64,000 nt of DNA from Corallococcus macrosporus DSM 14697. Lineage in GTDB: Bacteria > Myxococcota > Myxococcia > Myxococcales > Myxococcaceae. Location: positions 5,862,001-5,926,000 of the forward strand of contig NZ_CP022203.1 of NCBI RefSeq assembly GCF_002305895.1. The letters are read 5' to 3'. Below the pieces are notes generated by a model that ran no database searches, was not told the origin of the DNA, and saw nothing but the letters and a program-made list of their open reading frames with translations. Shown piece after piece: positions 1 to 64,000 of this stretch. The translations under genes were made by a program, and so were the position numbers. The number at the start of each line of letters is the position of its first letter. The stretch's first letter is position 1.

Positions 1-396
1 ACCCGGCAGCGCCTTCTCCTTGCCGGACAGCTCCATCTCCTCCAACAGCGCGCGGCCTCGCTCTTCCCAATCCTCCACGCCGTAGAGCCGGGCCGTGAAG
101 TTCAGGTGCTCCCACACCGTGAGGTATTCGAAGAAGCGGGGCTCGTCCGGCAGGAAGGCCAGCTCGCGCTTCGCGTCCACGGGCGTTCGCGCCAGGTCAT
201 GCCCCGCCACCAGCACGCGGCCCGAGGTGGGCGGCAGGATGCCCGCGAGGCACCGCAGCGTGGACGTCTTCCCCGCGCCGTTGGGCCCCACCAGCCCGAG
301 CACCTCGCCGGGCGCCACCTCGAAGGTGAGCCCCTGGACGGCCTTCAGCTCGCCGTAAGCCTTCTCCAGACCCTCCACCCGCAGGACGGAATCCAT
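1..396 (-). CDS. ABC transporter ATP-binding protein, 5' part only (cut by the left edge)
   Basis: The first 132 residues of an ABC-type ATPase are readable before the gene leaves the window. The frame opens with ATG at 396 and carries a Walker A motif GPNGAGKT around residues 35-42. It continues through TLRCLAGILPPTSG and a Q-loop-region segment ending in FFEYLTVWEHLNF. This pattern is typical of the single-domain cytoplasmic ATPases of ABC-2-type exporters (gliding/CcmA/DrrA-like). The signature motif, Walker B and the partner permease lie outside the window, so the substrate cannot be given. The receiver gene on its upstream side ends only 18 bases away, so the two may be co-transcribed. 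Confidence 0.85.
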   Translation of the reverse strand, partial: MDSVLRVEGLEKAYGELKAVQGLTFEVAPGEVLGLVGPNGAGKTSTLRCLAGILPPTSGRVLVAGHDLARTPVDAKRELAFLPDEPRFFEYLTVWEHLNFTARLYGVEDWEERGRALLEEMELSGKEKALPG

Positions 397-414
397 TCGC
401 GCGCGCTCTCGCCT

Positions 415-795
415 TCAGTCCAGCTTCAGCAACTCGCGAACGGTATCCAGCACGACCTTCGCCTGCACGGGTTTCACCAGGTACGCGCTCGCGCCCAGCT
501 TCATCGCGCGCTCCCGGTCCGCCGCCGCGCCCTCCGTGGTGACGACGATGATGGGGACGCCGCGGTGCTCGGCCGTCTGCCGGATGTGGCTGATGAGCTT
601 CAGCCCGTCCATGAGCGGCATGTTGATGTCCGTGAGCACCAGGTCGAAGCGGCCCTGCGTGAGCTTCTTCAAGCCCTCGGCGCCGTCCTGCGCCTCGGTG
701 CACACCACGCCGGTGAGGCGCTGCAGCGCGTACATGATGCTGCGCCGCATGGCCTGCGAGTCATCCACCACCAGGGCTCGAATCTGCTGCGTCAT
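415..795 (-). CDS. Single-domain CheY-like response regulator, last gene of the chemosensory operon
   Basis: 126-residue stand-alone receiver domain. The phosphorylation site is complete: acidic pair D11-D12, acceptor D56 in LTDINMP, T86 in VVTTEG and K108 in YLVKP. It has no output domain, so it should act by protein contact, as CheY does, or as a phosphate sink for the CheA encoded about 5.5 kb upstream. It sits 41 bases downstream of cheB on the same strand. A second receiver of similar length lies directly upstream of cheA, so the cluster has two CheY proteins, one at each end. Which one is the output is not visible from sequence. Confidence 0.88.
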   Translation of the reverse strand: MTQQIRALVVDDSQAMRRSIMYALQRLTGVVCTEAQDGAEGLKKLTQGRFDLVLTDINMPLMDGLKLISHIRQTAEHRGVPIIVVTTEGAAADRERAMKLGASAYLVKPVQAKVVLDTVRELLKLD

Positions 796-836
796 GGGCG
801 GCGGACGTTAGCACCCACGGGGCGGCCGCTGGCGGT

Positions 837-1874
837 TCAGCGTCTCCGCCGCGCCAGGGCCGCGAGCGCCGGGCCGATGTCTCCCAGTGGAATCACCCGC
901 TTCACCGCCCCCGTGGCGATGGCCTCGCCCGGCATGCCGAACACCACCGAGGTCTCCTCCGACTGCGCCCAGACCTCGCCCTCGGCGCGGTGCACCTCGC
1001 GCGCGCCCTCCGCCCCGTCCGCCCCCATGCCCGTCAGCACCACCCCCAGGGCCTTGGCGCCCAGCACCTGCGCCATGCTGGTGAAGAGCCGGTCCACGCT
1101 GGGCGCGTACTTGTCCACGGCGGTGGGCGGCGGCGTGTGCAGCTCCAGCCGGGAGCCGCGCTCGGCCACCACCATGTGCCGCCCGCCGGGCGCGATGTAC
1201 ACGTGCCCGGGCTGCACCAGGTCTCCGTCGCGCGCCTCCGTCACGGTGAAGGGCCCGATGCGGTCCAACCGGTCCGCGAAGGCGCGGGTGAACTGCGGCG
1301 GCATGTGCTGGCAGACCAGCACGCACGGCGTGGGCTCCACGGCCAGGCCCTCCAGCACCCGCTGCACCGCGGGGGGCCCACCCGTGGACGCGCCGATGGC
1401 CACCACCAGCGGCGGCTCGCCCGCGACCGCCATGGCACGCGCCCCCGGCGCCGCGTGCCGGTGGCCGGGGCGCACGTGCCGCGCCGCACGGACCTTCTCC
1501 AGCAGCTCCACGCGGAGCGCCTCCATGGCCTCGAAGGTGGGGTGCTGCGGCTTGGCGATGAAGTCGAAGGCCCCCAGGTCCAGCGCCTTGAAGACGTCCG
1601 AGCGGTGCGAATAGCTGGAGATGACGATGACGGGCGTGGGCGCGGTGCGCATCAGCAGGCGCAGGAACGTGTAGCCGCCGAGCTTCGGCATCTCCAAATC
1701 CAGCGTCACCACGTCGGGCTTCAGCTCCACGACCTTCTTCAGCCCCTCCTCGCCATCCGCCGCGCGGTCCACCACGCGCACGTCCGCGTCCGACTCCAGC
1801 ATGTTGGAGAGGGTGCGCCGGTTGTGCGCCGAGTCGTCGATGACCAACACGGAGATGACGTCCTTGCTGCTCAT
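837..1874 (-). CDS. cheB: Chemotaxis response regulator protein-glutamate methylesterase CheB
   Basis: 345 residues, the usual CheB length. An N-terminal receiver (about 1-125, D59 in TLDLEMPKLGG) is joined to a C-terminal methylesterase domain (about 150-345). The catalytic triad can be read as S163 in GASTGG, H190 in CQHMPPQFT and D286 in GMGADGAEG. CheB removes methyl groups from, or deamidates, glutamyl side chains of chemoreceptors for adaptation. The ATG at 1874 overlaps the cheR stop codon in an ATGA, implying coupled translation of the two opposing adaptation enzymes. The open frame extends further upstream, but only this start fits the receiver N-terminus. The target receptor is not encoded in this window. 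Confidence 0.95.
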   Translation of the reverse strand: MSSKDVISVLVIDDSAHNRRTLSNMLESDADVRVVDRAADGEEGLKKVVELKPDVVTLDLEMPKLGGYTFLRLLMRTAPTPVIVISSYSHRSDVFKALDLGAFDFIAKPQHPTFEAMEALRVELLEKVRAARHVRPGHRHAAPGARAMAVAGEPPLVVAIGASTGGPPAVQRVLEGLAVEPTPCVLVCQHMPPQFTRAFADRLDRIGPFTVTEARDGDLVQPGHVYIAPGGRHMVVAERGSRLELHTPPPTAVDKYAPSVDRLFTSMAQVLGAKALGVVLTGMGADGAEGAREVHRAEGEVWAQSEETSVVFGMPGEAIATGAVKRVIPLGDIGPALAALARRRR

Positions 1875-2743
1875 CGGCGCCCTCCTTCGTCCAGCTCGGG
1901 CCTCCGGTACACCAGGTCGCCCCGCAGGTGAACGAACTCGAAGTCCGCGCCCAGGCTCAGCAGATTCTCCGAGTGTCCCAGCAGCAGGTGCCCCCCCGGC
2001 ACCAGCCGCTCCCGGACGATGCGCAGGAACTTCTTGCGCGCCGCCAGGTCGAAGTAGATGAGCACGTTGCGGCAGAACACCACGTCCATGCGGGGCACCA
2101 GCTTGCTGCCCGCCTCGTCCAGCAGGTTGTGGTGGCCAAAGGACACCCAGGCGCGGACCTCGTCGCGCACGCGCACCCGGTTGTTGCCCAGCGGAACGAA
2201 GTGGCGCTCCAGCAGCTCCGGCGAGGTGGCGCGCAGCGCGGAAGGCCCGTACTCCGCCCGCCGCGCCATGGCCAGCACGCGCCGGGAGATGTCCGTGCCG
2301 AGCACCTCCACGTCCCAGTCGTCGAAGCGGCGGCTGTCCTTCAGGAGCATGGCCAGCGTGTAGGCCTCCTCCCCGGAAGAGCAGCCCGCGGACCACACCC
2401 GCAGGCGCCGCAGCCGCGCGTTGCGCTGCTCCACCACCGGGAGGAGCTCGTCCGTGAAGGCCTTGAGCTGCGTGGGCTCGCGGAAGAAGTACGTCTCGTG
2501 CGTGGTGAGGGACTCGACGGCCGCCTCCAGTTCGGCGTGCCGGTTGGCGTCGTAGCGCAGGTAGCGGTGATAGGCGCCGTAGTCCGGCAGCCCCAGCAGC
2601 TCCAGCCGGGGCCAGAGCCGGCGCTCCATCACGAACTTCATGTCCTCGTGCACCAGGATGCCGCAGTGCGAGTACACGTGGTCCCGGAGGAGGCGGAACT
2701 CCTCCGCTGACATCTCCGGCCGGCCGTCGTCGAAGCGTGCCAT
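1871..2743 (-). CDS. cheR: Chemoreceptor glutamate O-methyltransferase CheR
   Basis: 290 residues. The N-terminal helical CheR domain (MSAEEFRLLRDHVYSHCGI) is followed by a SAM-dependent methyltransferase fold. Motif I-like WSAGCSSGEEAYTLAM, GTDISRRVLAMARRAEYG and FCRNVLIYF are the characteristic CheR signatures. It methylates receptor glutamates using S-adenosylmethionine. The start is placed at ATG 2743 because the residues upstream in the same frame are arginine/tryptophan-rich, as expected for a shadow frame. It follows the HEAT-repeat gene by 10 bases and overlaps cheB by four bases. Confidence 0.95.
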   Translation of the reverse strand: MARFDDGRPEMSAEEFRLLRDHVYSHCGILVHEDMKFVMERRLWPRLELLGLPDYGAYHRYLRYDANRHAELEAAVESLTTHETYFFREPTQLKAFTDELLPVVEQRNARLRRLRVWSAGCSSGEEAYTLAMLLKDSRRFDDWDVEVLGTDISRRVLAMARRAEYGPSALRATSPELLERHFVPLGNNRVRVRDEVRAWVSFGHHNLLDEAGSKLVPRMDVVFCRNVLIYFDLAARKKFLRIVRERLVPGGHLLLGHSENLLSLGADFEFVHLRGDLVYRRPELDEGGRR

Positions 2744-2753
2744 GGAGCCCCCT

Positions 2754-4733
2754 TCAGCGCCGGAGCAGGCGCTCCACGGCCTCGGAGAGGGCACGCAGCG
2801 CCAGGGCGTCCGACTCCGCCTCCAGCGCCTCCCGGGCGGCGACCAGACACTCTGGCCCCGCCGAATCTCCCAGCACCCGCGCCGCCGCCGCGCGGACATC
2901 CCACCGCGCGTGGCGCAGCAGGGACAGCGCCAGCGTCACGCCGGCCGAGGACTCCGCCCCCGCCGCCAGCGCCGCCTTCACCACCTCCACGTCCGAATGC
3001 CCCGCCGCGTCGCGCAACACCCCCGGCCCCGCCGCCCCCATCCTCGCCAGGGCCCGCACCGCGGCCACCGCCAGCGCGCCGTCGGCGTCCCGCGTCAGCG
3101 CCACCAGGTCCGGGACCCGCTCCAACGCGCCGCTGTCCCCCGCCGCCTCCACCGCGGCCACTCGCACGGAGGCGTCCTCGTCCCGAAGCGCCGGCGACAG
3201 CAGCGCGCCCGCGTCCGCGCCGCCCAGGCGGGCCAGGGCCCGGACCCCCGCGATGCGCACCGGAACGGCTTCGTCCGCGAGCGCGGCGCGCACCAGCTCG
3301 CGTCCGACGTCACCGTCCAGCTCACAGGCCGCCACCACCGCCGCCGTGCGCCAGCGCGCGTCCTCGTCCCGCGCCAGCCGCTTCAACGTGGGCAGGGCCG
3401 GCACGCCGCCCACCCGGGCCAGGGCGGCGACGGCCGCGGGCGTGGCCCTGCGCGCCACCGCGTCCTCCAGCGCCTCCAGCACCGCCGGCCGGCAGGACTC
3501 CGCCAGCCCCGCCAGCGCGCGCGACGCCGCCCCCGCCTGGGCTGGCTCCTCCAGGAGCGCGACGAGCGGCGACACGGCCGTGGACGCCCCCGTGCGGCCC
3601 AGCGCGCGCACCACCACCGCGCGGAGCTCGTCCTCCACCCACTCCAGCACCGCGCACAACGGCGCCACCGCCGAGGCGTCCACCAGCTCCACCAGCGCCT
3701 CGGCCGCCGCGGCCCGCGCGGGGAGCGACAATTCCCCCAGGCCCCGCAGCAACGCGCGACCGCCGTCCGGCCCCAGCCTGCCCAGCGTGTGCAACACCTC
3801 GCGCAGCAGCCGCGCCTCGCGCGCGCACTCCGCCACCGGCAGCGCCAGCGTCGCATCCGCCAGCGACGCCACGGCCACCAACGCGCCCGCGCGGACCCGG
3901 ACGTCGTCGGACGCCAGCGCCTCGGCCAGTCGAGGGCGCAGCCCCGACAGCGGCTGGAGCGCCTCGCGCACCCCGGCCTCGAGCGCGCCGCGCCTCGGGC
4001 CCGCCGCGTCCGCCGCCTGGGTCCCCAGCGCGGACAACGCGGCCTCGCGCACCGAGCGCAGCCCGGACGTCAGGCCCTGGCAGATGCGCGCCGTGGCGTC
4101 CGCGTCCGGGATGAGCCCCAGCATCCGGTACGCGCTTCGCTGGAGCCGTGGGTCCTCCAGCAGCGCCTCCACCACCGGCAGGGGCGCCGCGTGCCGCAGC
4201 AGCGTCAGCCCCTCCAGCGCGGACAGGCGCAGCAGGGGCTCGGGCTCCTCCAGCAGGGCCTCCAGCGCGGCCATGGCCTTCGCGCCGCCGATGCGGCCCA
4301 GGGCCTCCGCGGCGGACACGCGCACGTTGAGGTCCGCGTCCGACAACGCGCGCACCAGGGCGGCCGCCGCCTCACGCTGTCCCAGTTGCCCCAGGATGTC
4401 CGCGGCGAACTTGCGCTGGTCCGGGTCCGGATGCGCCAGCAGCTCCACCAGCGGGCCCAGCGCGGCGCTGCCCAGCCCCGCGAGCGCCTCCGCGGCCGCG
4501 TTGCGAGCGCCCGTCTCGCCCCGCTCGCCCAGCACGGCGATGAGCCGGGCCGCCAGCTCGCTGGAGGCGGGCATCCGCTTGAGGGCCTCCGCCGCGACGT
4601 GGCGCACGCGCCAGCTCTCATCGTGCAAGCCGACGACGAGAATCTCCAGGACACCCGCGGTGCAGGGGTCCAGCGATTGAAGCGCGAGGTAGCGGGCCTC
4701 CTCCGCCGCCGGGAGCTCGGGGCGGGGGCTCAT
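2754..4733 (-). CDS. HEAT-repeat protein of the chemosensory cluster
   Basis: 659 residues made almost entirely of HEAT/PBS-lyase-type helical repeats of about 30 residues. Recurring patterns are VRxxAAEALxRxG and LxxLLxxPxPxLRxxAL (for example VRVSAAEALGRIGG and VRVAAVEAAGDSG). There is no signal peptide or membrane segment, so it is probably a cytoplasmic alpha-solenoid scaffold. Its ATG overlaps the stop of the small membrane-protein gene (ATGA) and cheR follows within 10 bases, so it is an integral operon member. HEAT proteins linked to Che clusters are known in M. xanthus (Cpc7 of the Che7 system, from memory). The partner here is unknown. A role as adaptor between the kinase array and a non-flagellar output is inference. 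Confidence 0.88.
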   Translation of the reverse strand: MSPRPELPAAEEARYLALQSLDPCTAGVLEILVVGLHDESWRVRHVAAEALKRMPASSELAARLIAVLGERGETGARNAAAEALAGLGSAALGPLVELLAHPDPDQRKFAADILGQLGQREAAAALVRALSDADLNVRVSAAEALGRIGGAKAMAALEALLEEPEPLLRLSALEGLTLLRHAAPLPVVEALLEDPRLQRSAYRMLGLIPDADATARICQGLTSGLRSVREAALSALGTQAADAAGPRRGALEAGVREALQPLSGLRPRLAEALASDDVRVRAGALVAVASLADATLALPVAECAREARLLREVLHTLGRLGPDGGRALLRGLGELSLPARAAAAEALVELVDASAVAPLCAVLEWVEDELRAVVVRALGRTGASTAVSPLVALLEEPAQAGAASRALAGLAESCRPAVLEALEDAVARRATPAAVAALARVGGVPALPTLKRLARDEDARWRTAAVVAACELDGDVGRELVRAALADEAVPVRIAGVRALARLGGADAGALLSPALRDEDASVRVAAVEAAGDSGALERVPDLVALTRDADGALAVAAVRALARMGAAGPGVLRDAAGHSDVEVVKAALAAGAESSAGVTLALSLLRHARWDVRAAAARVLGDSAGPECLVAAREALEAESDALALRALSEAVERLLRR

Positions 4734-5110
4734 GGGTCGAAGACCTGGTCGGACCCTGGCTGGAGATAGAACCAGAGGGCGTAGGCCCCCAGCGCCGTGC
4801 CCAGCGGGACGTTGGGAATGGCGAGGATGCCCAGCACCAGCGTCAACGTCCTCGCCCAGGACTTGCGCTTCAACAACCCGAGGCCCGTGATGACGCCGGG
4901 CAGCCCCAGCAGCCCGATGCACCCGCCCACGCCCATGCCCACGGCCACGATCAGCGCCCGCTCCTCGGGGTCCGCCGTCGGCAACGTCCCGCCGATGACC
5001 CCGATGAAGAGCATCACCCCCACTCCGATGAGCAAGGACAGCCCGTTGATGACGATGAAGAGGACGCCGAGGATTCGACGGTGCTGCTCCAACCCTGATT
5101 CGCTCACCAC
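4730..5110 (-). CDS. Small integral membrane protein within the che operon, function unknown
   Basis: 126 residues with about three hydrophobic segments: near 14-38 (ILGVLFIVINGLSLLIGVGV), near 53-80, and near 88-112. A short positively charged loop (LKRKSWAR) separates the last two. I do not recognise a named family; the look is that of small DUF4064/DUF805-like membrane proteins. It lies between a cheW gene (18 bases upstream) and the HEAT-repeat gene, with which it shares an ATGA overlap, so it is co-expressed with the chemosensory genes. It could anchor the HEAT protein or sense the membrane state; nothing in the sequence decides this. Confidence 0.75.
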   Translation of the reverse strand: MVSESGLEQHRRILGVLFIVINGLSLLIGVGVMLFIGVIGGTLPTADPEERALIVAVGMGVGGCIGLLGLPGVITGLGLLKRKSWARTLTLVLGILAIPNVPLGTALGAYALWFYLQPGSDQVFDP

Positions 5111-5128
5111 GCTCCCCCTTGGGTGCGA

Positions 5129-5653
5129 CTACGCCGGGTTTCTTGAAGACTCGCGCTCCAGCTCCACGCGCAGCAACGCCTTGAGGTCCAGCAGCAACCG
5201 GAGCCGGTCCGGCGGCCCGCAGACGCCGACGACGAAGGGCGAGTGCCCGGCCACCACCAGCGCGGGCGCGGGCTTGATGTCGCCCCGCCGGACCCGCAGC
5301 ACCTCCGCCACCCGGTCCACCTTCACCGCCAGACGCCGGCTCCCCAGCTTGCAGACCAGCAGCCGAGACTTCGGTGTCTCCGGGCCCGGCGCGCCCATGA
5401 GCCGGCAGCGCAGGTCCACCACCGGGAGGATGAGGCCGCGCAGGTGGAGCACCCCCTCCACGAAGGCCGGCGCGTGTGGAATGGGGGTGATGCGCTGCAA
5501 GGGGAGGATTTCCTCCACGCGCATGATGTCCAGCACGTACTCCTCCGCGCCGATGAAGAAGGCGCAGAGCTGCACCACCCCGTCCGCGGCCGAGGCCACC
5601 TCGTCGGGGACGGCGTGGGGACGCCGCGGGAGCAGGTTGACGGGGTCCTTCAT
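5129..5653 (-). CDS. cheW: CheW-like coupling protein (second of two)
   Basis: 174 residues; a CheW domain occupies about 25-165. Family features are LCAFFIGAEEYVLDIMRVEEIL, the P-x-P loop (ITPIPHAPAFVEGVLHLRG) and a hydrophobic core LPVVDLRCRL. CheW bridges receptors and CheA. The ATG at 5653 overlaps the stop of the preceding CheW-like gene (ATGA). Two different CheW-like proteins in one operon suggest either two receptor classes or one CheW specialised for the HEAT or membrane partner. Confidence 0.92.
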   Translation of the reverse strand: MKDPVNLLPRRPHAVPDEVASAADGVVQLCAFFIGAEEYVLDIMRVEEILPLQRITPIPHAPAFVEGVLHLRGLILPVVDLRCRLMGAPGPETPKSRLLVCKLGSRRLAVKVDRVAEVLRVRRGDIKPAPALVVAGHSPFVVGVCGPPDRLRLLLDLKALLRVELERESSRNPA

Positions 5654-6216
5654 GGTGCCAGCGCCTGTTCCGCGTCCAGGAGGATGTAGAGCGTGGGCCC
5701 ACGCCGGCCCATGCCCACCACGCAGTCCCTGTCACCCGTGCGCATCCCCGGCGGCGGCGCCTCCAGCATGGAGGGCTTGAGCTTCACCACGCCCACCACG
5801 CCATCCACCCACACCCCCGCGGGCCCCGCCGCCGTGCGCAGCACCAGGATGCGGGCGCTCCGGGGCGGCGCCGGCGCGTCCGGCCCGGCCACCAGGGGCG
5901 CCCGCTCCGCCAGCCGCAGGCGCACCTTGACGTCGTACACGGGCAGCAGCTCGCCGCGCAGGTTCATCACGCCCAGGAGCTGCGGCTCGGCCCGGGGAAT
6001 CTCCGTCAACGGGGGCACCTTGGAGATTTCACGCACCCCCCGGATGGGGACCGCGTAGCACTCCCCCTCCAGGCGGAAGGCCAGGTACTCCTCGGGCACC
6101 TCCTCGGGCGCCGAGGGCAACGCGCCGTCACTGCCCGCCGCGAAGTCCTGGAGCCCGGAGACGTCCTCGTCGGGACGGTAGAAGAAGTCGTCGAGCAGTT
6201 CCGAGAACCGGGACAC
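5650..6216 (-). CDS. cheW: CheW-like coupling protein (first of two, with N-terminal extension)
   Basis: 188 residues. A CheW domain spans about 43-188 (YLAFRLEGECYAVPIRGVREIS, then PQLLGVMNLRGELLPVYDVKVRL). It is preceded by an acidic 40-residue extension. The start is assigned to GTG 6216 (protein begins VSRFSELL), because a GGGGGC purine stretch lies just upstream and no in-frame ATG fits the domain boundary. It lies 44 bases downstream of cheA. It is distinct in sequence from the second CheW, so this is not a recent duplication. Confidence 0.88.
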   Translation of the reverse strand: MSRFSELLDDFFYRPDEDVSGLQDFAAGSDGALPSAPEEVPEEYLAFRLEGECYAVPIRGVREISKVPPLTEIPRAEPQLLGVMNLRGELLPVYDVKVRLRLAERAPLVAGPDAPAPPRSARILVLRTAAGPAGVWVDGVVGVVKLKPSMLEAPPPGMRTGDRDCVVGMGRRGPTLYILLDAEQALAP

Positions 6217-6260
6217 GGTGCCCCCAGGATAGCAGCCGGCGGGCCCGTCCGCAGCGAGGG

Positions 6261-8450
6261 TCAGGCGCGACGCCGCTCCAGGGCCATGCCCTCTTCCAGG
6301 AGCGCCGCCACGTCCAGCACCAGGACGGTGCGCCGGTTGCCCAGGTCGGTGGCCCCGGAGATGCCCCGGACGGACTGGAGCCGGCCCCCCAGGGGCTTGG
6401 TGACGATGTCCTGCTGGCCGTGCAGCTCGTCCACGGCGATGCCCAGGCGCTCCTGGGCCAGCCCCACCACCACCACGAAGTGGCGGCTCACCGGGCGCTC
6501 CGGCAGGGCGAACATGCGCGCCAGCCGCACGAAGGGCAGCGTCTGGCCACGCAGGTCCACCACCTCGCGCCGCTCCACGGTGCGGATGTCCCGGGGCTGG
6601 ACGGAGATGATTTCCAGCACGCTGTTGAGCGGCACCGCGTAGGTGCGGCCGCTGACGCCCACCAGCAGCGCGCGGATGATGGCCAGCGTGACGGGCAGCG
6701 TGAGGTGGAAGGCGGTGCCCTTTCCGCGCTCGCTCCACACGTCGATGATGCCGGACAGGTTGCCCAGGTTGTTCTTCACCACGTCCAGGCCCACGCCCCG
6801 GCCGGACAGCTCGGACACGCTGCGGGCGGTGGAGAAGCCGGGCTGGAAGATGAGGTTGAGCAGCTCGCGCCGGCTCAGCTCCTGGGCCTGCGCGAAGGTG
6901 ATGATACCCCGGGTGATGGCCACCTCCCGGACGCGCACCTCGTCGATGCCGGCGCCGTCATCGCTCACCTCGATGACGACGTGATTGCCCTTCTGCTCGG
7001 CGCGCAGGCCCACCACCGCGCGGCGGGACTTGCCCGCGGCCAGGCGGGCGTCGGGGGCTTCGACGCCGTGGTCGATGGCGTTGCGGATGAGGTGCATCAG
7101 CGGGTCGCTGAGCTCCTCGACGATGAGCTTGTCCAGCTCCACCTCGCCGCCGCTGATGGCGAGCTCGATCTCCTTCCCCGCCTCGCGGGTGATGCGACGC
7201 ACCAGCCGCGCCAGCTTGTCGAACACCTGGCCGACGGGGACCATGCGCGCTTCCAGCAGGCCTTCCTGGAGGGCCTCCAGCTTGCGCTCCAGCCCTCGCG
7301 TCTCGCGCGCCAGCTCCTGGCCGAACAGCTTGGACAGCGCCACCGCGCCGTCCTGCCGCGCGGACTCGGCGAGCCGCTGGAGGTTGGCCTTGATGAGCAG
7401 CAGCTCGCCCACCATGTTGATGAGGCCGTCCAGCCGCCCGATGTCCACGCGGACCGTCTGCGTCAGGGAGCGCAGGGACGTGTCCGCCGTCAGCGCCGCG
7501 GGCGGACTGTCGGAGGCGCCAGGCGGTGGCGGCGGCGCCACCGAGAGTCCCTTGGCGGGCACCTTCGCCGCGCCAGGCGTGGACCGGGCGGCCTTCTTCT
7601 TCCCGCCGCGCTTCGTCGGCGTCGAGTGCGCCTCGGACGTGCGAATCGTCGCGGCGGGCTGCGCGGCCTGGAGCAGCGCGTTCGTCGCGGTCGCCGCGGC
7701 TGGGCGCACCGCCAGGGGCGACAGCTCCGCGGGCGTCCCCTTCAGCCCCGCTTCCAGGGACGCGCGGTCGACCTGCGCGCCGAAAATCAGGTCGAACGCG
7801 ATGCCATGCGCCCCACCCGGCTGCGCGGACGGCAGCGTGCTGATGACCTCGCCCAGTGGCTTGAGCCTCGCGTTGAGGTCCGCCAGCCCCTTGTCGAAGT
7901 CGGACAAATCAAACGCGGCCCGAACGCGCCACAGCGCCACGCCCCGGCGCACGTTCTCCCGCAGCCGGTGCTCCTCGTACTCCGTGAAGACGGCGCGGAC
8001 CTGCGCGTCCAGCTCCAGCCGGTCCAGCGGATCATCCTCCGCCACGGCGACCGGGGCCCCCAGGGACGCCAGCCGCGCGGCCATCGCCTCCACGCGGCCC
8101 GACAGGAGCTCGCTCTCCGCGCCGCGCGCGGCCTCGCCCAGCAGCGCCTGGAACGCATCCAGGACTTCAATCAGCGCGTCCAGCACCGCGCCGTCCAGCA
8201 GCAGCTTCCCCAGCCGCAGCCGGTCCAGCAGGTCCTCCGTGCCGTGCGCCAGCCGGGAGATGCGCTCCTGGCCGAACAGCCCGGACAGGCCCTTGAGCGA
8301 ATGCGCCGCGCGGAAGATGCCGTTGACCAGGTCCGGGTCGGCCTCCTGGCCCCGGCGCTCGTCCAGGACGAGCAGGTCCCTGGCCAGGGCGTCCAGAATC
8401 TCCGTGGCCTCGGCCACGAACTCGGCCAGCGCCTTGCCCCCGGGACTCAC
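6261..8450 (-). CDS. cheA: Chemotaxis histidine kinase CheA
   Basis: 729-residue hybrid-free CheA. The P1/HPt domain is at 1-110, with phospho-acceptor H50 in FRAAHSLKG. A proline/alanine-rich linker (about 240-330) replaces a clear P2 domain. P3 dimerisation follows (about 335-400), then the P4 HATPase with N-box RNAIDHGVE, G1 VSDDGAGID and G2 GRGVGLDVV. The P5 CheW-like domain is about 590-729. The start is GTG 8450, overlapping the stop of the upstream cheY in a GTGA. CheA autophosphorylates and feeds CheY and CheB. Two receivers and CheB are linked. No chemoreceptor is seen, so the input must be encoded elsewhere or beyond the left edge. Confidence 0.95.
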   Translation of the reverse strand: MSPGGKALAEFVAEATEILDALARDLLVLDERRGQEADPDLVNGIFRAAHSLKGLSGLFGQERISRLAHGTEDLLDRLRLGKLLLDGAVLDALIEVLDAFQALLGEAARGAESELLSGRVEAMAARLASLGAPVAVAEDDPLDRLELDAQVRAVFTEYEEHRLRENVRRGVALWRVRAAFDLSDFDKGLADLNARLKPLGEVISTLPSAQPGGAHGIAFDLIFGAQVDRASLEAGLKGTPAELSPLAVRPAAATATNALLQAAQPAATIRTSEAHSTPTKRGGKKKAARSTPGAAKVPAKGLSVAPPPPPGASDSPPAALTADTSLRSLTQTVRVDIGRLDGLINMVGELLLIKANLQRLAESARQDGAVALSKLFGQELARETRGLERKLEALQEGLLEARMVPVGQVFDKLARLVRRITREAGKEIELAISGGEVELDKLIVEELSDPLMHLIRNAIDHGVEAPDARLAAGKSRRAVVGLRAEQKGNHVVIEVSDDGAGIDEVRVREVAITRGIITFAQAQELSRRELLNLIFQPGFSTARSVSELSGRGVGLDVVKNNLGNLSGIIDVWSERGKGTAFHLTLPVTLAIIRALLVGVSGRTYAVPLNSVLEIISVQPRDIRTVERREVVDLRGQTLPFVRLARMFALPERPVSRHFVVVVGLAQERLGIAVDELHGQQDIVTKPLGGRLQSVRGISGATDLGNRRTVLVLDVAALLEEGMALERRRA

Positions 8451-8821
8451 GGCAGCTTCAGGTAGCGCCGCAGGAGCGCTTCCAGGCTCCCGGGGAGGAA
8501 GGGCTTCACCAGGTACTCCGCGGCGCCCAGCGCGAGCCCACGCTCGCGGTCCTGGTCGCGTCCCTCCGTGGTGATGATGAAGAGCGGCACGTCGCGGTAG
8601 TTGGGGTTCTTCTTGACGAAGTTGATGAGCTCCAGCCCGTTGATGTCCGGCATGTTGATGTCGGTGATGATGAGCTCGAAGCGGTGACGCGGCAGCAGCT
8701 TCAGCGCTTCGAAGCCGCTCGAGGTCACCACCACCTCGACCCCCTCCACGGCCTCGACCATCGCCGCGATGTACTCGCGCGACGCTTTCGAGTCCTCGAC
8801 AATCAGCACCTTGACACGCAT
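8447..8821 (-). CDS. Single-domain CheY-like response regulator, first gene of the che operon
   Basis: 124-residue receiver with acceptor D54 (IITDINMP), T84 (FIITTEG) and K106 (YLVKP). The preferred start is ATG 8821 (MRVKVLIVED), which begins at beta-strand 1 and has a GGGGC stretch about 8 bases upstream. An ATG 24 bases earlier has no ribosome-binding-like sequence. It overlaps cheA by four bases and is therefore probably made in step with the kinase. The receiver at the other end of the operon shares the DINMP and TTEG motifs, pointing to two branches from one kinase. Confidence 0.88.
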   Translation of the reverse strand: MRVKVLIVEDSKASREYIAAMVEAVEGVEVVVTSSGFEALKLLPRHRFELIITDINMPDINGLELINFVKKNPNYRDVPLFIITTEGRDQDRERGLALGAAEYLVKPFLPGSLEALLRRYLKLP

Positions 8822-8876
8822 GTGCGCACGCCCCGAGCGGGGCATGCTAGCAGAAGGCCCGCCCGCCCGCCGAGCG

Positions 8877-9368
8877 TCAGCCCTTGCGTGCAGGCAGCGA
8901 CTTGACGAGCCCCTTGTCCGCCAGGACCGCCACCCGTCCGCCCTTGAACGCCGGCAGGAAGCCCTTCTGGAAGGCCTCCGCCCGCGCGGCGTCCTCCACC
9001 TGACCGCCCGCGGGGACCTCCAGCGCCACCGCGTCCACCTTCGCCTTGGACAACACGCGCGCCGCTCCGGCCAGGGCCTCGTTCAGCGCGCCCGCGTCCA
9101 GCTTATGACGCGAGCCCAGCCCCACCACGAAGACGCGGGGCACGAGGAGCTTCCCGTCCGACGGCAGCAGCAGCCAGTCGTCCTTCGCGCCGGTGAAGAA
9201 GCCATTCTTCAGCACCCGCGAGAGCGTGCCGCACAGGCGCCAGTCCACGAAGCCCGCCGAGGACGGCAGGGGCCGGTCATCCTCGGCGACGAAGAGGCAG
9301 AGCGCGTCCACCCCGCCGAGCGTGTCCAGCCCTTCCAATCCGATGTCGTGCGTCGTCGTCTGGCTCAC
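8877..9368 (-). CDS. Stand-alone M17 (leucyl aminopeptidase) N-terminal-type domain protein
   Basis: 163 residues. The fold pattern resembles the macro-domain-like N-terminal domain of M17 leucyl aminopeptidases: VDALCLFVAEDDRPLPSS, then LLLPSDGKLLVPRVFVVGLGSRHKLDAGALNEALAGA and VDAVALEVP. In the full enzyme this non-catalytic domain serves hexamer assembly. The zinc-binding catalytic domain (NTDAEGR-type motif) is absent and no aminopeptidase follows. It lies 27 bases downstream of nusB on the same strand. Such solo proteins occur in myxobacteria; their function is unknown to me. Confidence 0.7.
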   Translation of the reverse strand: MSQTTTHDIGLEGLDTLGGVDALCLFVAEDDRPLPSSAGFVDWRLCGTLSRVLKNGFFTGAKDDWLLLPSDGKLLVPRVFVVGLGSRHKLDAGALNEALAGAARVLSKAKVDAVALEVPAGGQVEDAARAEAFQKGFLPAFKGGRVAVLADKGLVKSLPARKG

Positions 9369-9395
9369 GGCGCGTTCCTCGCAGGTGTCAGCGGC

Positions 9396-9818
9396 TCACG
9401 ACTTGTTGAGGGCCACCGCGACGCGGTCCAGGAGCCCGTTGACGAAGGCGCTCGACTCCTCCGTCCCGAAGTTCTTCCCCAGCTCCACCGCTTCGTTGAT
9501 GGTGACCTTGCGCGGGATGTCCGGCCGGTACTTCAGCTCGAAGATGCCCAGGCGCAGCACGTTCCGGTCAATGCGGGACATGCGGTCCAGCCGCCAGTTG
9601 TGGCTGTGCCGTTCGATGAGCTGGTCGATTTCGTCCCGGTGGGACTGCACGCCTTCCACCAGCTCGCGGGCGAACCTCACCGCGTCCGGATCCCTCTTGG
9701 CGCTCTCCTCGGCGGCCGACCAGGCCGACTCCAGCGCCTCCGCCGTCGTCGCGGGGGCCATCTCCAACTGGTAGAGCGCCTGCAGCGCACGCTCACGTCC
9801 CGTTCTTCGCGCGCCCAT
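9396..9818 (-). CDS. nusB: Transcription antitermination factor NusB
   Basis: 140 residues, all-helical, the family length. NusB signatures are GRERALQALYQLEMA near the N-terminus and MSRIDRNVLRLGIFELKYRPDIPRKVTINEAVELGKNFGTEESSAFVNGLLDRVA at the C-terminal half. NusB binds boxA RNA with NusE (S10) for antitermination on rRNA operons. It follows ribH by only three bases; the ribH-nusB pairing is widespread in bacteria. Confidence 0.97.
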   Translation of the reverse strand: MGARRTGRERALQALYQLEMAPATTAEALESAWSAAEESAKRDPDAVRFARELVEGVQSHRDEIDQLIERHSHNWRLDRMSRIDRNVLRLGIFELKYRPDIPRKVTINEAVELGKNFGTEESSAFVNGLLDRVAVALNKS

Positions 9819-9821
9819 GGC

Positions 9822-10325
9822 CTACGCCTTCCTTCCTTCCGTCGCCGTCATCTTCGCGTACAGATTGACCATCTCGATGCAGGCCAGCGTGGCCTCCGCT
9901 CCCTTGTTCCCCGCCTTCACGCCCGCCCGGTCGATGGCCTGCTCCACCGTGTCCGTCGTCAGCACGCCGAAGGTGACCGTGGTCGCCGGCGTGGCCGCCG
10001 CGGCCTCGAAGGCCACCGCGCCAATGCCCTTGGCGCACTCGCCCGCCACGTAGTCGAAGTGCGGCGTGCCGCCACGGATGACGGCGCCCAGGGTGATGAC
10101 GCCCACGTACTGCCGGGTCTCCGTCACGCGGCGGACCAGGCCGGGCAGCTCATAGGTTCCAGGGCAGCGGTACACGTCGATGTCCGCGTCGGCCACGCCG
10201 TGGCGCACCAGCGTGTCCACGGCGCCCTTGGCCAGCTCCTCGGTGATGAAGCCGTTGAAGCGGGCCACGCAGATGGCGAAGCGGCCCTTGGGGGGTAGAA
10301 AGTCACCGTCGAAGTAGCGAGGCAT
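9822..10325 (-). CDS. ribH: 6,7-dimethyl-8-ribityllumazine synthase
   Basis: 167 residues. It condenses 5-amino-6-ribitylamino-uracil with 3,4-dihydroxy-2-butanone-4-phosphate, the penultimate step of riboflavin synthesis. Family motifs are FNGFITEELAKGAVDTL, the VPGTYELP-like CPGTYELPGLVRRV, GAVIRGGTPHFDYV and TFGVLTTDTVEQAIDRAG. The active-site histidine follows as HFDYV. The start is ATG 10325 (MPRYFDGD), at the normal family boundary. It is placed between ribE and nusB. Confidence 0.97.
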   Translation of the reverse strand: MPRYFDGDFLPPKGRFAICVARFNGFITEELAKGAVDTLVRHGVADADIDVYRCPGTYELPGLVRRVTETRQYVGVITLGAVIRGGTPHFDYVAGECAKGIGAVAFEAAAATPATTVTFGVLTTDTVEQAIDRAGVKAGNKGAEATLACIEMVNLYAKMTATEGRKA

Positions 10326-10365
10326 GCCGCGCTTCCTACACCACCCCGGGGCCCGGCGTCGCCTG

Positions 10366-11028
10366 CTACGGCGTGCCAAACCCCGCGGCCTTGATGGCCG
10401 CCGCCGTCAGCCCGCCAGCGTCCCCGGGCGCCCCCTGCCCCCGCTGGAGCGCGAACAGCCGGGCCACGTACTTGCCAATCTGGTCCGCCTCCAGGTTCAC
10501 CTTCGCCCCCACGCCCCGCGACTTCAGGGTGGTGCGCTCCTGCGTCTCCGGGATGAGCTGCACCCGGAAGCGGTCCGCCTCCAGCGTGTTGACGGTGAGG
10601 CTGATGCCGTCGATGGCCACCGAGCCCTTCTCGATGAAGTACGGCGCCAGCGCCTCCGGCAGCCGGAAGCCCATCACCCACGAGCCCCCCTCCGGGTAGG
10701 TCTCCAGCACCTCGCTGACGGCGTCCACGTGGCCGGAGACCAGGTGCCCGCCCAGCCGCGCGCCCAGGGCCAGGGCCCGCTCCAGGTTCACCCGGTCTCC
10801 AGGCTTCACCGCCCCCAGCGTCGTGCGCCGCAGCGTCTCCGGCGCGGCCTGGACGCGGAAGCTGTCCCCCGTGCGCTCCACCACCGTGAGGCAGGCGCCG
10901 TTGACGGCGATCGACTCGCCCAGCTCGAAGGACGCCGCGCCCAGCGAGGTGTGAATCCACAGGTCCGTCATCCCACCGGGGATGACGCGCTCCACCCTGC
11001 CAAGGTCCTGAATGAGGCCGGTAAACAT
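10366..11028 (-). CDS. ribE: Riboflavin synthase alpha chain
   Basis: 220 residues with the internal duplication typical of riboflavin synthase. The first barrel starts MFTGLIQDLGRVE and contains SIAVNGACLTV. The second contains SVAIDGISLTVN. The HLVSGHVD motif is intact. It dismutates two lumazine molecules to riboflavin. ATG 11028 is chosen because MFTGLI is the conserved N-terminus; a longer frame begins upstream. It lies between ribD (50 bases) and ribH (40 bases). No ribA/ribB (or fused ribBA) gene sits in this operon. Confidence 0.97.
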   Translation of the reverse strand: MFTGLIQDLGRVERVIPGGMTDLWIHTSLGAASFELGESIAVNGACLTVVERTGDSFRVQAAPETLRRTTLGAVKPGDRVNLERALALGARLGGHLVSGHVDAVSEVLETYPEGGSWVMGFRLPEALAPYFIEKGSVAIDGISLTVNTLEADRFRVQLIPETQERTTLKSRGVGAKVNLEADQIGKYVARLFALQRGQGAPGDAGGLTAAAIKAAGFGTP

Positions 11029-11078
11029 GGGCCGCTTATAACGGACCGGCCCCACCCGCGCCCACGGCGGCCTGTGTC

Positions 11079-12242
11079 CTACAGCAGCGCCTGGAGCAGG
11101 AGGTCGTCGCCGTGGCGTTCGAAGGTCAGGTCCTTCACGGCCAGGGCCTGGGCCATCTCCTTGACGCCCAGGTCGCCCGCCCAGGACAGGCCCGGGCTGC
11201 CAATCAGCTTGGGCGCCAGGAACAGCGCCAGCGCATCCGCCAGGTGCCCGCGCAGGAGGGAGCCGTACATCTCCGCGCCGCCCTCCACCATGACGTGGTT
11301 GTGGCCCTCCCTGGCCAGCCGCCGCAGCAGGGCCTTGAGGTCCACCTGCCCGGACTTCTGGCGGAGCTGCCAGACGTCCACGCCCTGCGCCAGGAAGCGC
11401 CGCGCCTTGCGGCCCTCCGGGTCCTCCAGCGTGGCGACCACCGTGCGTGCGGGGCTGCGCTGCGTGAAGACGGTGTAGCCCGGCGACAGGCGCAGGTGGC
11501 TGTCCACCACCACCCGCAGCGGGTCCTTCCCACCGCCGCCGGGCAGCCGCGTGGTCAGCTTCGGGTCGTCCTTCCGGACGGTGTTGGAGCCCACCAGGAT
11601 GACGTCCACCGAGTCACGCAGCCGGTGGACCCAGGCGCGCGCCGGCGCCCCCGTCACCCAGCGCGAGTCCCCGGTGGCCGTGGCCAGCTTCCCGTCCAGC
11701 GTCACCGCCGCCTTGAGCGTCACCCAGGGCAGGCCGGTGCGCATCATCTTGAAGAAGGGCCGGTTGAGGCGGTCCGCCTCCTCCGCGAGCACGCCCGTGA
11801 GGACCTTCAGCCCGGCGCGCCGCATCCGCGCCACGCCCTTGCCGCTCACCTGGGGGTTGGGGTCCGCGGACGCGCAGATGACGCGCCGGACGCCCGCCTC
11901 GATGATGGCCATGCTGCACGGCGGGGTGCGCCCGTAGTGGTCGCACGGCTCCAGCGTGGTGTAGAGGTCCGCGCCCTTCGCCCGGGCCCCCGCGGCCTCC
12001 AGCGCCACGACCTCCGCGTGCGCCGTGCCCGCCTTCTTGTGGTAGCCGCGGGCGATGATGCGGCCGCCCTTCACCAGCACCGCGCCCACCACGGGGTTGG
12101 GGCTGGTGCGGCCCAGGCCCTTGGCGGCCTCCTCCAGCGCGATGCGCATGAAGAACTCCGCCACCGCCCGGTCGAAATCCGCCGCCCGCTTCGCCCGGGG
12201 CGCCCGGGTCGCCTCCAACCTTGCCCGTGTCAGCAGCCGCAT
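11079..12242 (-). CDS. ribD: Bifunctional diaminohydroxyphosphoribosylaminopyrimidine deaminase / 5-amino-6-(5-phosphoribosylamino)uracil reductase
   Basis: 387 residues. The N-terminal zinc deaminase domain has H75-A-E77 and the C100/C109 pair in LEPCDHYGRTPPC. The C-terminal NADPH-dependent reductase (about 175-387) has WVTLKAAVTLDGKLAT, DVILVGSNTVRKDDPKLT and VEGGAEMYGSLL. It catalyses steps two and three of riboflavin synthesis. A basic extension of about 30 residues precedes the deaminase core. An internal ATG (MRIALEEAAKGLGRTSPNPVVG, residue 32) is an alternative start that would give the usual family N-terminus. Confidence 0.96.
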   Translation of the reverse strand: MRLLTRARLEATRAPRAKRAADFDRAVAEFFMRIALEEAAKGLGRTSPNPVVGAVLVKGGRIIARGYHKKAGTAHAEVVALEAAGARAKGADLYTTLEPCDHYGRTPPCSMAIIEAGVRRVICASADPNPQVSGKGVARMRRAGLKVLTGVLAEEADRLNRPFFKMMRTGLPWVTLKAAVTLDGKLATATGDSRWVTGAPARAWVHRLRDSVDVILVGSNTVRKDDPKLTTRLPGGGGKDPLRVVVDSHLRLSPGYTVFTQRSPARTVVATLEDPEGRKARRFLAQGVDVWQLRQKSGQVDLKALLRRLAREGHNHVMVEGGAEMYGSLLRGHLADALALFLAPKLIGSPGLSWAGDLGVKEMAQALAVKDLTFERHGDDLLLQALL

Positions 12243-12251
12243 GTGCTTTCT

Positions 12252-12758
12252 CTAATCGCCCTTGTCCACCGGTGCCGTGGGAGGCGCCTTCTGCTGCTCG
12301 CGCGCCTCGGCCTCTCGCAGGGCCTTCAGCTCGTCCATGAACTCCGCGATGTCGCGGAAGCTGCGGTACACGGACGCGAAGCGGACATAGGCCACCTCGT
12401 CCAACTGCCGCAGCCGGCGCATGATCTCCTCGCCGATGACGGACGACGGGACCTCCTTCTCCCCCATGCCCTGGAGCTGCCGCTCGATGGCGACCACCGT
12501 CTCCTCGAGCTGGTCCGCGGACACGGGCCGCTTCTCACACGCCTTCTTCAGGCCGTTGACGATCTTCTCCCGGTCGAACGCCTCGCGCCGCCCGTCCTTC
12601 TTCACGATGAGCGGGTAGAGCTCCTCCACCCGCTCATACGTGGTGAAGCGGCGCTTGCAGGCCAGGCACTCGCGGCGCCGCCGGATGACGGAGCCCTCGT
12701 GTGACTCGCGGGAGTCGATGACCTTGTTCTCGGCGTCCTGACAGAAGGGGCAGCGCAT
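12252..12758 (-). CDS. nrdR: Transcriptional repressor NrdR
   Basis: 168 residues. A zinc ribbon comes first (CPFC near residue 3 and CLAC near 32, followed by [11 protein letters not shown]). An ATP-cone domain then senses ATP/dATP ([30 protein letters not shown]). NrdR represses ribonucleotide reductase genes when dATP is abundant. Its position between glyA and ribD is common in proteobacteria. The charged C-terminal tail ([18 protein letters not shown]) is longer than in E. coli. No nrd genes lie in this window, so its targets are elsewhere. Confidence 0.97.
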
Positions 12759-12780
12759 GGAGGGGGGACTGCTCGCGAAT

Positions 12781-14037
12781 CTACTTCAACCGCGAGGCGT
12801 AGAGCGGGAAGCCCTGCGAGAGCTCCTTCACCTGCCCCTTGATGCGGGCGAGCGCGGCGTCGTCCTGCGCGGCGTCCAGCGCCTCGCCGATGAGCCGGCC
12901 CACCACCGCCATCTCCGCCTCGCGCATGCCGCGCGTGGTGATGGCCGGCGTGCCCACCCGGACGCCGGAGGTCGTCATCGGCTTCTCCGGGTCGAAGGGG
13001 ATCATGTTCTTGTTCACGGTGATGCCGGCCTTGCCCAGCACCTCCTCGGCCACCTTGCCCGTGAGCTTCTTGGGACGCAGATCCACCAGCATCAGGTGGT
13101 TGTCCGTGCCACCGGACGTCAGCCGCAGGCCCGCGCGCAGGAGCGCCTCCGCCAGCGCCTTCGCGTTGGCGACGATCTGCCGCTGGTAGGCCTTGAACTC
13201 CGGCGACAGGGCCTCCTTGAAGGCCACCGCCTTGCCGGCGATGACGTGCATCAGCGGGCCGCCCTGGATGCCGGGGAAGATCTGGCTGTTGATGGCCTTG
13301 GCGTAGGGCTCGCGGCTCAGCACCAGGCCGCCGCGCGGGCCGCGCAGCGTCTTGTGCGTGGTGCTGGTCACGATGTCCGCCACCGGCACCGGCGAGGGAT
13401 GCACGCCCGCGGCGACGAGGCCGGCGATGTGCGCCATGTCCACCAGCATGGCCGCGCCCACCGCGTCGGCGATCTCCCGGAACCTCGCGAAGTCCAGCGT
13501 GCGCGGGTACGCGCTGGCGCCCACGACGAGGACCTTCGGCTTGTGCTCCTTGGCCAGCGACTCCACCTGCGCGAAGTCGATGGTCTCCGTGTCCCGCGTC
13601 AGGCCGTAGTGGACGACCTTGTAGAGCTTGCCGGAGAAGTTGAACGCGGCGCCGTGCGTGAGGTGGCCGCCGGAGTTCAGGTCCAGCGACAGCATGGTGT
13701 CGCCCGGCTTCATCAGCGCCATGAAGGCGCCCATGTTGGCCTGGCTGCCGGAGTGCGCCTGCACGTTGACGGCCTCCGCGCCGAACAAATCCTTCGCGCG
13801 CGAAATCGCCAGGTTCTCCGCGACGTCCACCACCTCGCAGCCGCCGTAGTAGCGCTTGCCGGGGTAGCCCTCCGCGTACTTGTTGGTGAGCACCGAGCCC
13901 ACCGCCTCCATCACCGCCGGGGAGACGAAGTTCTCGGACGCGATGAGCTCCAGCCCCTCCTCCTGGCGCTGGGTCTCCTCGCGGAGGACGCGGGCAAGCT
14001 CCGGATCCACTTCGGCCAGCGTACGGATGTTCTCCAT
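12781..14037 (-). CDS. glyA: Serine hydroxymethyltransferase
   Basis: 418 residues, standard length. Recognisable elements are [52 protein letters not shown] and the PLP-lysine segment [14 protein letters not shown]. The enzyme interconverts serine plus tetrahydrofolate with glycine plus 5,10-methylene-THF, the main source of one-carbon units. It lies 36 bases after rpiB and 22 bases before nrdR on the same strand, a housekeeping operon with purine/riboflavin-related genes. Confidence 0.98.
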
Positions 14038-14073
14038 GGCGGATTCCCTCGAACGACGGGTACGGCGGGGCCG

Positions 14074-14517
14074 TTAGCCCTGGGACTCGGCCTCGCGAAT
14101 CATCTGGACGCGCCGCTCGTGGCGGCCGCCTTCGAAAGCAGTGCTGAGGAACGCCTCCAGGATGGCGCGGCCCACGCCGGCCCCCACCACGCGCTGGCCC
14201 AGGCACAGCACGTTGGCGTCATTGTGAGCCCGGGCCATGCGGGCCTCGAACTCCGTGGTGCACAGGGCCGCCCGGATGCCCTTGTGCTTGTTGGCCACGA
14301 TGCTCATGCCAATGCCGGTGCCACACACCAGCACGCCCAGGGTGGCCTGCCCGGACGCCACGGCGCGGGACACCCGCGCGGCGAAGTCCGGATAGTCCAC
14401 CGAGTCCCGCGTGGCGGGCCCCACGTCCTCGTGGGCCACGCCCCGCGCGGCGAGCGCCGCCACCAGCTCCTGCCGGAGCTCCAGGCCCGCGTGGTCGGAA
14501 GCGAGGATGACTTTCAC
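14074..14517 (-). CDS. rpiB: Ribose-5-phosphate isomerase B
   Basis: 147 residues of the RpiB/LacAB family. MKVILASDHAG (D8, H9) binds the substrate phosphate/ring. C65 in VLVCGTGIGMSIVANK is the catalytic base residue. The ARAHNDANVLCLGQR motif is also present. It interconverts ribose-5-phosphate and ribulose-5-phosphate. It is 20 bases downstream of fabF. The rpiB-glyA-nrdR order is conserved in many bacteria. Confidence 0.96.
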   Translation of the reverse strand: MKVILASDHAGLELRQELVAALAARGVAHEDVGPATRDSVDYPDFAARVSRAVASGQATLGVLVCGTGIGMSIVANKHKGIRAALCTTEFEARMARAHNDANVLCLGQRVVGAGVGRAILEAFLSTAFEGGRHERRVQMIREAESQG

Positions 14518-14537
14518 GCGGGGCTCTCCTGGAGTGG

Positions 14538-15791
<1,254 letters not shown>

Positions 15792-15877
15792 GGTCCTCTC
15801 CGCTGGCGTTTGGGACACCGGGGACGCCGCGGCTTACGCGGCGTCACCCCGCACCCCGGCACGCCACGTGGTGCTGC

Positions 15878-16120
15878 CTACTTCTTGTGGGTGTTGATGT
15901 AGTTGATGGCGTCGTTGACGCACTTGATGTTCTCCGCCTCTTCGTCCGGGATCTCGACCTCGAACTCCTCTTCCATCGCCATCACGAGTTCCACGATGTC
16001 GAGGCTGTCCGCGCCCAGGTCCTCGATGAAGGAGGACTCCGGCTTGATCTCATCCTCTCCCACCCCAAGCTGGTCGGCGATGATGGACTTGACCTTGGCC
16101 TCAATGGTTGACGTCGACAT
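15878..16120 (-). CDS. acpP: Acyl carrier protein
   Basis: 80 residues, acidic and helical, with the phosphopantetheine attachment serine S39 in the [12 protein letters not shown] motif. The prosthetic arm added here carries growing acyl chains through FabD, FabF and FabG, all encoded alongside. A good GGAGG ribosome-binding site (CTGGAGGG) precedes the ATG. The 104-base leader between fabG and acpP contains an 8-bp hairpin (16149-16172) that may tune the much higher expression ACP needs. Confidence 0.98.
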
Positions 16121-16224
16121 AAGTGTAGAACCCTCCAGGAACCAGATGTGGTCCGGTAGGCTTCCCGGACCATGTCGAAAGCGGGCGCGGTATATCCCAC
16201 GCCCGGCGGCAATCCAACCGTGGG

Positions 16225-16974
16225 TTACATGTACATGCCGCCATTGACCTTCAGGACCTCGCCGGTGATGTAGGACGCGGCGTCCCCCGCCAGGAAGACG
16301 ACGGCGCCGGCGACCTCCTCTGGATTCCCCAGCCGACCCAGGGGGATGCCCTCCAGCATCTTCTGGCGCAGCTCGTCATTGAGGTGCCCGGTCATGTCCG
16401 TGCCGATGAAGCCCGGGGACACGGCGTTGACGCGGATGTTCCGGCTGGACAGCTCGCGCGCCACGGACTTGGTCAGGCCAATGAGCCCCGCCTTGGACGC
16501 CGAGTAGGCCGCCTGCCCGCCGTTGCCCATCTCCCCCACCACGGAGGTGATGTTGATGATGGCGCCGCCCCGCTGCTTCATCATGGGCCGGCTGGCGGCG
16601 CGGATGAGCGTGAAGGCGCCCTTGAGGTTGGTGTCGAGCTGCTTGTCCCAGTCCTCGTCCTTCACCCGCATGACCAGGCCGTCCACCGCCACGCCCGCGT
16701 TGTTGACGAGCACGTCCAGCCGGCCGTGGGCCTTGACGACGCCGTCCACCGCGCTGGCGCAGGCGGCGCTGTCGGACACGTCGAAGCGGATGGCCTCCGC
16801 CCTGGCGCCCTCGGCCTCGAGCAGCTTCACCGTCTCCTGGGCCGCCGCCTCGTTGCCCGCGTAGCTGATGACCACGGTGGAGGCCCCCGCCTTGGCGAAG
16901 GCCACCGCGCACGCCCGGCCGATGCCGCGCGAGCCCCCCGTCACCAGCACGACCTTGTCCTTGAAGCCGCTCAT
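16225..16974 (-). CDS. fabG: 3-oxoacyl-[acyl-carrier-protein] reductase
   Basis: 249-residue short-chain dehydrogenase. The cofactor motif is TGGSRGIG, followed by VNNAGV. The catalytic Ser is in [11 protein letters not shown] and the Tyr-Lys pair in AAYSASKAG. Helix 4 includes the Asn of DTNLKGAF. The C-terminus [14 protein letters not shown] is typical of FabG. It reduces 3-ketoacyl-ACP with NADPH. ATG 16974 overlaps the fabD stop (ATGA). Confidence 0.97.
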
Positions 16975-17912
16975 GGTGCCACCCCCAGCGCCGCGAGCGC
17001 CTTGTCCAGGCTCGCGGAGTCCTCGACGTTGAACAGCTCGATGTCCTTGGTGATGCGCTTGACCAGGCCCACCAGCACCTTGCCCGGCCCCAGCTCGATG
17101 ATGCGGGTGACGCCCTCGGCCTTCAGCGCCTCCACGCACTCAATCCAGCGCACCGGCGAGCTCACCTGCTCCAGCAGCAGCGGCACCACGCGCGCCGCGT
17201 CCGCGTTGGGGCGGGCCTCCACGTTGGTCACCACCGGCACGGACGGCGCGGACACGCGGATGCGGCCCAGCACCTCCGCCAGGCGCGGCTGCACCGGCGC
17301 CATCAGCGCGCAGTGGAAGGGGGCGGACACCGGCAGGGGCATCACGCGCCTGGCGCCGGCCTCCTTGCACTTCGCCCCGGCGCGCTCCACCGCCGCGGCG
17401 TCACCGGCAATCACGGTCTGCTCGGGCGAGTTGTAGTTCGCCGGCGCCACCACCTGCCCCTCGGCCGCCGCCTGGCAGGCCGCCTTCACCTGCTCCGGCA
17501 CCAGGCCCAGCACCGCGGCCATGGCCCCCACGCCCGCGGGCACCGCCTCCTGCATGAAGGTGCCGCGCGCGCGCACCGCCCGGGCCGCGTCGCCCAGGTC
17601 CATGGCGCCCGCCGCCACCAGCGCGGAGTACTCGCCCAGCGAGTGCCCCGCCACGAAGGCCGGCGCCGGCCCCCGCTTCGCGAACACCGCGTGCGCCGCC
17701 AGCGACACCGTGAGGATGGCCGGCTGGGTGTTGGCCGTCAGCTTCAGCGCCTCGTCCGGCCCCTCGAAGCAGCGGGTGGAGAGCTTCTCCCCCAGGGCGT
17801 CGTCGACCGCGTCGAACACGGCCCGGGCCTCCGGGAACTTCTCATACAGGTCCTTGCCCATCCCCACGGCCTGGCTGCCCTGCCCGGGGAACACGAACGC
17901 GACCTTCGACAT
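16971..17912 (-). CDS. fabD: Malonyl-CoA:ACP transacylase
   Basis: 313 residues. FVFPGQGSQAVGMGKDL opens the alpha/beta-hydrolase-like fold. Nucleophile S91 is in GHSLGEYSAL, and the partner His lies in PVSAPFHCALM. It transfers malonyl groups from CoA to ACP. The start ATG is preceded by GGAGGCGGAG. A 189-base gap separates it from plsX, so a promoter for fabD-fabG-acpP-fabF may lie there, although no clear -35/-10 pair stood out. Confidence 0.97.
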   Translation of the reverse strand: MSKVAFVFPGQGSQAVGMGKDLYEKFPEARAVFDAVDDALGEKLSTRCFEGPDEALKLTANTQPAILTVSLAAHAVFAKRGPAPAFVAGHSLGEYSALVAAGAMDLGDAARAVRARGTFMQEAVPAGVGAMAAVLGLVPEQVKAACQAAAEGQVVAPANYNSPEQTVIAGDAAAVERAGAKCKEAGARRVMPLPVSAPFHCALMAPVQPRLAEVLGRIRVSAPSVPVVTNVEARPNADAARVVPLLLEQVSSPVRWIECVEALKAEGVTRIIELGPGKVLVGLVKRITKDIELFNVEDSASLDKALAALGVAP

Positions 17913-18101
17913 GCGGACTCCGCCTCCTCGAATTTCGGAGTCCCCGCGCCCCGGCCTCCCTGGCGCGTCGGACTCCCTTTCAGCGGCCTCGGGCCGCGGC
18001 CCAAACGCCCTGTTGCCGCACCCGGGCGGGTTTCAGCCAGCAATTTCCGCGAGCCGCCCCACCACCACGTCACGGCGGCCTGCACGCTCCGGGCGCAGCC
18101 T

Positions 18102-19163
18102 CTAATCGGAAACGCCCGGCTCTGTCGCCCTTTTTCCCTTCGCGGGCGGCGGAAGCCATGCCGCCGCGCGCTCAATGCAACGCGTCAACTCCGCCTGCAC
18201 GCCCCCCTCCGCCATGGCCAGCGCCGCCCCCAGCGCGTTGAAGAGGGCCCGGGGCGTGGAGCGCCCATGCGCGACGATGCCCACCCCCTGGATGCCCAGG
18301 AGCGGCGCCCCGCCGTACTCGGCGTAGTCCACCACCTTGCGCAGGCCCGCCAGCGCCGGCTGGAGCAGCATGGCCCCCACCTTCTCCGCCAGCCCCCCGC
18401 GCCGCTCGATGGCCTGACGCAGCATGCCAATGACGCCCATGCCCACGCCTTCCGATGTCTTCAGGACGACATTCCCGGTGAAGCCGTCCGTCACCACCAC
18501 CTGCACCTCACCGGAGAAGAGGTCCTTGCCCTCCACGTAGCCCACGAAGTCCAGGTCGGAGCGGCGCAGCAGCTCGCTGGCCTCCCGGGTGAGCGGCGTC
18601 CCCTTGGAGGACTCCTCGCCATTGGAGAGCACGGCCACCCGGGGCCGGGCCACGCCCATGCGGGCGCGCACGTAGGCCTCCCCCATGACGGCGAACTGGG
18701 CCAGGTGCGACGGCCGGCAGTCCACGTTGGCCCCCGCGTCCAGGAGCAGGCACCGGCCGCCGCCCTTGAGCGCGGGGAAGAGCGCGGCGATGGCCGGACG
18801 CTCCACGCCGGGCAGCCGCCCCAGGGTCAGCAGGCCCCCGGCCATGACGGCCCCGGAGTTGCCCGCGGAGACGAGCGCCTCCGCCTGGCCGTCCCGCACC
18901 AACTCGAAGCCCACCCGCAGGGACGAGTCGCGCTTGCGGCGGAAGGCCGTGGAGGCGTGCTCGTCCATCTCCACCACCTCCGAGGCGTGATGGAACTGGA
19001 GGTTGGGCGGGGGCCGCAGCTTGCCCAGGAGCGGCGCCACCCTGGCTTCGTCTCCGACCAGGAGCACCTGGTGGCCCGGGTGGGCCCGCGCGAAGAACAC
19101 CGCGCCCTCCACCGGGGCGGCGGGCGCGTGATCGCCGCCCATGGCATCCAGCACCAGCCTCAT
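18102..19163 (-). CDS. plsX: Phosphate acyltransferase PlsX
   Basis: 353 residues. Starts MRLVLDAMGGDHAP, the invariant PlsX N-terminus, and contains EALVSAGNSGAVMAGG, GVERPAIAALFP and LLDAGANVDCRP. It makes acyl-phosphate from acyl-ACP for PlsY, the first step of phospholipid synthesis. The long frame upstream of ATG 19163 is not part of the gene. A fabH gene, which commonly follows plsX, is missing here; the next gene is fabD after 189 bases. Confidence 0.96.
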   Translation of the reverse strand: MRLVLDAMGGDHAPAAPVEGAVFFARAHPGHQVLLVGDEARVAPLLGKLRPPPNLQFHHASEVVEMDEHASTAFRRKRDSSLRVGFELVRDGQAEALVSAGNSGAVMAGGLLTLGRLPGVERPAIAALFPALKGGGRCLLLDAGANVDCRPSHLAQFAVMGEAYVRARMGVARPRVAVLSNGEESSKGTPLTREASELLRRSDLDFVGYVEGKDLFSGEVQVVVTDGFTGNVVLKTSEGVGMGVIGMLRQAIERRGGLAEKVGAMLLQPALAGLRKVVDYAEYGGAPLLGIQGVGIVAHGRSTPRALFNALGAALAMAEGGVQAELTRCIERAAAWLPPPAKGKRATEPGVSD

Positions 19164-19607
19164 CCCCACCCTCTCCTTGCCCGCCAGGCCTCCGGGCGGA
19201 TGTCGGACTCCCGACCCGCCGGGGGGCGGGCGGCGCGCAGCACACCAGGAACCCTCCAGGGGGGCAACGGCAGGATTGCCTGCCCCTCGGGCACGGGCGG
19301 GACGAATGGTGCCCCCGCCACGGGCGTTGTCACCGGACACCGTCCGGGATAGACGGTGCCCGGGAGATAACGGGCCCTCCCGCGTTGTCACATTGACTCG
19401 GGGGCGCCGAGCCGCTAGGGTCCGCCGCCTTCCGAAGCCGGACATGGAGTACGGGAGCCTTCGTGCGACCGCCCCAGGCCGGTTTTCGAGCCGTAGAGAG
19501 TGTTGCGCAGGGAGCCGGGGACCCCGGCACAGCGCGAAAGACATTGGACTCAACCGGTCCGGACCGGCGCGAACGCTCCGGGTCGGGGTCGAAGATAGAG
19601 GTGAGCC
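19164..19607. other. 444-base intergenic region between divergent plsX and rpmF
   Basis: No credible gene lies here: open frames crossing it have arginine/proline-rich shadow composition. The part near 19393-19421 has a plausible promoter firing toward rpmF. About 190 bases of untranslated leader would then precede rpmF. That leader (19422-19607) is less GC-extreme than its surroundings and could hold regulatory structure, but I see no defined riboswitch. plsX must also be expressed leftward from here. No clear minus-strand promoter was identified. Confidence 0.6.
19393..19421 (+). promoter_or_regulatory. Candidate sigma-A promoter for rpmF
   Basis: TTGACT (19393-19398), 17-base spacer, TAGGGT (19416-19421). 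The -35 matches five of six consensus positions. The -10 keeps the first, second and last bases; GC-substituted -10 boxes are common in myxobacteria. It is oriented toward rpmF with a long leader. Confidence 0.4.
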
Positions 19608-19796
19608 GTGGGTGTCCCCAAGAAGCGTACTTCGAAGATGCGTCGCGACCGCCGCCGTGCGGCCAACAACAACCTGCGGAGCGCCGTGCAGGTGACCAAG
19701 TGCCCGAACTGCAAGGAGCCGGTGCTTCCCCACCGCGCCTGCACGTCCTGTGGCCAGTACAAGGGCCGTGAGGCCATCGTCCAGGCCGAGGCCTGA
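19608..19796 (+). CDS. rpmF: 50S ribosomal protein L32
   Basis: 62 residues, the full family length. Basic N-terminus [19 protein letters not shown], then a zinc-ribbon CPNC ... CTSC (four cysteines, so the zinc-binding C+ form). The ATG is a GTG-adjacent start: GGTGAGCC precedes GTGGGTGTC, so the initiation codon is GTG or a neighbouring codon in the same frame. It is on the plus strand while its usual neighbours YceD and PlsX are both on the minus strand, so the common yceD-rpmF-plsX operon is broken by an inversion. Confidence 0.96.
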
Positions 19797-19842
19797 CGCA
19801 CAGCCGCATACAGGGCCCTCCCCGGGCTCCTTGAAGTACGAC

Positions 19843-19912
19843 GGGCCGCGCCTCCTTCACCTGGAGGCCGCGGCCCTTGTCGTTTCCGGGGCCCCGGCAC
19901 CTCCGGGGCCCC
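19843..19912. terminator. Paired hairpins between convergent rpmF and DUF177 gene, likely bidirectional terminator
   Basis: First hairpin at 19843-19876: GGGCCGCGCCTCC pairs with GGAGGCCGCGGCCC with one bulged base, followed by TTGTCGTTT, fitting intrinsic termination of rpmF. Second hairpin at 19888-19912: a perfect 10-bp stem GGGGCCCCGG / CCGGGGCCCC with a 5-base loop, which on the minus strand faces the end of the DUF177 gene (stop at 19925). Confidence 0.6.
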
Positions 19913-19924
19913 ACTGCGCCAGGC

Positions 19925-20530
19925 TCAGTTGCTGAGCTTGATGTTCTTCAGCGGCGCCAGCCGGGGGTCCACCGGGCGGGTGTCACAGGCGCAGGCGACC
20001 TCGTTGCGGTTCGCGCCGCACTGCGAGCACAGCCCCTTGCAGTCCTCGCGGCACACGGCGTTCATTGGCAGGGCCAGCAGGAGCTGCTCCCGGACGATGG
20101 GGTCCAGGTTGATGCTCTTCCCGTCGAAGACTTCCTGATCCGCGTCGTCCATCTCGAAGGAGCCGCCGGACTCGCCCTGGCTGCGCTCCTTCTTCTCCAT
20201 GGCCTTCTCGTCGTCGTCCTTGAAGTCGTCGCCCCGGGCCAGGGACTCCGGCACCAGGTTGAGCGTGAACTCCACGGGGACCTTCGTGGCCACGTCGGTG
20301 AGGCAGCGCTTGCAGGGGCTGGTGACGTCCACCGTGAAGCGCCCCTCCAGCAGCACGCCGCCGCTCAGCTTGCGCAGCGACGCCTTCAACGTCGACGGGG
20401 CGGTGGCCCGGAATCCGGTATCCTCGCCGGAGGCCGCGCCGCCTCCCAGCGTCTCACCGAGCAGCTCGAGATTGATGGGCTCCTCGAGCTTCAGCCCAGC
20501 GTCCTTGATTTGTTCAACCTTTACGAGCAT
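19925..20530 (-). CDS. DUF177 / YceD family protein
   Basis: 201 residues. The DUF177 core is visible as VDVTSPCKRCLTDV (CxxC) followed by INLDPIVREQLLLALPMNAVCREDCKGLCSQCGANRNEVACAC. The C-terminal cysteine set (C-x4-C-x3-C-x2-C) is the family hallmark. An acidic insert (GDDFKDDDEKAMEKKERSQGE) splits the domain. In E. coli and plants the family is linked to 23S rRNA accumulation and is normally co-transcribed with rpmF. Here it converges on rpmF from the other strand. Confidence 0.92.
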   Translation of the reverse strand: MLVKVEQIKDAGLKLEEPINLELLGETLGGGAASGEDTGFRATAPSTLKASLRKLSGGVLLEGRFTVDVTSPCKRCLTDVATKVPVEFTLNLVPESLARGDDFKDDDEKAMEKKERSQGESGGSFEMDDADQEVFDGKSINLDPIVREQLLLALPMNAVCREDCKGLCSQCGANRNEVACACDTRPVDPRLAPLKNIKLSN

Positions 20531-20619
20531 TTACGCTACTTCCAGGCAAAAAGGGGCGCGCAACATAGAGGGCGGGCCCTCCAGCGTCAACACGCCCTCG
20601 TGTGACACCGCCACGAAGA

Positions 20620-20637
20620 TGTCACCGCGCCGTCACC
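20620..20637 (+). promoter_or_regulatory. Pho-box-like direct repeat upstream of the TPR-lipoprotein-PhoPR operon
   Basis: TGTCACC (20620-20626) and CGTCACC (20631-20637) are repeated at exactly 11 bp, the spacing of PhoB/PhoP half-sites. It lies 57-74 bases upstream of the first ATG of the plus-strand operon that encodes a PhoP/PhoR-like pair, which suggests autoregulation. The same pattern occurs near pstS, pstC and the GT21 gene. No wet evidence. Confidence 0.5.
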
Positions 20638-20693
20638 CTCGGTGGGCCGGCCTTCGTGGATTCTCTCGATAACGTTTTGATAGGTTCGAATCG

Positions 20694-21629
20694 ATGCACG
20701 GACACGGCTGGCGGTTGCGCGGGTGGGTCCTCCTGCTGGTGCTGGGCCTGGGTGCCCGACCGGGCTGGAGCCGGCCCCTCTTCCCTGGGCCCGTACTCTG
20801 CCAGCTCGGCCCGGCGAGCCCGGCCATCACCGAGGCCCGCGCCCAGATTGACCAGGGCGCGTTTGAAAAGGCCCGGCGCACGCTCCTGGAGGGCCTGGAC
20901 GCGCCGGACCTGACGGATGACCAGTTGGTGGAGATGTACCGCCTGCTGGGCCTGACGGCCCTCTACCTGGGGGACGAGCCCCAGGCCCGCGACGCCTACG
21001 AGAAGCTGCTCCAGGCCCGGCCCGACTACGAGCTGCCGCGCACCGCCCCGCCCAAGCTGCGCGCCCTCTACGCGCGCATCCGCGAGGACATCAAGAGCCG
21101 CCGCGTCCGCCCCGTCACCCTGGACGTGGACCCCATCCCCGACCCGCCCGGCGGCGAGCCCGTCGTCGTGGAGGCCACCATCCAGGACCTGGCCCTGGGC
21201 GCCCGCGCGCGCCTCTTCTACCGGCGCGCCGGGGACGAGGCCTACAGCTCGGTGGACTTCGCGAGAGACCGCACGCCGGAGGGCCGCGGCCGCGAGCGCT
21301 ACCGCGCGGTGCTGCCCGCGTACGAGGTCCCCTCCGAGGCCGACGCCTACGAGATGGAGTACTACTTCGAGGTCGCGGACGCGGCGCAGCGCCGGCTCGC
21401 GGGCCGGGGGGACTCCTTCCAGCCGCTCATCTTCCAGGTGGCGCCCCGGTCCCCGCGCGCCGGCGCCGCCGCCGAGCCCGCCTCCCGGCCCTGGTACAAG
21501 AGCCCCTGGCTCTGGGTGGGCGTGGGCGCGGTGGCCATTGGCGCCACCGCCGGCGTCGTGGCGCTGACCTCCGGCGAGGAGCGGGGCCGCGTCCCCATCA
21601 CCATCCGCGTGGAGCCCCCTGCCCCATGA
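20694..21629 (+). CDS. Exported TPR-containing protein with C-terminal membrane anchor, first gene of a two-component operon
   Basis: 311 residues. An N-terminal signal peptide (WRLRGWVLLLVLGLGARPGWS) precedes a TPR-like region at about 45-125 (ARAQIDQGAFEKARRTLLEGL, LGDEPQARDAYEKLLQARPDYELP). A beta-rich domain follows at about 135-250. A hydrophobic helix near 270-292 (SPWLWVGVGAVAIGATAGVVAL) and a short charged tail end the protein. This layout recurs in myxobacterial exported TPR proteins that pair with a lipoprotein. The stop overlaps the next ATG (ATGA). Function is unknown; the linkage suggests an input or target of the adjacent PhoP/PhoR-like system. Confidence 0.78.
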   Translation: MHGHGWRLRGWVLLLVLGLGARPGWSRPLFPGPVLCQLGPASPAITEARAQIDQGAFEKARRTLLEGLDAPDLTDDQLVEMYRLLGLTALYLGDEPQARDAYEKLLQARPDYELPRTAPPKLRALYARIREDIKSRRVRPVTLDVDPIPDPPGGEPVVVEATIQDLALGARARLFYRRAGDEAYSSVDFARDRTPEGRGRERYRAVLPAYEVPSEADAYEMEYYFEVADAAQRRLAGRGDSFQPLIFQVAPRSPRAGAAAEPASRPWYKSPWLWVGVGAVAIGATAGVVALTSGEERGRVPITIRVEPPAP

Positions 21630-22129
21630 GCCTGCGACTCCTGTCCCCGCTGTTGCTGCTCGGCCTGGGCGCGTGTGGCCCGGACGCCGAGCCCGCGGGC
21701 CGCTTCCCCCTGGCCCTGACGTTGGAGCGCGCGGTGGCCAACGACGTCCAGGCCCTGCAGGTGGCCGTGGTGACGCGCGGCTCCAGCCGGAGCTGCATCG
21801 AAATCGAGCGCACCTGCCTGGGCACCCAGGTGCGGCGGGATGACCTGGTGGTGCTGAAGGACGCCCAGGGCCGCGAGGGCCGGGCCCTGCGCTTCCCGGT
21901 GGACCTGGCGACCCTCCAATCGGGTGGAAGCCTGGAGCTGGCGGTGGAGGTGCCCGTGGGCCGAGATTACGCGCTCGTCATCGAGGCCATCACCACGGGG
22001 GCGACGCCCGGCTTCCTGGGCAGCTCGTGCAACTACCTCCGGGAGGTCAACGCGGGTGACAACCCGCCGGTGATCGCCGCGCCCCTGACGCTGACCGGTG
22101 GAGACTGCAATCCGTCCATCGCGCCCTGA
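21626..22129 (+). CDS. Putative lipoprotein, function unknown
   Basis: 167 residues. The signal sequence MSLRLLSPLLLLGLGACG has a clear lipobox (LGAC, cysteine at 17). The remainder is a small beta-rich domain with four further cysteines (SCIEIERTC, SSCNYL, GGDC), which could form two disulfides in the periplasm. No named family is recognised. It overlaps the upstream TPR gene by four bases and precedes the response regulator by 25 bases, so all four genes probably form one transcript. Confidence 0.78.
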   Translation: MSLRLLSPLLLLGLGACGPDAEPAGRFPLALTLERAVANDVQALQVAVVTRGSSRSCIEIERTCLGTQVRRDDLVVLKDAQGREGRALRFPVDLATLQSGGSLELAVEVPVGRDYALVIEAITTGATPGFLGSSCNYLREVNAGDNPPVIAAPLTLTGGDCNPSIAP

Positions 22130-22154
22130 GCGCGGCGGGACTCAAGAGGACTTC

Positions 22155-22835
22155 ATGTCGCGCATCCTGATTATCGAGGACGAGCAGGACCTCGCCGGCC
22201 TCGTCGACTACAACCTGCGCGCCGCGGGTTTCGAGACGGAGACGGCGAACACGGGCGCGGGCGGGCTCGCCAAGGCGCGCGCGCATCCTCCGGACCTGGT
22301 GCTGCTGGATTTGATGCTGCCGGACGTGGCGGGCAGCGAGGTGCTGCGCATGCTCAAGGCAGACACCGAGCTGCGCAAGGCGTCCGTCATCATCGTCAGC
22401 GCCAAGGGCCAGGAGTCGGACCGGGTGCAGGGCCTGGAGCTGGGCGCGGACGACTACGTGGTGAAGCCCTTCTCCGTCCGCGAGCTCCTCCTGCGCGTCA
22501 AGGCCGTGCTGCGCCGCGCGGACGCGGAGGACGGGCCCGCCGCGGTGCTGGCCTCCGGCGACATCAGCCTGGACACCACCCGCCACCAGGTGCGCGTGAA
22601 GGGGGAGGAAGTCCTCCTCACCGCGCTGGAGTTCCGCCTGCTGCGCACCCTGCTGGAGCGCTCGGACCGGGTGCAGACGCGCGAGGTGCTGCTGTCGGAC
22701 GTCTGGGGCATCCAGGCGGAGATCCACACCCGCACCGTGGACACGCACATCAAGCGGCTGCGCGAGAAGCTGGGCCCCGCCGGGGACATCATCGAGACGG
22801 TGCGCGGCGTGGGCTACAAGCTCAGCCCCCCGTGA
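22155..22835 (+). CDS. OmpR/PhoB-family response regulator (PhoP-like)
   Basis: 226 residues. The receiver is 1-120 (D9-E-D at beta 1, acceptor in LVLLDLMLPDVAG, conserved ADDYVVKPFS). A winged-helix DNA-binding domain follows (about 130-226: LTALEFRLLRTLLERSDRVQTREVLLSDVWG, RTVDTHIKRLREKLG, VRGVGYKL). The start is ATG 22155, with GAGGA six bases upstream. The kinase gene follows after 21 bases. The sequence is of the PhoP/PhoB class that binds 11-bp direct repeats, which fits the repeat at 20620-20637. Several PhoRP pairs are known in M. xanthus; I cannot say which one this is. Confidence 0.93.
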   Translation: MSRILIIEDEQDLAGLVDYNLRAAGFETETANTGAGGLAKARAHPPDLVLLDLMLPDVAGSEVLRMLKADTELRKASVIIVSAKGQESDRVQGLELGADDYVVKPFSVRELLLRVKAVLRRADAEDGPAAVLASGDISLDTTRHQVRVKGEEVLLTALEFRLLRTLLERSDRVQTREVLLSDVWGIQAEIHTRTVDTHIKRLREKLGPAGDIIETVRGVGYKLSPP

Positions 22836-22856
22836 CGCGAACCCCACGCCCCGCCC

Positions 22857-24218
22857 ATGCCCCTGCGCGCCACGCTCCTTCCGCTCCTGCTGCCCGCCTT
22901 CGTCGTCGCGACGCTCGTCGCCCTCCTGGACGGCCCCAAGGAGGTCGTCGCCGCGGCGCTGGTCGCGCTCGCCGGCTCCCTCATGTCCCTGGGCGTGAGC
23001 CGCGGGACGCTGCAGCGCCAACTGGACCTGCTGGCCCGCCACACGCGCGACCGCGCCGAGGGCGGCCCGGGCGCGCCCCCCGCCGTCCCGGAGCGGCTGG
23101 ATGAAGTGGCCGGCCTGGAGGGCGCCATCGACTCCCTCCACGCCCAGTTGTCCGCGCGCTCCGCCATGCTCACGCAGGAGGCGCGCACCCTCACCGCGGT
23201 GCTGGACGGCATGGCGGAGGGCATCTGGGTGACGGACGACGAGGGCACGGTGGTGCGCCACAACGACGCCCTCCGGGACATGCTGGCCTCCACCAGCGGG
23301 GAACTCACGGGCCAGCGCCCCCTGGCCCTCATCCGCAACGAGGCGCTGCACGACGCCGTCATCCGCGCCTGCCGGGAGGGCGCCTCCAGCCACCTGGAGC
23401 TCACGCTGGACGGCCTCTTCCCGCGCACGCTGTCCATCCGGGTGACGCCCCTGGCCAAGGACTTGCCGGGCAGCGCCGCCGTCTTCCACGACGTCACCGA
23501 GCTGCGCCGCCTGGAGAAGGTGCGCAAGGACTTCGTGGCCAACGTGTCGCACGAGCTGCGCACGCCCATCACCGCCATCCGCGGCTACGCGGAGACGCTC
23601 CAGGGCGGCGCCCTCAATGACCCCGTCATGGCGCCGAAGATGGTGGAGATCATCCACCGCCAGTCCGAGCGCCTGTCCGAGCTGGTGGAGGACCTGCTGG
23701 AGCTGTCCCGCCTGGAGGCCCGCGAGGTGAGCCTGAAGCGCGGCCGCGTGCCCCTGGCGGACGCCGCCGCCCGCGCCGCGGACACCGTGCGCCCCAAGGC
23801 CGAGGGCAAGGGCCAGGTGGTTTCACTCCATGTCCCTCCCGACCTGCTCGCGGAGGGCGACACCCGGGCCGTGGAGCAGGTGCTGCTCAACCTGCTGGAC
23901 AACGCGGTGAAGTACACGCCGGCGGGCGGGCAGGTGGACGTGTACGGCGCGTGCGAGTCGGGCCGCTGCGTGGTGCGGGTGAAGGACACGGGGGTGGGCA
24001 TCGAGCCCAAGCACCTGTCCCGCATCTTCGAGCGCTTCTACCGGGTGGACAAGGGCCGCAGCCGGGACATGGGGGGCACGGGGCTGGGGCTGTCCATCGT
24101 CAAGCACCTGCTGCAGGCCATGGACGGCGAGGTCAAGGTGGAGAGCCAACCCAACGAGGGGAGCACCTTCACCATTTTTCTGCCCCTGGCGGCTTCATCG
24201 AACGCGGCGACCGGGTAG
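22857..24218 (+). CDS. PhoR-like sensor histidine kinase
   Basis: 453 residues. Two close N-terminal membrane helices (about 5-24 and 28-48) have almost no periplasmic loop, as in PhoR. A HAMP-like/coiled linker and a PAS domain (about 110-215, VLDGMAEGIWVTDDEGTVVRHN) come next. HisKA has H232 in VANVSHELRTPITAIRGYAE. The HATPase has NLLDNAVKYTP, VKDTGVGIEPKHLSRIFERFYRVDKGRS and GGTGLGLSIVKHL. It lacks an obvious ligand-binding ectodomain. In the phosphate system PhoR is controlled by Pst/PhoU, and pst genes lie 8 kb downstream. A role in phosphate sensing is inference. Confidence 0.9.
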   Translation: MPLRATLLPLLLPAFVVATLVALLDGPKEVVAAALVALAGSLMSLGVSRGTLQRQLDLLARHTRDRAEGGPGAPPAVPERLDEVAGLEGAIDSLHAQLSARSAMLTQEARTLTAVLDGMAEGIWVTDDEGTVVRHNDALRDMLASTSGELTGQRPLALIRNEALHDAVIRACREGASSHLELTLDGLFPRTLSIRVTPLAKDLPGSAAVFHDVTELRRLEKVRKDFVANVSHELRTPITAIRGYAETLQGGALNDPVMAPKMVEIIHRQSERLSELVEDLLELSRLEAREVSLKRGRVPLADAAARAADTVRPKAEGKGQVVSLHVPPDLLAEGDTRAVEQVLLNLLDNAVKYTPAGGQVDVYGACESGRCVVRVKDTGVGIEPKHLSRIFERFYRVDKGRSRDMGGTGLGLSIVKHLLQAMDGEVKVESQPNEGSTFTIFLPLAASSNAATG

Positions 24219-24230
24219 GATGCAGCCACC

Positions 24231-25175
24231 ATGCGGGTCGCCATCCTCGCGGACATCCACGGCAATCTTCCCGCCTGCGAGGCCGTCCTCGAGGACATCG
24301 CGCGCTCGGTGGCACCCGACTACATCGTCGCCGCCGGTGACCTGGCGCTGCGCGGCGCGCACCCGCGCGAGACGGTGGACCTGCTCTTCGACCGGTGTGA
24401 CTCGGTGCTGATGGGCAACACCGACTGCTACCTGGCGGGCAACTACCTGGGTGGCGCCTACCGGGAGAAGGACCACTGGAAGACGGAGCTGCTGCGCTGG
24501 ACGCGGGATCAGCTCGGCGGCGCGCTGCTGGAGAAGCTGGGCGCCCTGCCCTTCTCCGCGCGCTACTCGCCGCGCAAGGGGCAGGACCTCTTCGTCTGCC
24601 ACGCCAACCCGCGCAACCTCGAGGAGTCGCTGGACCCCACGCTGGATGACGTCGCGGTGCGCCGCTTCTTCAGCCACCTGGACGCGGCGGCCTGCGCCTT
24701 CGGGCACCTGCACTTCCCCTACCGCCGCCGCGTGGGCCGCATGCTCATCGCGGACGTGGCCAGCGCGGGCATCCCCCGGGACGGAGACCTGCGCCCCGCC
24801 TATGGCGTCTTCACCTTCACCCCCAAGGGCTGGCGGGTGCAGATTCGCCGCGTGCGCTACCCGGTGCGCAAGGCCACCCAGGCCCTCACCGCGCGCCGCG
24901 TCCCCGGCGGGCCGCTGCTCGTCCACAAGCTGGTGGAGGCGCGCTACCGCCACCACAACGCGCTGATGGAGGCCGCGCGCCGCCACTCCGGCCTGCCCCC
25001 GCCGGGGCCCGTGCTGCGCCCGCCGCCAGGGGCCGCCTCGCGCGCCGCGGCCTCGCCCATGGACAGCCGCCCCTCCCCGGAGGTCGACCCGGCCTCGCTG
25101 CCCACGGACATGGACGGCACCGTGACGGGCGCCGCGCCGCTGCCCCCGGACGCGCTCAACGATTTCGAAGGGTAG
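24231..25175 (+). CDS. Calcineurin-type metallophosphoesterase
   Basis: 314 residues. The YfcE/MJ0936-type metallophosphatase core has all metal motifs: ADIHGN (D8, H10), AAGDLALRG, GNTDC, VCHANP and FGHLHFPY. A disordered tail follows (about 250-314, rich in Pro, Ala and Ser, acidic at the end), not needed for catalysis. It starts 12 bases after the kinase stop and so is probably the fifth gene of the operon. Substrate unknown; phosphodiesters or phosphoproteins are both possible for the family. Confidence 0.88.
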   Translation: MRVAILADIHGNLPACEAVLEDIARSVAPDYIVAAGDLALRGAHPRETVDLLFDRCDSVLMGNTDCYLAGNYLGGAYREKDHWKTELLRWTRDQLGGALLEKLGALPFSARYSPRKGQDLFVCHANPRNLEESLDPTLDDVAVRRFFSHLDAAACAFGHLHFPYRRRVGRMLIADVASAGIPRDGDLRPAYGVFTFTPKGWRVQIRRVRYPVRKATQALTARRVPGGPLLVHKLVEARYRHHNALMEAARRHSGLPPPGPVLRPPPGAASRAAASPMDSRPSPEVDPASLPTDMDGTVTGAAPLPPDALNDFEG

Positions 25176-25234
25176 ACGTTGTCGCCAGGCCGTTGCTTGC
25201 GCGGGGCCGCTGGGAGTGATTCACGGCGGTCACC

Positions 25235-25729
25235 ATGTCTGCTCGCGAGCTGCCCCTGCTGTTCGTCCGCCACGCCGTCGCGGAGGACTCCCATGTCCTG
25301 GGCGACGAGGCCCGTGCCCTCACCCCGGAAGGCCGCGCCGCCTTCCGCCACCACGCCCGCAAGCTGGCGCGCCTCACGCCGCTGCGAGGCATCATCACCA
25401 GCCCGCTGGTGCGCGCCGTCCAGACGGCGGAGCTGCTCGCGGAGGCGCTCGGCGTGGCGGGCGTGGAGGTCCACCCCGCCCTGCTGCCCCAGCGCGGCGC
25501 GCACAAGCGCATCGTCGACCTGGCGCGGGAGCGAGGCGCGGGCTGGGCCCTGGTGGGCCACAATCCCTCGCTGGAGCGCGCGGCCCAGCGCGCGTTGGAG
25601 CATGAGCTACCCGACAAGCTCCGCAAGGGCGCGGCGCTGGCCCTGCATCCGATGAAGGAGGGCGGCTTCACGCTCGCGTGGTGGGCCACGCCGGGCAGGC
25701 CGGTGAAGCGCCCGGGCGACCTGCGCTGA
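25235..25729 (+). CDS. SixA-like histidine phosphatase
   Basis: 164 residues. RHG-family phosphatase with catalytic R12-H13 in LLFVRHAVAED and the second histidine in ALVGHNPSLE. ITSPLVRAVQTAELLAEAL is the typical helix after the phosphate loop. E. coli SixA dephosphorylates phosphohistidine (ArcB HPt, NPr). Here the family member sits 59 bases after a phosphoesterase and downstream of a histidine kinase, so a role in damping phosphorelay signalling is possible but unproven. Confidence 0.88.
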   Translation: MSARELPLLFVRHAVAEDSHVLGDEARALTPEGRAAFRHHARKLARLTPLRGIITSPLVRAVQTAELLAEALGVAGVEVHPALLPQRGAHKRIVDLARERGAGWALVGHNPSLERAAQRALEHELPDKLRKGAALALHPMKEGGFTLAWWATPGRPVKRPGDLR

Positions 25730-25802
25730 CAGCCCGCAGAAGCGAAGCGGGAGAACGGCGCCTTGAGAAGGGCCGTCCTCCCGCGTGCCTGCTCCGGCCG
25801 CG

Positions 25803-26543
25803 TTACGACCGGCTGGCGGCGACCGACAGGTGCGCGGCGCCGTTGCCGTTCGCCAGCGCGCCGGGGTTGTGCGGCTCCGTGCCCAGCTCGCGCAGCAGCG
25901 CCTCGCCCACCAGCTCATCCATGGGGACGAAGCGGCCCAGCGCCGGGCGCCAGGCGTGGACCTGCGCGGTGCCGATGTCGAACCACCAGCCGTGCAGCCG
26001 CAGCGTGCCCGCGTCGAGGCGCTCCTTCACCCACGGGTAGCTGGCGATGTGCTCCATCTGCAGCAGCACGTTGTTCTGGGACAGGCGGTCGTAGTCCGCC
26101 CGGCCCTCGCCCAGCTTCGGGTTCGCCGCCATGCGCTGGAGCGCGGCCTTGCCGTGCTCGAGCCAGCCGCTGAGGTTCGGGTTCTCCGGCCCCACGCCGC
26201 CCGCGAGGACGGCCTTCATCGCGCCGCAGCTCGAGTGGCCGCACACGACGATGTCCTCCACCGGCAGGTTGCGGAGCGAGAACTCCAGCGCGGCCGCCTC
26301 GGACTGGTCGCGCGTCGACTGCCCCTTGGAGTCCGACGGCGGCACCATGTTGCCCACGTTGCGGACCACGAAGAGGTCGCCCGGGTCCGTGGACACGAGC
26401 AGGTTGGGCACCACGCGGCTGTCCGCGCAGGCGATGAAGAGGCAATCCGGCTTCTGCCCCTGCGCCAGCAACGCGAACTTCTCCCGGTAGTTGGAACGGG
26501 CGTTGAGCTGAAAGTCCAACAGACCGCGGATGAGCTTCCTCAC
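25803..26543 (-). CDS. Beta-class carbonic anhydrase
   Basis: 246 residues. Zinc ligands C39, H103 and C106 with the D41-R43 dyad (IACADSRV, VCGHSSCGAM) define an active beta carbonic anhydrase. The start is GTG 26543, overlapping the SulP stop codon (GTGA), so it is co-translated with the transporter. It interconverts CO2 and bicarbonate in the cytoplasm. Pairing with a SulP/BicA-like transporter points to bicarbonate acquisition or pH balance. A 25-residue Ala/Asn-rich C-terminal tail extends past the core. Confidence 0.95.
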   Translation of the reverse strand: MRKLIRGLLDFQLNARSNYREKFALLAQGQKPDCLFIACADSRVVPNLLVSTDPGDLFVVRNVGNMVPPSDSKGQSTRDQSEAAALEFSLRNLPVEDIVVCGHSSCGAMKAVLAGGVGPENPNLSGWLEHGKAALQRMAANPKLGEGRADYDRLSQNNVLLQMEHIASYPWVKERLDAGTLRLHGWWFDIGTAQVHAWRPALGRFVPMDELVGEALLRELGTEPHNPGALANGNGAAHLSVAASRS

Positions 26544-28087
26544 TGCGCACCTCCAGAAACAAGCGAGTTGTGATTGGGACCTTCGACGACCACGGGGGCG
26601 CTCGACTTCGCCGTCCCCTTACGGCTCCAGACTTCCTCGAGCGACTCGGTGAACACCGTGCCGCCCGTCTTGCGATAGGTGTCGCACCAGCTCTGCAGGG
26701 CTTCGTGCCCGGAGTGGTCCAGCGTCTGCACCGCCAGGTCCAGCTCCACCTTGGAGCCGGCCGGAATCTGCGCCAGCGCGCTGGACAGCTTGGGTACGCC
26801 GACGAACGTCAGCGAGCCCGAGATTCGCACCAGATACGACGCGCTCGCCTGCTGGGAGACGTCCACCTTGACGTTGCCCAGGTGCCACAGCAGGCGCAGC
26901 ACCGCGAACGCCAGGCCCATGCCGATACCGGCCAGCAGGTTGACGCCCACCACGCCGGCCACCGTCACCAGGTATACGGCCAGCTCGCCGCGCTTCTGCA
27001 GCTCGCGGATGTGGTGCACGTTCACCAGCTTCGCGCCGACGAAGACGAGCAGACCGGCCAGCACGGTGAGAGGCACGAGCCCCGCCACCGAGCCGAGCAG
27101 CGTGACGAACAGGAGCAGCCAGACGCCGTGCAGCGTGCCCGACAGCCGCGTCTTCGCGCCGGCGGTGATGTTGGTGGCGCTGCGGACGATGACGCCGGTG
27201 ATGGGCAGGCCGCCCGCCAGACCGGACACCGTGTTCGCCATGCCCTGCGCGAAGAGCTCGCGGTCCAGGTTCGCCCGCGGGCCGGTGTGCATCTTGTCCG
27301 TGGCCACCGCGCTCAACAGCGACTCCGCGCTGGCGACCAGCGCCAACGACAGCACCGCCGTGCCGAAGGTGACCCAGTCCCCCTTGGGGAAGGTCGGGAG
27401 CTGGATGCTGGCGAGGACGTTCTCCGGCAGGTCCACGCGGGCCACGTCCGCGTTCAGGAAGTACGCGGCGGCGCTGGCGCCCACCACGGCCACGAGCGGA
27501 CCGGGGACCTTCTTCAGCTTCCCGGGGACGAACTGCCACGCCACCATCAGGCCAATGGTGAGCAGCCCCAGCAGCGTCGCCGCGCCATGCAGGTCCGCGA
27601 TCTGCCCCGGCAGCTCCTTCACGTTCTGCCACGCGCTCGACTGGGGCGCGCCGCCCATCACGATGTGGACCTGCCCCAGGACGATGAGGATGCCGATGCC
27701 CGCCATCATCCCGTGGATGACGGCGGGGGAGATGGCCAGCGCGCCGCGCGCCACCTTCAGCCCGCCGAGAATCATCTGCACCACGCCCGCGACGGCCACC
27801 GCCGCGCACGTCATGGCCAGGCCCATCTGCTGGATGAAGCCAAACACCATCACCGCGAGCCCCGCGGCGGGACCGCTCACCTGCAGCGGCACGCCGCCGA
27901 AGATGCCCACCACGAGCCCGCCAATCACGCCCGCGATGAGGCCGCTGACGATGGGAGCGCCAGACGCCAGCGCGATGCCCATACACAGCGGCAACGCCAC
28001 CAGGAAGACCACCAGGGATGCAGGCAGGTCCGTTGCCAGCGCCTTCCAAGGGGAAGCAGCGCTCTCAGGACTCTTCGAAGTCGACAT
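26540..28087 (-). CDS. SulP-family anion (probably bicarbonate) transporter with STAS domain
   Basis: 515 residues. Ten or more membrane helices (about 15-410) include the SulP features LPLCMGIALASGAPIVSGLIAGVIGG, VSGPAAGLAVMVFGF, GMMAGIGILIVLGQ, ALVASAESLLSAVATDKM and GLAGGLPITGVIVRSATNITAGAKTRLSG. A C-terminal STAS domain (about 425-490) follows. It starts at ATG 28087, where GGAGG lies 6 bases upstream. The downstream carbonic anhydrase supports bicarbonate rather than sulfate as substrate. Expression is probably from the sigma-54 promoter at 28147-28160. Confidence 0.92.
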   Translation of the reverse strand: MSTSKSPESAASPWKALATDLPASLVVFLVALPLCMGIALASGAPIVSGLIAGVIGGLVVGIFGGVPLQVSGPAAGLAVMVFGFIQQMGLAMTCAAVAVAGVVQMILGGLKVARGALAISPAVIHGMMAGIGILIVLGQVHIVMGGAPQSSAWQNVKELPGQIADLHGAATLLGLLTIGLMVAWQFVPGKLKKVPGPLVAVVGASAAAYFLNADVARVDLPENVLASIQLPTFPKGDWVTFGTAVLSLALVASAESLLSAVATDKMHTGPRANLDRELFAQGMANTVSGLAGGLPITGVIVRSATNITAGAKTRLSGTLHGVWLLLFVTLLGSVAGLVPLTVLAGLLVFVGAKLVNVHHIRELQKRGELAVYLVTVAGVVGVNLLAGIGMGLAFAVLRLLWHLGNVKVDVSQQASASYLVRISGSLTFVGVPKLSSALAQIPAGSKVELDLAVQTLDHSGHEALQSWCDTYRKTGGTVFTESLEEVWSRKGTAKSSAPVVVEGPNHNSLVSGGAQ

Positions 28088-28146
28088 CACACCTCCACAC
28101 AAGTCGCCGCGACTGCCGCGCGCGCCAAATCATGTGGAGGCCCTGG

Positions 28147-28160
28147 GCAATTACCGTGCC
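28147..28160 (-). promoter_or_regulatory. Sigma-54 (-24/-12) promoter of the SulP-carbonic anhydrase operon
   Basis: Read on the minus strand from 28160: GGCACGGTAATTGC. This has the invariant GG and GC separated by exactly 10 bases and matches the GGCACG-N4-TTGC core of the consensus. It points toward SulP, placing the start of transcription near 28136, about 50 bases before the ATG. The neighbouring regulator is NtrC-type and retains the sigma-54 contact loop. Confidence 0.8.
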
Positions 28161-28222
28161 GCCCTGTGCGGGGTGCCTTGAGAGGGACCGCAATCGGATT
28201 GCACCCGGGAATATGAAAGGGG

Positions 28223-28249
28223 TTTTAAGTCCCGGTTCCCGACTTAAAA
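28223..28249. promoter_or_regulatory. Inverted repeat 1, candidate enhancer site for the NtrC-like regulator
   Basis: TTTTAAGTC and GACTTAAAA form perfect 9-bp arms around a 9-base spacer. The centre is about 100 bases upstream of the predicted sigma-54 transcription start, a normal enhancer distance. The arms are AT-rich in a GC-rich genome, so a chance palindrome is unlikely. Confidence 0.6.
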
Positions 28250-28250
28250 T

Positions 28251-28275
28251 TTCTTGAGGTCACCCACCTCAAGAA
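28251..28275. promoter_or_regulatory. Inverted repeat 2, second enhancer site or terminator of the NtrC-like gene
   Basis: TTCTTGAGGT and ACCTCAAGAA form perfect 10-bp arms with a 5-base spacer, directly beside inverted repeat 1. On the minus strand it lies 17 bases after the regulator stop and is followed by ATTTT, so it could also act as a weak intrinsic terminator. Both roles are possible. Confidence 0.55.
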
Positions 28276-28292
28276 TCTTGAAGCGCCCCCGC

Positions 28293-29632
<1,340 letters not shown>

Positions 29633-29636
<4 letters not shown>

Positions 29637-31282
29637 TTGACGACCTCCAACGGAAGGCGCAGCGTGAAGCGGCTCCCCAGCGGGCTCCGGACATAGTTCA
29701 GGCTGCCGCCGTGGGCCTCCACGGACGCGCGCGCCATGGGCAGCCCCAGCCCCACGCCCTTGGCCCGCCCGGTGGCGAAAGGTTCCCACAACCTGGGCTC
29801 GAGCCGGGGGTCCACGCCGCCCGCATTGTCCTCCACCACGAGGACGGCGTCATGGTCGTCCCGCGTCAGACGCACGCTGACCCACGGCGCCGGCTGCATC
29901 CCCGTGTCCCGCGCCACCGCGCCCGCCTCCACCGCGTTGCGCAACACGTTGTCAATGGCGGACACCAGCAGCGCCGCGTCCCCCTGCACCCAGAGCGACT
30001 CCTCCAGGGACGTGCTGAGCGCCACCGTCTCCGACTCCGGCAGCAGCTTCACCCCCTGGAGCGCGTCCTGCACCAGCAGGTGCAGTTCACAGCTCCGCCG
30101 CAGCGCGGCACGCGGCGCCCCGAAGGACAGCAGCGAGCGCGCCAGGTGGCTCAGGCGCTCCACCTGCGAGCGCAGCGCGCCCACGGGCAGCTCGCTGCCG
30201 GCCGGGGTGTGCCGGAGCACGGACAGCGCGGCCTGGATGCCGTTGAGGGCGTTCTTCACCTCATGGGCGATGAGCGAGGCCGCGGTGCCCAGCGCGGCCA
30301 TGGTCTCCTGGCGGCGCAGCCGCTCCTCGGCCGCGAGCAGCGAGCGGAACGAGTGCCGCAGCAGGAGGATGAAGATGATGAGGGTGCTGCTCAGCAGCGC
30401 GATGTGGAACGCGAGCTGCCGCAGGAAGCGCGCGCGCAGGCCCGCGGTGGCCGTCTCCTCCTCCAGGACGACGAGCAACAGCTCGCTCTTCCCCACCCAC
30501 GCGGCCGCGCCCATCAGGTGCTTGCCGTCCAGCGTCAAGGGCCCGGGCATGTCCGCCAGGGCGCGCAGCCTCCCCGTCACGTCCCCGGGCCTCAGCTTGA
30601 GCCCCACCGGCATCAGGAACTGGCCGTTGTCATCCATCAGCACCAGGGACGTCTGCGCCGTCGGCCGCGTGGGCAGCGCGCCCGCGCGGACCTCGCCCAG
30701 CAGCACCCCCTTGAGGCGCCCCTCCTGGGACATGGGGACGGCGACCACGATGGGGCCGCCCTCCCCCTCCAGCAAATCAATCTCCGGCTGGCGGCCCTCC
30801 ACCAGCCGGCGGAACCAGGGCCGCAGCGTGAGCGGCGAGCGCCCCATGGGCATGTCCGGCGGATCGCTCCAGACGCGCTCGCCGGAGGGCGTCAGCAGGG
30901 CCACGCCCTCCGAGAAGAGGGACGAATGATAGAAGGCGCTCTCCAGCAGGGCCTGCTCCGCCGGGGAGATGCCATCCTCGGGCGAGAGCGCGGGGTGCCC
31001 GGCCACGCGGGCCAGCTCCGCCTCCAGCAGGCCCAGGTGGACGCCCAGCGCCTCGGACTGGACCTGCGCCTGGTTGAGCAGCCGGCTCAGCAGCTCCTCG
31101 CGCGCGTTGCGCACGTCCTCCACGTAGCCCAGCACGGGGCTCGTCAACGCCACCAGCCCCACCAGCCCCAACCCGACGAGCGCGGAGCGCCCGCCGCGCC
31201 GCTGCGCGCGGGCCAGCTCTCCGGGCGTGGGAGTCAGCGAGGGGAGTGGAGGCGGGGTCGGCGGCAGGTGGGCGGAGGTCAT
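29633..31282 (-). CDS. NtrB-like membrane sensor histidine kinase with extracytoplasmic sensor domain
   Basis: 549 residues. A proline-rich cytoplasmic start precedes helix 1 (about 33-53), a periplasmic Cache-like sensor of about 230 residues (LLEAELARVAGHPALSPED, VALLTPSGERVWSDPP, LVLMDDNGQFL) and helix 2 (about 291-310). HisKA follows with H340 in SLIAHEVKNALNGIQAALSVLR, the NtrB/ZraS subtype. The HATPase has NVLRNAVEAG, VEDNAGGVDP and KGVGLGLPMA. The ligand is unknown; if the SulP/carbonic anhydrase operon is the target, an inorganic carbon or pH cue would make sense (inference). Confidence 0.93.
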
Positions 31283-31476
31283 GACAGGGCGCCCTGCGGT
31301 TTACCCCGGCCCGGCGGCACCTTCACGCGCAAACGGGCCACCGGCCCAGGGGCCCGCCCGCTGGAGGGCCGGCCATGGCCCCGGGCCGCACGCCCCGCGT
31401 GTGTTCCGGCCCTGACGAAGTTGTTGCACATGAGTCACACGGTCGGAAAAGGGGGCGCGCAGAGTGACGGCCCGCC

Positions 31477-32166
31477 ATGCCCCATGTCCTCATCGTCGAC
31501 GACGAACGCGACCTCGCGGAGCTCATTGATTTCAACCTGCGGGGCTCCGGCCTCACCACCCACGTGGCCCACACCGGTGACGCCGCGCTGGCGGCCGCGC
31601 GGGAGCAGAACCCCGACCTCGTGCTGCTGGATTTGATGTTGCCGGACATGTCCGGCATCGACGTCTGCAGGCAGCTCCGGGCAAGCCCCCAGTCGCGGGG
31701 CGTGCTCATCGTCATGCTCACCGCCAAGGGCGAGGAGTCCGACCGCATCCGCGGCTTTGAGGTCGGCGCGGACGACTACGTCGTGAAGCCCTTCAGCGTG
31801 CGCGAGCTGGTGCTGCGCCTGAAGGCCATCCTCCGCCGGGGCGCGCCCGCCACCGGGAACGCGGCGCCGCTGACGCTGGGGCCCCTGCGGCTGGACGTGG
31901 CGTCCCACCGCTTCTTCGTGGACGAGCGCGAGGTGGCGCTCACCGCGCTGGAGTTCCGGCTCCTGGAGCACCTGCTCGCCCGCCTGGGCCGGGTGCAGAC
32001 ACGGGAACAGCTCCTGGAGGAGGTCTGGGGCCTGTCGTCGTCCCTGGAGACGCGCACCATCGACACCCACGTCATGCGCCTGCGCGACAAGCTGGGCCCC
32101 GCGCGCGCCCTGCTGGAGACGGTCCGCGGTGTCGGCTACCGGATGTTGGACCCGGCGGCCGGCTGA
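31477..32166 (+). CDS. Orphan PhoB/OmpR-family response regulator next to pst
   Basis: 229 residues. The receiver has acceptor D in LVLLDLMLPDMSG and the ADDYVVKPFS motif. The winged-helix C-terminus reads LTALEFRLLEHLLARLGRVQTREQLLEEVWG, TRTIDTHVMRLRDKLG and VRGVGYRML. No kinase gene accompanies it. pstS follows 133 bases downstream in the same direction. The orphan context matches what I recall of M. xanthus PhoP4 (an orphan regulator by the pst genes), which I could not verify. Its own kinase may be the PhoR-like protein at 22857-24218 or another PhoR elsewhere. Confidence 0.93.
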   Translation: MPHVLIVDDERDLAELIDFNLRGSGLTTHVAHTGDAALAAAREQNPDLVLLDLMLPDMSGIDVCRQLRASPQSRGVLIVMLTAKGEESDRIRGFEVGADDYVVKPFSVRELVLRLKAILRRGAPATGNAAPLTLGPLRLDVASHRFFVDEREVALTALEFRLLEHLLARLGRVQTREQLLEEVWGLSSSLETRTIDTHVMRLRDKLGPARALLETVRGVGYRMLDPAAG

Positions 32167-32171
32167 GCGTC

Positions 32172-32188
32172 GTGACCTCGATGTCACG
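32172..32188 (+). promoter_or_regulatory. Pho-box-like repeat / palindrome upstream of pstS
   Basis: GTGAC (32172) and GTCAC (32183) are spaced 11 bp, with one mismatch between units. The same bases also form a perfect palindrome CGTGAC-N6-GTCACG (32171-32188). A further GTCACG lies at 32214-32219, about three helical turns away. It sits 110-127 bases upstream of the pstS ATG. Confidence 0.45.
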
Positions 32189-32298
32189 TGGCGGACGCGA
32201 AACGGACACCCACGTCACGTAGAAGCGCGCCGTCCTCACGCAGGCCCCCCGCAGCCACCAGATTCCGGTCCGCCACTTCCCGCCTGGAGAAGTCCCTC

Positions 32299-33120
32299 AT
32301 GCCCTCGCTCCTCAAGCCCCTGCTCGCGGTGTTCCTCCTGGCCCTCCCCGCCGCTGCCCGCGCGGGCACCGTCACCATCAAGGGCTCCGACACCATGGTC
32401 ATCCTCGGCCAGCGCTGGGCCGAGGCGTTCATGAAGAAGAACCCCGCCATCAAGGTGCAGGTCACCGGCGGCGGCTCCGGCGTGGGCCTGGCGGCCCTGC
32501 AGAACGGCACCACGGACATCGCCATGTCCAGCCGGGAGATGAAGAAGGCCGAGGCCGACAAGCTGAAGGCCCGCTACAAGGCGCCGCCCGCGCAGCGCTC
32601 GGTGGCCAAGGACGGCGTCACCTTCTACGTCCACCAGGGCAACCCCGTGGGCGCGCTCACCACCGAGCAGCTCATGAAAATCTACGTGGGTGACATCTCC
32701 AACTGGAAGCAGGTGGGCGGCGCGGACGCGCCCATCGTCGCCTACTCCCGGGAGAACTCCTCCGGCACCTACGTCTTCGTGAAGGACATGGTGCTGGACG
32801 GCGAGGACTTCGCGCCCGCCATCCAGACGCTGCCCGGCACCGCCGCGGTGGTGAACGCCGTCTCCAAGGAGAAGAACAGCCTGGGCTACGGCGGCGCCGC
32901 CTACGCCGAGGGCGTCAAGGAGCTGAAGGTCAAGAAGGGCAACGAGGACATCGCCCCCAGCGCGGACAACATCAAGAGCGGCAAGTACCCGCTGGCGCGC
33001 GACCTCTTCTTCTACCTGCGCGCCGAGCCCACCGGCGACCTCAAGACCTTCATCGACTTCGCGCTGTCCCCGGAAGGTCAGGCCATCGTCACCCAGGTCG
33101 GCTACTTCCCCGTGAAGTAG
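32299..33120 (+). CDS. pstS: Phosphate ABC transporter, periplasmic substrate-binding protein
   Basis: 273 residues. Signal peptide 1-22 (LLKPLLAVFLLALPAAARA) with mature start near GTVTIKGSDTM. The phosphate-binding loops GSDTMV, GGGSGVGLAALQNGTTDIAMSSR and YSRENSSGTYVFVKDMV are typical of PstS. It captures phosphate for the PstCA channel. The start at ATG 32299 is preceded by GGAGAAG. It heads pstS-pstC-pstA-pstB-phoU, all on the plus strand. Confidence 0.96.
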   Translation: MPSLLKPLLAVFLLALPAAARAGTVTIKGSDTMVILGQRWAEAFMKKNPAIKVQVTGGGSGVGLAALQNGTTDIAMSSREMKKAEADKLKARYKAPPAQRSVAKDGVTFYVHQGNPVGALTTEQLMKIYVGDISNWKQVGGADAPIVAYSRENSSGTYVFVKDMVLDGEDFAPAIQTLPGTAAVVNAVSKEKNSLGYGGAAYAEGVKELKVKKGNEDIAPSADNIKSGKYPLARDLFFYLRAEPTGDLKTFIDFALSPEGQAIVTQVGYFPVK

Positions 33121-33129
33121 CCGCGGAGC

Positions 33130-33145
33130 GTCACACGAATGTCAC
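33130..33145 (+). promoter_or_regulatory. Pho-box-like direct repeat between pstS and pstC
   Basis: GTCAC at 33130 and again at 33141, exactly 11 bp apart (GTCACACGAATGTCAC). It is only 18 bases before the annotated pstC ATG, so a promoter here would work best if pstC starts at the internal ATG 33182. Resembles the repeats at 20620 and 36589. Confidence 0.45.
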
Positions 33146-33163
33146 AAGAGGCCCTGAGTCCCA

Positions 33164-34162
33164 ATGGATAGACAGGCGACCATGGAGCAAGGTCTCACGC
33201 GAGCCGTGGCCGCGCCGCGCCTGTCCGCGGCCGCGCGGCGGCGTCAGCTTCGGGAGAAGGCCGTGGCGGGCTTCATCACGCTGATGGCGTTCACCGGCAT
33301 CGCGGCGCTCGTCCTCATCATCGTCTTCGTGGCCAAGGAGGCGCTGACGCTCTTCACGGACGCGGACGCCCGCCACGAGGCGAGCCTCTCCAAGATGTTC
33401 CTGGCGCAGGAGGGCCGCTACCCGTTCCGGTGGCAGCCCGTGTCGGACACGCCCAAGGTCAGCATGATTCCGCTGTTCGTGGGCACGCTGAAAATCACCC
33501 TGGTCTCCATGCTGGTGGCGGTGCCCATGGGCGTCTTCAGCGCGCTCTTCGTCGCGGAGTTCGCCCCGCGGCGCCTGCGCGAGCTGCTCAAGCCCGTCAT
33601 CGAGCTGCTCGCCGGCATCCCCTCCGTGGTGCTGGGCTTCTTCGCGCTGATGGTGCTGTCCCCCATGGTGAAGGACCTGTTCCACCTGGACCGGCCGCTC
33701 AACGGCACGCTGGCGGGCCTGGCGCTGGCGCTGGCCATCGTCCCCGTCATCTTCACCGTGTCCGAGGACGCGCTCACCGCGGTGCCCCGCAGCTACCGCG
33801 AGGCCTCGCTGGCGCTGGGCGCCACGCTCTGGGAGACGGCGTGGAAGGTGGTGCTGCCCGCGGCGGCCCCCGGCATCCTCGCCGCGTGCGTGCTGGGCTT
33901 CGGCCGGGCCATTGGCGAGACAATGATCGTCCTCATGGCCTCGGGCAACGCGGACATCGTGTCCTGGAACCTGGGGGACTCGGCGCGCTCGCTGTCGGCC
34001 ACCATCGCCGCGGAGATGGGTGAAGTCGTGGTGGGCAGCCCGCACTACGCCCTGCTCTTCTTCATTGGCGTGGAGCTGTTCATCTTCACCTTCGTCCTCA
34101 ACATGGCCGCCTCCGCCTGGACGAAGAAGGTCCTCCAGCGGCTGACCGGGAGCGCCTCGTGA
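33164..34162 (+). CDS. pstC: Phosphate ABC transporter permease PstC
   Basis: 332 residues. Six membrane helices and the binding-protein-dependent permease loop [26 protein letters not shown]. Typical PstC features are FVGTLKITLVSMLVAVPMGVFSALFVAEFAP and GRAIGETMIVLMASGNAD. There is a large periplasmic insert after helix 1 (LFTDADARHEASLSKMFL). ATG 33164 gives a longer N-terminus than ATG 33182; neither has a strong ribosome-binding site. It forms the inner-membrane channel with PstA. Confidence 0.95.
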   Translation: MDRQATMEQGLTRAVAAPRLSAAARRRQLREKAVAGFITLMAFTGIAALVLIIVFVAKEALTLFTDADARHEASLSKMFLAQEGRYPFRWQPVSDTPKVSMIPLFVGTLKITLVSMLVAVPMGVFSALFVAEFAPRRLRELLKPVIELLAGIPSVVLGFFALMVLSPMVKDLFHLDRPLNGTLAGLALALAIVPVIFTVSEDALTAVPRSYREASLALGATLWETAWKVVLPAAAPGILAACVLGFGRAIGETMIVLMASGNADIVSWNLGDSARSLSATIAAEMGEVVVGSPHYALLFFIGVELFIFTFVLNMAASAWTKKVLQRLTGSAS

Positions 34163-35070
34163 AGTACACCACGCGCCGGGCGGTGGGGCTGGGCCTCACC
34201 GGACTGACGGCCCTCGCGGCCTTCGCCATCGTGGGCATGCTGGCCCTCATCCTGCTGGACGTCGCCAACCACGGGGCCCGCCACCTCTCCTGGGCCTTCC
34301 TCACCGAGCCGCCCAGCGACGGCATGATGGGCGGCGGCATCTTCCCCGCCATCTTCGGCACCGCCGCGCTCACCCTGCTGATGACGGTGGCGGTGATGCC
34401 GGTGGGGGTGTTCACCGCCGTGTACCTCCACGAGTACGCGCCGCCGGACTCGCGCTTCGCCCGCTGGGTGCGCGTGGCGGTGGTCAACCTCGCGGGCGTG
34501 CCGTCCATCGTCTTCGGCCTGTTCGGCCTGGGCTTCTTCATCCTCTTCGTCGGCGGCAACCTGGACCGGCTGCTGGGCTACGAGCAGATGCACTGGGCCC
34601 AGCCGGGCATCCTCTGGGCGGCACTGACGCTGGCGGTGCTGACGCTGCCGGTGGTCATCGTGTCCACGGAGGAGGCCCTGCGCGCGGTGCCGCTGGAGCA
34701 GCGTACCGCCAGCCTGGCGCTGGGGGCCACCCAGTCGCAGACGCTGGCGCGGGTGGTGCTGCCCGGCGCCCTGCCCGGCATCCTCACCGGCGCGGTGCTG
34801 GCCATCTCCCGCGGCGCGGGCGAGGTGGCGCCCATCCTCTTCACCGGCGCGGCCTACTTCCTGCCGGACCTGCCCACGGCGCTGGACTCCCAGTTCATGC
34901 ACCTGGGCTACCACACGTATGTCATGGCCACCCAGTCACCCAACGTGACGGAGGCCAGCGGTCCGCTGTATGCGACGGTGCTGGTGCTGCTGGCGCTCAC
35001 CTTCGCCCTCAACCTCGTCGCGGTCATCATCCGGACGCGCACGCGCCGCAAGGCCGCCAGCGCCCACTGA
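34159..35070 (+). CDS. pstA: Phosphate ABC transporter permease PstA
   Basis: 303 residues. Six membrane helices. The EAA-type loop [49 protein letters not shown] matches PstA. Starts with GTG 34159 overlapping the pstC stop (GTGA), so PstC and PstA are made at equal rates. The segment after helix 1 includes the PstA-like [22 protein letters not shown]. Confidence 0.96.
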
Positions 35071-35083
35071 CGGTACGCCTGCC

Positions 35084-35860
35084 ATGTCCCTCCCCCCCCA
35101 GAATCCCCGCGCGAAGATGGAAGCGCGGGAGCTCACCCTGCGCTACGGCCCCAAGACGGCCATCCACAAGGTCTCCCTGGCCATCCAGGATCGGCGGGTG
35201 ACGGCGCTCATCGGCCCCTCCGGCTGCGGCAAGTCCACCTTCCTGCGCTCGCTCAACCGGATGAACGACCTCATCTCCGGCACGACGCACGCGGGCACCA
35301 TCCTGCTGGACGGCGCGGACATCCATGACCGCGGCGTGGACGTGGTGGACCTGCGCCGCCGCGTGGGCATGGTCTTCCAGAAGTCCAACCCCTTCCCCAA
35401 GAGCATCTTCGAGAACGTCGCCTACGGCCTGCGCGTGGGCGGGATGAAGGACAAGGCGGAGCTGGCCGCGCGCGTGGAGAAGTCCCTGCGCGGCGCCGCG
35501 CTCTGGGACGAGGTGAAGGACCGGCTGGACGAGAGCGCCCTGGGCCTGTCCGGAGGACAGCAGCAGCGGCTGTGCATCGCCCGCGCGATGGCGGTGGAGC
35601 CGGAGGTGCTGCTGATGGACGAGCCCGCCAGCGCGTTGGACCCCATCGCCACGGCGAAGATCGAGGAGCTCATCCACGAGCTCAAGGCGACGTACACCAT
35701 CGCCATCGTCACCCACAACATGCAGCAGGCCGCGCGCGTCAGCGACCGCACCGCTTTCTTCTACATGGGCGAGCTGGTGGAATGCGGCCCCACCGAGCAG
35801 ATCTTCACCAACCCGCGCGAGAAGCGCACCGAGGACTACGTCACCGGCAAGTTCGGGTGA
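35084..35860 (+). CDS. pstB: Phosphate ABC transporter ATP-binding protein PstB
   Basis: 258 residues, standard PstB length. Walker [10 protein letters not shown], followed by the PstB-specific [12 protein letters not shown]. The Q-loop is [19 protein letters not shown], the signature [16 protein letters not shown], Walker [13 protein letters not shown] and the switch histidine is in [17 protein letters not shown] 35084 is chosen as the family N-terminus; the longer frame overlaps pstA. It energises phosphate uptake and takes part in PhoU/PhoR signalling. Confidence 0.97.
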
Positions 35861-35885
35861 GCGGAAGAAAGAGGGGACCGGACAC

Positions 35886-36572
35886 ATGCCGTCGATGCAC
35901 ACGGACAAGGCCTTCGAGGCGGACCTGAGGGATTTGCGGGAGAAGCTGCTCGCGATGGGCGCCAAGGTGGAGACCCTCATCGTCCAGAGCATGAAGGCGC
36001 TCACCGACCGCGACAGCGCCCTGGCCGAGAAGGTCGTCGCCGCCGACAAGGACGTCAACCGCCTGGAGGTGGACATCGACGAGCTGTGCCGGAAGATCCT
36101 GGCGCTGCGTCAGCCCGCCGCCAGTGACTTGCGCCTCATCACCACGGCGTTGAAGATCGTCACCGACCTGGAGCGCATCGGCGACCTGGCGGTGAACATC
36201 GCCGAGCGCTCCATGGACCTGAACCAGGTCGCCCCGCTGGCGCCCTACGTGGACACGCCCCGGCTGGCGGAGCTGGCCCAGCGGCAGGTCCGCATGTCCC
36301 TGGACGCCTTCGTCTCCGGTGACGTCGCCAAGGCGGAGGAGGTGCTCCGGGGGGACGATCTGCTGGATGCCCTCTTCCTCAAAATCTTCAACGAGCTCCT
36401 CGCCTACATGATGGAGGACTCGCGCAACATCCGCCGCGCCACGGCGCTGATGTTCATCGCGAAGCACCTGGAGCGCATCGGCGACCACGCGCTGAACGTG
36501 GCGGAGATGGTCGTCTACATGGTGCGGGGCAAGGACATCCGCCACCCGCGGAGCCGCAACCTCGCCGAGTGA
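35886..36572 (+). CDS. phoU: Phosphate signalling regulator PhoU
   Basis: 228 residues, two PhoU helical-bundle repeats. The metal-binding motifs E/DxxxD are visible in each repeat: RLITTALKIVTDLERIGDLAVNIAE and RRATALMFIAKHLERIGDHALNVAE. PhoU couples the Pst transporter state to PhoR and prevents phosphate toxicity. It lies 25 bases after pstB with the same orientation, completing the operon. Confidence 0.97.
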   Translation: MPSMHTDKAFEADLRDLREKLLAMGAKVETLIVQSMKALTDRDSALAEKVVAADKDVNRLEVDIDELCRKILALRQPAASDLRLITTALKIVTDLERIGDLAVNIAERSMDLNQVAPLAPYVDTPRLAELAQRQVRMSLDAFVSGDVAKAEEVLRGDDLLDALFLKIFNELLAYMMEDSRNIRRATALMFIAKHLERIGDHALNVAEMVVYMVRGKDIRHPRSRNLAE

Positions 36573-36588
36573 CGCGCGGGTGGCGGGC

Positions 36589-36605
36589 TTCACCGGCCTG
36601 TCACC
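36589..36605 (+). promoter_or_regulatory. Pho-box-like direct repeat upstream of the GT21 gene
   Basis: TTCACC at 36589-36594 and GTCACC at 36600-36605: TCACC units repeated at exactly 11 bp. It lies in the 144-base gap after phoU, about 110 bases upstream of the glycosyltransferase ATG, a normal promoter position. It resembles TGTCACC-N4-CGTCACC at 20620-20637. Confidence 0.45.
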
Positions 36606-36716
36606 GCGAATTGCCCGGCCCGCCCCGCGCGCTTCGCGGGGCTGACGTGGAAGGCCTCTAGCGTGGCAACCGTGGTCGCGCCATGACGGCGCACCGGCCC
36701 CGGGGATTGCCCGCGA

Positions 36717-37925
36717 ATGTTGCTCGCCTCCACCGTCCTCCTGCTCGCCGCCTGCCTCGGCCTGTTCGCCCTCACCGTCCAGTTCGCGCTCGTGCTGCGC
36801 CACCGCCGCGAGCCGCCCCCCGCCGCGCGCACGGCTTCGCCCCGCCCGGGAATCTCCATCCTCAAGCCGCTGTGCGGCGTGGATGACGACCTGGAGGCCA
36901 ACCTGGCGCGGTTCGCGGCGCTGGACTACGCGGGCGCGTACGAGGTGGTGCTCGGCGTGAAGGACGCGAGGGACCCGGCCTTCGCCGTGGCTCGCGCGGC
37001 CGTGGCCCGCTGGCCGCACGTCATGCGCCTGGAGGTGCAGGAGGGCGAGCCGGGCCGCAACCCGAAGGTGAACCAGCTCATCACCCTGGCGGACCGGGCG
37101 CGGCACGACGTGCTGGTCATCAGCGACAGCAACACGCGGGTGGCGCCGGGCTACCTGGAGGAGATTGCCCAGGCCTTCGAGGACCCGGAGGTGGGCTGCG
37201 TCACCCACCCGGTGTCGGGCATTGGCGAGCGCACCTTCGGCTCGCTCCTGGACAACCTGCACCTGGCCGCCAGCGCGGCGGCGGGGATGATCGCCGCCAA
37301 GCGGCTGGCCGGCCAGGACCTGGTGGTGGGCAAGTCCATGGCGCTGCGCCGCGAGGACGTGGACGCGCTGGGCGGCTTCTTCTCCGTGAAGGACGTGCTG
37401 GCGGAGGACTTCGTCATTGGCCAGTGGGTGACGCGGAAGCTGGGCCGCCGGGTGGTGATGGCGCGGACGCCCGTGTTCAACGTGTCGCTGCGAAAGAGCG
37501 TCCCGTCCTTCTTCCAGCGCTACCTCCGCTGGAGCGTGATTCACCGGACCGCGGTGTCGCCGGGCACGTACCTGGCCCAGGCCCTGCTGAACCCCACGCC
37601 CCTGGCCCTGCTGGGCGCCACGCTGGCCCCCTCCTCCGACACGGCGGCCCTCTGCCTGGTGGTGGCGCTGGGCAAGGTGGCGGTGGACCTGTCCACGGTG
37701 CGCGCCCTGCGGCCGCAGCCGCTGTCGTGGGACGCGGTGCCCGCCGTCTTCGCCAAGGACGCCCTGCTCTTCGTGGCCTGGGGCCACGCGCTCTTCTCCC
37801 GCACCGTGAACTGGCGCGGCACCCGCCTGCGCGTGGGCCGCGGCACCCGGCTGCTGCCGGCGGACACGGCGGGGCTGGCGGCCGGGCCCGCGATGTCCCG
37901 GGGAGCGCGGGTCCTCGCTGGCTGA
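36717..37925 (+). CDS. Family-2/GT21-type membrane glycosyltransferase (ceramide glucosyltransferase or HpnI-like)
   Basis: 402 residues. N-terminal membrane anchor (about 2-25). The catalytic domain starts with PGISILKPLCGVDDDLEANLARFAALDY, the hallmark of ceramide glucosyltransferases and HpnI. The acidic motifs ISDSN and the VLAEDFVIG stretch are present, as is the QRYLRW (Q/RxxRW) motif. Two or three C-terminal hydrophobic segments follow. It likely transfers a sugar to a membrane lipid such as ceramide or, less likely, a hopanoid. Its position right after phoU, with a Pho-box-like repeat, suggests use under phosphate limitation (inference). Confidence 0.85.
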   Translation: MLLASTVLLLAACLGLFALTVQFALVLRHRREPPPAARTASPRPGISILKPLCGVDDDLEANLARFAALDYAGAYEVVLGVKDARDPAFAVARAAVARWPHVMRLEVQEGEPGRNPKVNQLITLADRARHDVLVISDSNTRVAPGYLEEIAQAFEDPEVGCVTHPVSGIGERTFGSLLDNLHLAASAAAGMIAAKRLAGQDLVVGKSMALRREDVDALGGFFSVKDVLAEDFVIGQWVTRKLGRRVVMARTPVFNVSLRKSVPSFFQRYLRWSVIHRTAVSPGTYLAQALLNPTPLALLGATLAPSSDTAALCLVVALGKVAVDLSTVRALRPQPLSWDAVPAVFAKDALLFVAWGHALFSRTVNWRGTRLRVGRGTRLLPADTAGLAAGPAMSRGARVLAG

Positions 37926-38035
37926 CGCGCCCTTCCAGGGCCTGGCCGTCTGCCCGCTGGGCGGGCGCCATGTCTCCGCTCGCGGAGAATGATGGCGCCC
38001 TTCAGCAGCGTTCATCTCCTGTCGGGGGAGGACGA

Positions 38036-38416
38036 TTGGCGCGACTGGCAACGGACAACAGCGCAAGAAAGGTCCTGGTCGTCGACGACGACGCGGACTG
38101 GAGGGAATTCCTCCGGCTCAGCCTGGAGGACCTCGGCTACGAGACGACGGAGGCCTCGGACGGGCAGGAGGCCCTGGAGGCCCTGAGACGCGGTGGCCGC
38201 TACGGCGTGATGCTGCTGGACCTCAACATGCCGGGCATGTCCGGGCTGGAGGTCGTGGAGCGGCTGCCTCGCGGCCCCAACCCCCGCATCGTCTTCCTGA
38301 CCTCCGCGGCGGCGCAGGATGTAGGCAGCGCCCTGCTCTCTGGGCCGCACTACTACCTCCCAAAAGGCGCGAGCCGCGACCAACTGTCGCTCCTCTTGCA
38401 ATCACTTGGTGAGTGA
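38036..38416 (+). CDS. Single-domain response regulator, orphan
   Basis: 126-residue receiver with acidic pair in VLVVDDDADW, acceptor in VMLLDLNMPGMSG, T in FLTSA and K in YYLPKGAS. The preferred start is TTG 38036, since GGGGGAGG ends 4 bases upstream. An in-frame ATG at 37970 would give 148 residues but has no ribosome-binding-like sequence. It is not linked to a kinase. The C-terminal end (YYLPKGASRDQLSLLLQSL) lacks any output domain. Confidence 0.85.
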   Translation: MARLATDNSARKVLVVDDDADWREFLRLSLEDLGYETTEASDGQEALEALRRGGRYGVMLLDLNMPGMSGLEVVERLPRGPNPRIVFLTSAAAQDVGSALLSGPHYYLPKGASRDQLSLLLQSLGE

Positions 38417-38464
38417 GCGGCCAGCCTCCGGCGTATAGGGTAGAGGGCCCCTGAGAGGAGGGCC

Positions 38465-39778
38465 ATCATCGTCACCGAGCTTCTCATCATCCTGTTGCTG
38501 GTCCTGGCCAACGGCGTCTTCGCCGGCGCGGAGCTGGCCATCATCTCTGTCCGCAGGACCCGGCTGAAGGAACTGATTGAGGAAGGCAGCACCTCCGCGA
38601 AGGCCGTGGAGGCCCTGCGCGGCAACCCCGAGCGCTTCCTGGCGACGGTGCAGATTGGCATCACCGTCATCGGCGCCACGGCGGCCGCCTTCGGTGGCGC
38701 GAGCATCGCCAGCCGCCTGGGCGGCGTGCTCAGCGGCTTCGGAATCCCCGAGCAGCAGGCGGACGAGGTGGCCCTGGCCGCCGTCGTCGTCTTCGTGTCG
38801 TACCTGTCGCTGGTGCTGGGCGAGCTGGTGCCCAAGTCGCTCGCGCTGCGCGCCGGCGAGCGCTACGCGCTGCTCATCGGCCGCCCCCTGCGCGGGCTGT
38901 CCTGGTTCATGCGGCCGGTGGTGTGGTTCCTCACCGCCAGCTCCAACGTGGTGCTGCGCCTGTTCGGCGACCGGACGAACTTCACCGAGGGCCGCCTGTC
39001 CGCCGAGGAGCTCCAGCAGTTGGTGGAGGAGGCGGCGAAGCAGGGCACGCTGGACCCGCACGCCGGTGAGATTGCGTCACGCGCCTTCGAGATGGGCGAC
39101 GTGACGGTGGGCGAGCTGTCGGTGGCCCGGGACGCGATGGTGGCCCTGCGGCGCCACTCCAGCCCGGAGGAGATTCGCCGCGTGCTGCTGGAGGGTGGCC
39201 ACTCCCGCATGCCGGTGTACGAGGACACGCTGGACAACATCGTCGGCTACGTCATCGCCAAGGACCTGCTGGGGGTGGCCTGGGAGGGCAACCTCATCAT
39301 CCTGGAGGACGTGATGCGTCCGCCCTTCTTCGTCGTGGAGACGATGCGGGCCATGGACGCGCTGCGCGAGCTCCAGAAGCGCCGCATGCAGCTCGCCGTC
39401 GTGGTGGACGAGCGCGGCGGCGTGGTGGGGCTCGTCACCGTGGAGGACCTCGTCGAGGAGCTGGTGGGTGACATCCTCAGCGAGTCCGAGGTGCCGGAGG
39501 AGTACGTGAAGCGCGAGGGGCCGGACACCGCGCTGGTGCTCGGCACCGCGAGCATCCGCGACGTCAACCGGGAGCTGTCCCTGGACCTGGACGAGGACCA
39601 GGACTACGCCACGGTGGCGGGCCTGTGCATCGCCCTGTCCGGCGGCGCCATCCCCGAGCCGGGCACCAAGGTGACGACGGAGGGCGGCCTCGTGCTGGAG
39701 GTCGTCACGTCCTCGCCCCGCCGCGTGGACTCCGTGCGCTTCCACATGCCGAAGCGCGAGGAGCCCGCGGCGGAGTGA
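38465..39778 (+). CDS. CNNM/CorC-family (hemolysin C-like) membrane protein with CBS pair
   Basis: About 437 residues. An N-terminal DUF21/CNNM membrane domain with three to four helices (ELLIILLLVLANGVFAGAELAIISVRRTRLKELIEEG ends at about residue 40; further helices near 60-80 and 95-120) is followed by two CBS domains (about 210-330). A C-terminal CorC_HlyC transporter-associated domain ends the protein (SVRFHMP). The family is tied to Mg/Co efflux. No ATG, GTG or TTG sits near the GAGAGGAGG at 38453-38461. The best-placed codon is ATC at 38465 or 38468; the first ordinary start (TTG 38495) would cut into the first helix. Confidence 0.85.
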   Translation: MIVTELLIILLLVLANGVFAGAELAIISVRRTRLKELIEEGSTSAKAVEALRGNPERFLATVQIGITVIGATAAAFGGASIASRLGGVLSGFGIPEQQADEVALAAVVVFVSYLSLVLGELVPKSLALRAGERYALLIGRPLRGLSWFMRPVVWFLTASSNVVLRLFGDRTNFTEGRLSAEELQQLVEEAAKQGTLDPHAGEIASRAFEMGDVTVGELSVARDAMVALRRHSSPEEIRRVLLEGGHSRMPVYEDTLDNIVGYVIAKDLLGVAWEGNLIILEDVMRPPFFVVETMRAMDALRELQKRRMQLAVVVDERGGVVGLVTVEDLVEELVGDILSESEVPEEYVKREGPDTALVLGTASIRDVNRELSLDLDEDQDYATVAGLCIALSGGAIPEPGTKVTTEGGLVLEVVTSSPRRVDSVRFHMPKREEPAAE

Positions 39779-39813
39779 GGCCGGGCCCGGGCCCTATGGA
39801 CGCTCGGGCCGCG

Positions 39814-40287
39814 TCACCGGGGCAACTCGACGACCGCGCCGGGTACATAGTCTTCGAAGACAACCAGCATCACGCGCGTTGACGCCCCGCTACGCAGCAG
39901 GAGGTCACGAACAGGCGCCCAGGGTAGCCCACCGAGCCCGGCGCCGATCCGGGGCAGGCCGATCCTGCCGATGCCCAGTCCATCCGCGTGTTCGACCATC
40001 GTGGAGACCGCACGCTCGATCGCCCTCAAGTCGGCCCGTGTCCTCCAGGTCCGCTGTGTGCCGAGGTTGAACACCGTCACCTCCGCCCCGGTCCACGTAA
40101 AGACATCCCCCAGCTTGAAGCGGCCGTCCGCGCACCGCTGCTTGTACTCCTCGTACATCTCGGGGAAACGCGCTCGGAACTCCACGGCGATGCCCTTGCC
40201 CATCGCCCCTGCACAGTTACAGCCATGGGCGAGCGCATGCAGGCCGGTCTGCCGGAGGAGATCGCCACTCACGAAGTGCGTGGGCAT
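39814..40287 (-). CDS. Macro-domain (ADP-ribose-binding, TARG1/DarG-like) protein
   Basis: 157 residues, a single macro domain. HFVSGDLL and LAHGCNCAGAMGKGIAVEFRARFPEMYEEY are characteristic of the ALC1/TARG1/DarG subtype that hydrolyses or binds ADP-ribosyl adducts. GLPRIGAGLGGLPW forms the distal-ribose/phosphate loop. No ADP-ribosyltransferase toxin partner lies alongside, so it looks like a solo enzyme rather than half of a DarTG-type toxin-antitoxin pair. It is convergent with the CorC-like gene. Confidence 0.9.
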   Translation of the reverse strand: MPTHFVSGDLLRQTGLHALAHGCNCAGAMGKGIAVEFRARFPEMYEEYKQRCADGRFKLGDVFTWTGAEVTVFNLGTQRTWRTRADLRAIERAVSTMVEHADGLGIGRIGLPRIGAGLGGLPWAPVRDLLLRSGASTRVMLVVFEDYVPGAVVELPR

Positions 40288-40434
40288 CGTTCAGCGCCTC
40301 ATGCCAGGCGAGTCCGAACGCGTGCGACTGGCTCTCATCTTTCGCTCCTGACTCCAGAATGGCGAACGGCTGCGTTGGCCCCGGGCGGCCGCAGCGCGGG
40401 CTCAAGCAAGTGGCGCGAGGAGTCCGGGCGTCCT

Positions 40435-41664
40435 TTATGGGCGGAGCGTGGTGAAGTAGCACTGCACGGCCGCGCTGTCGCCGTAACCAACCGCGTTGGC
40501 AGCTTGAATTTCCAAGTCTCTGAAGCTTGCTTCGCGGGGGACGCCCCTGAGCACGAGGCTTCGCTCGGAGGTGTACCAATTCGTGTAGGTGCCCTGGACA
40601 TACGAGCCGATGCGGTACTCGAGCACCGGTTGCCCGTTTTCGAACTCCGGTGCATCCCAGGTGAGGTTGATGTTCCCGTCCGCGGTGTCGCACCTGAAGT
40701 TGCGTGGCCGCGAGGGACGCCAGGAGGGAATGGTCGTGATGCGCTCCGAGACAGTGCCCCACCCGGCCTCGTTCCGAGCGACGACCGTGAAGTGATAGGT
40801 CTCCCCGGTGAGCAGGCCCGTCACGTTCAAGGTCAACTCCGTCGTCTCCTCGGTCCTCACCACCTCGTCGTCCAGGGACACCGTCACCAGGTAGCTCGTG
40901 ATAGGGCTCCCGCCCGTGTCTTCGGCGGTCCATCGCAACGACACGCGGTCCAAGTACGTAAATGCCGTCAACGTGGGCGCGCCCGGCGTCGTGAAGGGCG
41001 TGGCGGAGACGGAGCTCCCGGGTCCCTGGGCATGACCGTTGTCCGGGACGACGGTGAAGGTGTACGCCGTCCCATTCACCAGCGCGCCCACCGTGGCTTG
41101 CGTCTCCGTCACCGTGACAGTCACTGGCTGGAACTCGGGGTCCTCTTCCTCGGCCTGCACGGTGACGGAGTAGCCGGTCAGCGCCATCCCCTTGCCGTCG
41201 GCGGCCTCCCACGTCAGCACGACCTCTTGATTCCCAGGCGCCGCCATCAGGTTGCTCACCGCACCAGGCACCACGAACGGCGTGACGGGTGACGTGCGCG
41301 TGGAGGCGCTCCCGGGGCCGCGGTCATTCTCCGCGACGACGGTGAACGTATACGCCGTGCCGTTCGTCAGCGCCTCGATGACAGCCTGGGTCGCGGACGC
41401 GGGCAGCGTCACCGCCCGGACCTCGCTGTCCCCCGCGAAGACGTGCACCGTGTATTCGAGAATCGCGCTGCCACCGTCGCTCGCGGGCGGCGCCCACGTC
41501 ACCGTTGCCTGCGCATCCCCCGCCACCGCCGCCACGTTGGTGGGCGCCTGGGGCACCGTCGCCTGCGGGCCCTGCGGTGGCGGCTCATCCGTGCCGCCAC
41601 AGCCCATGCCCCCGAGCAACCCCACCAGCATCACAGCCACGAACCCGAGTCTTCCATTCATCAC
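40435..41664 (-). CDS. Secreted lipoprotein with four fibronectin type III domains
   Basis: 409 residues. Signal peptide with lipobox (VGLLGGMGCGG), then a proline-rich spacer and four FN3 domains of about 90 residues. They are recognised by PxNVxAxxGDAQATVTW, GGSPITSYLVTV and NGTAYTFTVVAENDRGPG repeats. Starts with GTG 41664 or ATG 41661; GGGGAGGA lies 5-8 bases upstream. FN3 lipoproteins are common on myxobacterial surfaces; binding partner unknown. Domains 1-3 are more alike than domain 4, which contains two cysteines. Confidence 0.87.
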   Translation of the reverse strand: MMNGRLGFVAVMLVGLLGGMGCGGTDEPPPQGPQATVPQAPTNVAAVAGDAQATVTWAPPASDGGSAILEYTVHVFAGDSEVRAVTLPASATQAVIEALTNGTAYTFTVVAENDRGPGSASTRTSPVTPFVVPGAVSNLMAAPGNQEVVLTWEAADGKGMALTGYSVTVQAEEEDPEFQPVTVTVTETQATVGALVNGTAYTFTVVPDNGHAQGPGSSVSATPFTTPGAPTLTAFTYLDRVSLRWTAEDTGGSPITSYLVTVSLDDEVVRTEETTELTLNVTGLLTGETYHFTVVARNEAGWGTVSERITTIPSWRPSRPRNFRCDTADGNINLTWDAPEFENGQPVLEYRIGSYVQGTYTNWYTSERSLVLRGVPREASFRDLEIQAANAVGYGDSAAVQCYFTTLRP

Positions 41665-41875
41665 GACAGTCCTCCCCTGTACCGGAATGGCAGGCCTACA
41701 GCATCACGCCCGTCCACGGGAAGAGAGGCGGCGTGGACCCTGTCCTCGCGGGTGGATGGGGAACAAGGAGCGGCAATCCATCAATCACAGCGGCTCAGAA
41801 ACGTGGCGAACCGGGCTCCGAGCCCGATAGACGGCCACCTCTCACAAAAACCTCTCTCCATCGGAAGCCAGGGGC

Positions 41876-42262
41876 ATGAAACGTCGCGCGTCGTGCGCCT
41901 GCGGGCAGTTGGTTTGTGAGGGAGACCCAGTACGCATCTCGAGGTGCCACTGCCTCGCCTGTCAGCAGCGCATAGGCAGCGTCTTCGGCGTCCAGGCACG
42001 GTTCCCCAGGAGGCCATTACCTCGCAGCAGGGAGCCGCGACGGCCTTCACCCGGAGGAGCGACAGCGGCAACGCCACCACCCACTTCTTCTGCCCACGGT
42101 GCGGAACGACCGTGTACTGGGAAATGGCCACGGAACCCGGCGTCGTCGCGGTGGGCGCCTTCGCCGCCCCGGGCTTTCCGGCGCCCGCCCCACTCCGTCT
42201 ACAAGGAGCGCGCCCTCGCCTGGGCCGTCCCGCCCCGCATCGATATCGAGCACATGCACTGA
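41876..42262 (+). pseudogene. GFA-family (CENP-V/Gfa-like) gene with two compensating frameshifts
   Basis: Frame 1 opens at ATG 41876 with the zinc motifs CACG and RCHCLACQQRIGSVFGVQARFP. It then leaves frame at a CCCC run (42004-42007). The middle of the domain (FTRRSDSGNATTHFFCPRCGTTVYWEMATEPGVVAVGAFAAPGFPAP) is read in the +1 frame. At another CCCC run (42188-42191) the original frame resumes with HSVYKERALAWAVPPRIDIEHMH and a stop. Adding one C to the first run and removing one from the second restores a full-length protein of about 128 residues. Could be real inactivation or two homopolymer sequencing errors. Confidence 0.7.
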
Positions 42263-42313
42263 TTCGCACCACGCTCGCGTCAGGCGGAGCAGTGGCCCCG
42301 CTCCTCGCCCCCC

Positions 42314-42368
42314 AAAAAAGCGAAGGGCCCGGAATCGGCGGGGAAAACCCCAGCGATTCCAGGCCCTT
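42314..42368 (-). terminator. Intrinsic terminator of tRNA-Arg
   Basis: On the minus strand a 21-bp stem (one mismatch, two G-U pairs), with arms AAGGGCCTGGAATCG... and ...CGATTCCGGGCCCTT and a TTTT loop, is followed by CGC and TTTTTT. It begins six bases after the 3' end of the tRNA. Very strong Rho-independent signal. Confidence 0.92.
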
Positions 42369-42373
42369 CTCAG

Positions 42374-42447
<74 letters not shown>

Positions 42448-42474
42448 AACCGCCTTCCGGCTGAAGCGGGGCCA

Positions 42475-42503
42475 CAAGTAGCCGAAGTCCCCCGCCGAAG
42501 CAA
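42475..42503 (-). promoter_or_regulatory. Candidate promoter of tRNA-Arg
   Basis: On the minus strand TTGCTT (42503-42498), a 17-base spacer and TACTTG (42480-42475), about 27 bases before the tRNA 5' end. Spacing is ideal, hexamers are moderate. Confidence 0.4.
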
Positions 42504-42570
42504 GCACGCAATCCCACAACGAACGCCAGCGGACGTCCGTTCCCCGAGGCGCGGGAGGTGGCCCGCCTGC

Positions 42571-45500
42571 TCACACGCGCCGCCTCCGGGCGGCCATCAG
42601 GGCCAGGCACGCCCACCCCAGTAGCACCAGGGGGACATGCCCCTCGCCGCCCGCGGCGCAGCTCAACCCGCCGCCCCGCGAGCTCACCTCCCGGACGATG
42701 TTGATGGACGGATCCACCGTGAAGGCGGACGCCTGAGACTCGGGGCCAGCGTTCTGGGCTGCATCGCGAGCAAGCGCGCTGACCGTGTGTGGCCCTTCGC
42801 TGATGGCCGTGGTCAACGTCAGGCGCCACTGTCCGGAAGGCTCCACGGGGGCGACGCCCCGCTCGACGCCATCCACGAAGAGCACCAACTGGCTCCCGGG
42901 TTCGGCGCTGCCCTGGAAAGTCGGCGTCAGGGAGCCGACCACCCCGTCCGGCGCTGGTGCGGTGATCTCCGGCGCCAGTGGCGGTGTCATGTCCACCCGC
43001 CAGACATGCTCCTCTGCCGTGGTGTCCACGTTGGTCGCCTCATCGCGGGCTCGGACCACCAACCGGTGCGCACCCTCTGACAGGTCGCTCAGCAGATACG
43101 GCGTCGCGCACTCCACGAAGGCGGCGTCATCCAGGCTGCACTCGTACAGGATGGGCGCTTCGTTGGACTCGAAGCGGAACTCGGCACTCGGGACATTGGT
43201 GTCGACGTCGGGCTTCGCGACGATGCTGGTGCTCGGCTCCACCGTGTCCACGCGCCAGGAATGAGTACCGACGACGTTCGCCACGTTGCCGGCCCGGTCA
43301 ACGGCACGAACGACGAACTCATGGGATGCATCCCCCACCGAAACGGTATGCGGCGAGGTGCAGGCACTGAAACCCGCGCCATTGACGCTGCACGCGAACG
43401 TCGATTCAGCCTCATTTGACGTGAACTCGAACGTCGCCTGCGCCTGATTCGTCAAATCACCAGGGTTGACGGTGAGCGTCGTCACCGGTCGGGTCGCATC
43501 GACCGTGAAGGTGCGGCTCGTCGTTGCGCCAGTGTTGCCCGCCTTGTCCGTGAAGGAGAAGAGCAATGTGTACTCACCGTCGGGCAACGACACGGGAAAA
43601 TCGAAGGCCCACAATGCGTTGGCCCTGATGTCTTCCACGGAGTCAACGAGCTGCACACCGCGATAGACGCTGAGCGTGCCATCCGTGAGGGACTCGTCAT
43701 CCGGGGCCACCCCTTCGAATCGCGGCGTGCGAACATTGACATACACGACGTCCGCGGACGGGCTCGTCAGGGTGGGCGCCACGGGCGGCGTCAAGTCGAT
43801 GGTCCAGTTGAACGGCGCGGGCGACTGGTCCTCGAACTCCCCCTCCGCGGCCTTGACGTTCAGCGAGTGCGAGCCCTCGGCCAGGTTCTCGTAGACCTTG
43901 ACGGCGTTCGCCGAGTCCGCACACTGCTCGTAAGGTGAGCCGTCCAACTGACAGTAATAAACGACGTTGGACAGGTTCGAGGTGAAGCTGAAGGTCGCGG
44001 TCGTGCTCCGGGTGGGATTCGACAATGACACAGGAACGATGTTCGTCTGGACTTCCCCCACCACGACGGTCCAGATGTGCAGAGCCGGCGTATCGTCGGG
44101 GTTGCCCGCCTCATCGATGGCCCGGATCAGCATCCGGTGGTCTCCCTCCGTGATGAGCGGAAACTCCGCGTTGGGCAGAGCATACGGCGAGGTGCAGGCG
44201 AAGTAGGCCCCCCCATCGTAGCTGCACTCAAAGCGGACGCCCGGCTCCGAGGCGGAGAACACGAAGGTCGCGGTCAGCTGGTTCGTGAGGATGTCCGGCT
44301 TCGAGTCGATCTGTGTGTCCGGGGGCGTCAGGTCCACCGTCCAGGTGTGGTGCCGCGGAGCGTTGTCCACGTTCCCCGCCGCGTCCTTCGCCCGCACCCA
44401 CAGCGTGTAGGTGCCATCCGTCAGCACCGGCGTCAGGTAGGACGCCGCGCAGTCCTCCCACGAGGTGCTGCCCTCGGCGGGCGCCTGCGTCGTCGCCCCG
44501 GTCTCCAGAACGCACTGGAAGCCCGCCACATCCGTCGCTGAGGAAGTGAGCGTGAAGAGCGCCCGGGGCGCGTTGCTCAACACCCCCACCAGGGTGCTCA
44601 GCTCCGTGGCCGGACGCGTCTTGTCCGTCCGCCACGTGTAGCTGGCGGGCGTCAGGTCCACGTTGCCCGCCGGGTCCCTGGCCCGCACCAGGACGGAGTA
44701 CGTGGCGTCACCGGGCGTCGGGAAGGAGTCCCCGCTCTCGCACGTGCTGAAGGTGGCGCCGTTCAGGCTGCACTCGAAGTCGCTCGCGTCGCCGACCGGC
44801 AGCGCGCGGAACGTGAGGACCGCCGCGTTCGCGTTGTTCACCGCCTCGGGCAGCGTCCCGAACAGCTCGGTATCCGGCGGCGTCAGGTCCACCGTCCAGG
44901 TGTGGTGCAGCGGAGCGTCGTCCACGTTCCCCGCCGCGTCCTTCGCCCGCACCCACAGCGTGTAGGTGCCATCCGTCAGCACCGGCGTCAGGTAGGACGC
45001 CGCGCAGTCCTCCCACCGCGAGCTGCTCTCGACGGGCGCCTGCGTCGTGGCCGAGTTGTCCAGCACGCACTGGAAGCCCGCCACGTCGCTGGCGGGAGAG
45101 TTGAACTCGAAGCCTGCTCGGGGCGCGTTGCTCAACGCCCCCACCAGGGCGATCAGCTCCGTGGCCGGACGCGTCCTGTCCCTCCGCCACGTGTAGCTGG
45201 CGGGCGTCGGGTCCACGTTGCCCGCCGGGTCCCTGGCCCGCACCAGGACGGAGTACGTGGCGTCATCGGGCGTCGGGAAGGAGTCCCCACTCTCACACGC
45301 GCTGAAGGTGGCGCCGTTCAGGCTGCACTCGAAGTCGCTCGCGTCGCCGACCGGCAGCGCGCGGAACGTGAGGACCGCCGCGTTCGCGTTGTTCACCGCC
45401 TCGGGCAGCGTCCCGAACAGCTCGGTATCCGGCGGCGTCAGGTCCACCGTCCAGGTGTGGTGCTGCGGAGCGGTGTCCACGTTCCCAGCCGCGTCCTTCG

Positions 45501-48369
45501 CCCGCACCCACAGCGTGTAGGTGCCATCCGTCAGCACCGGCGTCAGGTAGGACGCCGCGCAGTCCTCCCACAATGTGCTGCCCTCGGCGGGCGCCTGCGT
45601 CGTCGCCCCGGTCTCCAGGACGCACTGGAAGCCCGCCACGTCGCTGGCGGGCGAGTTGAACTCGAAGCCTGCCCGGGGCGCGTTGCTCAACGTCCCAACG
45701 GAAGTGCTCACGCTGGTGTCCGGTAGGGACTTGTCCGTCCGCCACGTGTGGCTGGCGGGCGCCGGGTCCACGTTGCCCGCCGCGTCCCTGGCCCGCACCA
45801 GGAAGGTGTAGGTGGCGTCGCCAGGCGTTGCAAACGTGTCACCGCTCTCACACGCGCTGAAGGCGGCGCCATTCAGGCTGCACTCGAAGTCATTCGCGCT
45901 GCCCGATGGCAGCTCACGGAACGTGAAGACCACCGAGTTCGCGTTGTTCAACGCCTCGGGCAGCGTCCCGAACAACTCCGTATCCGGCGGCGTCAGGTCC
46001 ACCGTCCAGGTATGATGCTGCGGAGCGTCGTCCACGTTCCCCGCCACGTCCTTCGCCCGCACCCACAGCGTGTAGGTCCCCGCGCCCAGCGGAGCCGTCA
46101 CATAGGTCGACGCGGGCGTCAGGTGGGAGGCCGCGCAGTCCTGCCATTGAGCGCTGCCCTCCGCTGGAGCCTCGGTCGTGGCCGAATCATCCCGTGCGCA
46201 CTGGAACGTCACCGGGTCCTCATTCGATTCGAACCGGAACACCGCGACCGCCTGGTTGAAGTCCACCGGGGGCTTGCCGTCCGTGGCGAAGGCCGTGGTG
46301 GGCCGCGCCCGGTCGACCCTCCATGCGTAGCGTGAAGGCGCCGGGTCCACGTTGCCCGCCGCATCGCGCGCCCGGACCCAGAAGGTGTACGTCTCATCAT
46401 CCGTCAGCGTGCCCGTCGTATGGGTCCCCGTCCCCGAGCACGGCGTCGTCAGCCACGCGCCAGCGTCCACCGCGGGCGGCGTGGGTATGTCACCCGTCTG
46501 GAGGACGCACTGGAAGGTGATGCCCGTGGTCTCGTTCGACGCGAACTGGAAGACTGCGTTCTCCAGCCGCGACGGGGACGTGGGCGTGCCGTTCGCCAGG
46601 AAGTGCGTGTCGGGCGCGGCGGTGTCGAGGGTGTAGGTGACCGGGTTGCTGTGAAGTCCCTGGAGCCCCTGGGCCTCGGCGACGGCCACCAGCACGGTGT
46701 TGCCCGTGGGCAATGCCCGGGAGAGCGTGACGGAGAACGCCGTGGGTGAGTCCGAGGTGCCGACCGCGGCTCGGCCGAACTCCGGGCCGTTCGGTACGCC
46801 CGAGATGCGCTGGTAGATCACGACCTCGGTCCCTGGCGTCCCCGTTCCGGTGAGCGTCGGCAACGGGTTGTTCGTCGTCACGGTCGTCGCGGGCGCAATC
46901 ACCGGCGCGGCGGGGGCAGCCAAGGCCCCCTGCATGAACGTGGCGAGCCCGGTGTGAGGGAACGCATTGTCTTGAGGCGTCGCCTCGGCGTGCCCCCCTC
47001 CCACCGCGCTGCCGGCGATACCGTTCGACACATTGGACGTGACCGCACAACCATTCGCAGTCACTGCCTGGACCAAGATCCGCCCGCCACCACCTCCGCC
47101 CCCCGGACCTCGCACGACCGGGTCCCCGTCGTCGGAATCGCCGCCGCCGCCCCCCAAGGCGTTGAGGCCGATGCCCCCGGCGCACGCAACGTGCTCGACC
47201 GTTCTGACATGAATGGTGCCACCCGCGCCCCCTCCGCCACCTCCGGACTCCGCGCTCCCCGCCCCCGCGGCCCCCGATGCGTCGAGCGTGCCGGTTCCTC
47301 CGATGGAGAGCGCGCGAACAAAGATGATTCCGCCGCCATGGCCGCCGTCCGCGTCGGAGTCCTCGTCCTGGCCATGCCCTGCGCCACCGCCGCCGCCCAT
47401 GACCAGATGGGTCAGCGGGGAGAAGCTCAGGGCCGCCCCCCCCACCCCCCTGGCCTCGCTCCGGGAGCCATCAGCGGAGTTGCCGCCCCTGCCGCCCGCG
47501 CCTGTATTACCGCCGCCGCCGCCGCCCGCCCGGACACAGACGCCACCGCCGCCGCCATTGGCGACATTCTCAACGCCCCGGGCGTCCGGATGCGTGACGT
47601 CGATGCCCTCCCCTGCCCGCGCGCGCGTCCCGGCGAGGTTGGTGGAGCCGGGACAACCGGCGAACGGATCACCCTCTCCATCCTCCTCGGTGTCCTCCTC
47701 ATAGCTCCCACCCCGAAACCCGCGCCCCTCCGCGCTGAGCTGGCTGCCATTGCCCAGGTTCACGGCACCATTCGCCATGAAGGCCAGGATGCCGCCAGTC
47801 CGGGTCACGGGGTTCCACGCCTTGGCGCGCACCACCGCGTTGTTGTTCAACGTCAGCGACGTGTACTCCGGCACCCGGACCACCTGCGTGACGCCATCCG
47901 CGTAGGAGTGCTTCAGCGGCCGGTCCAGCGTCAGGAGGAGTTCCTCCTCCGCCTCGTCCTCGACGACAGCCGTCAGCCGAGCCAGCTCCCACCGGCCCAC
48001 GGCGCCGCCCTCCAGGTAGATGGGCCCGGGACTTCCAGGCACCGTCACGGGCACGACGCCCGTGGTCTGGATGATCAGCACCAGGTCACCCGCCGTATCT
48101 CCCCCACCCGCGGGCCCCCGGAATCTGGGGACCACGGGCGCCGACGTGGAGGTGTTGGTGGCCAGTGACGTCGTGATGGTCATGTCCCCCGGCGCCAGCG
48201 GCGCCTTGACCTGTGCGTAGTTGTTGATCTCCACGCCACCCGCCGCGGAAACGGTCCGGGCCCCATCCTGCCCATTGCCCACCAGGTAGGTGTCCGGGCC
48301 CGGCAGGGCCGGCAGGGCCCAGAGCCCCACGGCCGCCATCAGCACCTTCGTCAGAGCGTTCGTTCTCAT
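42571..48369 (-). CDS. Very large AgmC-like repeat protein with MYXO-CTERM-type anchor
   Basis: 1932 residues. Signal peptide (KVLMAAVGLWALPALPG). The N-terminal region (about 30-480) has LGNGQDG-like VGNGQDGARTV, VGRWELARL and a Gly-rich stretch. About ten bacterial Ig-like modules of about 92 residues follow, each with DGTYTLWVRAKDAAGNVD or the ATYSVLVRARDPAGNVD pattern and a pair of cysteines. The C-terminus LSCAAGGEGH-VPLVLLGWACLALMAARRRRV is a Cys, hydrophobic helix and Arg cluster, as in MYXO-CTERM proteins. It is similar to proteins annotated as gliding motility AgmC, from memory. It follows the OmpA gene by 27 bases. Confidence 0.82.
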   Translation of the reverse strand: MRTNALTKVLMAAVGLWALPALPGPDTYLVGNGQDGARTVSAAGGVEINNYAQVKAPLAPGDMTITTSLATNTSTSAPVVPRFRGPAGGGDTAGDLVLIIQTTGVVPVTVPGSPGPIYLEGGAVGRWELARLTAVVEDEAEEELLLTLDRPLKHSYADGVTQVVRVPEYTSLTLNNNAVVRAKAWNPVTRTGGILAFMANGAVNLGNGSQLSAEGRGFRGGSYEEDTEEDGEGDPFAGCPGSTNLAGTRARAGEGIDVTHPDARGVENVANGGGGGVCVRAGGGGGGNTGAGGRGGNSADGSRSEARGVGGAALSFSPLTHLVMGGGGGAGHGQDEDSDADGGHGGGIIFVRALSIGGTGTLDASGAAGAGSAESGGGGGGAGGTIHVRTVEHVACAGGIGLNALGGGGGDSDDGDPVVRGPGGGGGGGRILVQAVTANGCAVTSNVSNGIAGSAVGGGHAEATPQDNAFPHTGLATFMQGALAAPAAPVIAPATTVTTNNPLPTLTGTGTPGTEVVIYQRISGVPNGPEFGRAAVGTSDSPTAFSVTLSRALPTGNTVLVAVAEAQGLQGLHSNPVTYTLDTAAPDTHFLANGTPTSPSRLENAVFQFASNETTGITFQCVLQTGDIPTPPAVDAGAWLTTPCSGTGTHTTGTLTDDETYTFWVRARDAAGNVDPAPSRYAWRVDRARPTTAFATDGKPPVDFNQAVAVFRFESNEDPVTFQCARDDSATTEAPAEGSAQWQDCAASHLTPASTYVTAPLGAGTYTLWVRAKDVAGNVDDAPQHHTWTVDLTPPDTELFGTLPEALNNANSVVFTFRELPSGSANDFECSLNGAAFSACESGDTFATPGDATYTFLVRARDAAGNVDPAPASHTWRTDKSLPDTSVSTSVGTLSNAPRAGFEFNSPASDVAGFQCVLETGATTQAPAEGSTLWEDCAASYLTPVLTDGTYTLWVRAKDAAGNVDTAPQHHTWTVDLTPPDTELFGTLPEAVNNANAAVLTFRALPVGDASDFECSLNGATFSACESGDSFPTPDDATYSVLVRARDPAGNVDPTPASYTWRRDRTRPATELIALVGALSNAPRAGFEFNSPASDVAGFQCVLDNSATTQAPVESSSRWEDCAASYLTPVLTDGTYTLWVRAKDAAGNVDDAPLHHTWTVDLTPPDTELFGTLPEAVNNANAAVLTFRALPVGDASDFECSLNGATFSTCESGDSFPTPGDATYSVLVRARDPAGNVDLTPASYTWRTDKTRPATELSTLVGVLSNAPRALFTLTSSATDVAGFQCVLETGATTQAPAEGSTSWEDCAASYLTPVLTDGTYTLWVRAKDAAGNVDNAPRHHTWTVDLTPPDTQIDSKPDILTNQLTATFVFSASEPGVRFECSYDGGAYFACTSPYALPNAEFPLITEGDHRMLIRAIDEAGNPDDTPALHIWTVVVGEVQTNIVPVSLSNPTRSTTATFSFTSNLSNVVYYCQLDGSPYEQCADSANAVKVYENLAEGSHSLNVKAAEGEFEDQSPAPFNWTIDLTPPVAPTLTSPSADVVYVNVRTPRFEGVAPDDESLTDGTLSVYRGVQLVDSVEDIRANALWAFDFPVSLPDGEYTLLFSFTDKAGNTGATTSRTFTVDATRPVTTLTVNPGDLTNQAQATFEFTSNEAESTFACSVNGAGFSACTSPHTVSVGDASHEFVVRAVDRAGNVANVVGTHSWRVDTVEPSTSIVAKPDVDTNVPSAEFRFESNEAPILYECSLDDAAFVECATPYLLSDLSEGAHRLVVRARDEATNVDTTAEEHVWRVDMTPPLAPEITAPAPDGVVGSLTPTFQGSAEPGSQLVLFVDGVERGVAPVEPSGQWRLTLTTAISEGPHTVSALARDAAQNAGPESQASAFTVDPSINIVREVSSRGGGLSCAAGGEGHVPLVLLGWACLALMAARRRRV
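44324..46100. repeat. 555-bp in-frame tandem repeat inside the AgmC-like gene
   Basis: The landmark GGCGTCAGGTCCACCGT starts at 44324, 44879, 45434 and 45989, exactly 555 bases apart. A second landmark (CAGCGTGTAGGT) starts at 44401, 44956, 45511 and 46066 with the same period. Each unit encodes 185 residues, that is two Ig-like modules. Copies 1-3 are nearly identical over long stretches; copy 4 is partial and diverged. Confidence 0.9.
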
Positions 48370-48396
48370 CGAGCTTGTTCTCCGCGGAGGCGCACG

Positions 48397-50244
48397 TCAG
48401 CGCTGGCCGCGCTCGGGCTTGTCTTGCTGCGGGTCCGCCAGCAGGAACTCCACGCGGCGGTTGTTCTCACGGCCGTTCGACGTCGCGTTGCTGTCAATGG
48501 GGCGCTCCTGGCCGTAGCCCAGGGCCTTCAACCGCTCGGGCGCGATGTCCCGGCCGATGAGGTACTGGCGCACCGCCTCGGCGCGCGCCTGTGACAGGCG
48601 ACGGTTGGCGTCCGGGAAGCCGCGGTCGTCCGTGTGCGCACCCACCACGACAATCGGAATCTCCGGGTGCTCCCGGATGACGCGCGCCACCCAGTCCAAC
48701 AGCTCGAAGGAACGCTTCTGGATGCGGGCCTGCGTCGGCTCGAAGAAGACCTTGCCCATCACCACGAAACGGTCCGGGCGAATCTCCACCAGCGGCAGGA
48801 CATGCAGCGGGCAGCCCAGGTTCTTGGCGTCCCCCGGCTCGTTCACACAGCTATCCGCGCGGTTGGGCACGCCGTCCTTGTCCGTGTCCGACTCCGGGCA
48901 GCCATTGCGCTCGACCGGGCCCGCCTCGTTCGGGCACTCGTCCTTGTCGTTGTCGATACCGTCGCCGTCCGTGTCCCGCACCGGGCAGCCCCGGTTGTCC
49001 GCGGGCCCCGGGTCCGTGGGGCAGCTATCGATTTCGTCGGGGACCTCGTCACCGTCCTGGTCCGGAATGGGGCAGCCCTGACGCGCGGCGGGGCCATGCT
49101 CCACCGGGCAGGCGTCCAGCATGTCCTCGATGCCATCACCATCCGTGTCCTGCGCCGAGCAGCCCTGGCGCGCCACGTCTCCCGGGACGAGCGGGCACTT
49201 GTCGTCGGCGTTGCGCACGCCGTCGCCGTCCTCGTCCAGGTCTGGGCACTCCTGAATCTTCGCCTCGGGCGGCAGGCCCATCTCGCACCGGACCGAGGAC
49301 TCGCCCGGCCCACGCGGCGGCGTCACGTTGCCGAAGGCACCGCCCACCATCAGCCGGAACAGCGGCGTGCCCGGGGCCGCGCCCACGCCCACGCCCGCCA
49401 GCGCGAACATCTCCAGTGACGAGCCCACCAGGTAACGGGCCCCAGGCAGCAATTCCACGGAGGTCGGCTGGTCCGTCAGCGGCAACATGCCCCGGACGTT
49501 GAGCTCCCAGCGCAGCCGCTTGCCCGTCGTGGCCAGCGCTACGCCCAGCCGCAGCTCACGGCCGACCTCATCCTCCGTTTCACCCGCCCGGTCCGTCAGC
49601 AGCACGCGCGGACGCTGCACGTAGCCCAGCTCCACCCCCCCCCGGATGAAGCCGAAGTGCCGGCCCACCATCACCCGGGGCGACAGGCGAAGTCCGCCAT
49701 CATCCCGGGCAAAGGCGCCCTCGCTCCCCAGCGGCAGCCCCGCGGCCAGCTCCAAGGCCAGGTCCACGCCGCCCGCGTCCGTCTGCGTCAGGACACCGAA
49801 GCGAGCGCTCACCACCGGCGTGGACAACGCATGGCTGGCCGGCACCGCGATGCCGTAACGCGCCATGCCCGCGTCGTCCCCGCCCTGGAGCGCCACCATT
49901 GGAAGCTGCAAACCCACCTGGAGCCAGTCCAGCGGGGCATACGCGGCGGCCAGGTGCGCCGTGGTCCGTCCAGAGATGACGGCCACCTCGGGCTGCTCGC
50001 GGATGAGGTTGTCCATGTAGACGAGCGGCTGATGCGCGTAGTGCATCATCACCGTCGCGCGGAAGGCGCCCACGGGAAGCAGCTCGCCCATGCCGACCAG
50101 CAGCGAGCCCTCCGCGCCAGGATTCAACTCCAGGCGCTCCAGGTCGAAGCCTCGCAGCACGGGCGCCTCCTGCGCCCCGGCGGACAGCGACATCAGCGCG
50201 AGTGCCAGCGCGAGCCCGCGGCACAGGAGCTCTTTTCTTCTCAT
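48397..50244 (-). CDS. OmpA-family outer-membrane protein with thrombospondin type 3 repeats
   Basis: 615 residues. Signal peptide (GLALALALMSLSAGA), then a beta-barrel-like region to about 305. About five calcium-binding TSP3 repeats follow (DLDEDGDGVRNADDKCP, DTDGDGIEDMLDACP and so on, about 315-450), each ending in a GC. The C-terminal OmpA domain (about 465-600) has peptidoglycan-binding VVGAHTDDRGFPDANRRLSQARAEAVRQYL and RPIDSNATSNGRENNRRVEF. It links outer membrane and cell wall. It is the first gene of a two-gene operon with the AgmC-like protein and is divergent from the T6SS operon (211-base gap). Confidence 0.95.
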   Translation of the reverse strand: MRRKELLCRGLALALALMSLSAGAQEAPVLRGFDLERLELNPGAEGSLLVGMGELLPVGAFRATVMMHYAHQPLVYMDNLIREQPEVAVISGRTTAHLAAAYAPLDWLQVGLQLPMVALQGGDDAGMARYGIAVPASHALSTPVVSARFGVLTQTDAGGVDLALELAAGLPLGSEGAFARDDGGLRLSPRVMVGRHFGFIRGGVELGYVQRPRVLLTDRAGETEDEVGRELRLGVALATTGKRLRWELNVRGMLPLTDQPTSVELLPGARYLVGSSLEMFALAGVGVGAAPGTPLFRLMVGGAFGNVTPPRGPGESSVRCEMGLPPEAKIQECPDLDEDGDGVRNADDKCPLVPGDVARQGCSAQDTDGDGIEDMLDACPVEHGPAARQGCPIPDQDGDEVPDEIDSCPTDPGPADNRGCPVRDTDGDGIDNDKDECPNEAGPVERNGCPESDTDKDGVPNRADSCVNEPGDAKNLGCPLHVLPLVEIRPDRFVVMGKVFFEPTQARIQKRSFELLDWVARVIREHPEIPIVVVGAHTDDRGFPDANRRLSQARAEAVRQYLIGRDIAPERLKALGYGQERPIDSNATSNGRENNRRVEFLLADPQQDKPERGQR

Positions 50245-50455
50245 GGTTCTCCCCGAAGGAAGCCCGTTTCACGCCAGCCCCCCTTTTCCACTCTACACCG
50301 AAGTCCTGACCGGATTGGGAGGGCGCCTGGGCGGCACCTCACGCCGGCAATGAAAATTTCGTGTCAGCCCCCCCTGTCAGACCAATTCGTGGCATGCTGC
50401 CGCACCACTATCGGGCCAACTCCGCTGGACGAGGCCGCGCGCCGGGGGTCTGTGG

Positions 50456-52720
50456 ATGATCGCGAACGCCGCCTTGCAAGCCAACCAGGCTGAGTTCGAG
50501 TTCCAGGCAGGGGCTTTCACAGCCGGAGAGCTGGCCGTGCTGGGCTTCGAGGCCGAGGAGACGCTGTCCCAGCCCTACGCGGTGGAGGTGGCGCTGGCCG
50601 CGCGGCCGGACGTGGACGTGGATGAGAAGGCGCTGCTGGGCCAGGACGCGCGCCTCACCATCATGCTCGGGGACGGCAGCGCGCGCTTCTTCCACGGCAT
50701 CGTGTCGCGCATGTCACGCTGGGATGAAGGCAGCGGCCCGGAGCGCCGCCGCTACCGCGCCACCGTGGTGCCGCGGCTGTGGACGCTCCGCCACCGGCGC
50801 AAGAGCCGCATTTACCAGGAGCTGACCGTCCCGGACATCGTCCACAAGGTCCTGGACGAGGCCAAGGTGGAGCACCGGCTGGCGCTCACCGGCACCTACC
50901 CCAAGCGGGACTACTGCGTGCAGTACCGCGAGTCCGACCTCGACTTCGTGGCCCGCCTCCTGGAGGAAGAAGGCATCTTCTACTTCTTCGAGCACGGCGA
51001 GGACGCCCACATGATGGTGCTGGGCGACGGCGCCTCCGCCAACCCCGCGATGCAGGGCGAGCCCAAGCTCGTCTTCCGCGAGCGCAGCCAGATGGTCGCC
51101 TCGCAGGAGTACGTCCACGAGCTGGTGTCCCGCACGGAGGTGCAGCCCGGCGCCGTGGCCCTGCGCGACTACAACTTCCTGCGCCCCGCCCAGGACCTCG
51201 GGGCCTCTTCCGAGGCGGAGGGCGCCGAGGCCGCGCTCGAGATCTACGACTACCCCGGCCGCTACGAGGAGCCCGCGCCGGGCCGCAGCCTGGCCAAGGT
51301 GCGCCTGGAGGAGCTGCGCGCCCGGGCGGAGACGGTGACGGGCGCCAGCTACAGCCGCCGCGTCTGCGTGGGCCACTCCTTCGAGCTGGCGGAGCACCCG
51401 GACGAGGCCGCCAACCGCAAGTACCTGCCCGTCTCCGTGCGGCACCTGGGCCACCAGTCAGAAGCGCTGAGCATCGAGCAGGGCTCGCTGCGCAGCCGCG
51501 AGGACTACCGCAACGAGTTCCTCTGCCAGCCCGCGGAGGTCCCCTTCCGCCCGCCGCGCGTGACGCCCCGGCCGGTGATTCCCGGCGCGCAGACGGCCAT
51601 CGTGGTGGGCCCCAGCGGCGAGGAGATCCACACCGACGAGCACGGCCGCATCAAGGTCCAGTTCCACTGGGACCGCGAGGGCAAGAGCAACGACAAGAGC
51701 TCCTGCTGGATTCGCGTCAGCCAGGCCTGGGCGGGCCCGGGCTGGGGCGCGCTGTACCTGCCGCGCATCGGCCACGAGGTCGTGGTGGAGTTCCTCGAGG
51801 GCGACCCGGACCGGCCCATCGTCACCGGCAGCGTCTACAACGGCGCGAACCCGACGCCCATCGACCTGCCCGGCAACAAGACGCAGAGCACGCTGCGCTC
51901 CAGCTCCAGCCCCGGCGGCGCGGGCTCCAACGAGCTGCGCTTCGAGGACGCGGCCGGCAGCGAGCTCGTCTATCTGCACGCGCAGAAGGACTTCAACATC
52001 GTCGTGGAGAACGACAAGACGCAGGAGGTCCGCGGCAACGAGACGTTGCTGGTGCGCAAGGACCGCTCCCGCGTCATCGAGGGCAACCAGGCCCTGCTGG
52101 TGAAGAAGAACGACGACAGCACCGTCACCGGCAACCAGACGCTGGCCGTCACGCAGAACCGCTCCACCACCGTGGGCGGCAACCACACCGAGGCGGTGGC
52201 CGGAGACCAGTCCATCAGCGTCAGCGGCAACCAGGCCCTCACCGTGGCCATGGCCTCCGCGGAGACGGTGGCCCTGGGGAAGATGCTCAACGTCGGCGGC
52301 GCGCTCGCCGTCACCGTGGGCGCCGCCTTCAACGAGCTGGTGGGCGGCCTCAAGTCCGAACAGGTGGGCGGCGCCAAGGTGGAGGTCGTCGGCGCCAAGA
52401 AGTCCGAGACGGTCAAGGGCGCCCGCACGCTCCAGGTGGGCGGGGACCTCTCCGAAGAGGTGGGCAAGTCCCGCACGCTCAAGGTGGACAAGGACATGCT
52501 GGTCAGCGTGGCCGGCAAGGTGAACCACGCCGCCAAGGACGCCTACACCCTGTCCGCCAAGGAAATCTCCCTGGTGGCCCAGGAGCAGTTCACCCTCAAG
52601 GTCGGCTCCGCCACGCTCCAGGTGAAGAAGAACGGGGACGTGGTCATCAAGGGCGCCAAGGTCGAGGTCACCGCGACGGGCGACATCGTCATCAAGGGCT
52701 CCAAGATTTCCGAGAACTAG
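50456..52720 (+). CDS. vgrG: Type VI secretion spike protein VgrG (TssI)
   Basis: 754 residues. The gp27-like N-terminal region (about 15-380) includes [24 protein letters not shown]. The gp5-like OB-fold (about 385-470) has [24 protein letters not shown] and [32 protein letters not shown] long beta-helix of repeats like [21 protein letters not shown] reaches to the C-terminus ([12 protein letters not shown]). No enzymatic extension is apparent, so effectors should bind separately. It heads the T6SS operon on the plus strand. Confidence 0.96.
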
Positions 52721-52836
52721 GAGCAAGCAGGGAACCGCCACCGGGGGGTGGCTTGAATCCTGTCCGTCCTGTCTGGCAGTTTACGCTTCGCGCGGAAGTT
52801 GTAAGGCTCCGTGCGTTCTTTCAAGGATTACGAATC

Positions 52837-53484
52837 TTGGCGCTAGGACACACAGGCGCCGGCCGCGGGTGGAGCAGCGGCCGGAACCTTCGGTGGGGTG
52901 TGATCATCGCGCTCGCGGGTACCCTGGGTGGGAGCGCGGGCTGCGTGAAGCGTGTGCCCCAGGCGTGTGAGACGCCGCCGCCGTTCCAGGTGGTGGTGGA
53001 TGCGTCGGAGCAGCTCAACCCGGACGCGCGGGGGCGCTCGCTGCCCACGGTGGTGCAGATCGTCCAGCTCAAGGACAGCGTCCGGCTGGAGCGCGCGGGC
53101 TTCAAGGATTTGTGGGGCAAGCCGGAGGAACTCCTCGAGGAGGACCTGCTCCAGGTGGCGGAGGTCATCATTCCGCCCGGCCGCCAGGTGAAGCGCTGGG
53201 TGCAGCGCGATCCCAAGGCCCGCTTCGTCATGGCCATGGGGCACTTCCGCCAGCCGCTGGGTTACTCGTGGCGGACGGTGGCGGCGCTTCCGGTGGTGGA
53301 GGAGGCGCGCTGCGTGGAGCGCCCCGCCGGAGACCAGGGCGACCCCAAGCCGGGGGACGACGTGTTCCGCTACCGGCTGCAAGGCTATCAGATTGACTTG
53401 ATGCTCCGGCCCATGACGCGGGCGCCGGAGCCTCGGCTCCAACCCCAAGCTGGCGACGGCGTGTCGCCGCGGAGAGGTGTATGA
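52837..53484 (+). CDS. tssJ: Type VI secretion outer-membrane lipoprotein TssJ
   Basis: 215 residues. Signal sequence with lipobox (LGGSAGC) and a mature beta-sandwich (FQVVVDASEQLNPDARGRSLPTVVQIVQLKDSVRLERAGFKDLW, RFVMAMGHFRQPLGYSWRTV) typical of SciN/VasD-type TssJ. The start is uncertain: TTG 52837 gives a proper basic n-region (GRNLRW) and has AAGGA nine bases upstream; GTG 52900 would remove it. It overlaps tssK by ATGA. It docks TssM at the outer membrane. Confidence 0.88.
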   Translation: MALGHTGAGRGWSSGRNLRWGVIIALAGTLGGSAGCVKRVPQACETPPPFQVVVDASEQLNPDARGRSLPTVVQIVQLKDSVRLERAGFKDLWGKPEELLEEDLLQVAEVIIPPGRQVKRWVQRDPKARFVMAMGHFRQPLGYSWRTVAALPVVEEARCVERPAGDQGDPKPGDDVFRYRLQGYQIDLMLRPMTRAPEPRLQPQAGDGVSPRRGV

Positions 53485-54848
53485 AGTCCGTGCAGCGAGT
53501 CGTGTGGTCGGAGGGCATGTTCATGAGCCCCCACCACCTCCAGCAGCAGGACCTCTACCACGAGCAACTGCTGGATGAGCGGCTGGCCTCGCTCGAACCC
53601 TACCCCTGGGGCGTGGTGGCCCTGGAGTTCGACATGGAGGCGCTGCGCGCCGGACAGGTGCAGCTCACCCACTTCGCGGGCATCCTCCCCGACGGGCTGC
53701 CCGTCTCCTTCGAATCCGGAGACGCCGAGGCGCCGCCCGCGCGGCCCGCGGACGGCTACTTCCCGCCCGCGCAGCGCACCCTGGACGTGTACCTGGGCGT
53801 GCCGCGCGAGCGCAGCGGCGTGGAGAGCTTCGGCAGCGGCGAGCGGCTGGGCAGCAGCCCGCGCTACACGCCGGCCTCCCGCCCCGTCAGTGACTTGACG
53901 GCCTCCACCTCCATCTCGCAGGTGGCCTTCGGTCAGCGCAACGTGCGGCTCCTGTTCGGCACCGAGCCGCGGGACGACTTCGAGTCCATCAAGCTGTGCG
54001 AGCTGTCCAGGGACCGGTCCGGCAACCTGACGCTGGTCGAGTCCTTCATCCCGTCCTGCCTGCGCATCGACGCGTCGCCGTTCATCATGAACGAGCTGCG
54101 CACGATGCTGCGGCTGATGGTGTCCAAGCAGCGGCAGCTCTCCTCGCGCCGGCGGCACCGGGACGCCTCCGCGCTGGAGTTCACCGCGGGCGACGTGACG
54201 CTCTTCCTGGAGCTCAACGCGCTCAACGGCACCATCCCCTTCCTCCAGCACGCGCTGGACGCGGGCAACCTGAGGCCCAGGGATTTGTACCTGGCGCTGG
54301 CGCAGTGCGCGGGGCAGCTCTGCACCTTCTCCGCCAGCGCGGACCCGTCCACCCTGCCCGCCTTCCAGTTCACCAACCTGCGCGCAACCTTCGAGGACCT
54401 GTTCCGCCGCCTCTCCGAGCTGATGCGCTCGGTGGCGCTGGAGCAGTGCCTGTCGGTGGAGCTGCCGGCGGGCACCGACGGCATGTTCCGCGGCCGGCTG
54501 GAGGACGACCGGCTGGAGCGCTGCGGGCACTTCATCCTCGCGGTGCGCAGCGAGCTGCCCGAGCGGGTGGTGGCCGAGCAGCTCCCCAAGCTGTCCAAGG
54601 TGGCCGCCTGGGAGGACATCCGCGCGCTGGTGCAGGCGGCCGCCCCTGGCGTGCCGCTGTCGGTGACGTACCGCCCGCCGCCGGAGATTCCGGTGCAGCC
54701 GGGCACCGTCTACTTCAGCCTCTCCATGAATGACGGCTACTGGAGGAACGTCATGCGCGACCGGAACCTCGCCATCTACCTCCCGCAGCCGTTCGACGCG
54801 AGCCGAACGACCGTGGAACTGCTCGCGGTCCCCACCGCCAATCGCTGA
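53481..54848 (+). CDS. tssK: Type VI secretion baseplate component TssK
   Basis: 455 residues, standard length. N-terminal shoulder sequence VVWSEGMFMSPHHLQQQD is the TssK signature. The central region has VSFESGDAEAPPARPADGYFPPAQ and FIMNELRTMLRLMVSKQRQL. TssK links the baseplate to TssL-TssM and TssFGE. It overlaps tssJ by four bases and precedes tssL by 15 bases. Confidence 0.96.
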   Translation: MKSVQRVVWSEGMFMSPHHLQQQDLYHEQLLDERLASLEPYPWGVVALEFDMEALRAGQVQLTHFAGILPDGLPVSFESGDAEAPPARPADGYFPPAQRTLDVYLGVPRERSGVESFGSGERLGSSPRYTPASRPVSDLTASTSISQVAFGQRNVRLLFGTEPRDDFESIKLCELSRDRSGNLTLVESFIPSCLRIDASPFIMNELRTMLRLMVSKQRQLSSRRRHRDASALEFTAGDVTLFLELNALNGTIPFLQHALDAGNLRPRDLYLALAQCAGQLCTFSASADPSTLPAFQFTNLRATFEDLFRRLSELMRSVALEQCLSVELPAGTDGMFRGRLEDDRLERCGHFILAVRSELPERVVAEQLPKLSKVAAWEDIRALVQAAAPGVPLSVTYRPPPEIPVQPGTVYFSLSMNDGYWRNVMRDRNLAIYLPQPFDASRTTVELLAVPTANR

Positions 54849-54863
54849 CGCCCCGAGCCGCCC

Positions 54864-55580
54864 ATGGACCGAGTCACCGAAGCCACGAAGGATTGTTTCG
54901 ACGCCGCCATCCAGCTCCGCGGCTCCGATGCCTCGGCGGTGCCCCCGCCGGAGACGCTGCACCACCGCCTGCGCGGCGTGGTGGACGAGACGCTGCGGCG
55001 CGCCGCCGTGCTGGGCTTCAGCCATCAGGACGCCCAGGACATGGCCTACGCGCTGGTGGCGCTCATCGACGAGGTCGTCCTGGGCCGGCCGGAGGAGTAC
55101 CGGCAGCTCTGGATGCCCCTGCAGCTCCACTACTTCAATGAGAATGTCGCCGGTGACGGCTTCTTCGCGCGCCTCAACACCGTGCGCAAGGACCCGCACC
55201 GGCACGAGGTGCTGCAGGTCTACTACCTGTGCATGCTCTTCGGCTTCCAGGGCCGCTACCGCATCCGCGGCGGCGAGCTGGAGCTGATGACGCTCATCGA
55301 CACGGTGCAGAAGGACCTGGAGCGCGCGCGGCCCTTCGACTTCGACGTGCTGTCACCGCACGGGGACCGGCCCACCGAGTCGCTGCTCTCCAAGCGCAAG
55401 AAGGCCTCCGCGGTGGGCATCTCCGCGGGCGCGCTCGCGGTGGCCGTCCTGTTCTACGGCGTGCTGCAGTTCTTCCTCAACGACAAGGTTGGTGAGCTCA
55501 GAAGCCGCATTGAAGTCCACGCGGCCCGCAACACCGCGACGAGCGCCAGCCAGACGCAGGCGGCCGGAGGGGCGCAGTGA
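54864..55580 (+). CDS. tssL: Type VI secretion membrane-complex protein TssL (DotU/IcmH-like)
   Basis: 238 residues. Cytoplasmic DotU domain (about 1-170: ALVALIDEVVLGRPEEYRQLWMPLQLHYFNENVAGDGFFARL, MLFGFQGRYRI). A single C-terminal membrane helix (about 180-210) and a short periplasmic tail follow. There is no fused OmpA/peptidoglycan-binding domain, so wall anchoring must come from another protein. The stop overlaps the tssM start (TGATG). Confidence 0.95.
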   Translation: MDRVTEATKDCFDAAIQLRGSDASAVPPPETLHHRLRGVVDETLRRAAVLGFSHQDAQDMAYALVALIDEVVLGRPEEYRQLWMPLQLHYFNENVAGDGFFARLNTVRKDPHRHEVLQVYYLCMLFGFQGRYRIRGGELELMTLIDTVQKDLERARPFDFDVLSPHGDRPTESLLSKRKKASAVGISAGALAVAVLFYGVLQFFLNDKVGELRSRIEVHAARNTATSASQTQAAGGAQ

Positions 55581-58500
55581 TGGGGTACCTGCTACCGCTG
55601 CTCGGCATCGGCGCGCCGATGTTCGCCCTGATGACGTACCTGGGTTTCACCATGCAGCAGGCGGCCATCATCGCCGCGCTCGCGGGCCTGCTGGCCATGG
55701 GCGTGGTGTGGCTCGTCAAACGCATCCGCGCGCGCGCCGCCGCCAAGAAGCTGGAGGGCGCGCTGGCGGCGCAGGCGGATGAGCAGGCCACCACCGTGCG
55801 GCCGGACCTGCAGCCTGAAATCAAGGCCATGCAGGGGGAGTTCACCAAGGCGGTGGAGGCCCTCAAGGCCTCCAAGCTGGCGCGCGGCGGCAAGGACGCG
55901 CTGGCGGTGCTGCCCTGGTACCTCATCGTCGGGCCGCCGGGCGCCGGCAAGAGCACCGCGCTGCGCAACTCCGGGCTGAAGTTCCCCTACCTCTCCGCGC
56001 GCGGCGGCGTGCGCGGCGTGGGCGGCACGCGCAACTGCGACTGGTGGCTGACCAACGAGGCCGTGCTGCTGGACACCGCGGGCCGCTACACCAGCGCGGA
56101 GGAGGACCGGCCGGAGTGGCTGGCCTTCCTGGACACGGTGGCCAAGCACCGCCCCAACCGGCCCATCAACGGGCTCATCGTGGCCATCAGCGTCAGCGAG
56201 CTCTTGAACGCGGACCCGCAGGCCGTGGGGGAGATGGGGCAGACCATCCGCGAGCGCCTGGATGAAATCACCACCCGGCTGAAGATGCTGGTGCCGGTGT
56301 ACGTGATGATCACCAAGTGCGACCTGCTGCCCGGCTTCGTGGAGATGTTCTCGGATTTGTCGCGCGTGGAGCGCGGGCAGATCTGGGGCTTCACGGTGCC
56401 GCTGGAGCAGCAGCGCGAGGCGAGCACGGACCTGTTCCGCGAGCGCTTCGACGAGATGCTCTCCGTGCTGGAGCAGCGCTCGTTGCGCCGGCTGGGCCAG
56501 GAGCGCCGGCTGGAGACGCGCGAGAAGATCTACGGCTTCCCGCAGAAGTTCGACGCGCTCCGGAAGAACCTGGCGGAGTTCCTCCAGCCGCTCTTCCTGG
56601 AGAACGTGTTCCAGGACACGCCCGTCTTCCGCGGCCTGTACTTCAACAGCGGCACGCAGGAGCTGCGCCCGGTGGACAAGGTGTCCCCGTCCGCGGCGGA
56701 GATGTTCGGCAGCACCAACGGCCGGGCGCAGACGGACGGCGCCACGGACGGCCGCAGCTACTTCCTCTGGGACGTCTTCACCAAGGTGATGTTCCAGGAC
56801 CAGCAGGTGGCGGTGCGCAGCTCGCTGGAGGAGGCGCGGGTGCGCCGCCAGCGGATGGTCCTGGCCAGCGCGGCCTTCGCGGCCACGGTGCTGCTGCTGT
56901 CGCTGCCCACGGTGTCCTTCTTCCAGAACCGCGGCATGGCGGAGGCCGTCACCGACGCCATCACCCGCGTGAACCTGGACCCGCGCGACGACATCCGCCG
57001 CGTCGAGGACCTGATTCCCCTGCGCAACCGGCTCCAGGAGCTGACCGAGTACGAGGAGGGCGGCGCGCCGGTGTTCATGCGCTTCGGCCTCTATCAGGGC
57101 CAGAAGCTGCTGCCGCAGGCGCGCCAGTTCTACAACGCGGCCCTGCGCCGGGTGCTGCTCGGCAAGCAGTTCGAGCTCATCCAGCAGCGGCTGGACAGCT
57201 TCGGGAAGAACCCGGACCTGCTGAAGGTGCGCAGCGACGAGGACTACAGCAAGCACTTCGACGCGTACCGGCAGTACTTCGACGACCTGAAGATGTACCT
57301 GCTGGTGACGACGCCCCGCGACCCGCGCGAGCCGGAGCTGGACGAGACGCAGCGCAAGTGGCTCCAGGACGAAATCGTCAAGCACTGGAAGCGCGTGCGG
57401 GGTGACTCGGTGGACGAGCGCGCCGTGGCGAACCACGCGGAGACGTTCCTGCTGATGCTCGCCAACGAGCAGATGCTCCCGGAGGAGCACAAGCCGGCGC
57501 GTGAGCAGCGCATCGCCTTCAGCCGCGTCACCGGCGTGGTGCAGTCGGCGCGCCGCTCGCTCAACAACGTGCCCCTGGTGCGGCTGGAGCTGGCGCAGCT
57601 CGTGGCCAACATGAGCGGCGCGTACCCGGACGTGACGCTGGAGCAGCTCGTGGGCTCGGTGCCGCAGATGAGCGCCGAGTCCCGGGTGCGGGGCGCCTTC
57701 ACGCGCAAGGCCTACGACGACGTCATCCGCGAGCGGCTGGAGCTGGCCTTCCAGGACCAGCAGTCCTGGGTGCTGGACCGCGACGAGAAGGTGGACACGG
57801 CGAGCTCGCGCCGCGAGCTGCGCACGCGCTACTTCGAGGCGTACACCCAGGAGTGGAAGGACTTCCTCGGCTCCATCCGCGTGCAGGCCCCGGAGAACCT
57901 GACGCAGATGGAGAGCCTGCTGACGAACCTGACGCGCGGCAAGCCCAAGCCCTACGGGCGGCTGTTCCGCGCGCTCACCTACAACGTGGTGCTGGACAAG
58001 CGCGACACGAAGGCCGCGGAGGCGGAGACGGGCCTCCTGGCCAGGGCGGGGAAGCTGTTCGGCTCGGAGCCGGAGAAGGAGGCGGCGAAGAAGCGCGAGC
58101 TGCTCAACGCCAACTCTCCGTCGGGCGCCCAGGAGGTCACCGCGCGCGACGTGGAGCGCGAGTTCGCCTCGCTCATCCGCTTCGCCACGGAGACGTCCAA
58201 GACGGAGGACGGCGAGGAGTCCCTGACGGCGCTGGACTCATACGAGGACCAGCTCGCCACCGTCCAGACGACGCTGCTGGCGGTGAAGGACAAGCCGGCC
58301 GAGTCCGGCCTGCTGCTGGACAAGATCGAGACCACCCGCAACAACGTGGAGCTGATGGTCCGCAAGCAGACGGACAACGTCGCCATCTTCGAGCGGCTGC
58401 TGCTGCCCCCGTTCCAGGAGATGCGCTCGGTGGTGTTCGTGGGCGTGGCCTGCAACAAGAGCAAGCTGTGGAACGACCAGGTGGTGCTGGCGTGGAACCA

Positions 58501-59272
58501 CGCCTTCAAGGGGAAGTACCCGTTCGACCGCGCGTCGCAGGCGGACGCGCCCCTGCCGGAGGTGGCGGAGTTCCTCCGGCCCGAGGGCGGCCTGGTGCGC
58601 AAGTTCGTCAAGGAGCAGCTCCTGGAGGACGTGGTGGCCACCGGGCGCCGGTGGGAGTTCACCTCGTCGGGCGGCGTCATGTACCGGCCCGACATGCTCA
58701 ACTTCCTGGAGAAGACGGGCGCGCTGTCCACCACCCTCTTCCCCGGCGGCGACACGGTGGACCCGCTGGTCCGCTTCCAGGTGCGCCTGCGCCCGGGCGT
58801 CTCGGCGGACGGGATGGCGTCGCAGATTTCGTCCATCACCCTGACGCTCGACGGCACGGACGAGACGTACCGCAACGGCCCGGACACCGTGTGGAAGCCG
58901 ATGATCTGGCCCGGCCAGGCCGGCAAGCTCGGCGCCCGCATCACCGTGCAGAGCGCGGATGGCTCCACGGAGACTTCGCTGGAGGCCGAGGGTGACTGGG
59001 GCCTTTTCCGCCTGCTGGAGCGCGTCAAGCGCATCGAGCCCAGCGCCGACGGCCGCTACTTCACGGCGACGTGGGAGATCGAGGAGATGAACGGCGCGCT
59101 GGTCTCCATCGACTTCCGCCCGGAGCGCACCGCGAACCCCTTCTTCGGGATGTCGGGCAACACGTCCAAGCTGCTGGCCATCTTCCGGGACCCGGGGTTG
59201 CAGCCGCCGGTGAGCATCGCGCGGAAGGGTGAGTGCGCGTCGCAGGCCGTCGCGGCGGATGGGGTTCGTTGA
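55580..59272 (+). CDS. tssM: Type VI secretion membrane-complex protein TssM (IcmF-like)
   Basis: 1230 residues. Membrane helices near 6-27, 30-48 and 425-445. A cytoplasmic nucleotide-binding domain between them has Walker A GPPGAGKSTAL (about 116-126) and the DTAGRY-like motif, so this TssM may bind and hydrolyse ATP. The long periplasmic part ends in a domain that meets TssJ. ATG 55580 overlaps the tssL stop by one base (TGATG); the GTG one codon earlier is an alternative. Confidence 0.96.
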   Translation: MGYLLPLLGIGAPMFALMTYLGFTMQQAAIIAALAGLLAMGVVWLVKRIRARAAAKKLEGALAAQADEQATTVRPDLQPEIKAMQGEFTKAVEALKASKLARGGKDALAVLPWYLIVGPPGAGKSTALRNSGLKFPYLSARGGVRGVGGTRNCDWWLTNEAVLLDTAGRYTSAEEDRPEWLAFLDTVAKHRPNRPINGLIVAISVSELLNADPQAVGEMGQTIRERLDEITTRLKMLVPVYVMITKCDLLPGFVEMFSDLSRVERGQIWGFTVPLEQQREASTDLFRERFDEMLSVLEQRSLRRLGQERRLETREKIYGFPQKFDALRKNLAEFLQPLFLENVFQDTPVFRGLYFNSGTQELRPVDKVSPSAAEMFGSTNGRAQTDGATDGRSYFLWDVFTKVMFQDQQVAVRSSLEEARVRRQRMVLASAAFAATVLLLSLPTVSFFQNRGMAEAVTDAITRVNLDPRDDIRRVEDLIPLRNRLQELTEYEEGGAPVFMRFGLYQGQKLLPQARQFYNAALRRVLLGKQFELIQQRLDSFGKNPDLLKVRSDEDYSKHFDAYRQYFDDLKMYLLVTTPRDPREPELDETQRKWLQDEIVKHWKRVRGDSVDERAVANHAETFLLMLANEQMLPEEHKPAREQRIAFSRVTGVVQSARRSLNNVPLVRLELAQLVANMSGAYPDVTLEQLVGSVPQMSAESRVRGAFTRKAYDDVIRERLELAFQDQQSWVLDRDEKVDTASSRRELRTRYFEAYTQEWKDFLGSIRVQAPENLTQMESLLTNLTRGKPKPYGRLFRALTYNVVLDKRDTKAAEAETGLLARAGKLFGSEPEKEAAKKRELLNANSPSGAQEVTARDVEREFASLIRFATETSKTEDGEESLTALDSYEDQLATVQTTLLAVKDKPAESGLLLDKIETTRNNVELMVRKQTDNVAIFERLLLPPFQEMRSVVFVGVACNKSKLWNDQVVLAWNHAFKGKYPFDRASQADAPLPEVAEFLRPEGGLVRKFVKEQLLEDVVATGRRWEFTSSGGVMYRPDMLNFLEKTGALSTTLFPGGDTVDPLVRFQVRLRPGVSADGMASQISSITLTLDGTDETYRNGPDTVWKPMIWPGQAGKLGARITVQSADGSTETSLEAEGDWGLFRLLERVKRIEPSADGRYFTATWEIEEMNGALVSIDFRPERTANPFFGMSGNTSKLLAIFRDPGLQPPVSIARKGECASQAVAADGVR

Positions 59273-59273
59273 C

Positions 59274-60206
59274 ATGGCAGTGCAGTCGCCGCGCATCGGC
59301 CTGCTGGGGAAGACGCCCCGGCAGGCGGAGTTCATCCGCCACAACGCGGCCACCCCGCTGGCCCTCCAGCTCTACGGCTGGATGGAAGCGGGCGTGGAGC
59401 GTTCGCGAAGGTCCCGGGCGGAGCTGCCCGCCGAGCCCGTGTCCTTCGTCTTCACCGCGCCCGGTCAGAAGCAGGCGCTGGTGGGGCTGATGGCGCCCAG
59501 CCAGGACAGCGTGGGCCGGGCCTTCCCCCTGGCCGTCTTCACCGAGGTCTCCTCGGCGGAGACGGCCGCGCGCCTGGCGCTGACGCCCGAGGCCTACCAG
59601 CCCTTCCTGCGCGCCGCCGGTGCGCTGGCCCAGGCCGCGTCGGACTTGGAGGTGCCCCAGCTCCTGGAGCAGGTGGCGGCGCTCCCGCTGCCGGGCCCGG
59701 GGGACTACAGCCTCGCGAAGCGGCTGCGCGACACCGTGCTGGCGGACCACCACACCGTGGACCTGCTGGGCCCGGTGGTGGAGGGCGCCCCGGACGGAGG
59801 GCGCTACTATGCCCTGCACACCTTCCTCACCGCGTGCGCGAGCGAGCGCGGCAAGGAGCAGCTGCCCGCCGGCGTCACCCTCGACTGCGCGCTGTCCACG
59901 CGCGTGGGGCCGGTGGCGTGGCTGGAGCTGTCCGCGCGGCTACTCAAGTGGACGCAGCAGCCCCCGGCCTTCTTCTGGTCCGAGGGCGACAAGCCCCGGC
60001 TGCTCATCAGCCTGGGAGCGCCCTCCCCGGCCCTCTTCCTCGCCATGGCGCAGCCCAGCCGCCCGGGCGCGCAGGTGTGGCCGCTGCGCACCGAACGCCC
60101 GGCCGCCATCGACGTCGCCCGGAAGGGCCTCACGGCCTCCGCGCGCCAGGTCATCGACGCGCCGTCCACCACCCTGGAACAGCTATTGCAAACGCTGTCG
60201 CGCTGA
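59274..60206 (+). CDS. tagF: Type VI secretion accessory protein TagF (ImpM-like)
   Basis: 310 residues. Starts with MAVQSPRIGLLGKTPRQAEFIRHNA, the TagF/ImpM N-terminus, followed by PVSFVFTAPGQKQALVGLMAPSQDSVGRAFPLAVF. TagF proteins are post-translational repressors of T6SS firing in Pseudomonas and Agrobacterium. The expected partner kinase/phosphatase genes (PpkA, PppA) are not seen. It follows tssM by one base. Confidence 0.9.
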   Translation: MAVQSPRIGLLGKTPRQAEFIRHNAATPLALQLYGWMEAGVERSRRSRAELPAEPVSFVFTAPGQKQALVGLMAPSQDSVGRAFPLAVFTEVSSAETAARLALTPEAYQPFLRAAGALAQAASDLEVPQLLEQVAALPLPGPGDYSLAKRLRDTVLADHHTVDLLGPVVEGAPDGGRYYALHTFLTACASERGKEQLPAGVTLDCALSTRVGPVAWLELSARLLKWTQQPPAFFWSEGDKPRLLISLGAPSPALFLAMAQPSRPGAQVWPLRTERPAAIDVARKGLTASARQVIDAPSTTLEQLLQTLSR

Positions 60207-60211
60207 AGCCC

Positions 60212-62188
60212 ATGCCACCCACCCTGGAACAGCTTCGTGAACGTGCCCGTCCCTGGGCCGAGCCCGTGCCGGGAGCGTCCCCGGCCGGCGTGCAGGCGAA
60301 GCACGAGCCCGCCTACGAAGCCGTCGCGCTGGAGGTGGCGAAGCTGGAGTCGCCAGCCAGCAAAGCCGTGCGCTGGGATGACGTCGTCGAGGGCGCCAGC
60401 GACCTGCTGAAGCACACCACCAAGGACCTCTGGCTCGCCGCGTACCTGGCCTATGGCCTGTATGCCACGCGAGGCGTGGACGGCGCAGCCACCGGCGCGG
60501 CCGTGCTCGCCGAGGTGACGGAGCAGTACTGGGAGGGGCTCTTCCCGGAGGCGAAGCGGCTGCGCGGCCGGGCCAACGCCGTGGGCTGGTTCGTGGACCG
60601 GCTGGGCCGCATCCTGCCCACCGTGGAGCAGGCCTCCGTGAGCGCCGAGCCCCTGGATGCGCTGGCCACCGCGGTGAAGCGCCTCGCCCAGCTCTCACGC
60701 GAGCGGTTCTCGGACATGGCCCCCGCCTTCGGGCCGCTCCAGGACGCCATCGCCAGGCTCCGCGCGGGGCTCCCCGAGCCCGAGCCCGCCAGCGTCACGG
60801 CTGGACGCAGCGCGTCCCCGGAGGACGCGGATGGCTCGCGTCCCCCCGAGGCCGGGAATGCGTCGTCCCAGGACGCTGACGGCGCAGGAGCCCTGCGGCC
60901 GGATGCGGCACCAGACGACGCGGCCGCGTCCGCCACGGACCGCCGCGCCGCCGGGGACGCGGACAATGGCAGGCACGCCGCGGGGCCAGGCGCTGGCAAT
61001 GACAGCGCGGAAAGCCATGGCAAGGCGCCCCAGGGCCCGGGCAATGCCAAGGCAAACGCGGCACACGGCCCCCGTGGCGCCTCGGGCAAAGGCAACGCCG
61101 CGCAGGGCGCCCCCGCCGAGAAGAACGCCCCCACGGCCCAGGGCACCGCCGCCTCGCAGAGCGCCCCCGCACGCGCCGCCGCCGTTGAAGTCCCGCCCCT
61201 CCCGGAGCTGCCGTCCACGCCGGACCTGTCCAGCGCGGAGGCGGTGACGGACTTCCTGCGCAACGTGGGCGGCGCGCTGCTGAACGCCTCGGACGCGCTG
61301 CGCCGGGTGAGCCCAGAGGACCCGCTCTCCTACCGCCTCAAGCGCATGGGCCTGTGGCTTCACCTGACCCAGCCGCCCGCCGCGGATGGCAACGGGCGGA
61401 CGCTGATCCACCCGGTGCCGGAGCTGCTGCGCACCAAGCTGGAGACCCTGGAGCAGAACCAGCGCTGGGGCGACCTGCTGGATGAATGCGAGTCCGCGCT
61501 GGCCCGCCACCGCTTCACCCTGACGCTCCACCGCTACAGCGCCACCGCCTTGAAGGGCCTGGGCGGCGCCTACGCCGGAGCCCGCGGCGCGCTGGTGCAG
61601 GAGCTGGCCATCCAGCTCAGGCGGATGACGGGCGTGGAGACGCTCCTCTCCACCGTGGGCACCCCGCTCACGGACGACGCCACCCGGGACTGGCTGCGCG
61701 ACGAGGTCCTCCGCGCGAGCGCGCCCCCACCGGCGGGCTCGGCCACCGCGCTGTCCACGGCCCTGGCACTTGCGCCCCTGGCGCTGGGGACGTCCGTCCA
61801 GGGCGACGGCGCGGCGCTGGAGGCCGAAGCCCGCACGTTGCTCGACGAGGGCCGCGTTCACGAAGCCGTCACCCGGCTGCAGGCCGCCGTCACCGCCGCC
61901 AGCACCGGCCGCGCGCGCTTCATCTCCCGGCTGGAGCTGGCGCGGCTGTGTGCCAATGCGGGCCAGTTGCCGCTCGCGCGCGCCGTCTATGATGCCTTGG
62001 ACGAAGAGGTCTCCGCCCACGCGCTCGACACCTGGGAGCCGGCGCTCGCCGCCGCGTGCCTGGAAGGGTGGCTGCAAACCCGAACGCCCGCTGAAAAGGA
62101 GTCGGGCCCGGTGGCAGTGAAATTTCGAAACCGGTATCGTCGTCTAGCGTTGTTGGACTCTTCCGCCACGCTGCGCGTCGGCGCTTGA
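60212..62188 (+). CDS. tssA: Type VI secretion cap protein TssA
   Basis: 658 residues. ImpA_N domain (about 1-180: PLDALATAVKRLAQL and related) and a C-terminal VasJ/TssA CTD (about 320-658: LSYRLKRMGLWLHLTQPPA, AEARTLLDEGRVHEAVTRLQAAV). Between them is a low-complexity linker of about 120 residues (190-310) rich in Ala, Asp, Gly, Asn and Gln. ATG 60212 is 5 bases after tagF. The linker is longer than in textbook TssA. Confidence 0.9.
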   Translation: MPPTLEQLRERARPWAEPVPGASPAGVQAKHEPAYEAVALEVAKLESPASKAVRWDDVVEGASDLLKHTTKDLWLAAYLAYGLYATRGVDGAATGAAVLAEVTEQYWEGLFPEAKRLRGRANAVGWFVDRLGRILPTVEQASVSAEPLDALATAVKRLAQLSRERFSDMAPAFGPLQDAIARLRAGLPEPEPASVTAGRSASPEDADGSRPPEAGNASSQDADGAGALRPDAAPDDAAASATDRRAAGDADNGRHAAGPGAGNDSAESHGKAPQGPGNAKANAAHGPRGASGKGNAAQGAPAEKNAPTAQGTAASQSAPARAAAVEVPPLPELPSTPDLSSAEAVTDFLRNVGGALLNASDALRRVSPEDPLSYRLKRMGLWLHLTQPPAADGNGRTLIHPVPELLRTKLETLEQNQRWGDLLDECESALARHRFTLTLHRYSATALKGLGGAYAGARGALVQELAIQLRRMTGVETLLSTVGTPLTDDATRDWLRDEVLRASAPPPAGSATALSTALALAPLALGTSVQGDGAALEAEARTLLDEGRVHEAVTRLQAAVTAASTGRARFISRLELARLCANAGQLPLARAVYDALDEEVSAHALDTWEPALAAACLEGWLQTRTPAEKESGPVAVKFRNRYRRLALLDSSATLRVGA

Positions 62189-62270
62189 AGGCCCCCCGTC
62201 GTACCGCGGCGAAGCCCTCCCCCATGCGACGCCCGCGTCTTCTACGCAGTTTTCAAGGAGAAAGCCGCAG

Positions 62271-62765
62271 ATGAGCAAAGAGAGTTCCGTCGCCCCGACC
62301 GAGCGCGTCAACATCGTCTACAAGCCCGCCACCGGCAATGCGCAGGAGCAGGTGGAGCTGCCGCTGAAGGTGCTGATGCTGGGTGACTTCACGGGGCAGG
62401 AAGACGCCCGTCCGCTGGAGCAGCGCGCGCCCATCAACGTGGACAAGGCCAACTTCAACGAGGTCATGGCCCAGCAGAACCTCAAGGTCACGCTGACCGC
62501 CGCCGACAAGCTCTCGGCCGACCCGGGCGCCACGATGAACGTGTCGCTCCAGTTCAAGAACCTGAATGACTTCTCGCCCGAGAGCGTCGTCAACCAGGTG
62601 CCGGAGCTGAAGAAGCTGCTCGAGCTGCGCAGCGCGCTCAACGCCCTCAAGGGGCCCCTGGGCAACCTGCCGGCGTTCCGCAAGAAGCTCCAGGCCCTGC
62701 TCGCCGACGAGGACGGCCGCAAGGCGCTCATCAAGGAACTGGGTCTGACCGAAGAGACCAAGTAG
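62271..62765 (+). CDS. tssB: Type VI secretion sheath small subunit TssB (VipA)
   Basis: 164 residues, typical length. Core sequence VELPLKVLMLGDFTGQEDARPLEQR and INVDKANFNEVMAQQNLKVTL, then the helix LEELKALLELRSALNALKGPLGNLPAFRKKLQ-like stretch near the C-terminus. With TssC it forms the contractile sheath. AGGAGAAA is a good ribosome-binding site 10 bases upstream. tssC follows after 25 bases. Confidence 0.96.
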   Translation: MSKESSVAPTERVNIVYKPATGNAQEQVELPLKVLMLGDFTGQEDARPLEQRAPINVDKANFNEVMAQQNLKVTLTAADKLSADPGATMNVSLQFKNLNDFSPESVVNQVPELKKLLELRSALNALKGPLGNLPAFRKKLQALLADEDGRKALIKELGLTEETK

Positions 62766-62790
62766 CCCTTTCCGGGGGAACCGAATCACC

Positions 62791-64000
62791 ATGGCCAACG
62801 AGACCCAGACCCAGAAGTCCACGGGCGTCGCCAATGACGCCTCGCTGTCCCTGCTCGACGAAATCCTGTCCGAGGCCAAGCTGAAGCCGAAGGACGAGGG
62901 TTACGACGTCGCCAAGCGCGGCGTGCAGGCCTTCATCACGGAGATGCTGGCGCCCAACCGCGCCGAGGAGCGCGTGGACAAGGCGCTCGTCGACGCGATG
63001 ATCGCCGAAATCGACAAGCGGCTGTCCGCCCAGGTCAACGAAATCCTCCACGCGCAGGAGTTCCAGAAGCTGGAGTCCTCGTGGCGCTCGCTGAAGTTCA
63101 TGGTGGACCGCACCGACTTCCGCGAGAACACCCGCGTGGAGATGCTCAACGTCTCCAAGGACGACCTCCAGAAGGACTTCGAGGACGCGCCGGAGGTCAC
63201 CAAGAGCGGCCTGTACAAGCTGGTGTACTCCAACGAGTACGGCGTCTTCGGCGGCAAGCCCTACGGCATCATCTCCGCCAACTACGACTTCAACGTGGGC
63301 CCGCAGGACATGGAGCTCTTGCGCAAGTGCGCCTCCGTGGCCGCCATGGCGCACGCGCCCTTCATCGGCAACGCCGCGCCGGAGGTGTTCGGCGAGGAGA
63401 GCTTCCTCAAGCTGCCCGACCTGAAGGACCTCAAGTCCCTCTTCGAGGGTCCGCAGTACGCCCGCTGGCACTCCTTCCGCGAGAGCGAGGACGCGCGCTA
63501 CGTGGGCCTGGCGCTGCCGCGCTTCCTGCTGCGCCTGCCCTACGGTGAGAAGACGGTGCCGGTGAAGGCCTTCAACTTCACCGAGGACGTCGTGGGCCAC
63601 CACGAGCGCTACCTGTGGGGTCACGCCTCCGTGGCCCTCACCAGCCGCGTGGCGGACTCGTTCGCCAAGTTCCGCTGGAGCCCGAACATCATCGGGCCCC
63701 AGTCCGGCGGCGCGGTGGAGAACCTGCCGCTGCACCAGTACGAGGCCATGGGGGAGATCCAGACCAAGATTCCCACCGAGGTCATGCTCACCGAGCGGCG
63801 CGAGTTCGAGCTCTCCGAGGAGGGCTTCATCGGGCTCGTGTTCCGCAAGGACTCCGACAACGCGGCCTTCTTCAGCGCCAACTCCACGCAGAAGCCCAAG
63901 TTCTTCGGCAACACGCCCGAGGGCAAGGCGGCGGAGACCAACTACCGCCTGGGCACGCAGCTTCCCTACATGTTCATCATGACCCGCCTGGCGCACTACA
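62791..64000 (+). CDS. tssC: Type VI secretion sheath large subunit TssC (VipB), cut by the right edge
   Basis: First 403 codons visible. The protein starts MANETQTQKSTGV; typical VipB elements are SWRSLKFMVDRTDFRENTRVEMLNVSKDDLQKDFEDAPEVTKSGLYKLVYSNEYGVFGGKPYG and FAKFRWSPNIIGPQSGGAVENLPLH. GGGGGAACC lies upstream of the ATG. The missing C-terminal part is about 90 residues by family comparison. tssD/E/F/G/H are presumably beyond the window. Confidence 0.95.
   Translation, partial: MANETQTQKSTGVANDASLSLLDEILSEAKLKPKDEGYDVAKRGVQAFITEMLAPNRAEERVDKALVDAMIAEIDKRLSAQVNEILHAQEFQKLESSWRSLKFMVDRTDFRENTRVEMLNVSKDDLQKDFEDAPEVTKSGLYKLVYSNEYGVFGGKPYGIISANYDFNVGPQDMELLRKCASVAAMAHAPFIGNAAPEVFGEESFLKLPDLKDLKSLFEGPQYARWHSFRESEDARYVGLALPRFLLRLPYGEKTVPVKAFNFTEDVVGHHERYLWGHASVALTSRVADSFAKFRWSPNIIGPQSGGAVENLPLHQYEAMGEIQTKIPTEVMLTERREFELSEEGFIGLVFRKDSDNAAFFSANSTQKPKFFGNTPEGKAAETNYRLGTQLPYMFIMTRLAHY

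Follow-up and report, generated by a model that had tools for sequence, protein, structure and literature searches.

Within the 64-kb stretch of Corallococcus macrosporus DNA that was analysed (hereafter, the window), a dedicated two-component circuit of the sigma-54 type very likely drives an operon encoding a SulP-family transporter and a beta-class carbonic anhydrase, and the products of this operon would most likely handle bicarbonate and CO2. Sequence comparison among relatives gives strong support to the regulatory circuit, and the role in inorganic carbon metabolism is likely, judging from the genomic partners of the transporter. Phosphotransfer from kinase to regulator, binding of the regulator upstream of the promoter, dependence on sigma-54, bicarbonate as the substrate and the inward direction of its transport are what we infer from the motifs and the gene content.

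All four genes lie on the minus strand and are arranged as sensor kinase (31282-29633), response regulator (29636-28293), intergenic gap (28292-28088), sulP (28087-26540) and carbonic anhydrase (26543-25803). Kinase and regulator genes overlap by four bases (ATGA), and so do sulP and the carbonic anhydrase gene, the start codon of the latter lying over the sulP stop codon (GTGA); the locus thus consists of two translationally coupled pairs with one promoter-sized gap between them. For sulP, the ATG at 28087, which is preceded by a GGAGG ribosome-binding site (28096-28092, minus strand) that is kept before the ATG in most of the other gaps inspected, was preferred over a TTG at 28102. The leader between the promoter and the start codon (28135-28088) appears to be GC-rich and hairpin-forming in several relatives. 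Among the relatives named, Myxococcus and Pyxidicoccus have the same locus, which marks the chromosome as one of the Myxococcus type. In most Myxococcus relatives, the interval between the carbonic anhydrase gene and a histidine-phosphatase gene (8366-9690 in locus L036) contains genes for a TauE/SafE-like permease and for a second, small membrane protein. As this interval measures only 73 bp in the window (25730-25802), both genes have apparently been lost here. The locus is flanked on both sides by phosphate-type regulators, two in number: a PhoB-like regulator followed by pstSCAB-phoU-like genes at 31477-36572, and a second PhoB/PhoR-like pair at 22098-24218.

The regulator (28293-29636, minus strand) is an NtrC-type response regulator, or enhancer-binding protein, with a receiver domain (Pfam Response_reg, 4e-29; phospho-acceptor aspartate in VVLDRRLP), an AAA+ domain (Sigma54_activat, 4e-59) and a Fis-type helix-turn-helix (HTH_8). 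Its AAA+ domain with Walker A and B motifs and a GAFTGA-type loop places it in the NtrC superfamily, and Walker A (GETGVGK), the LFLDEV segment and the GAFTDA loop are conserved in the regulator family (50 homologs). The sigma-54 loop reads GAFTDA, not GAFTGA, in nearly the whole family, paralogs next to other -24/-12 promoters included, with GSFTDA in loci L056, L058 and L073. Proteins with GAFTDA or GAYTDA were counted as sigma-54-competent in a survey of Desulfovibrio (PMC4641369); for VfmH of Dickeya, which also has GAFTDA, a pull-down gave no sigma-54 (PMC10714721). We rejected the idea that the loop marks a sigma-54-independent regulator, because the whole family has it next to conserved -24/-12 boxes.

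The kinase (29633-31282, minus strand) is a membrane sensor histidine kinase with two transmembrane segments, a periplasmic Cache-like domain (Pfam dCache_1, 2e-5, below cut-off), HisKA (1e-5) and HATPase_c (1e-17). An AlphaFold model built from the kinase and 12 close relatives was set aside (pLDDT 48). The preliminary description had called the pair NtrB/NtrC-like, and in the broad sense the name is apt: the order of receiver, AAA+ and Fis-type domains, the membrane kinase, the tandem upstream sites and the -24/-12 promoter are shared with the NtrB-NtrC, ZraS-ZraR and AtoS-AtoC systems. It does not extend to the proper families, as the regulator stays far below the curated cut-offs of NtrC (TIGR01818, 343 bits versus 559), ZraR and AtoC, the best curated match of the kinase, AtoS, reaches 119 bits versus a cut-off of 646, the activator carries GAFTDA, and the target is a SulP-carbonic anhydrase pair instead of nitrogen, metal or acetoacetate genes.

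Across relatives, the genes for the kinase, the NtrC-type regulator, SulP and beta-carbonic anhydrase are kept together. A close regulator (at least 77% identical) is present in 54 of the 96 genomes of the family, and a close SulP (at least 71%) in the same 54. Both genes are adjacent wherever coordinates were compared, which was confirmed in 40 fully read loci, and kinase orthologs (57-94% identical) are found in all SulP-linked loci. Two relatives without the SulP (G041 and G079) are also without the regulator, another (G042) has a regulator paralog only, and in G002 the regulator match ends at residue 394 of 449. This strict co-inheritance, together with the conserved promoter box and upstream sites, bears out the earlier proposal of a self-contained circuit of kinase, sigma-54 activator, enhancer, promoter and target.

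For the analysis of the control region, the regulator and sulP genes of relatives were located by tblastn and the gap between them was cut out, which gave 40 gaps and a nonredundant set of 27 (pairwise less than 85% alike). The gaps measure roughly 170-300 bp and are strongly diverged outside the conserved elements. In the window, an intergenic gap of about 190 bp holds the predicted sigma-54 promoter CGGCACGGTAATTGCC (28161-28146, minus strand), an exact match to GGCACG-N4-TTGC with the GG-N10-GC spacing also exact; it agrees with 14 of the 16 positions of the consensus TGGCACG-N4-TTGC(A/T) and predicts a transcription start at about 28135. GGCACG-N4-TTGC has a single exact match in the window, where shuffles predict 0.40, and 13 in the 8.97-Mb genome, where the reversed control pattern has 15. 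As the string is not enriched over the reversed control genome-wide, it is weak evidence when taken alone, and position and conservation decide. The -24/-12 box stands at the same place in all 40 orthologous gaps, the strict string is kept in 22 of the 27 nonredundant ones, and a relaxed form of the box occurs in every real gap versus 0.05% of shuffled gaps. The near-consensus -24/-12 promoter of the preliminary description is thereby confirmed, and the control region is real, beyond chance. No sigma-70 consensus was found in the regulator-sulP gap of the window. In M. xanthus, sigma-54 is reportedly essential (cited in PMC12316311).

When the sequences preceding the box in the 27 nonredundant gaps were subjected to expectation-maximisation, the conserved unit emerged as an 18-bp site resembling ACTTCAAGTTTCTTTCAT, present two to three times per gap, with the motif A-C-T-T-C/A-A-A/G-N-T-T-C/T-T-T-T-N-A-A-T. 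Its log-likelihood was 861, versus 50-60 for shuffles, which were given fewer starting points; a palindrome-constrained motif was discarded, since it fitted more poorly than the unconstrained 18-mer. All 27 nonredundant gaps contain two or three strong sites. Counted from the -24 element, the inner two are centred 59-63 and 89-94 bp further upstream, with a spacing of 29-33 bp or about three helical turns, and a single shifted gap (L086) has them at 72 and 101; the outer third site is found in some lineages only. The window has three predicted activator sites, all read on the minus strand: GCTTCAAGATTCTTGAGG (28284-28267), CCTCAAGAAATTTTAAGT (28259-28242) and ACTTAAAACCCCTTTCAT (28230-28213), whose centres are 114, 89 and 60 bp before the -24 element, at about -140, -115 and -86 from 28135, respectively. 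Such tandem predicted sites fall 75-150 bp from the predicted start, as is the case for enhancers of the NtrC superfamily. The 18-bp matrix and the -24/-12 box coincide at a single place in the window, and a pattern search found no comparable site array at 28 genome sites resembling the motif core, nor at the 12 other exact -24/-12 strings.

Two perfect AT-rich inverted repeats upstream of the promoter had been put forward as the enhancers. The repeats exist: palindrome 1 (TTCTTGAGGT-N5-ACCTCAAGAA, 25 bp, 28275-28251, minus strand) consists of the right half of site 1 and the left half of site 2, and palindrome 2 (TTTTAAGTC-N9-GACTTAAAA, 27 bp, 28249-28223, minus strand) is built likewise from sites 2 and 3. 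That they are the real enhancer units, as first drawn, is highly improbable. Both are free of mismatches here and almost so in L036, but repeats of this type, spanning two neighbouring sites, arise only where the sites lie about 25-29 bp apart and occur in just three of the 27 nonredundant gaps, all from close relatives, whereas the 18-bp site is found in all 27 at a fixed distance from the promoter. On the sequence evidence, the palindromes are genuine and result from the close succession of three near-palindromic sites. Also highly improbable is an account in which the repeats terminate transcription of the regulator gene, transcription of the operon starts at an unrelated promoter and the GGCACG-N4-TTGC match is due to chance. 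Palindrome 1 does score as a weak terminator just past the regulator stop codon, which may be incidental, and the lack of genome-wide enrichment of the exact string would agree with such a view; however, most orthologous gaps lack the hairpin yet retain the 18-bp sites and the box, and the gap is devoid of a sigma-70 consensus. As the palindromes are not conserved, we rejected the terminator reading.

With a sigma-54 promoter and tandem activator sites as the preferred reading of the gap, we turn to the operon itself. The SulP protein (26540-28087, minus strand) is an anion transporter of the SulP/SLC26 family and ends in a short STAS-like tail; the Pfam domain Sulfate_transp (1e-66, residues 22-377) extends over its membrane part and assigns it to the superfamily. 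Its best solved relative is BicA (6ki1, 5e-35). It is not a BicA according to NCBIfam (155 bits, cut-off 880) and reaches no curated cut-off for BicA, sulP or DauA. In the 6ki1 alignment, D258, T262 and T302 of BicA, the sodium-site residues, are replaced by E, S and I. As the protein lies so far below the BicA cut-off and has altered residues at these positions, sodium-coupled bicarbonate uptake cannot be assumed, and it is possible that the transporter works as an exchanger or exporter. In Thiomicrospira, some SulP proteins carry inorganic carbon and others do not, and one of the two from T. pelophila failed in E. coli (PMC12628692).

The carbonic anhydrase (25803-26543, minus strand; Pfam Pro_CA, 7e-46) has relatives with solved structures and a complete zinc site of the beta class (C39-x-D41-x-R43 and H103-x2-C106), so that both the domain and the Cys-Asp/Arg-His-Cys active site identify it as a beta-carbonic anhydrase; the genome encodes one further enzyme of this class. 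A carbonic anhydrase accompanies the close SulP in every case. It also lies 3' of SulP in Actinobacteria (L043-L046, L048, L052) and adjoins SulP in L162-L164. Pairs and fusions of SulP with carbonic anhydrase were reportedly described by Felce and Saier in 2004, and the genetic joining of both functions is what the locus has in common with them. Another SulP gene of the same genome (L134, G000:C1:5647000-5652500) is divergent from the genes of a kinase and of an NtrC-like regulator with GAFTGA, and may form a separate sigma-54 circuit.

Related genera include at least seven genomes in which a SulP protein 46-51% identical to the one studied here is followed directly by DabA (PF10070; 5e-199 in L159) and, where the sequence was read far enough, by a DabB-like protein. 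The loci concerned are L159, L165, L166, L177, L178 and L181-L183; DabA is absent from the C. macrosporus genome. In five of the SulP-DabA genomes, belonging to two genera, a -24/-12-like box and two GGGGCA-N3-TGCCCC-like palindromes are found upstream; here, too, an inorganic carbon operon appears to have a sigma-54-like arrangement, of a different kind. These operons (L159, L165, L166) share with our locus a related SulP and partner genes for inorganic carbon. They differ in that their palindromes do not match the 18-bp sites and no copy of the regulator studied here is adjacent, so that presumably another activator is at work. With carbonic anhydrase and DabA/DabB as partners of the SulP and its relatives, an inorganic carbon role is favoured. 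The term bicarbonate uptake, used in the preliminary description, is therefore plausible as far as these partners go; assignment to BicA itself is at odds with the cut-off and with the residues at the sodium site.

The activator has close paralogs in the Myxococcaceae which are located beside other genes (regulators 60-68% identical, kinases 37-42%). TolC-like, CusB-like and CusA/CzcA-type efflux proteins are the products of the operon that comes next, in the same orientation, in L066, L068-L071 and L073 (TIGR00914, 995 bits for the CusA/CzcA-type protein of L069), and in L066, L068, L069 and L071 boxes such as GGGCACGCGCCTTGCC are accompanied by paired TGAAAG-N-TTTCA or TTTTGA sites. Similarity thus extends to the activator, to a near-identical recognition helix (LSYPTFLRRL or LSYPTFLKRL), to the upstream sites, to gene order and, for several of these pairs, to the -24/-12 box. 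The differences lie in the target, a metal efflux operon of the RND type, in the sites (TGAAAG-N-TTTCA versus TTCAAG-N-CTTGAA/CTTTCA at the SulP locus) and in the sensor domain. The strongest indirect argument that the activator family binds these sites is their recurrence, as one class, at two operons unrelated to each other.

The signal may be something other than CO2, given that a metal pump lies beside the nearest paralogous circuit. One may then regard the circuit as real and serving a response to metal or envelope stress, with SulP and carbonic anhydrase acting in metal/carbonate chemistry, in exchange of sulfate or other anions or in pH repair, not in carbon supply. We consider this unlikely, although it agrees with the position of the closest paralogous kinase-regulator pairs at CusA/CzcA operons, with a SulP that curated cut-offs leave outside BicA, sulP and DauA, and with the TauE/SafE-like permease and small membrane-protein genes 3' of the carbonic anhydrase in most Myxococcus relatives. 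Against it stand the constant association of carbonic anhydrase with this SulP and of DabA/DabB with SulP relatives, as well as the divergence of the periplasmic sensor domain, which is 31% identical to that of the paralogs versus 68% among orthologs. Residues H119 and E197 are invariant across 40 SulP-linked kinases and not in the metal-operon paralogs. This pattern indicates that the signal has probably changed.

Under the interpretation that we prefer, a circuit devoted to inorganic carbon, the periplasmic-sensor kinase would phosphorylate the GAFTDA-type activator, both being encoded on one upstream transcript. Bound to its 18-bp sites, two or three in number and 75-150 bp ahead of the start, the activator would then oligomerise, loop to sigma-54 polymerase at the -24/-12 element and remodel it by ATP hydrolysis, upon which SulP and carbonic anhydrase would be produced together. 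Most likely, SulP would move bicarbonate across the membrane and the enzyme would interconvert it with CO2, which may supply the carboxylation reactions of a heterotroph with inorganic carbon or serve its pH balance. Taken jointly, the data can be read in a more far-reaching way, which is possible but which we put forward only tentatively: inorganic carbon acquisition in heterotrophic myxobacteria would have come under sigma-54 at least twice, once with an activator duplicated from a metal-efflux system (SulP-carbonic anhydrase) and once with another, acting at GGGGCA-N3-TGCCCC sites (SulP-DabA-DabB), and the kinase, with its invariant His119 and Glu197, would sense CO2/bicarbonate or pH in the periplasm.

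Inorganic carbon uptake in cyanobacteria and autotrophs is known mainly under LysR-type regulators and, to our knowledge, the regulation of CO2/bicarbonate supply in heterotrophs is a largely open field. Among the open-licence papers searched, those that bring together carbonic anhydrase or SulP proteins with Myxococcus, with RpoN or with enhancer-binding proteins gave no account of control by sigma-54 or enhancer-binding proteins of SulP-carbonic anhydrase pairs or of bicarbonate uptake, in keeping with the earlier statement that no described system of this type was known. Two-component sigma-54 circuits and SulP-carbonic anhydrase pairs are each known; as far as could be found, their combination is new. 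The circuit is compact, its predicted activator sites are mapped and the genus is genetically tractable, which makes the regulation of carbon supply in a heterotroph testable, with the kinase as a candidate periplasmic sensor of CO2, bicarbonate or pH. The paralogous circuits at the metal pump and at the SulP-carbonic anhydrase operon constitute a natural pair in which the signal of a two-component system would have changed while the promoter architecture was kept. Predatory soil bacteria of the genus Myxococcus and their relatives thus probably regulate the supply of inorganic carbon by a previously undescribed route.
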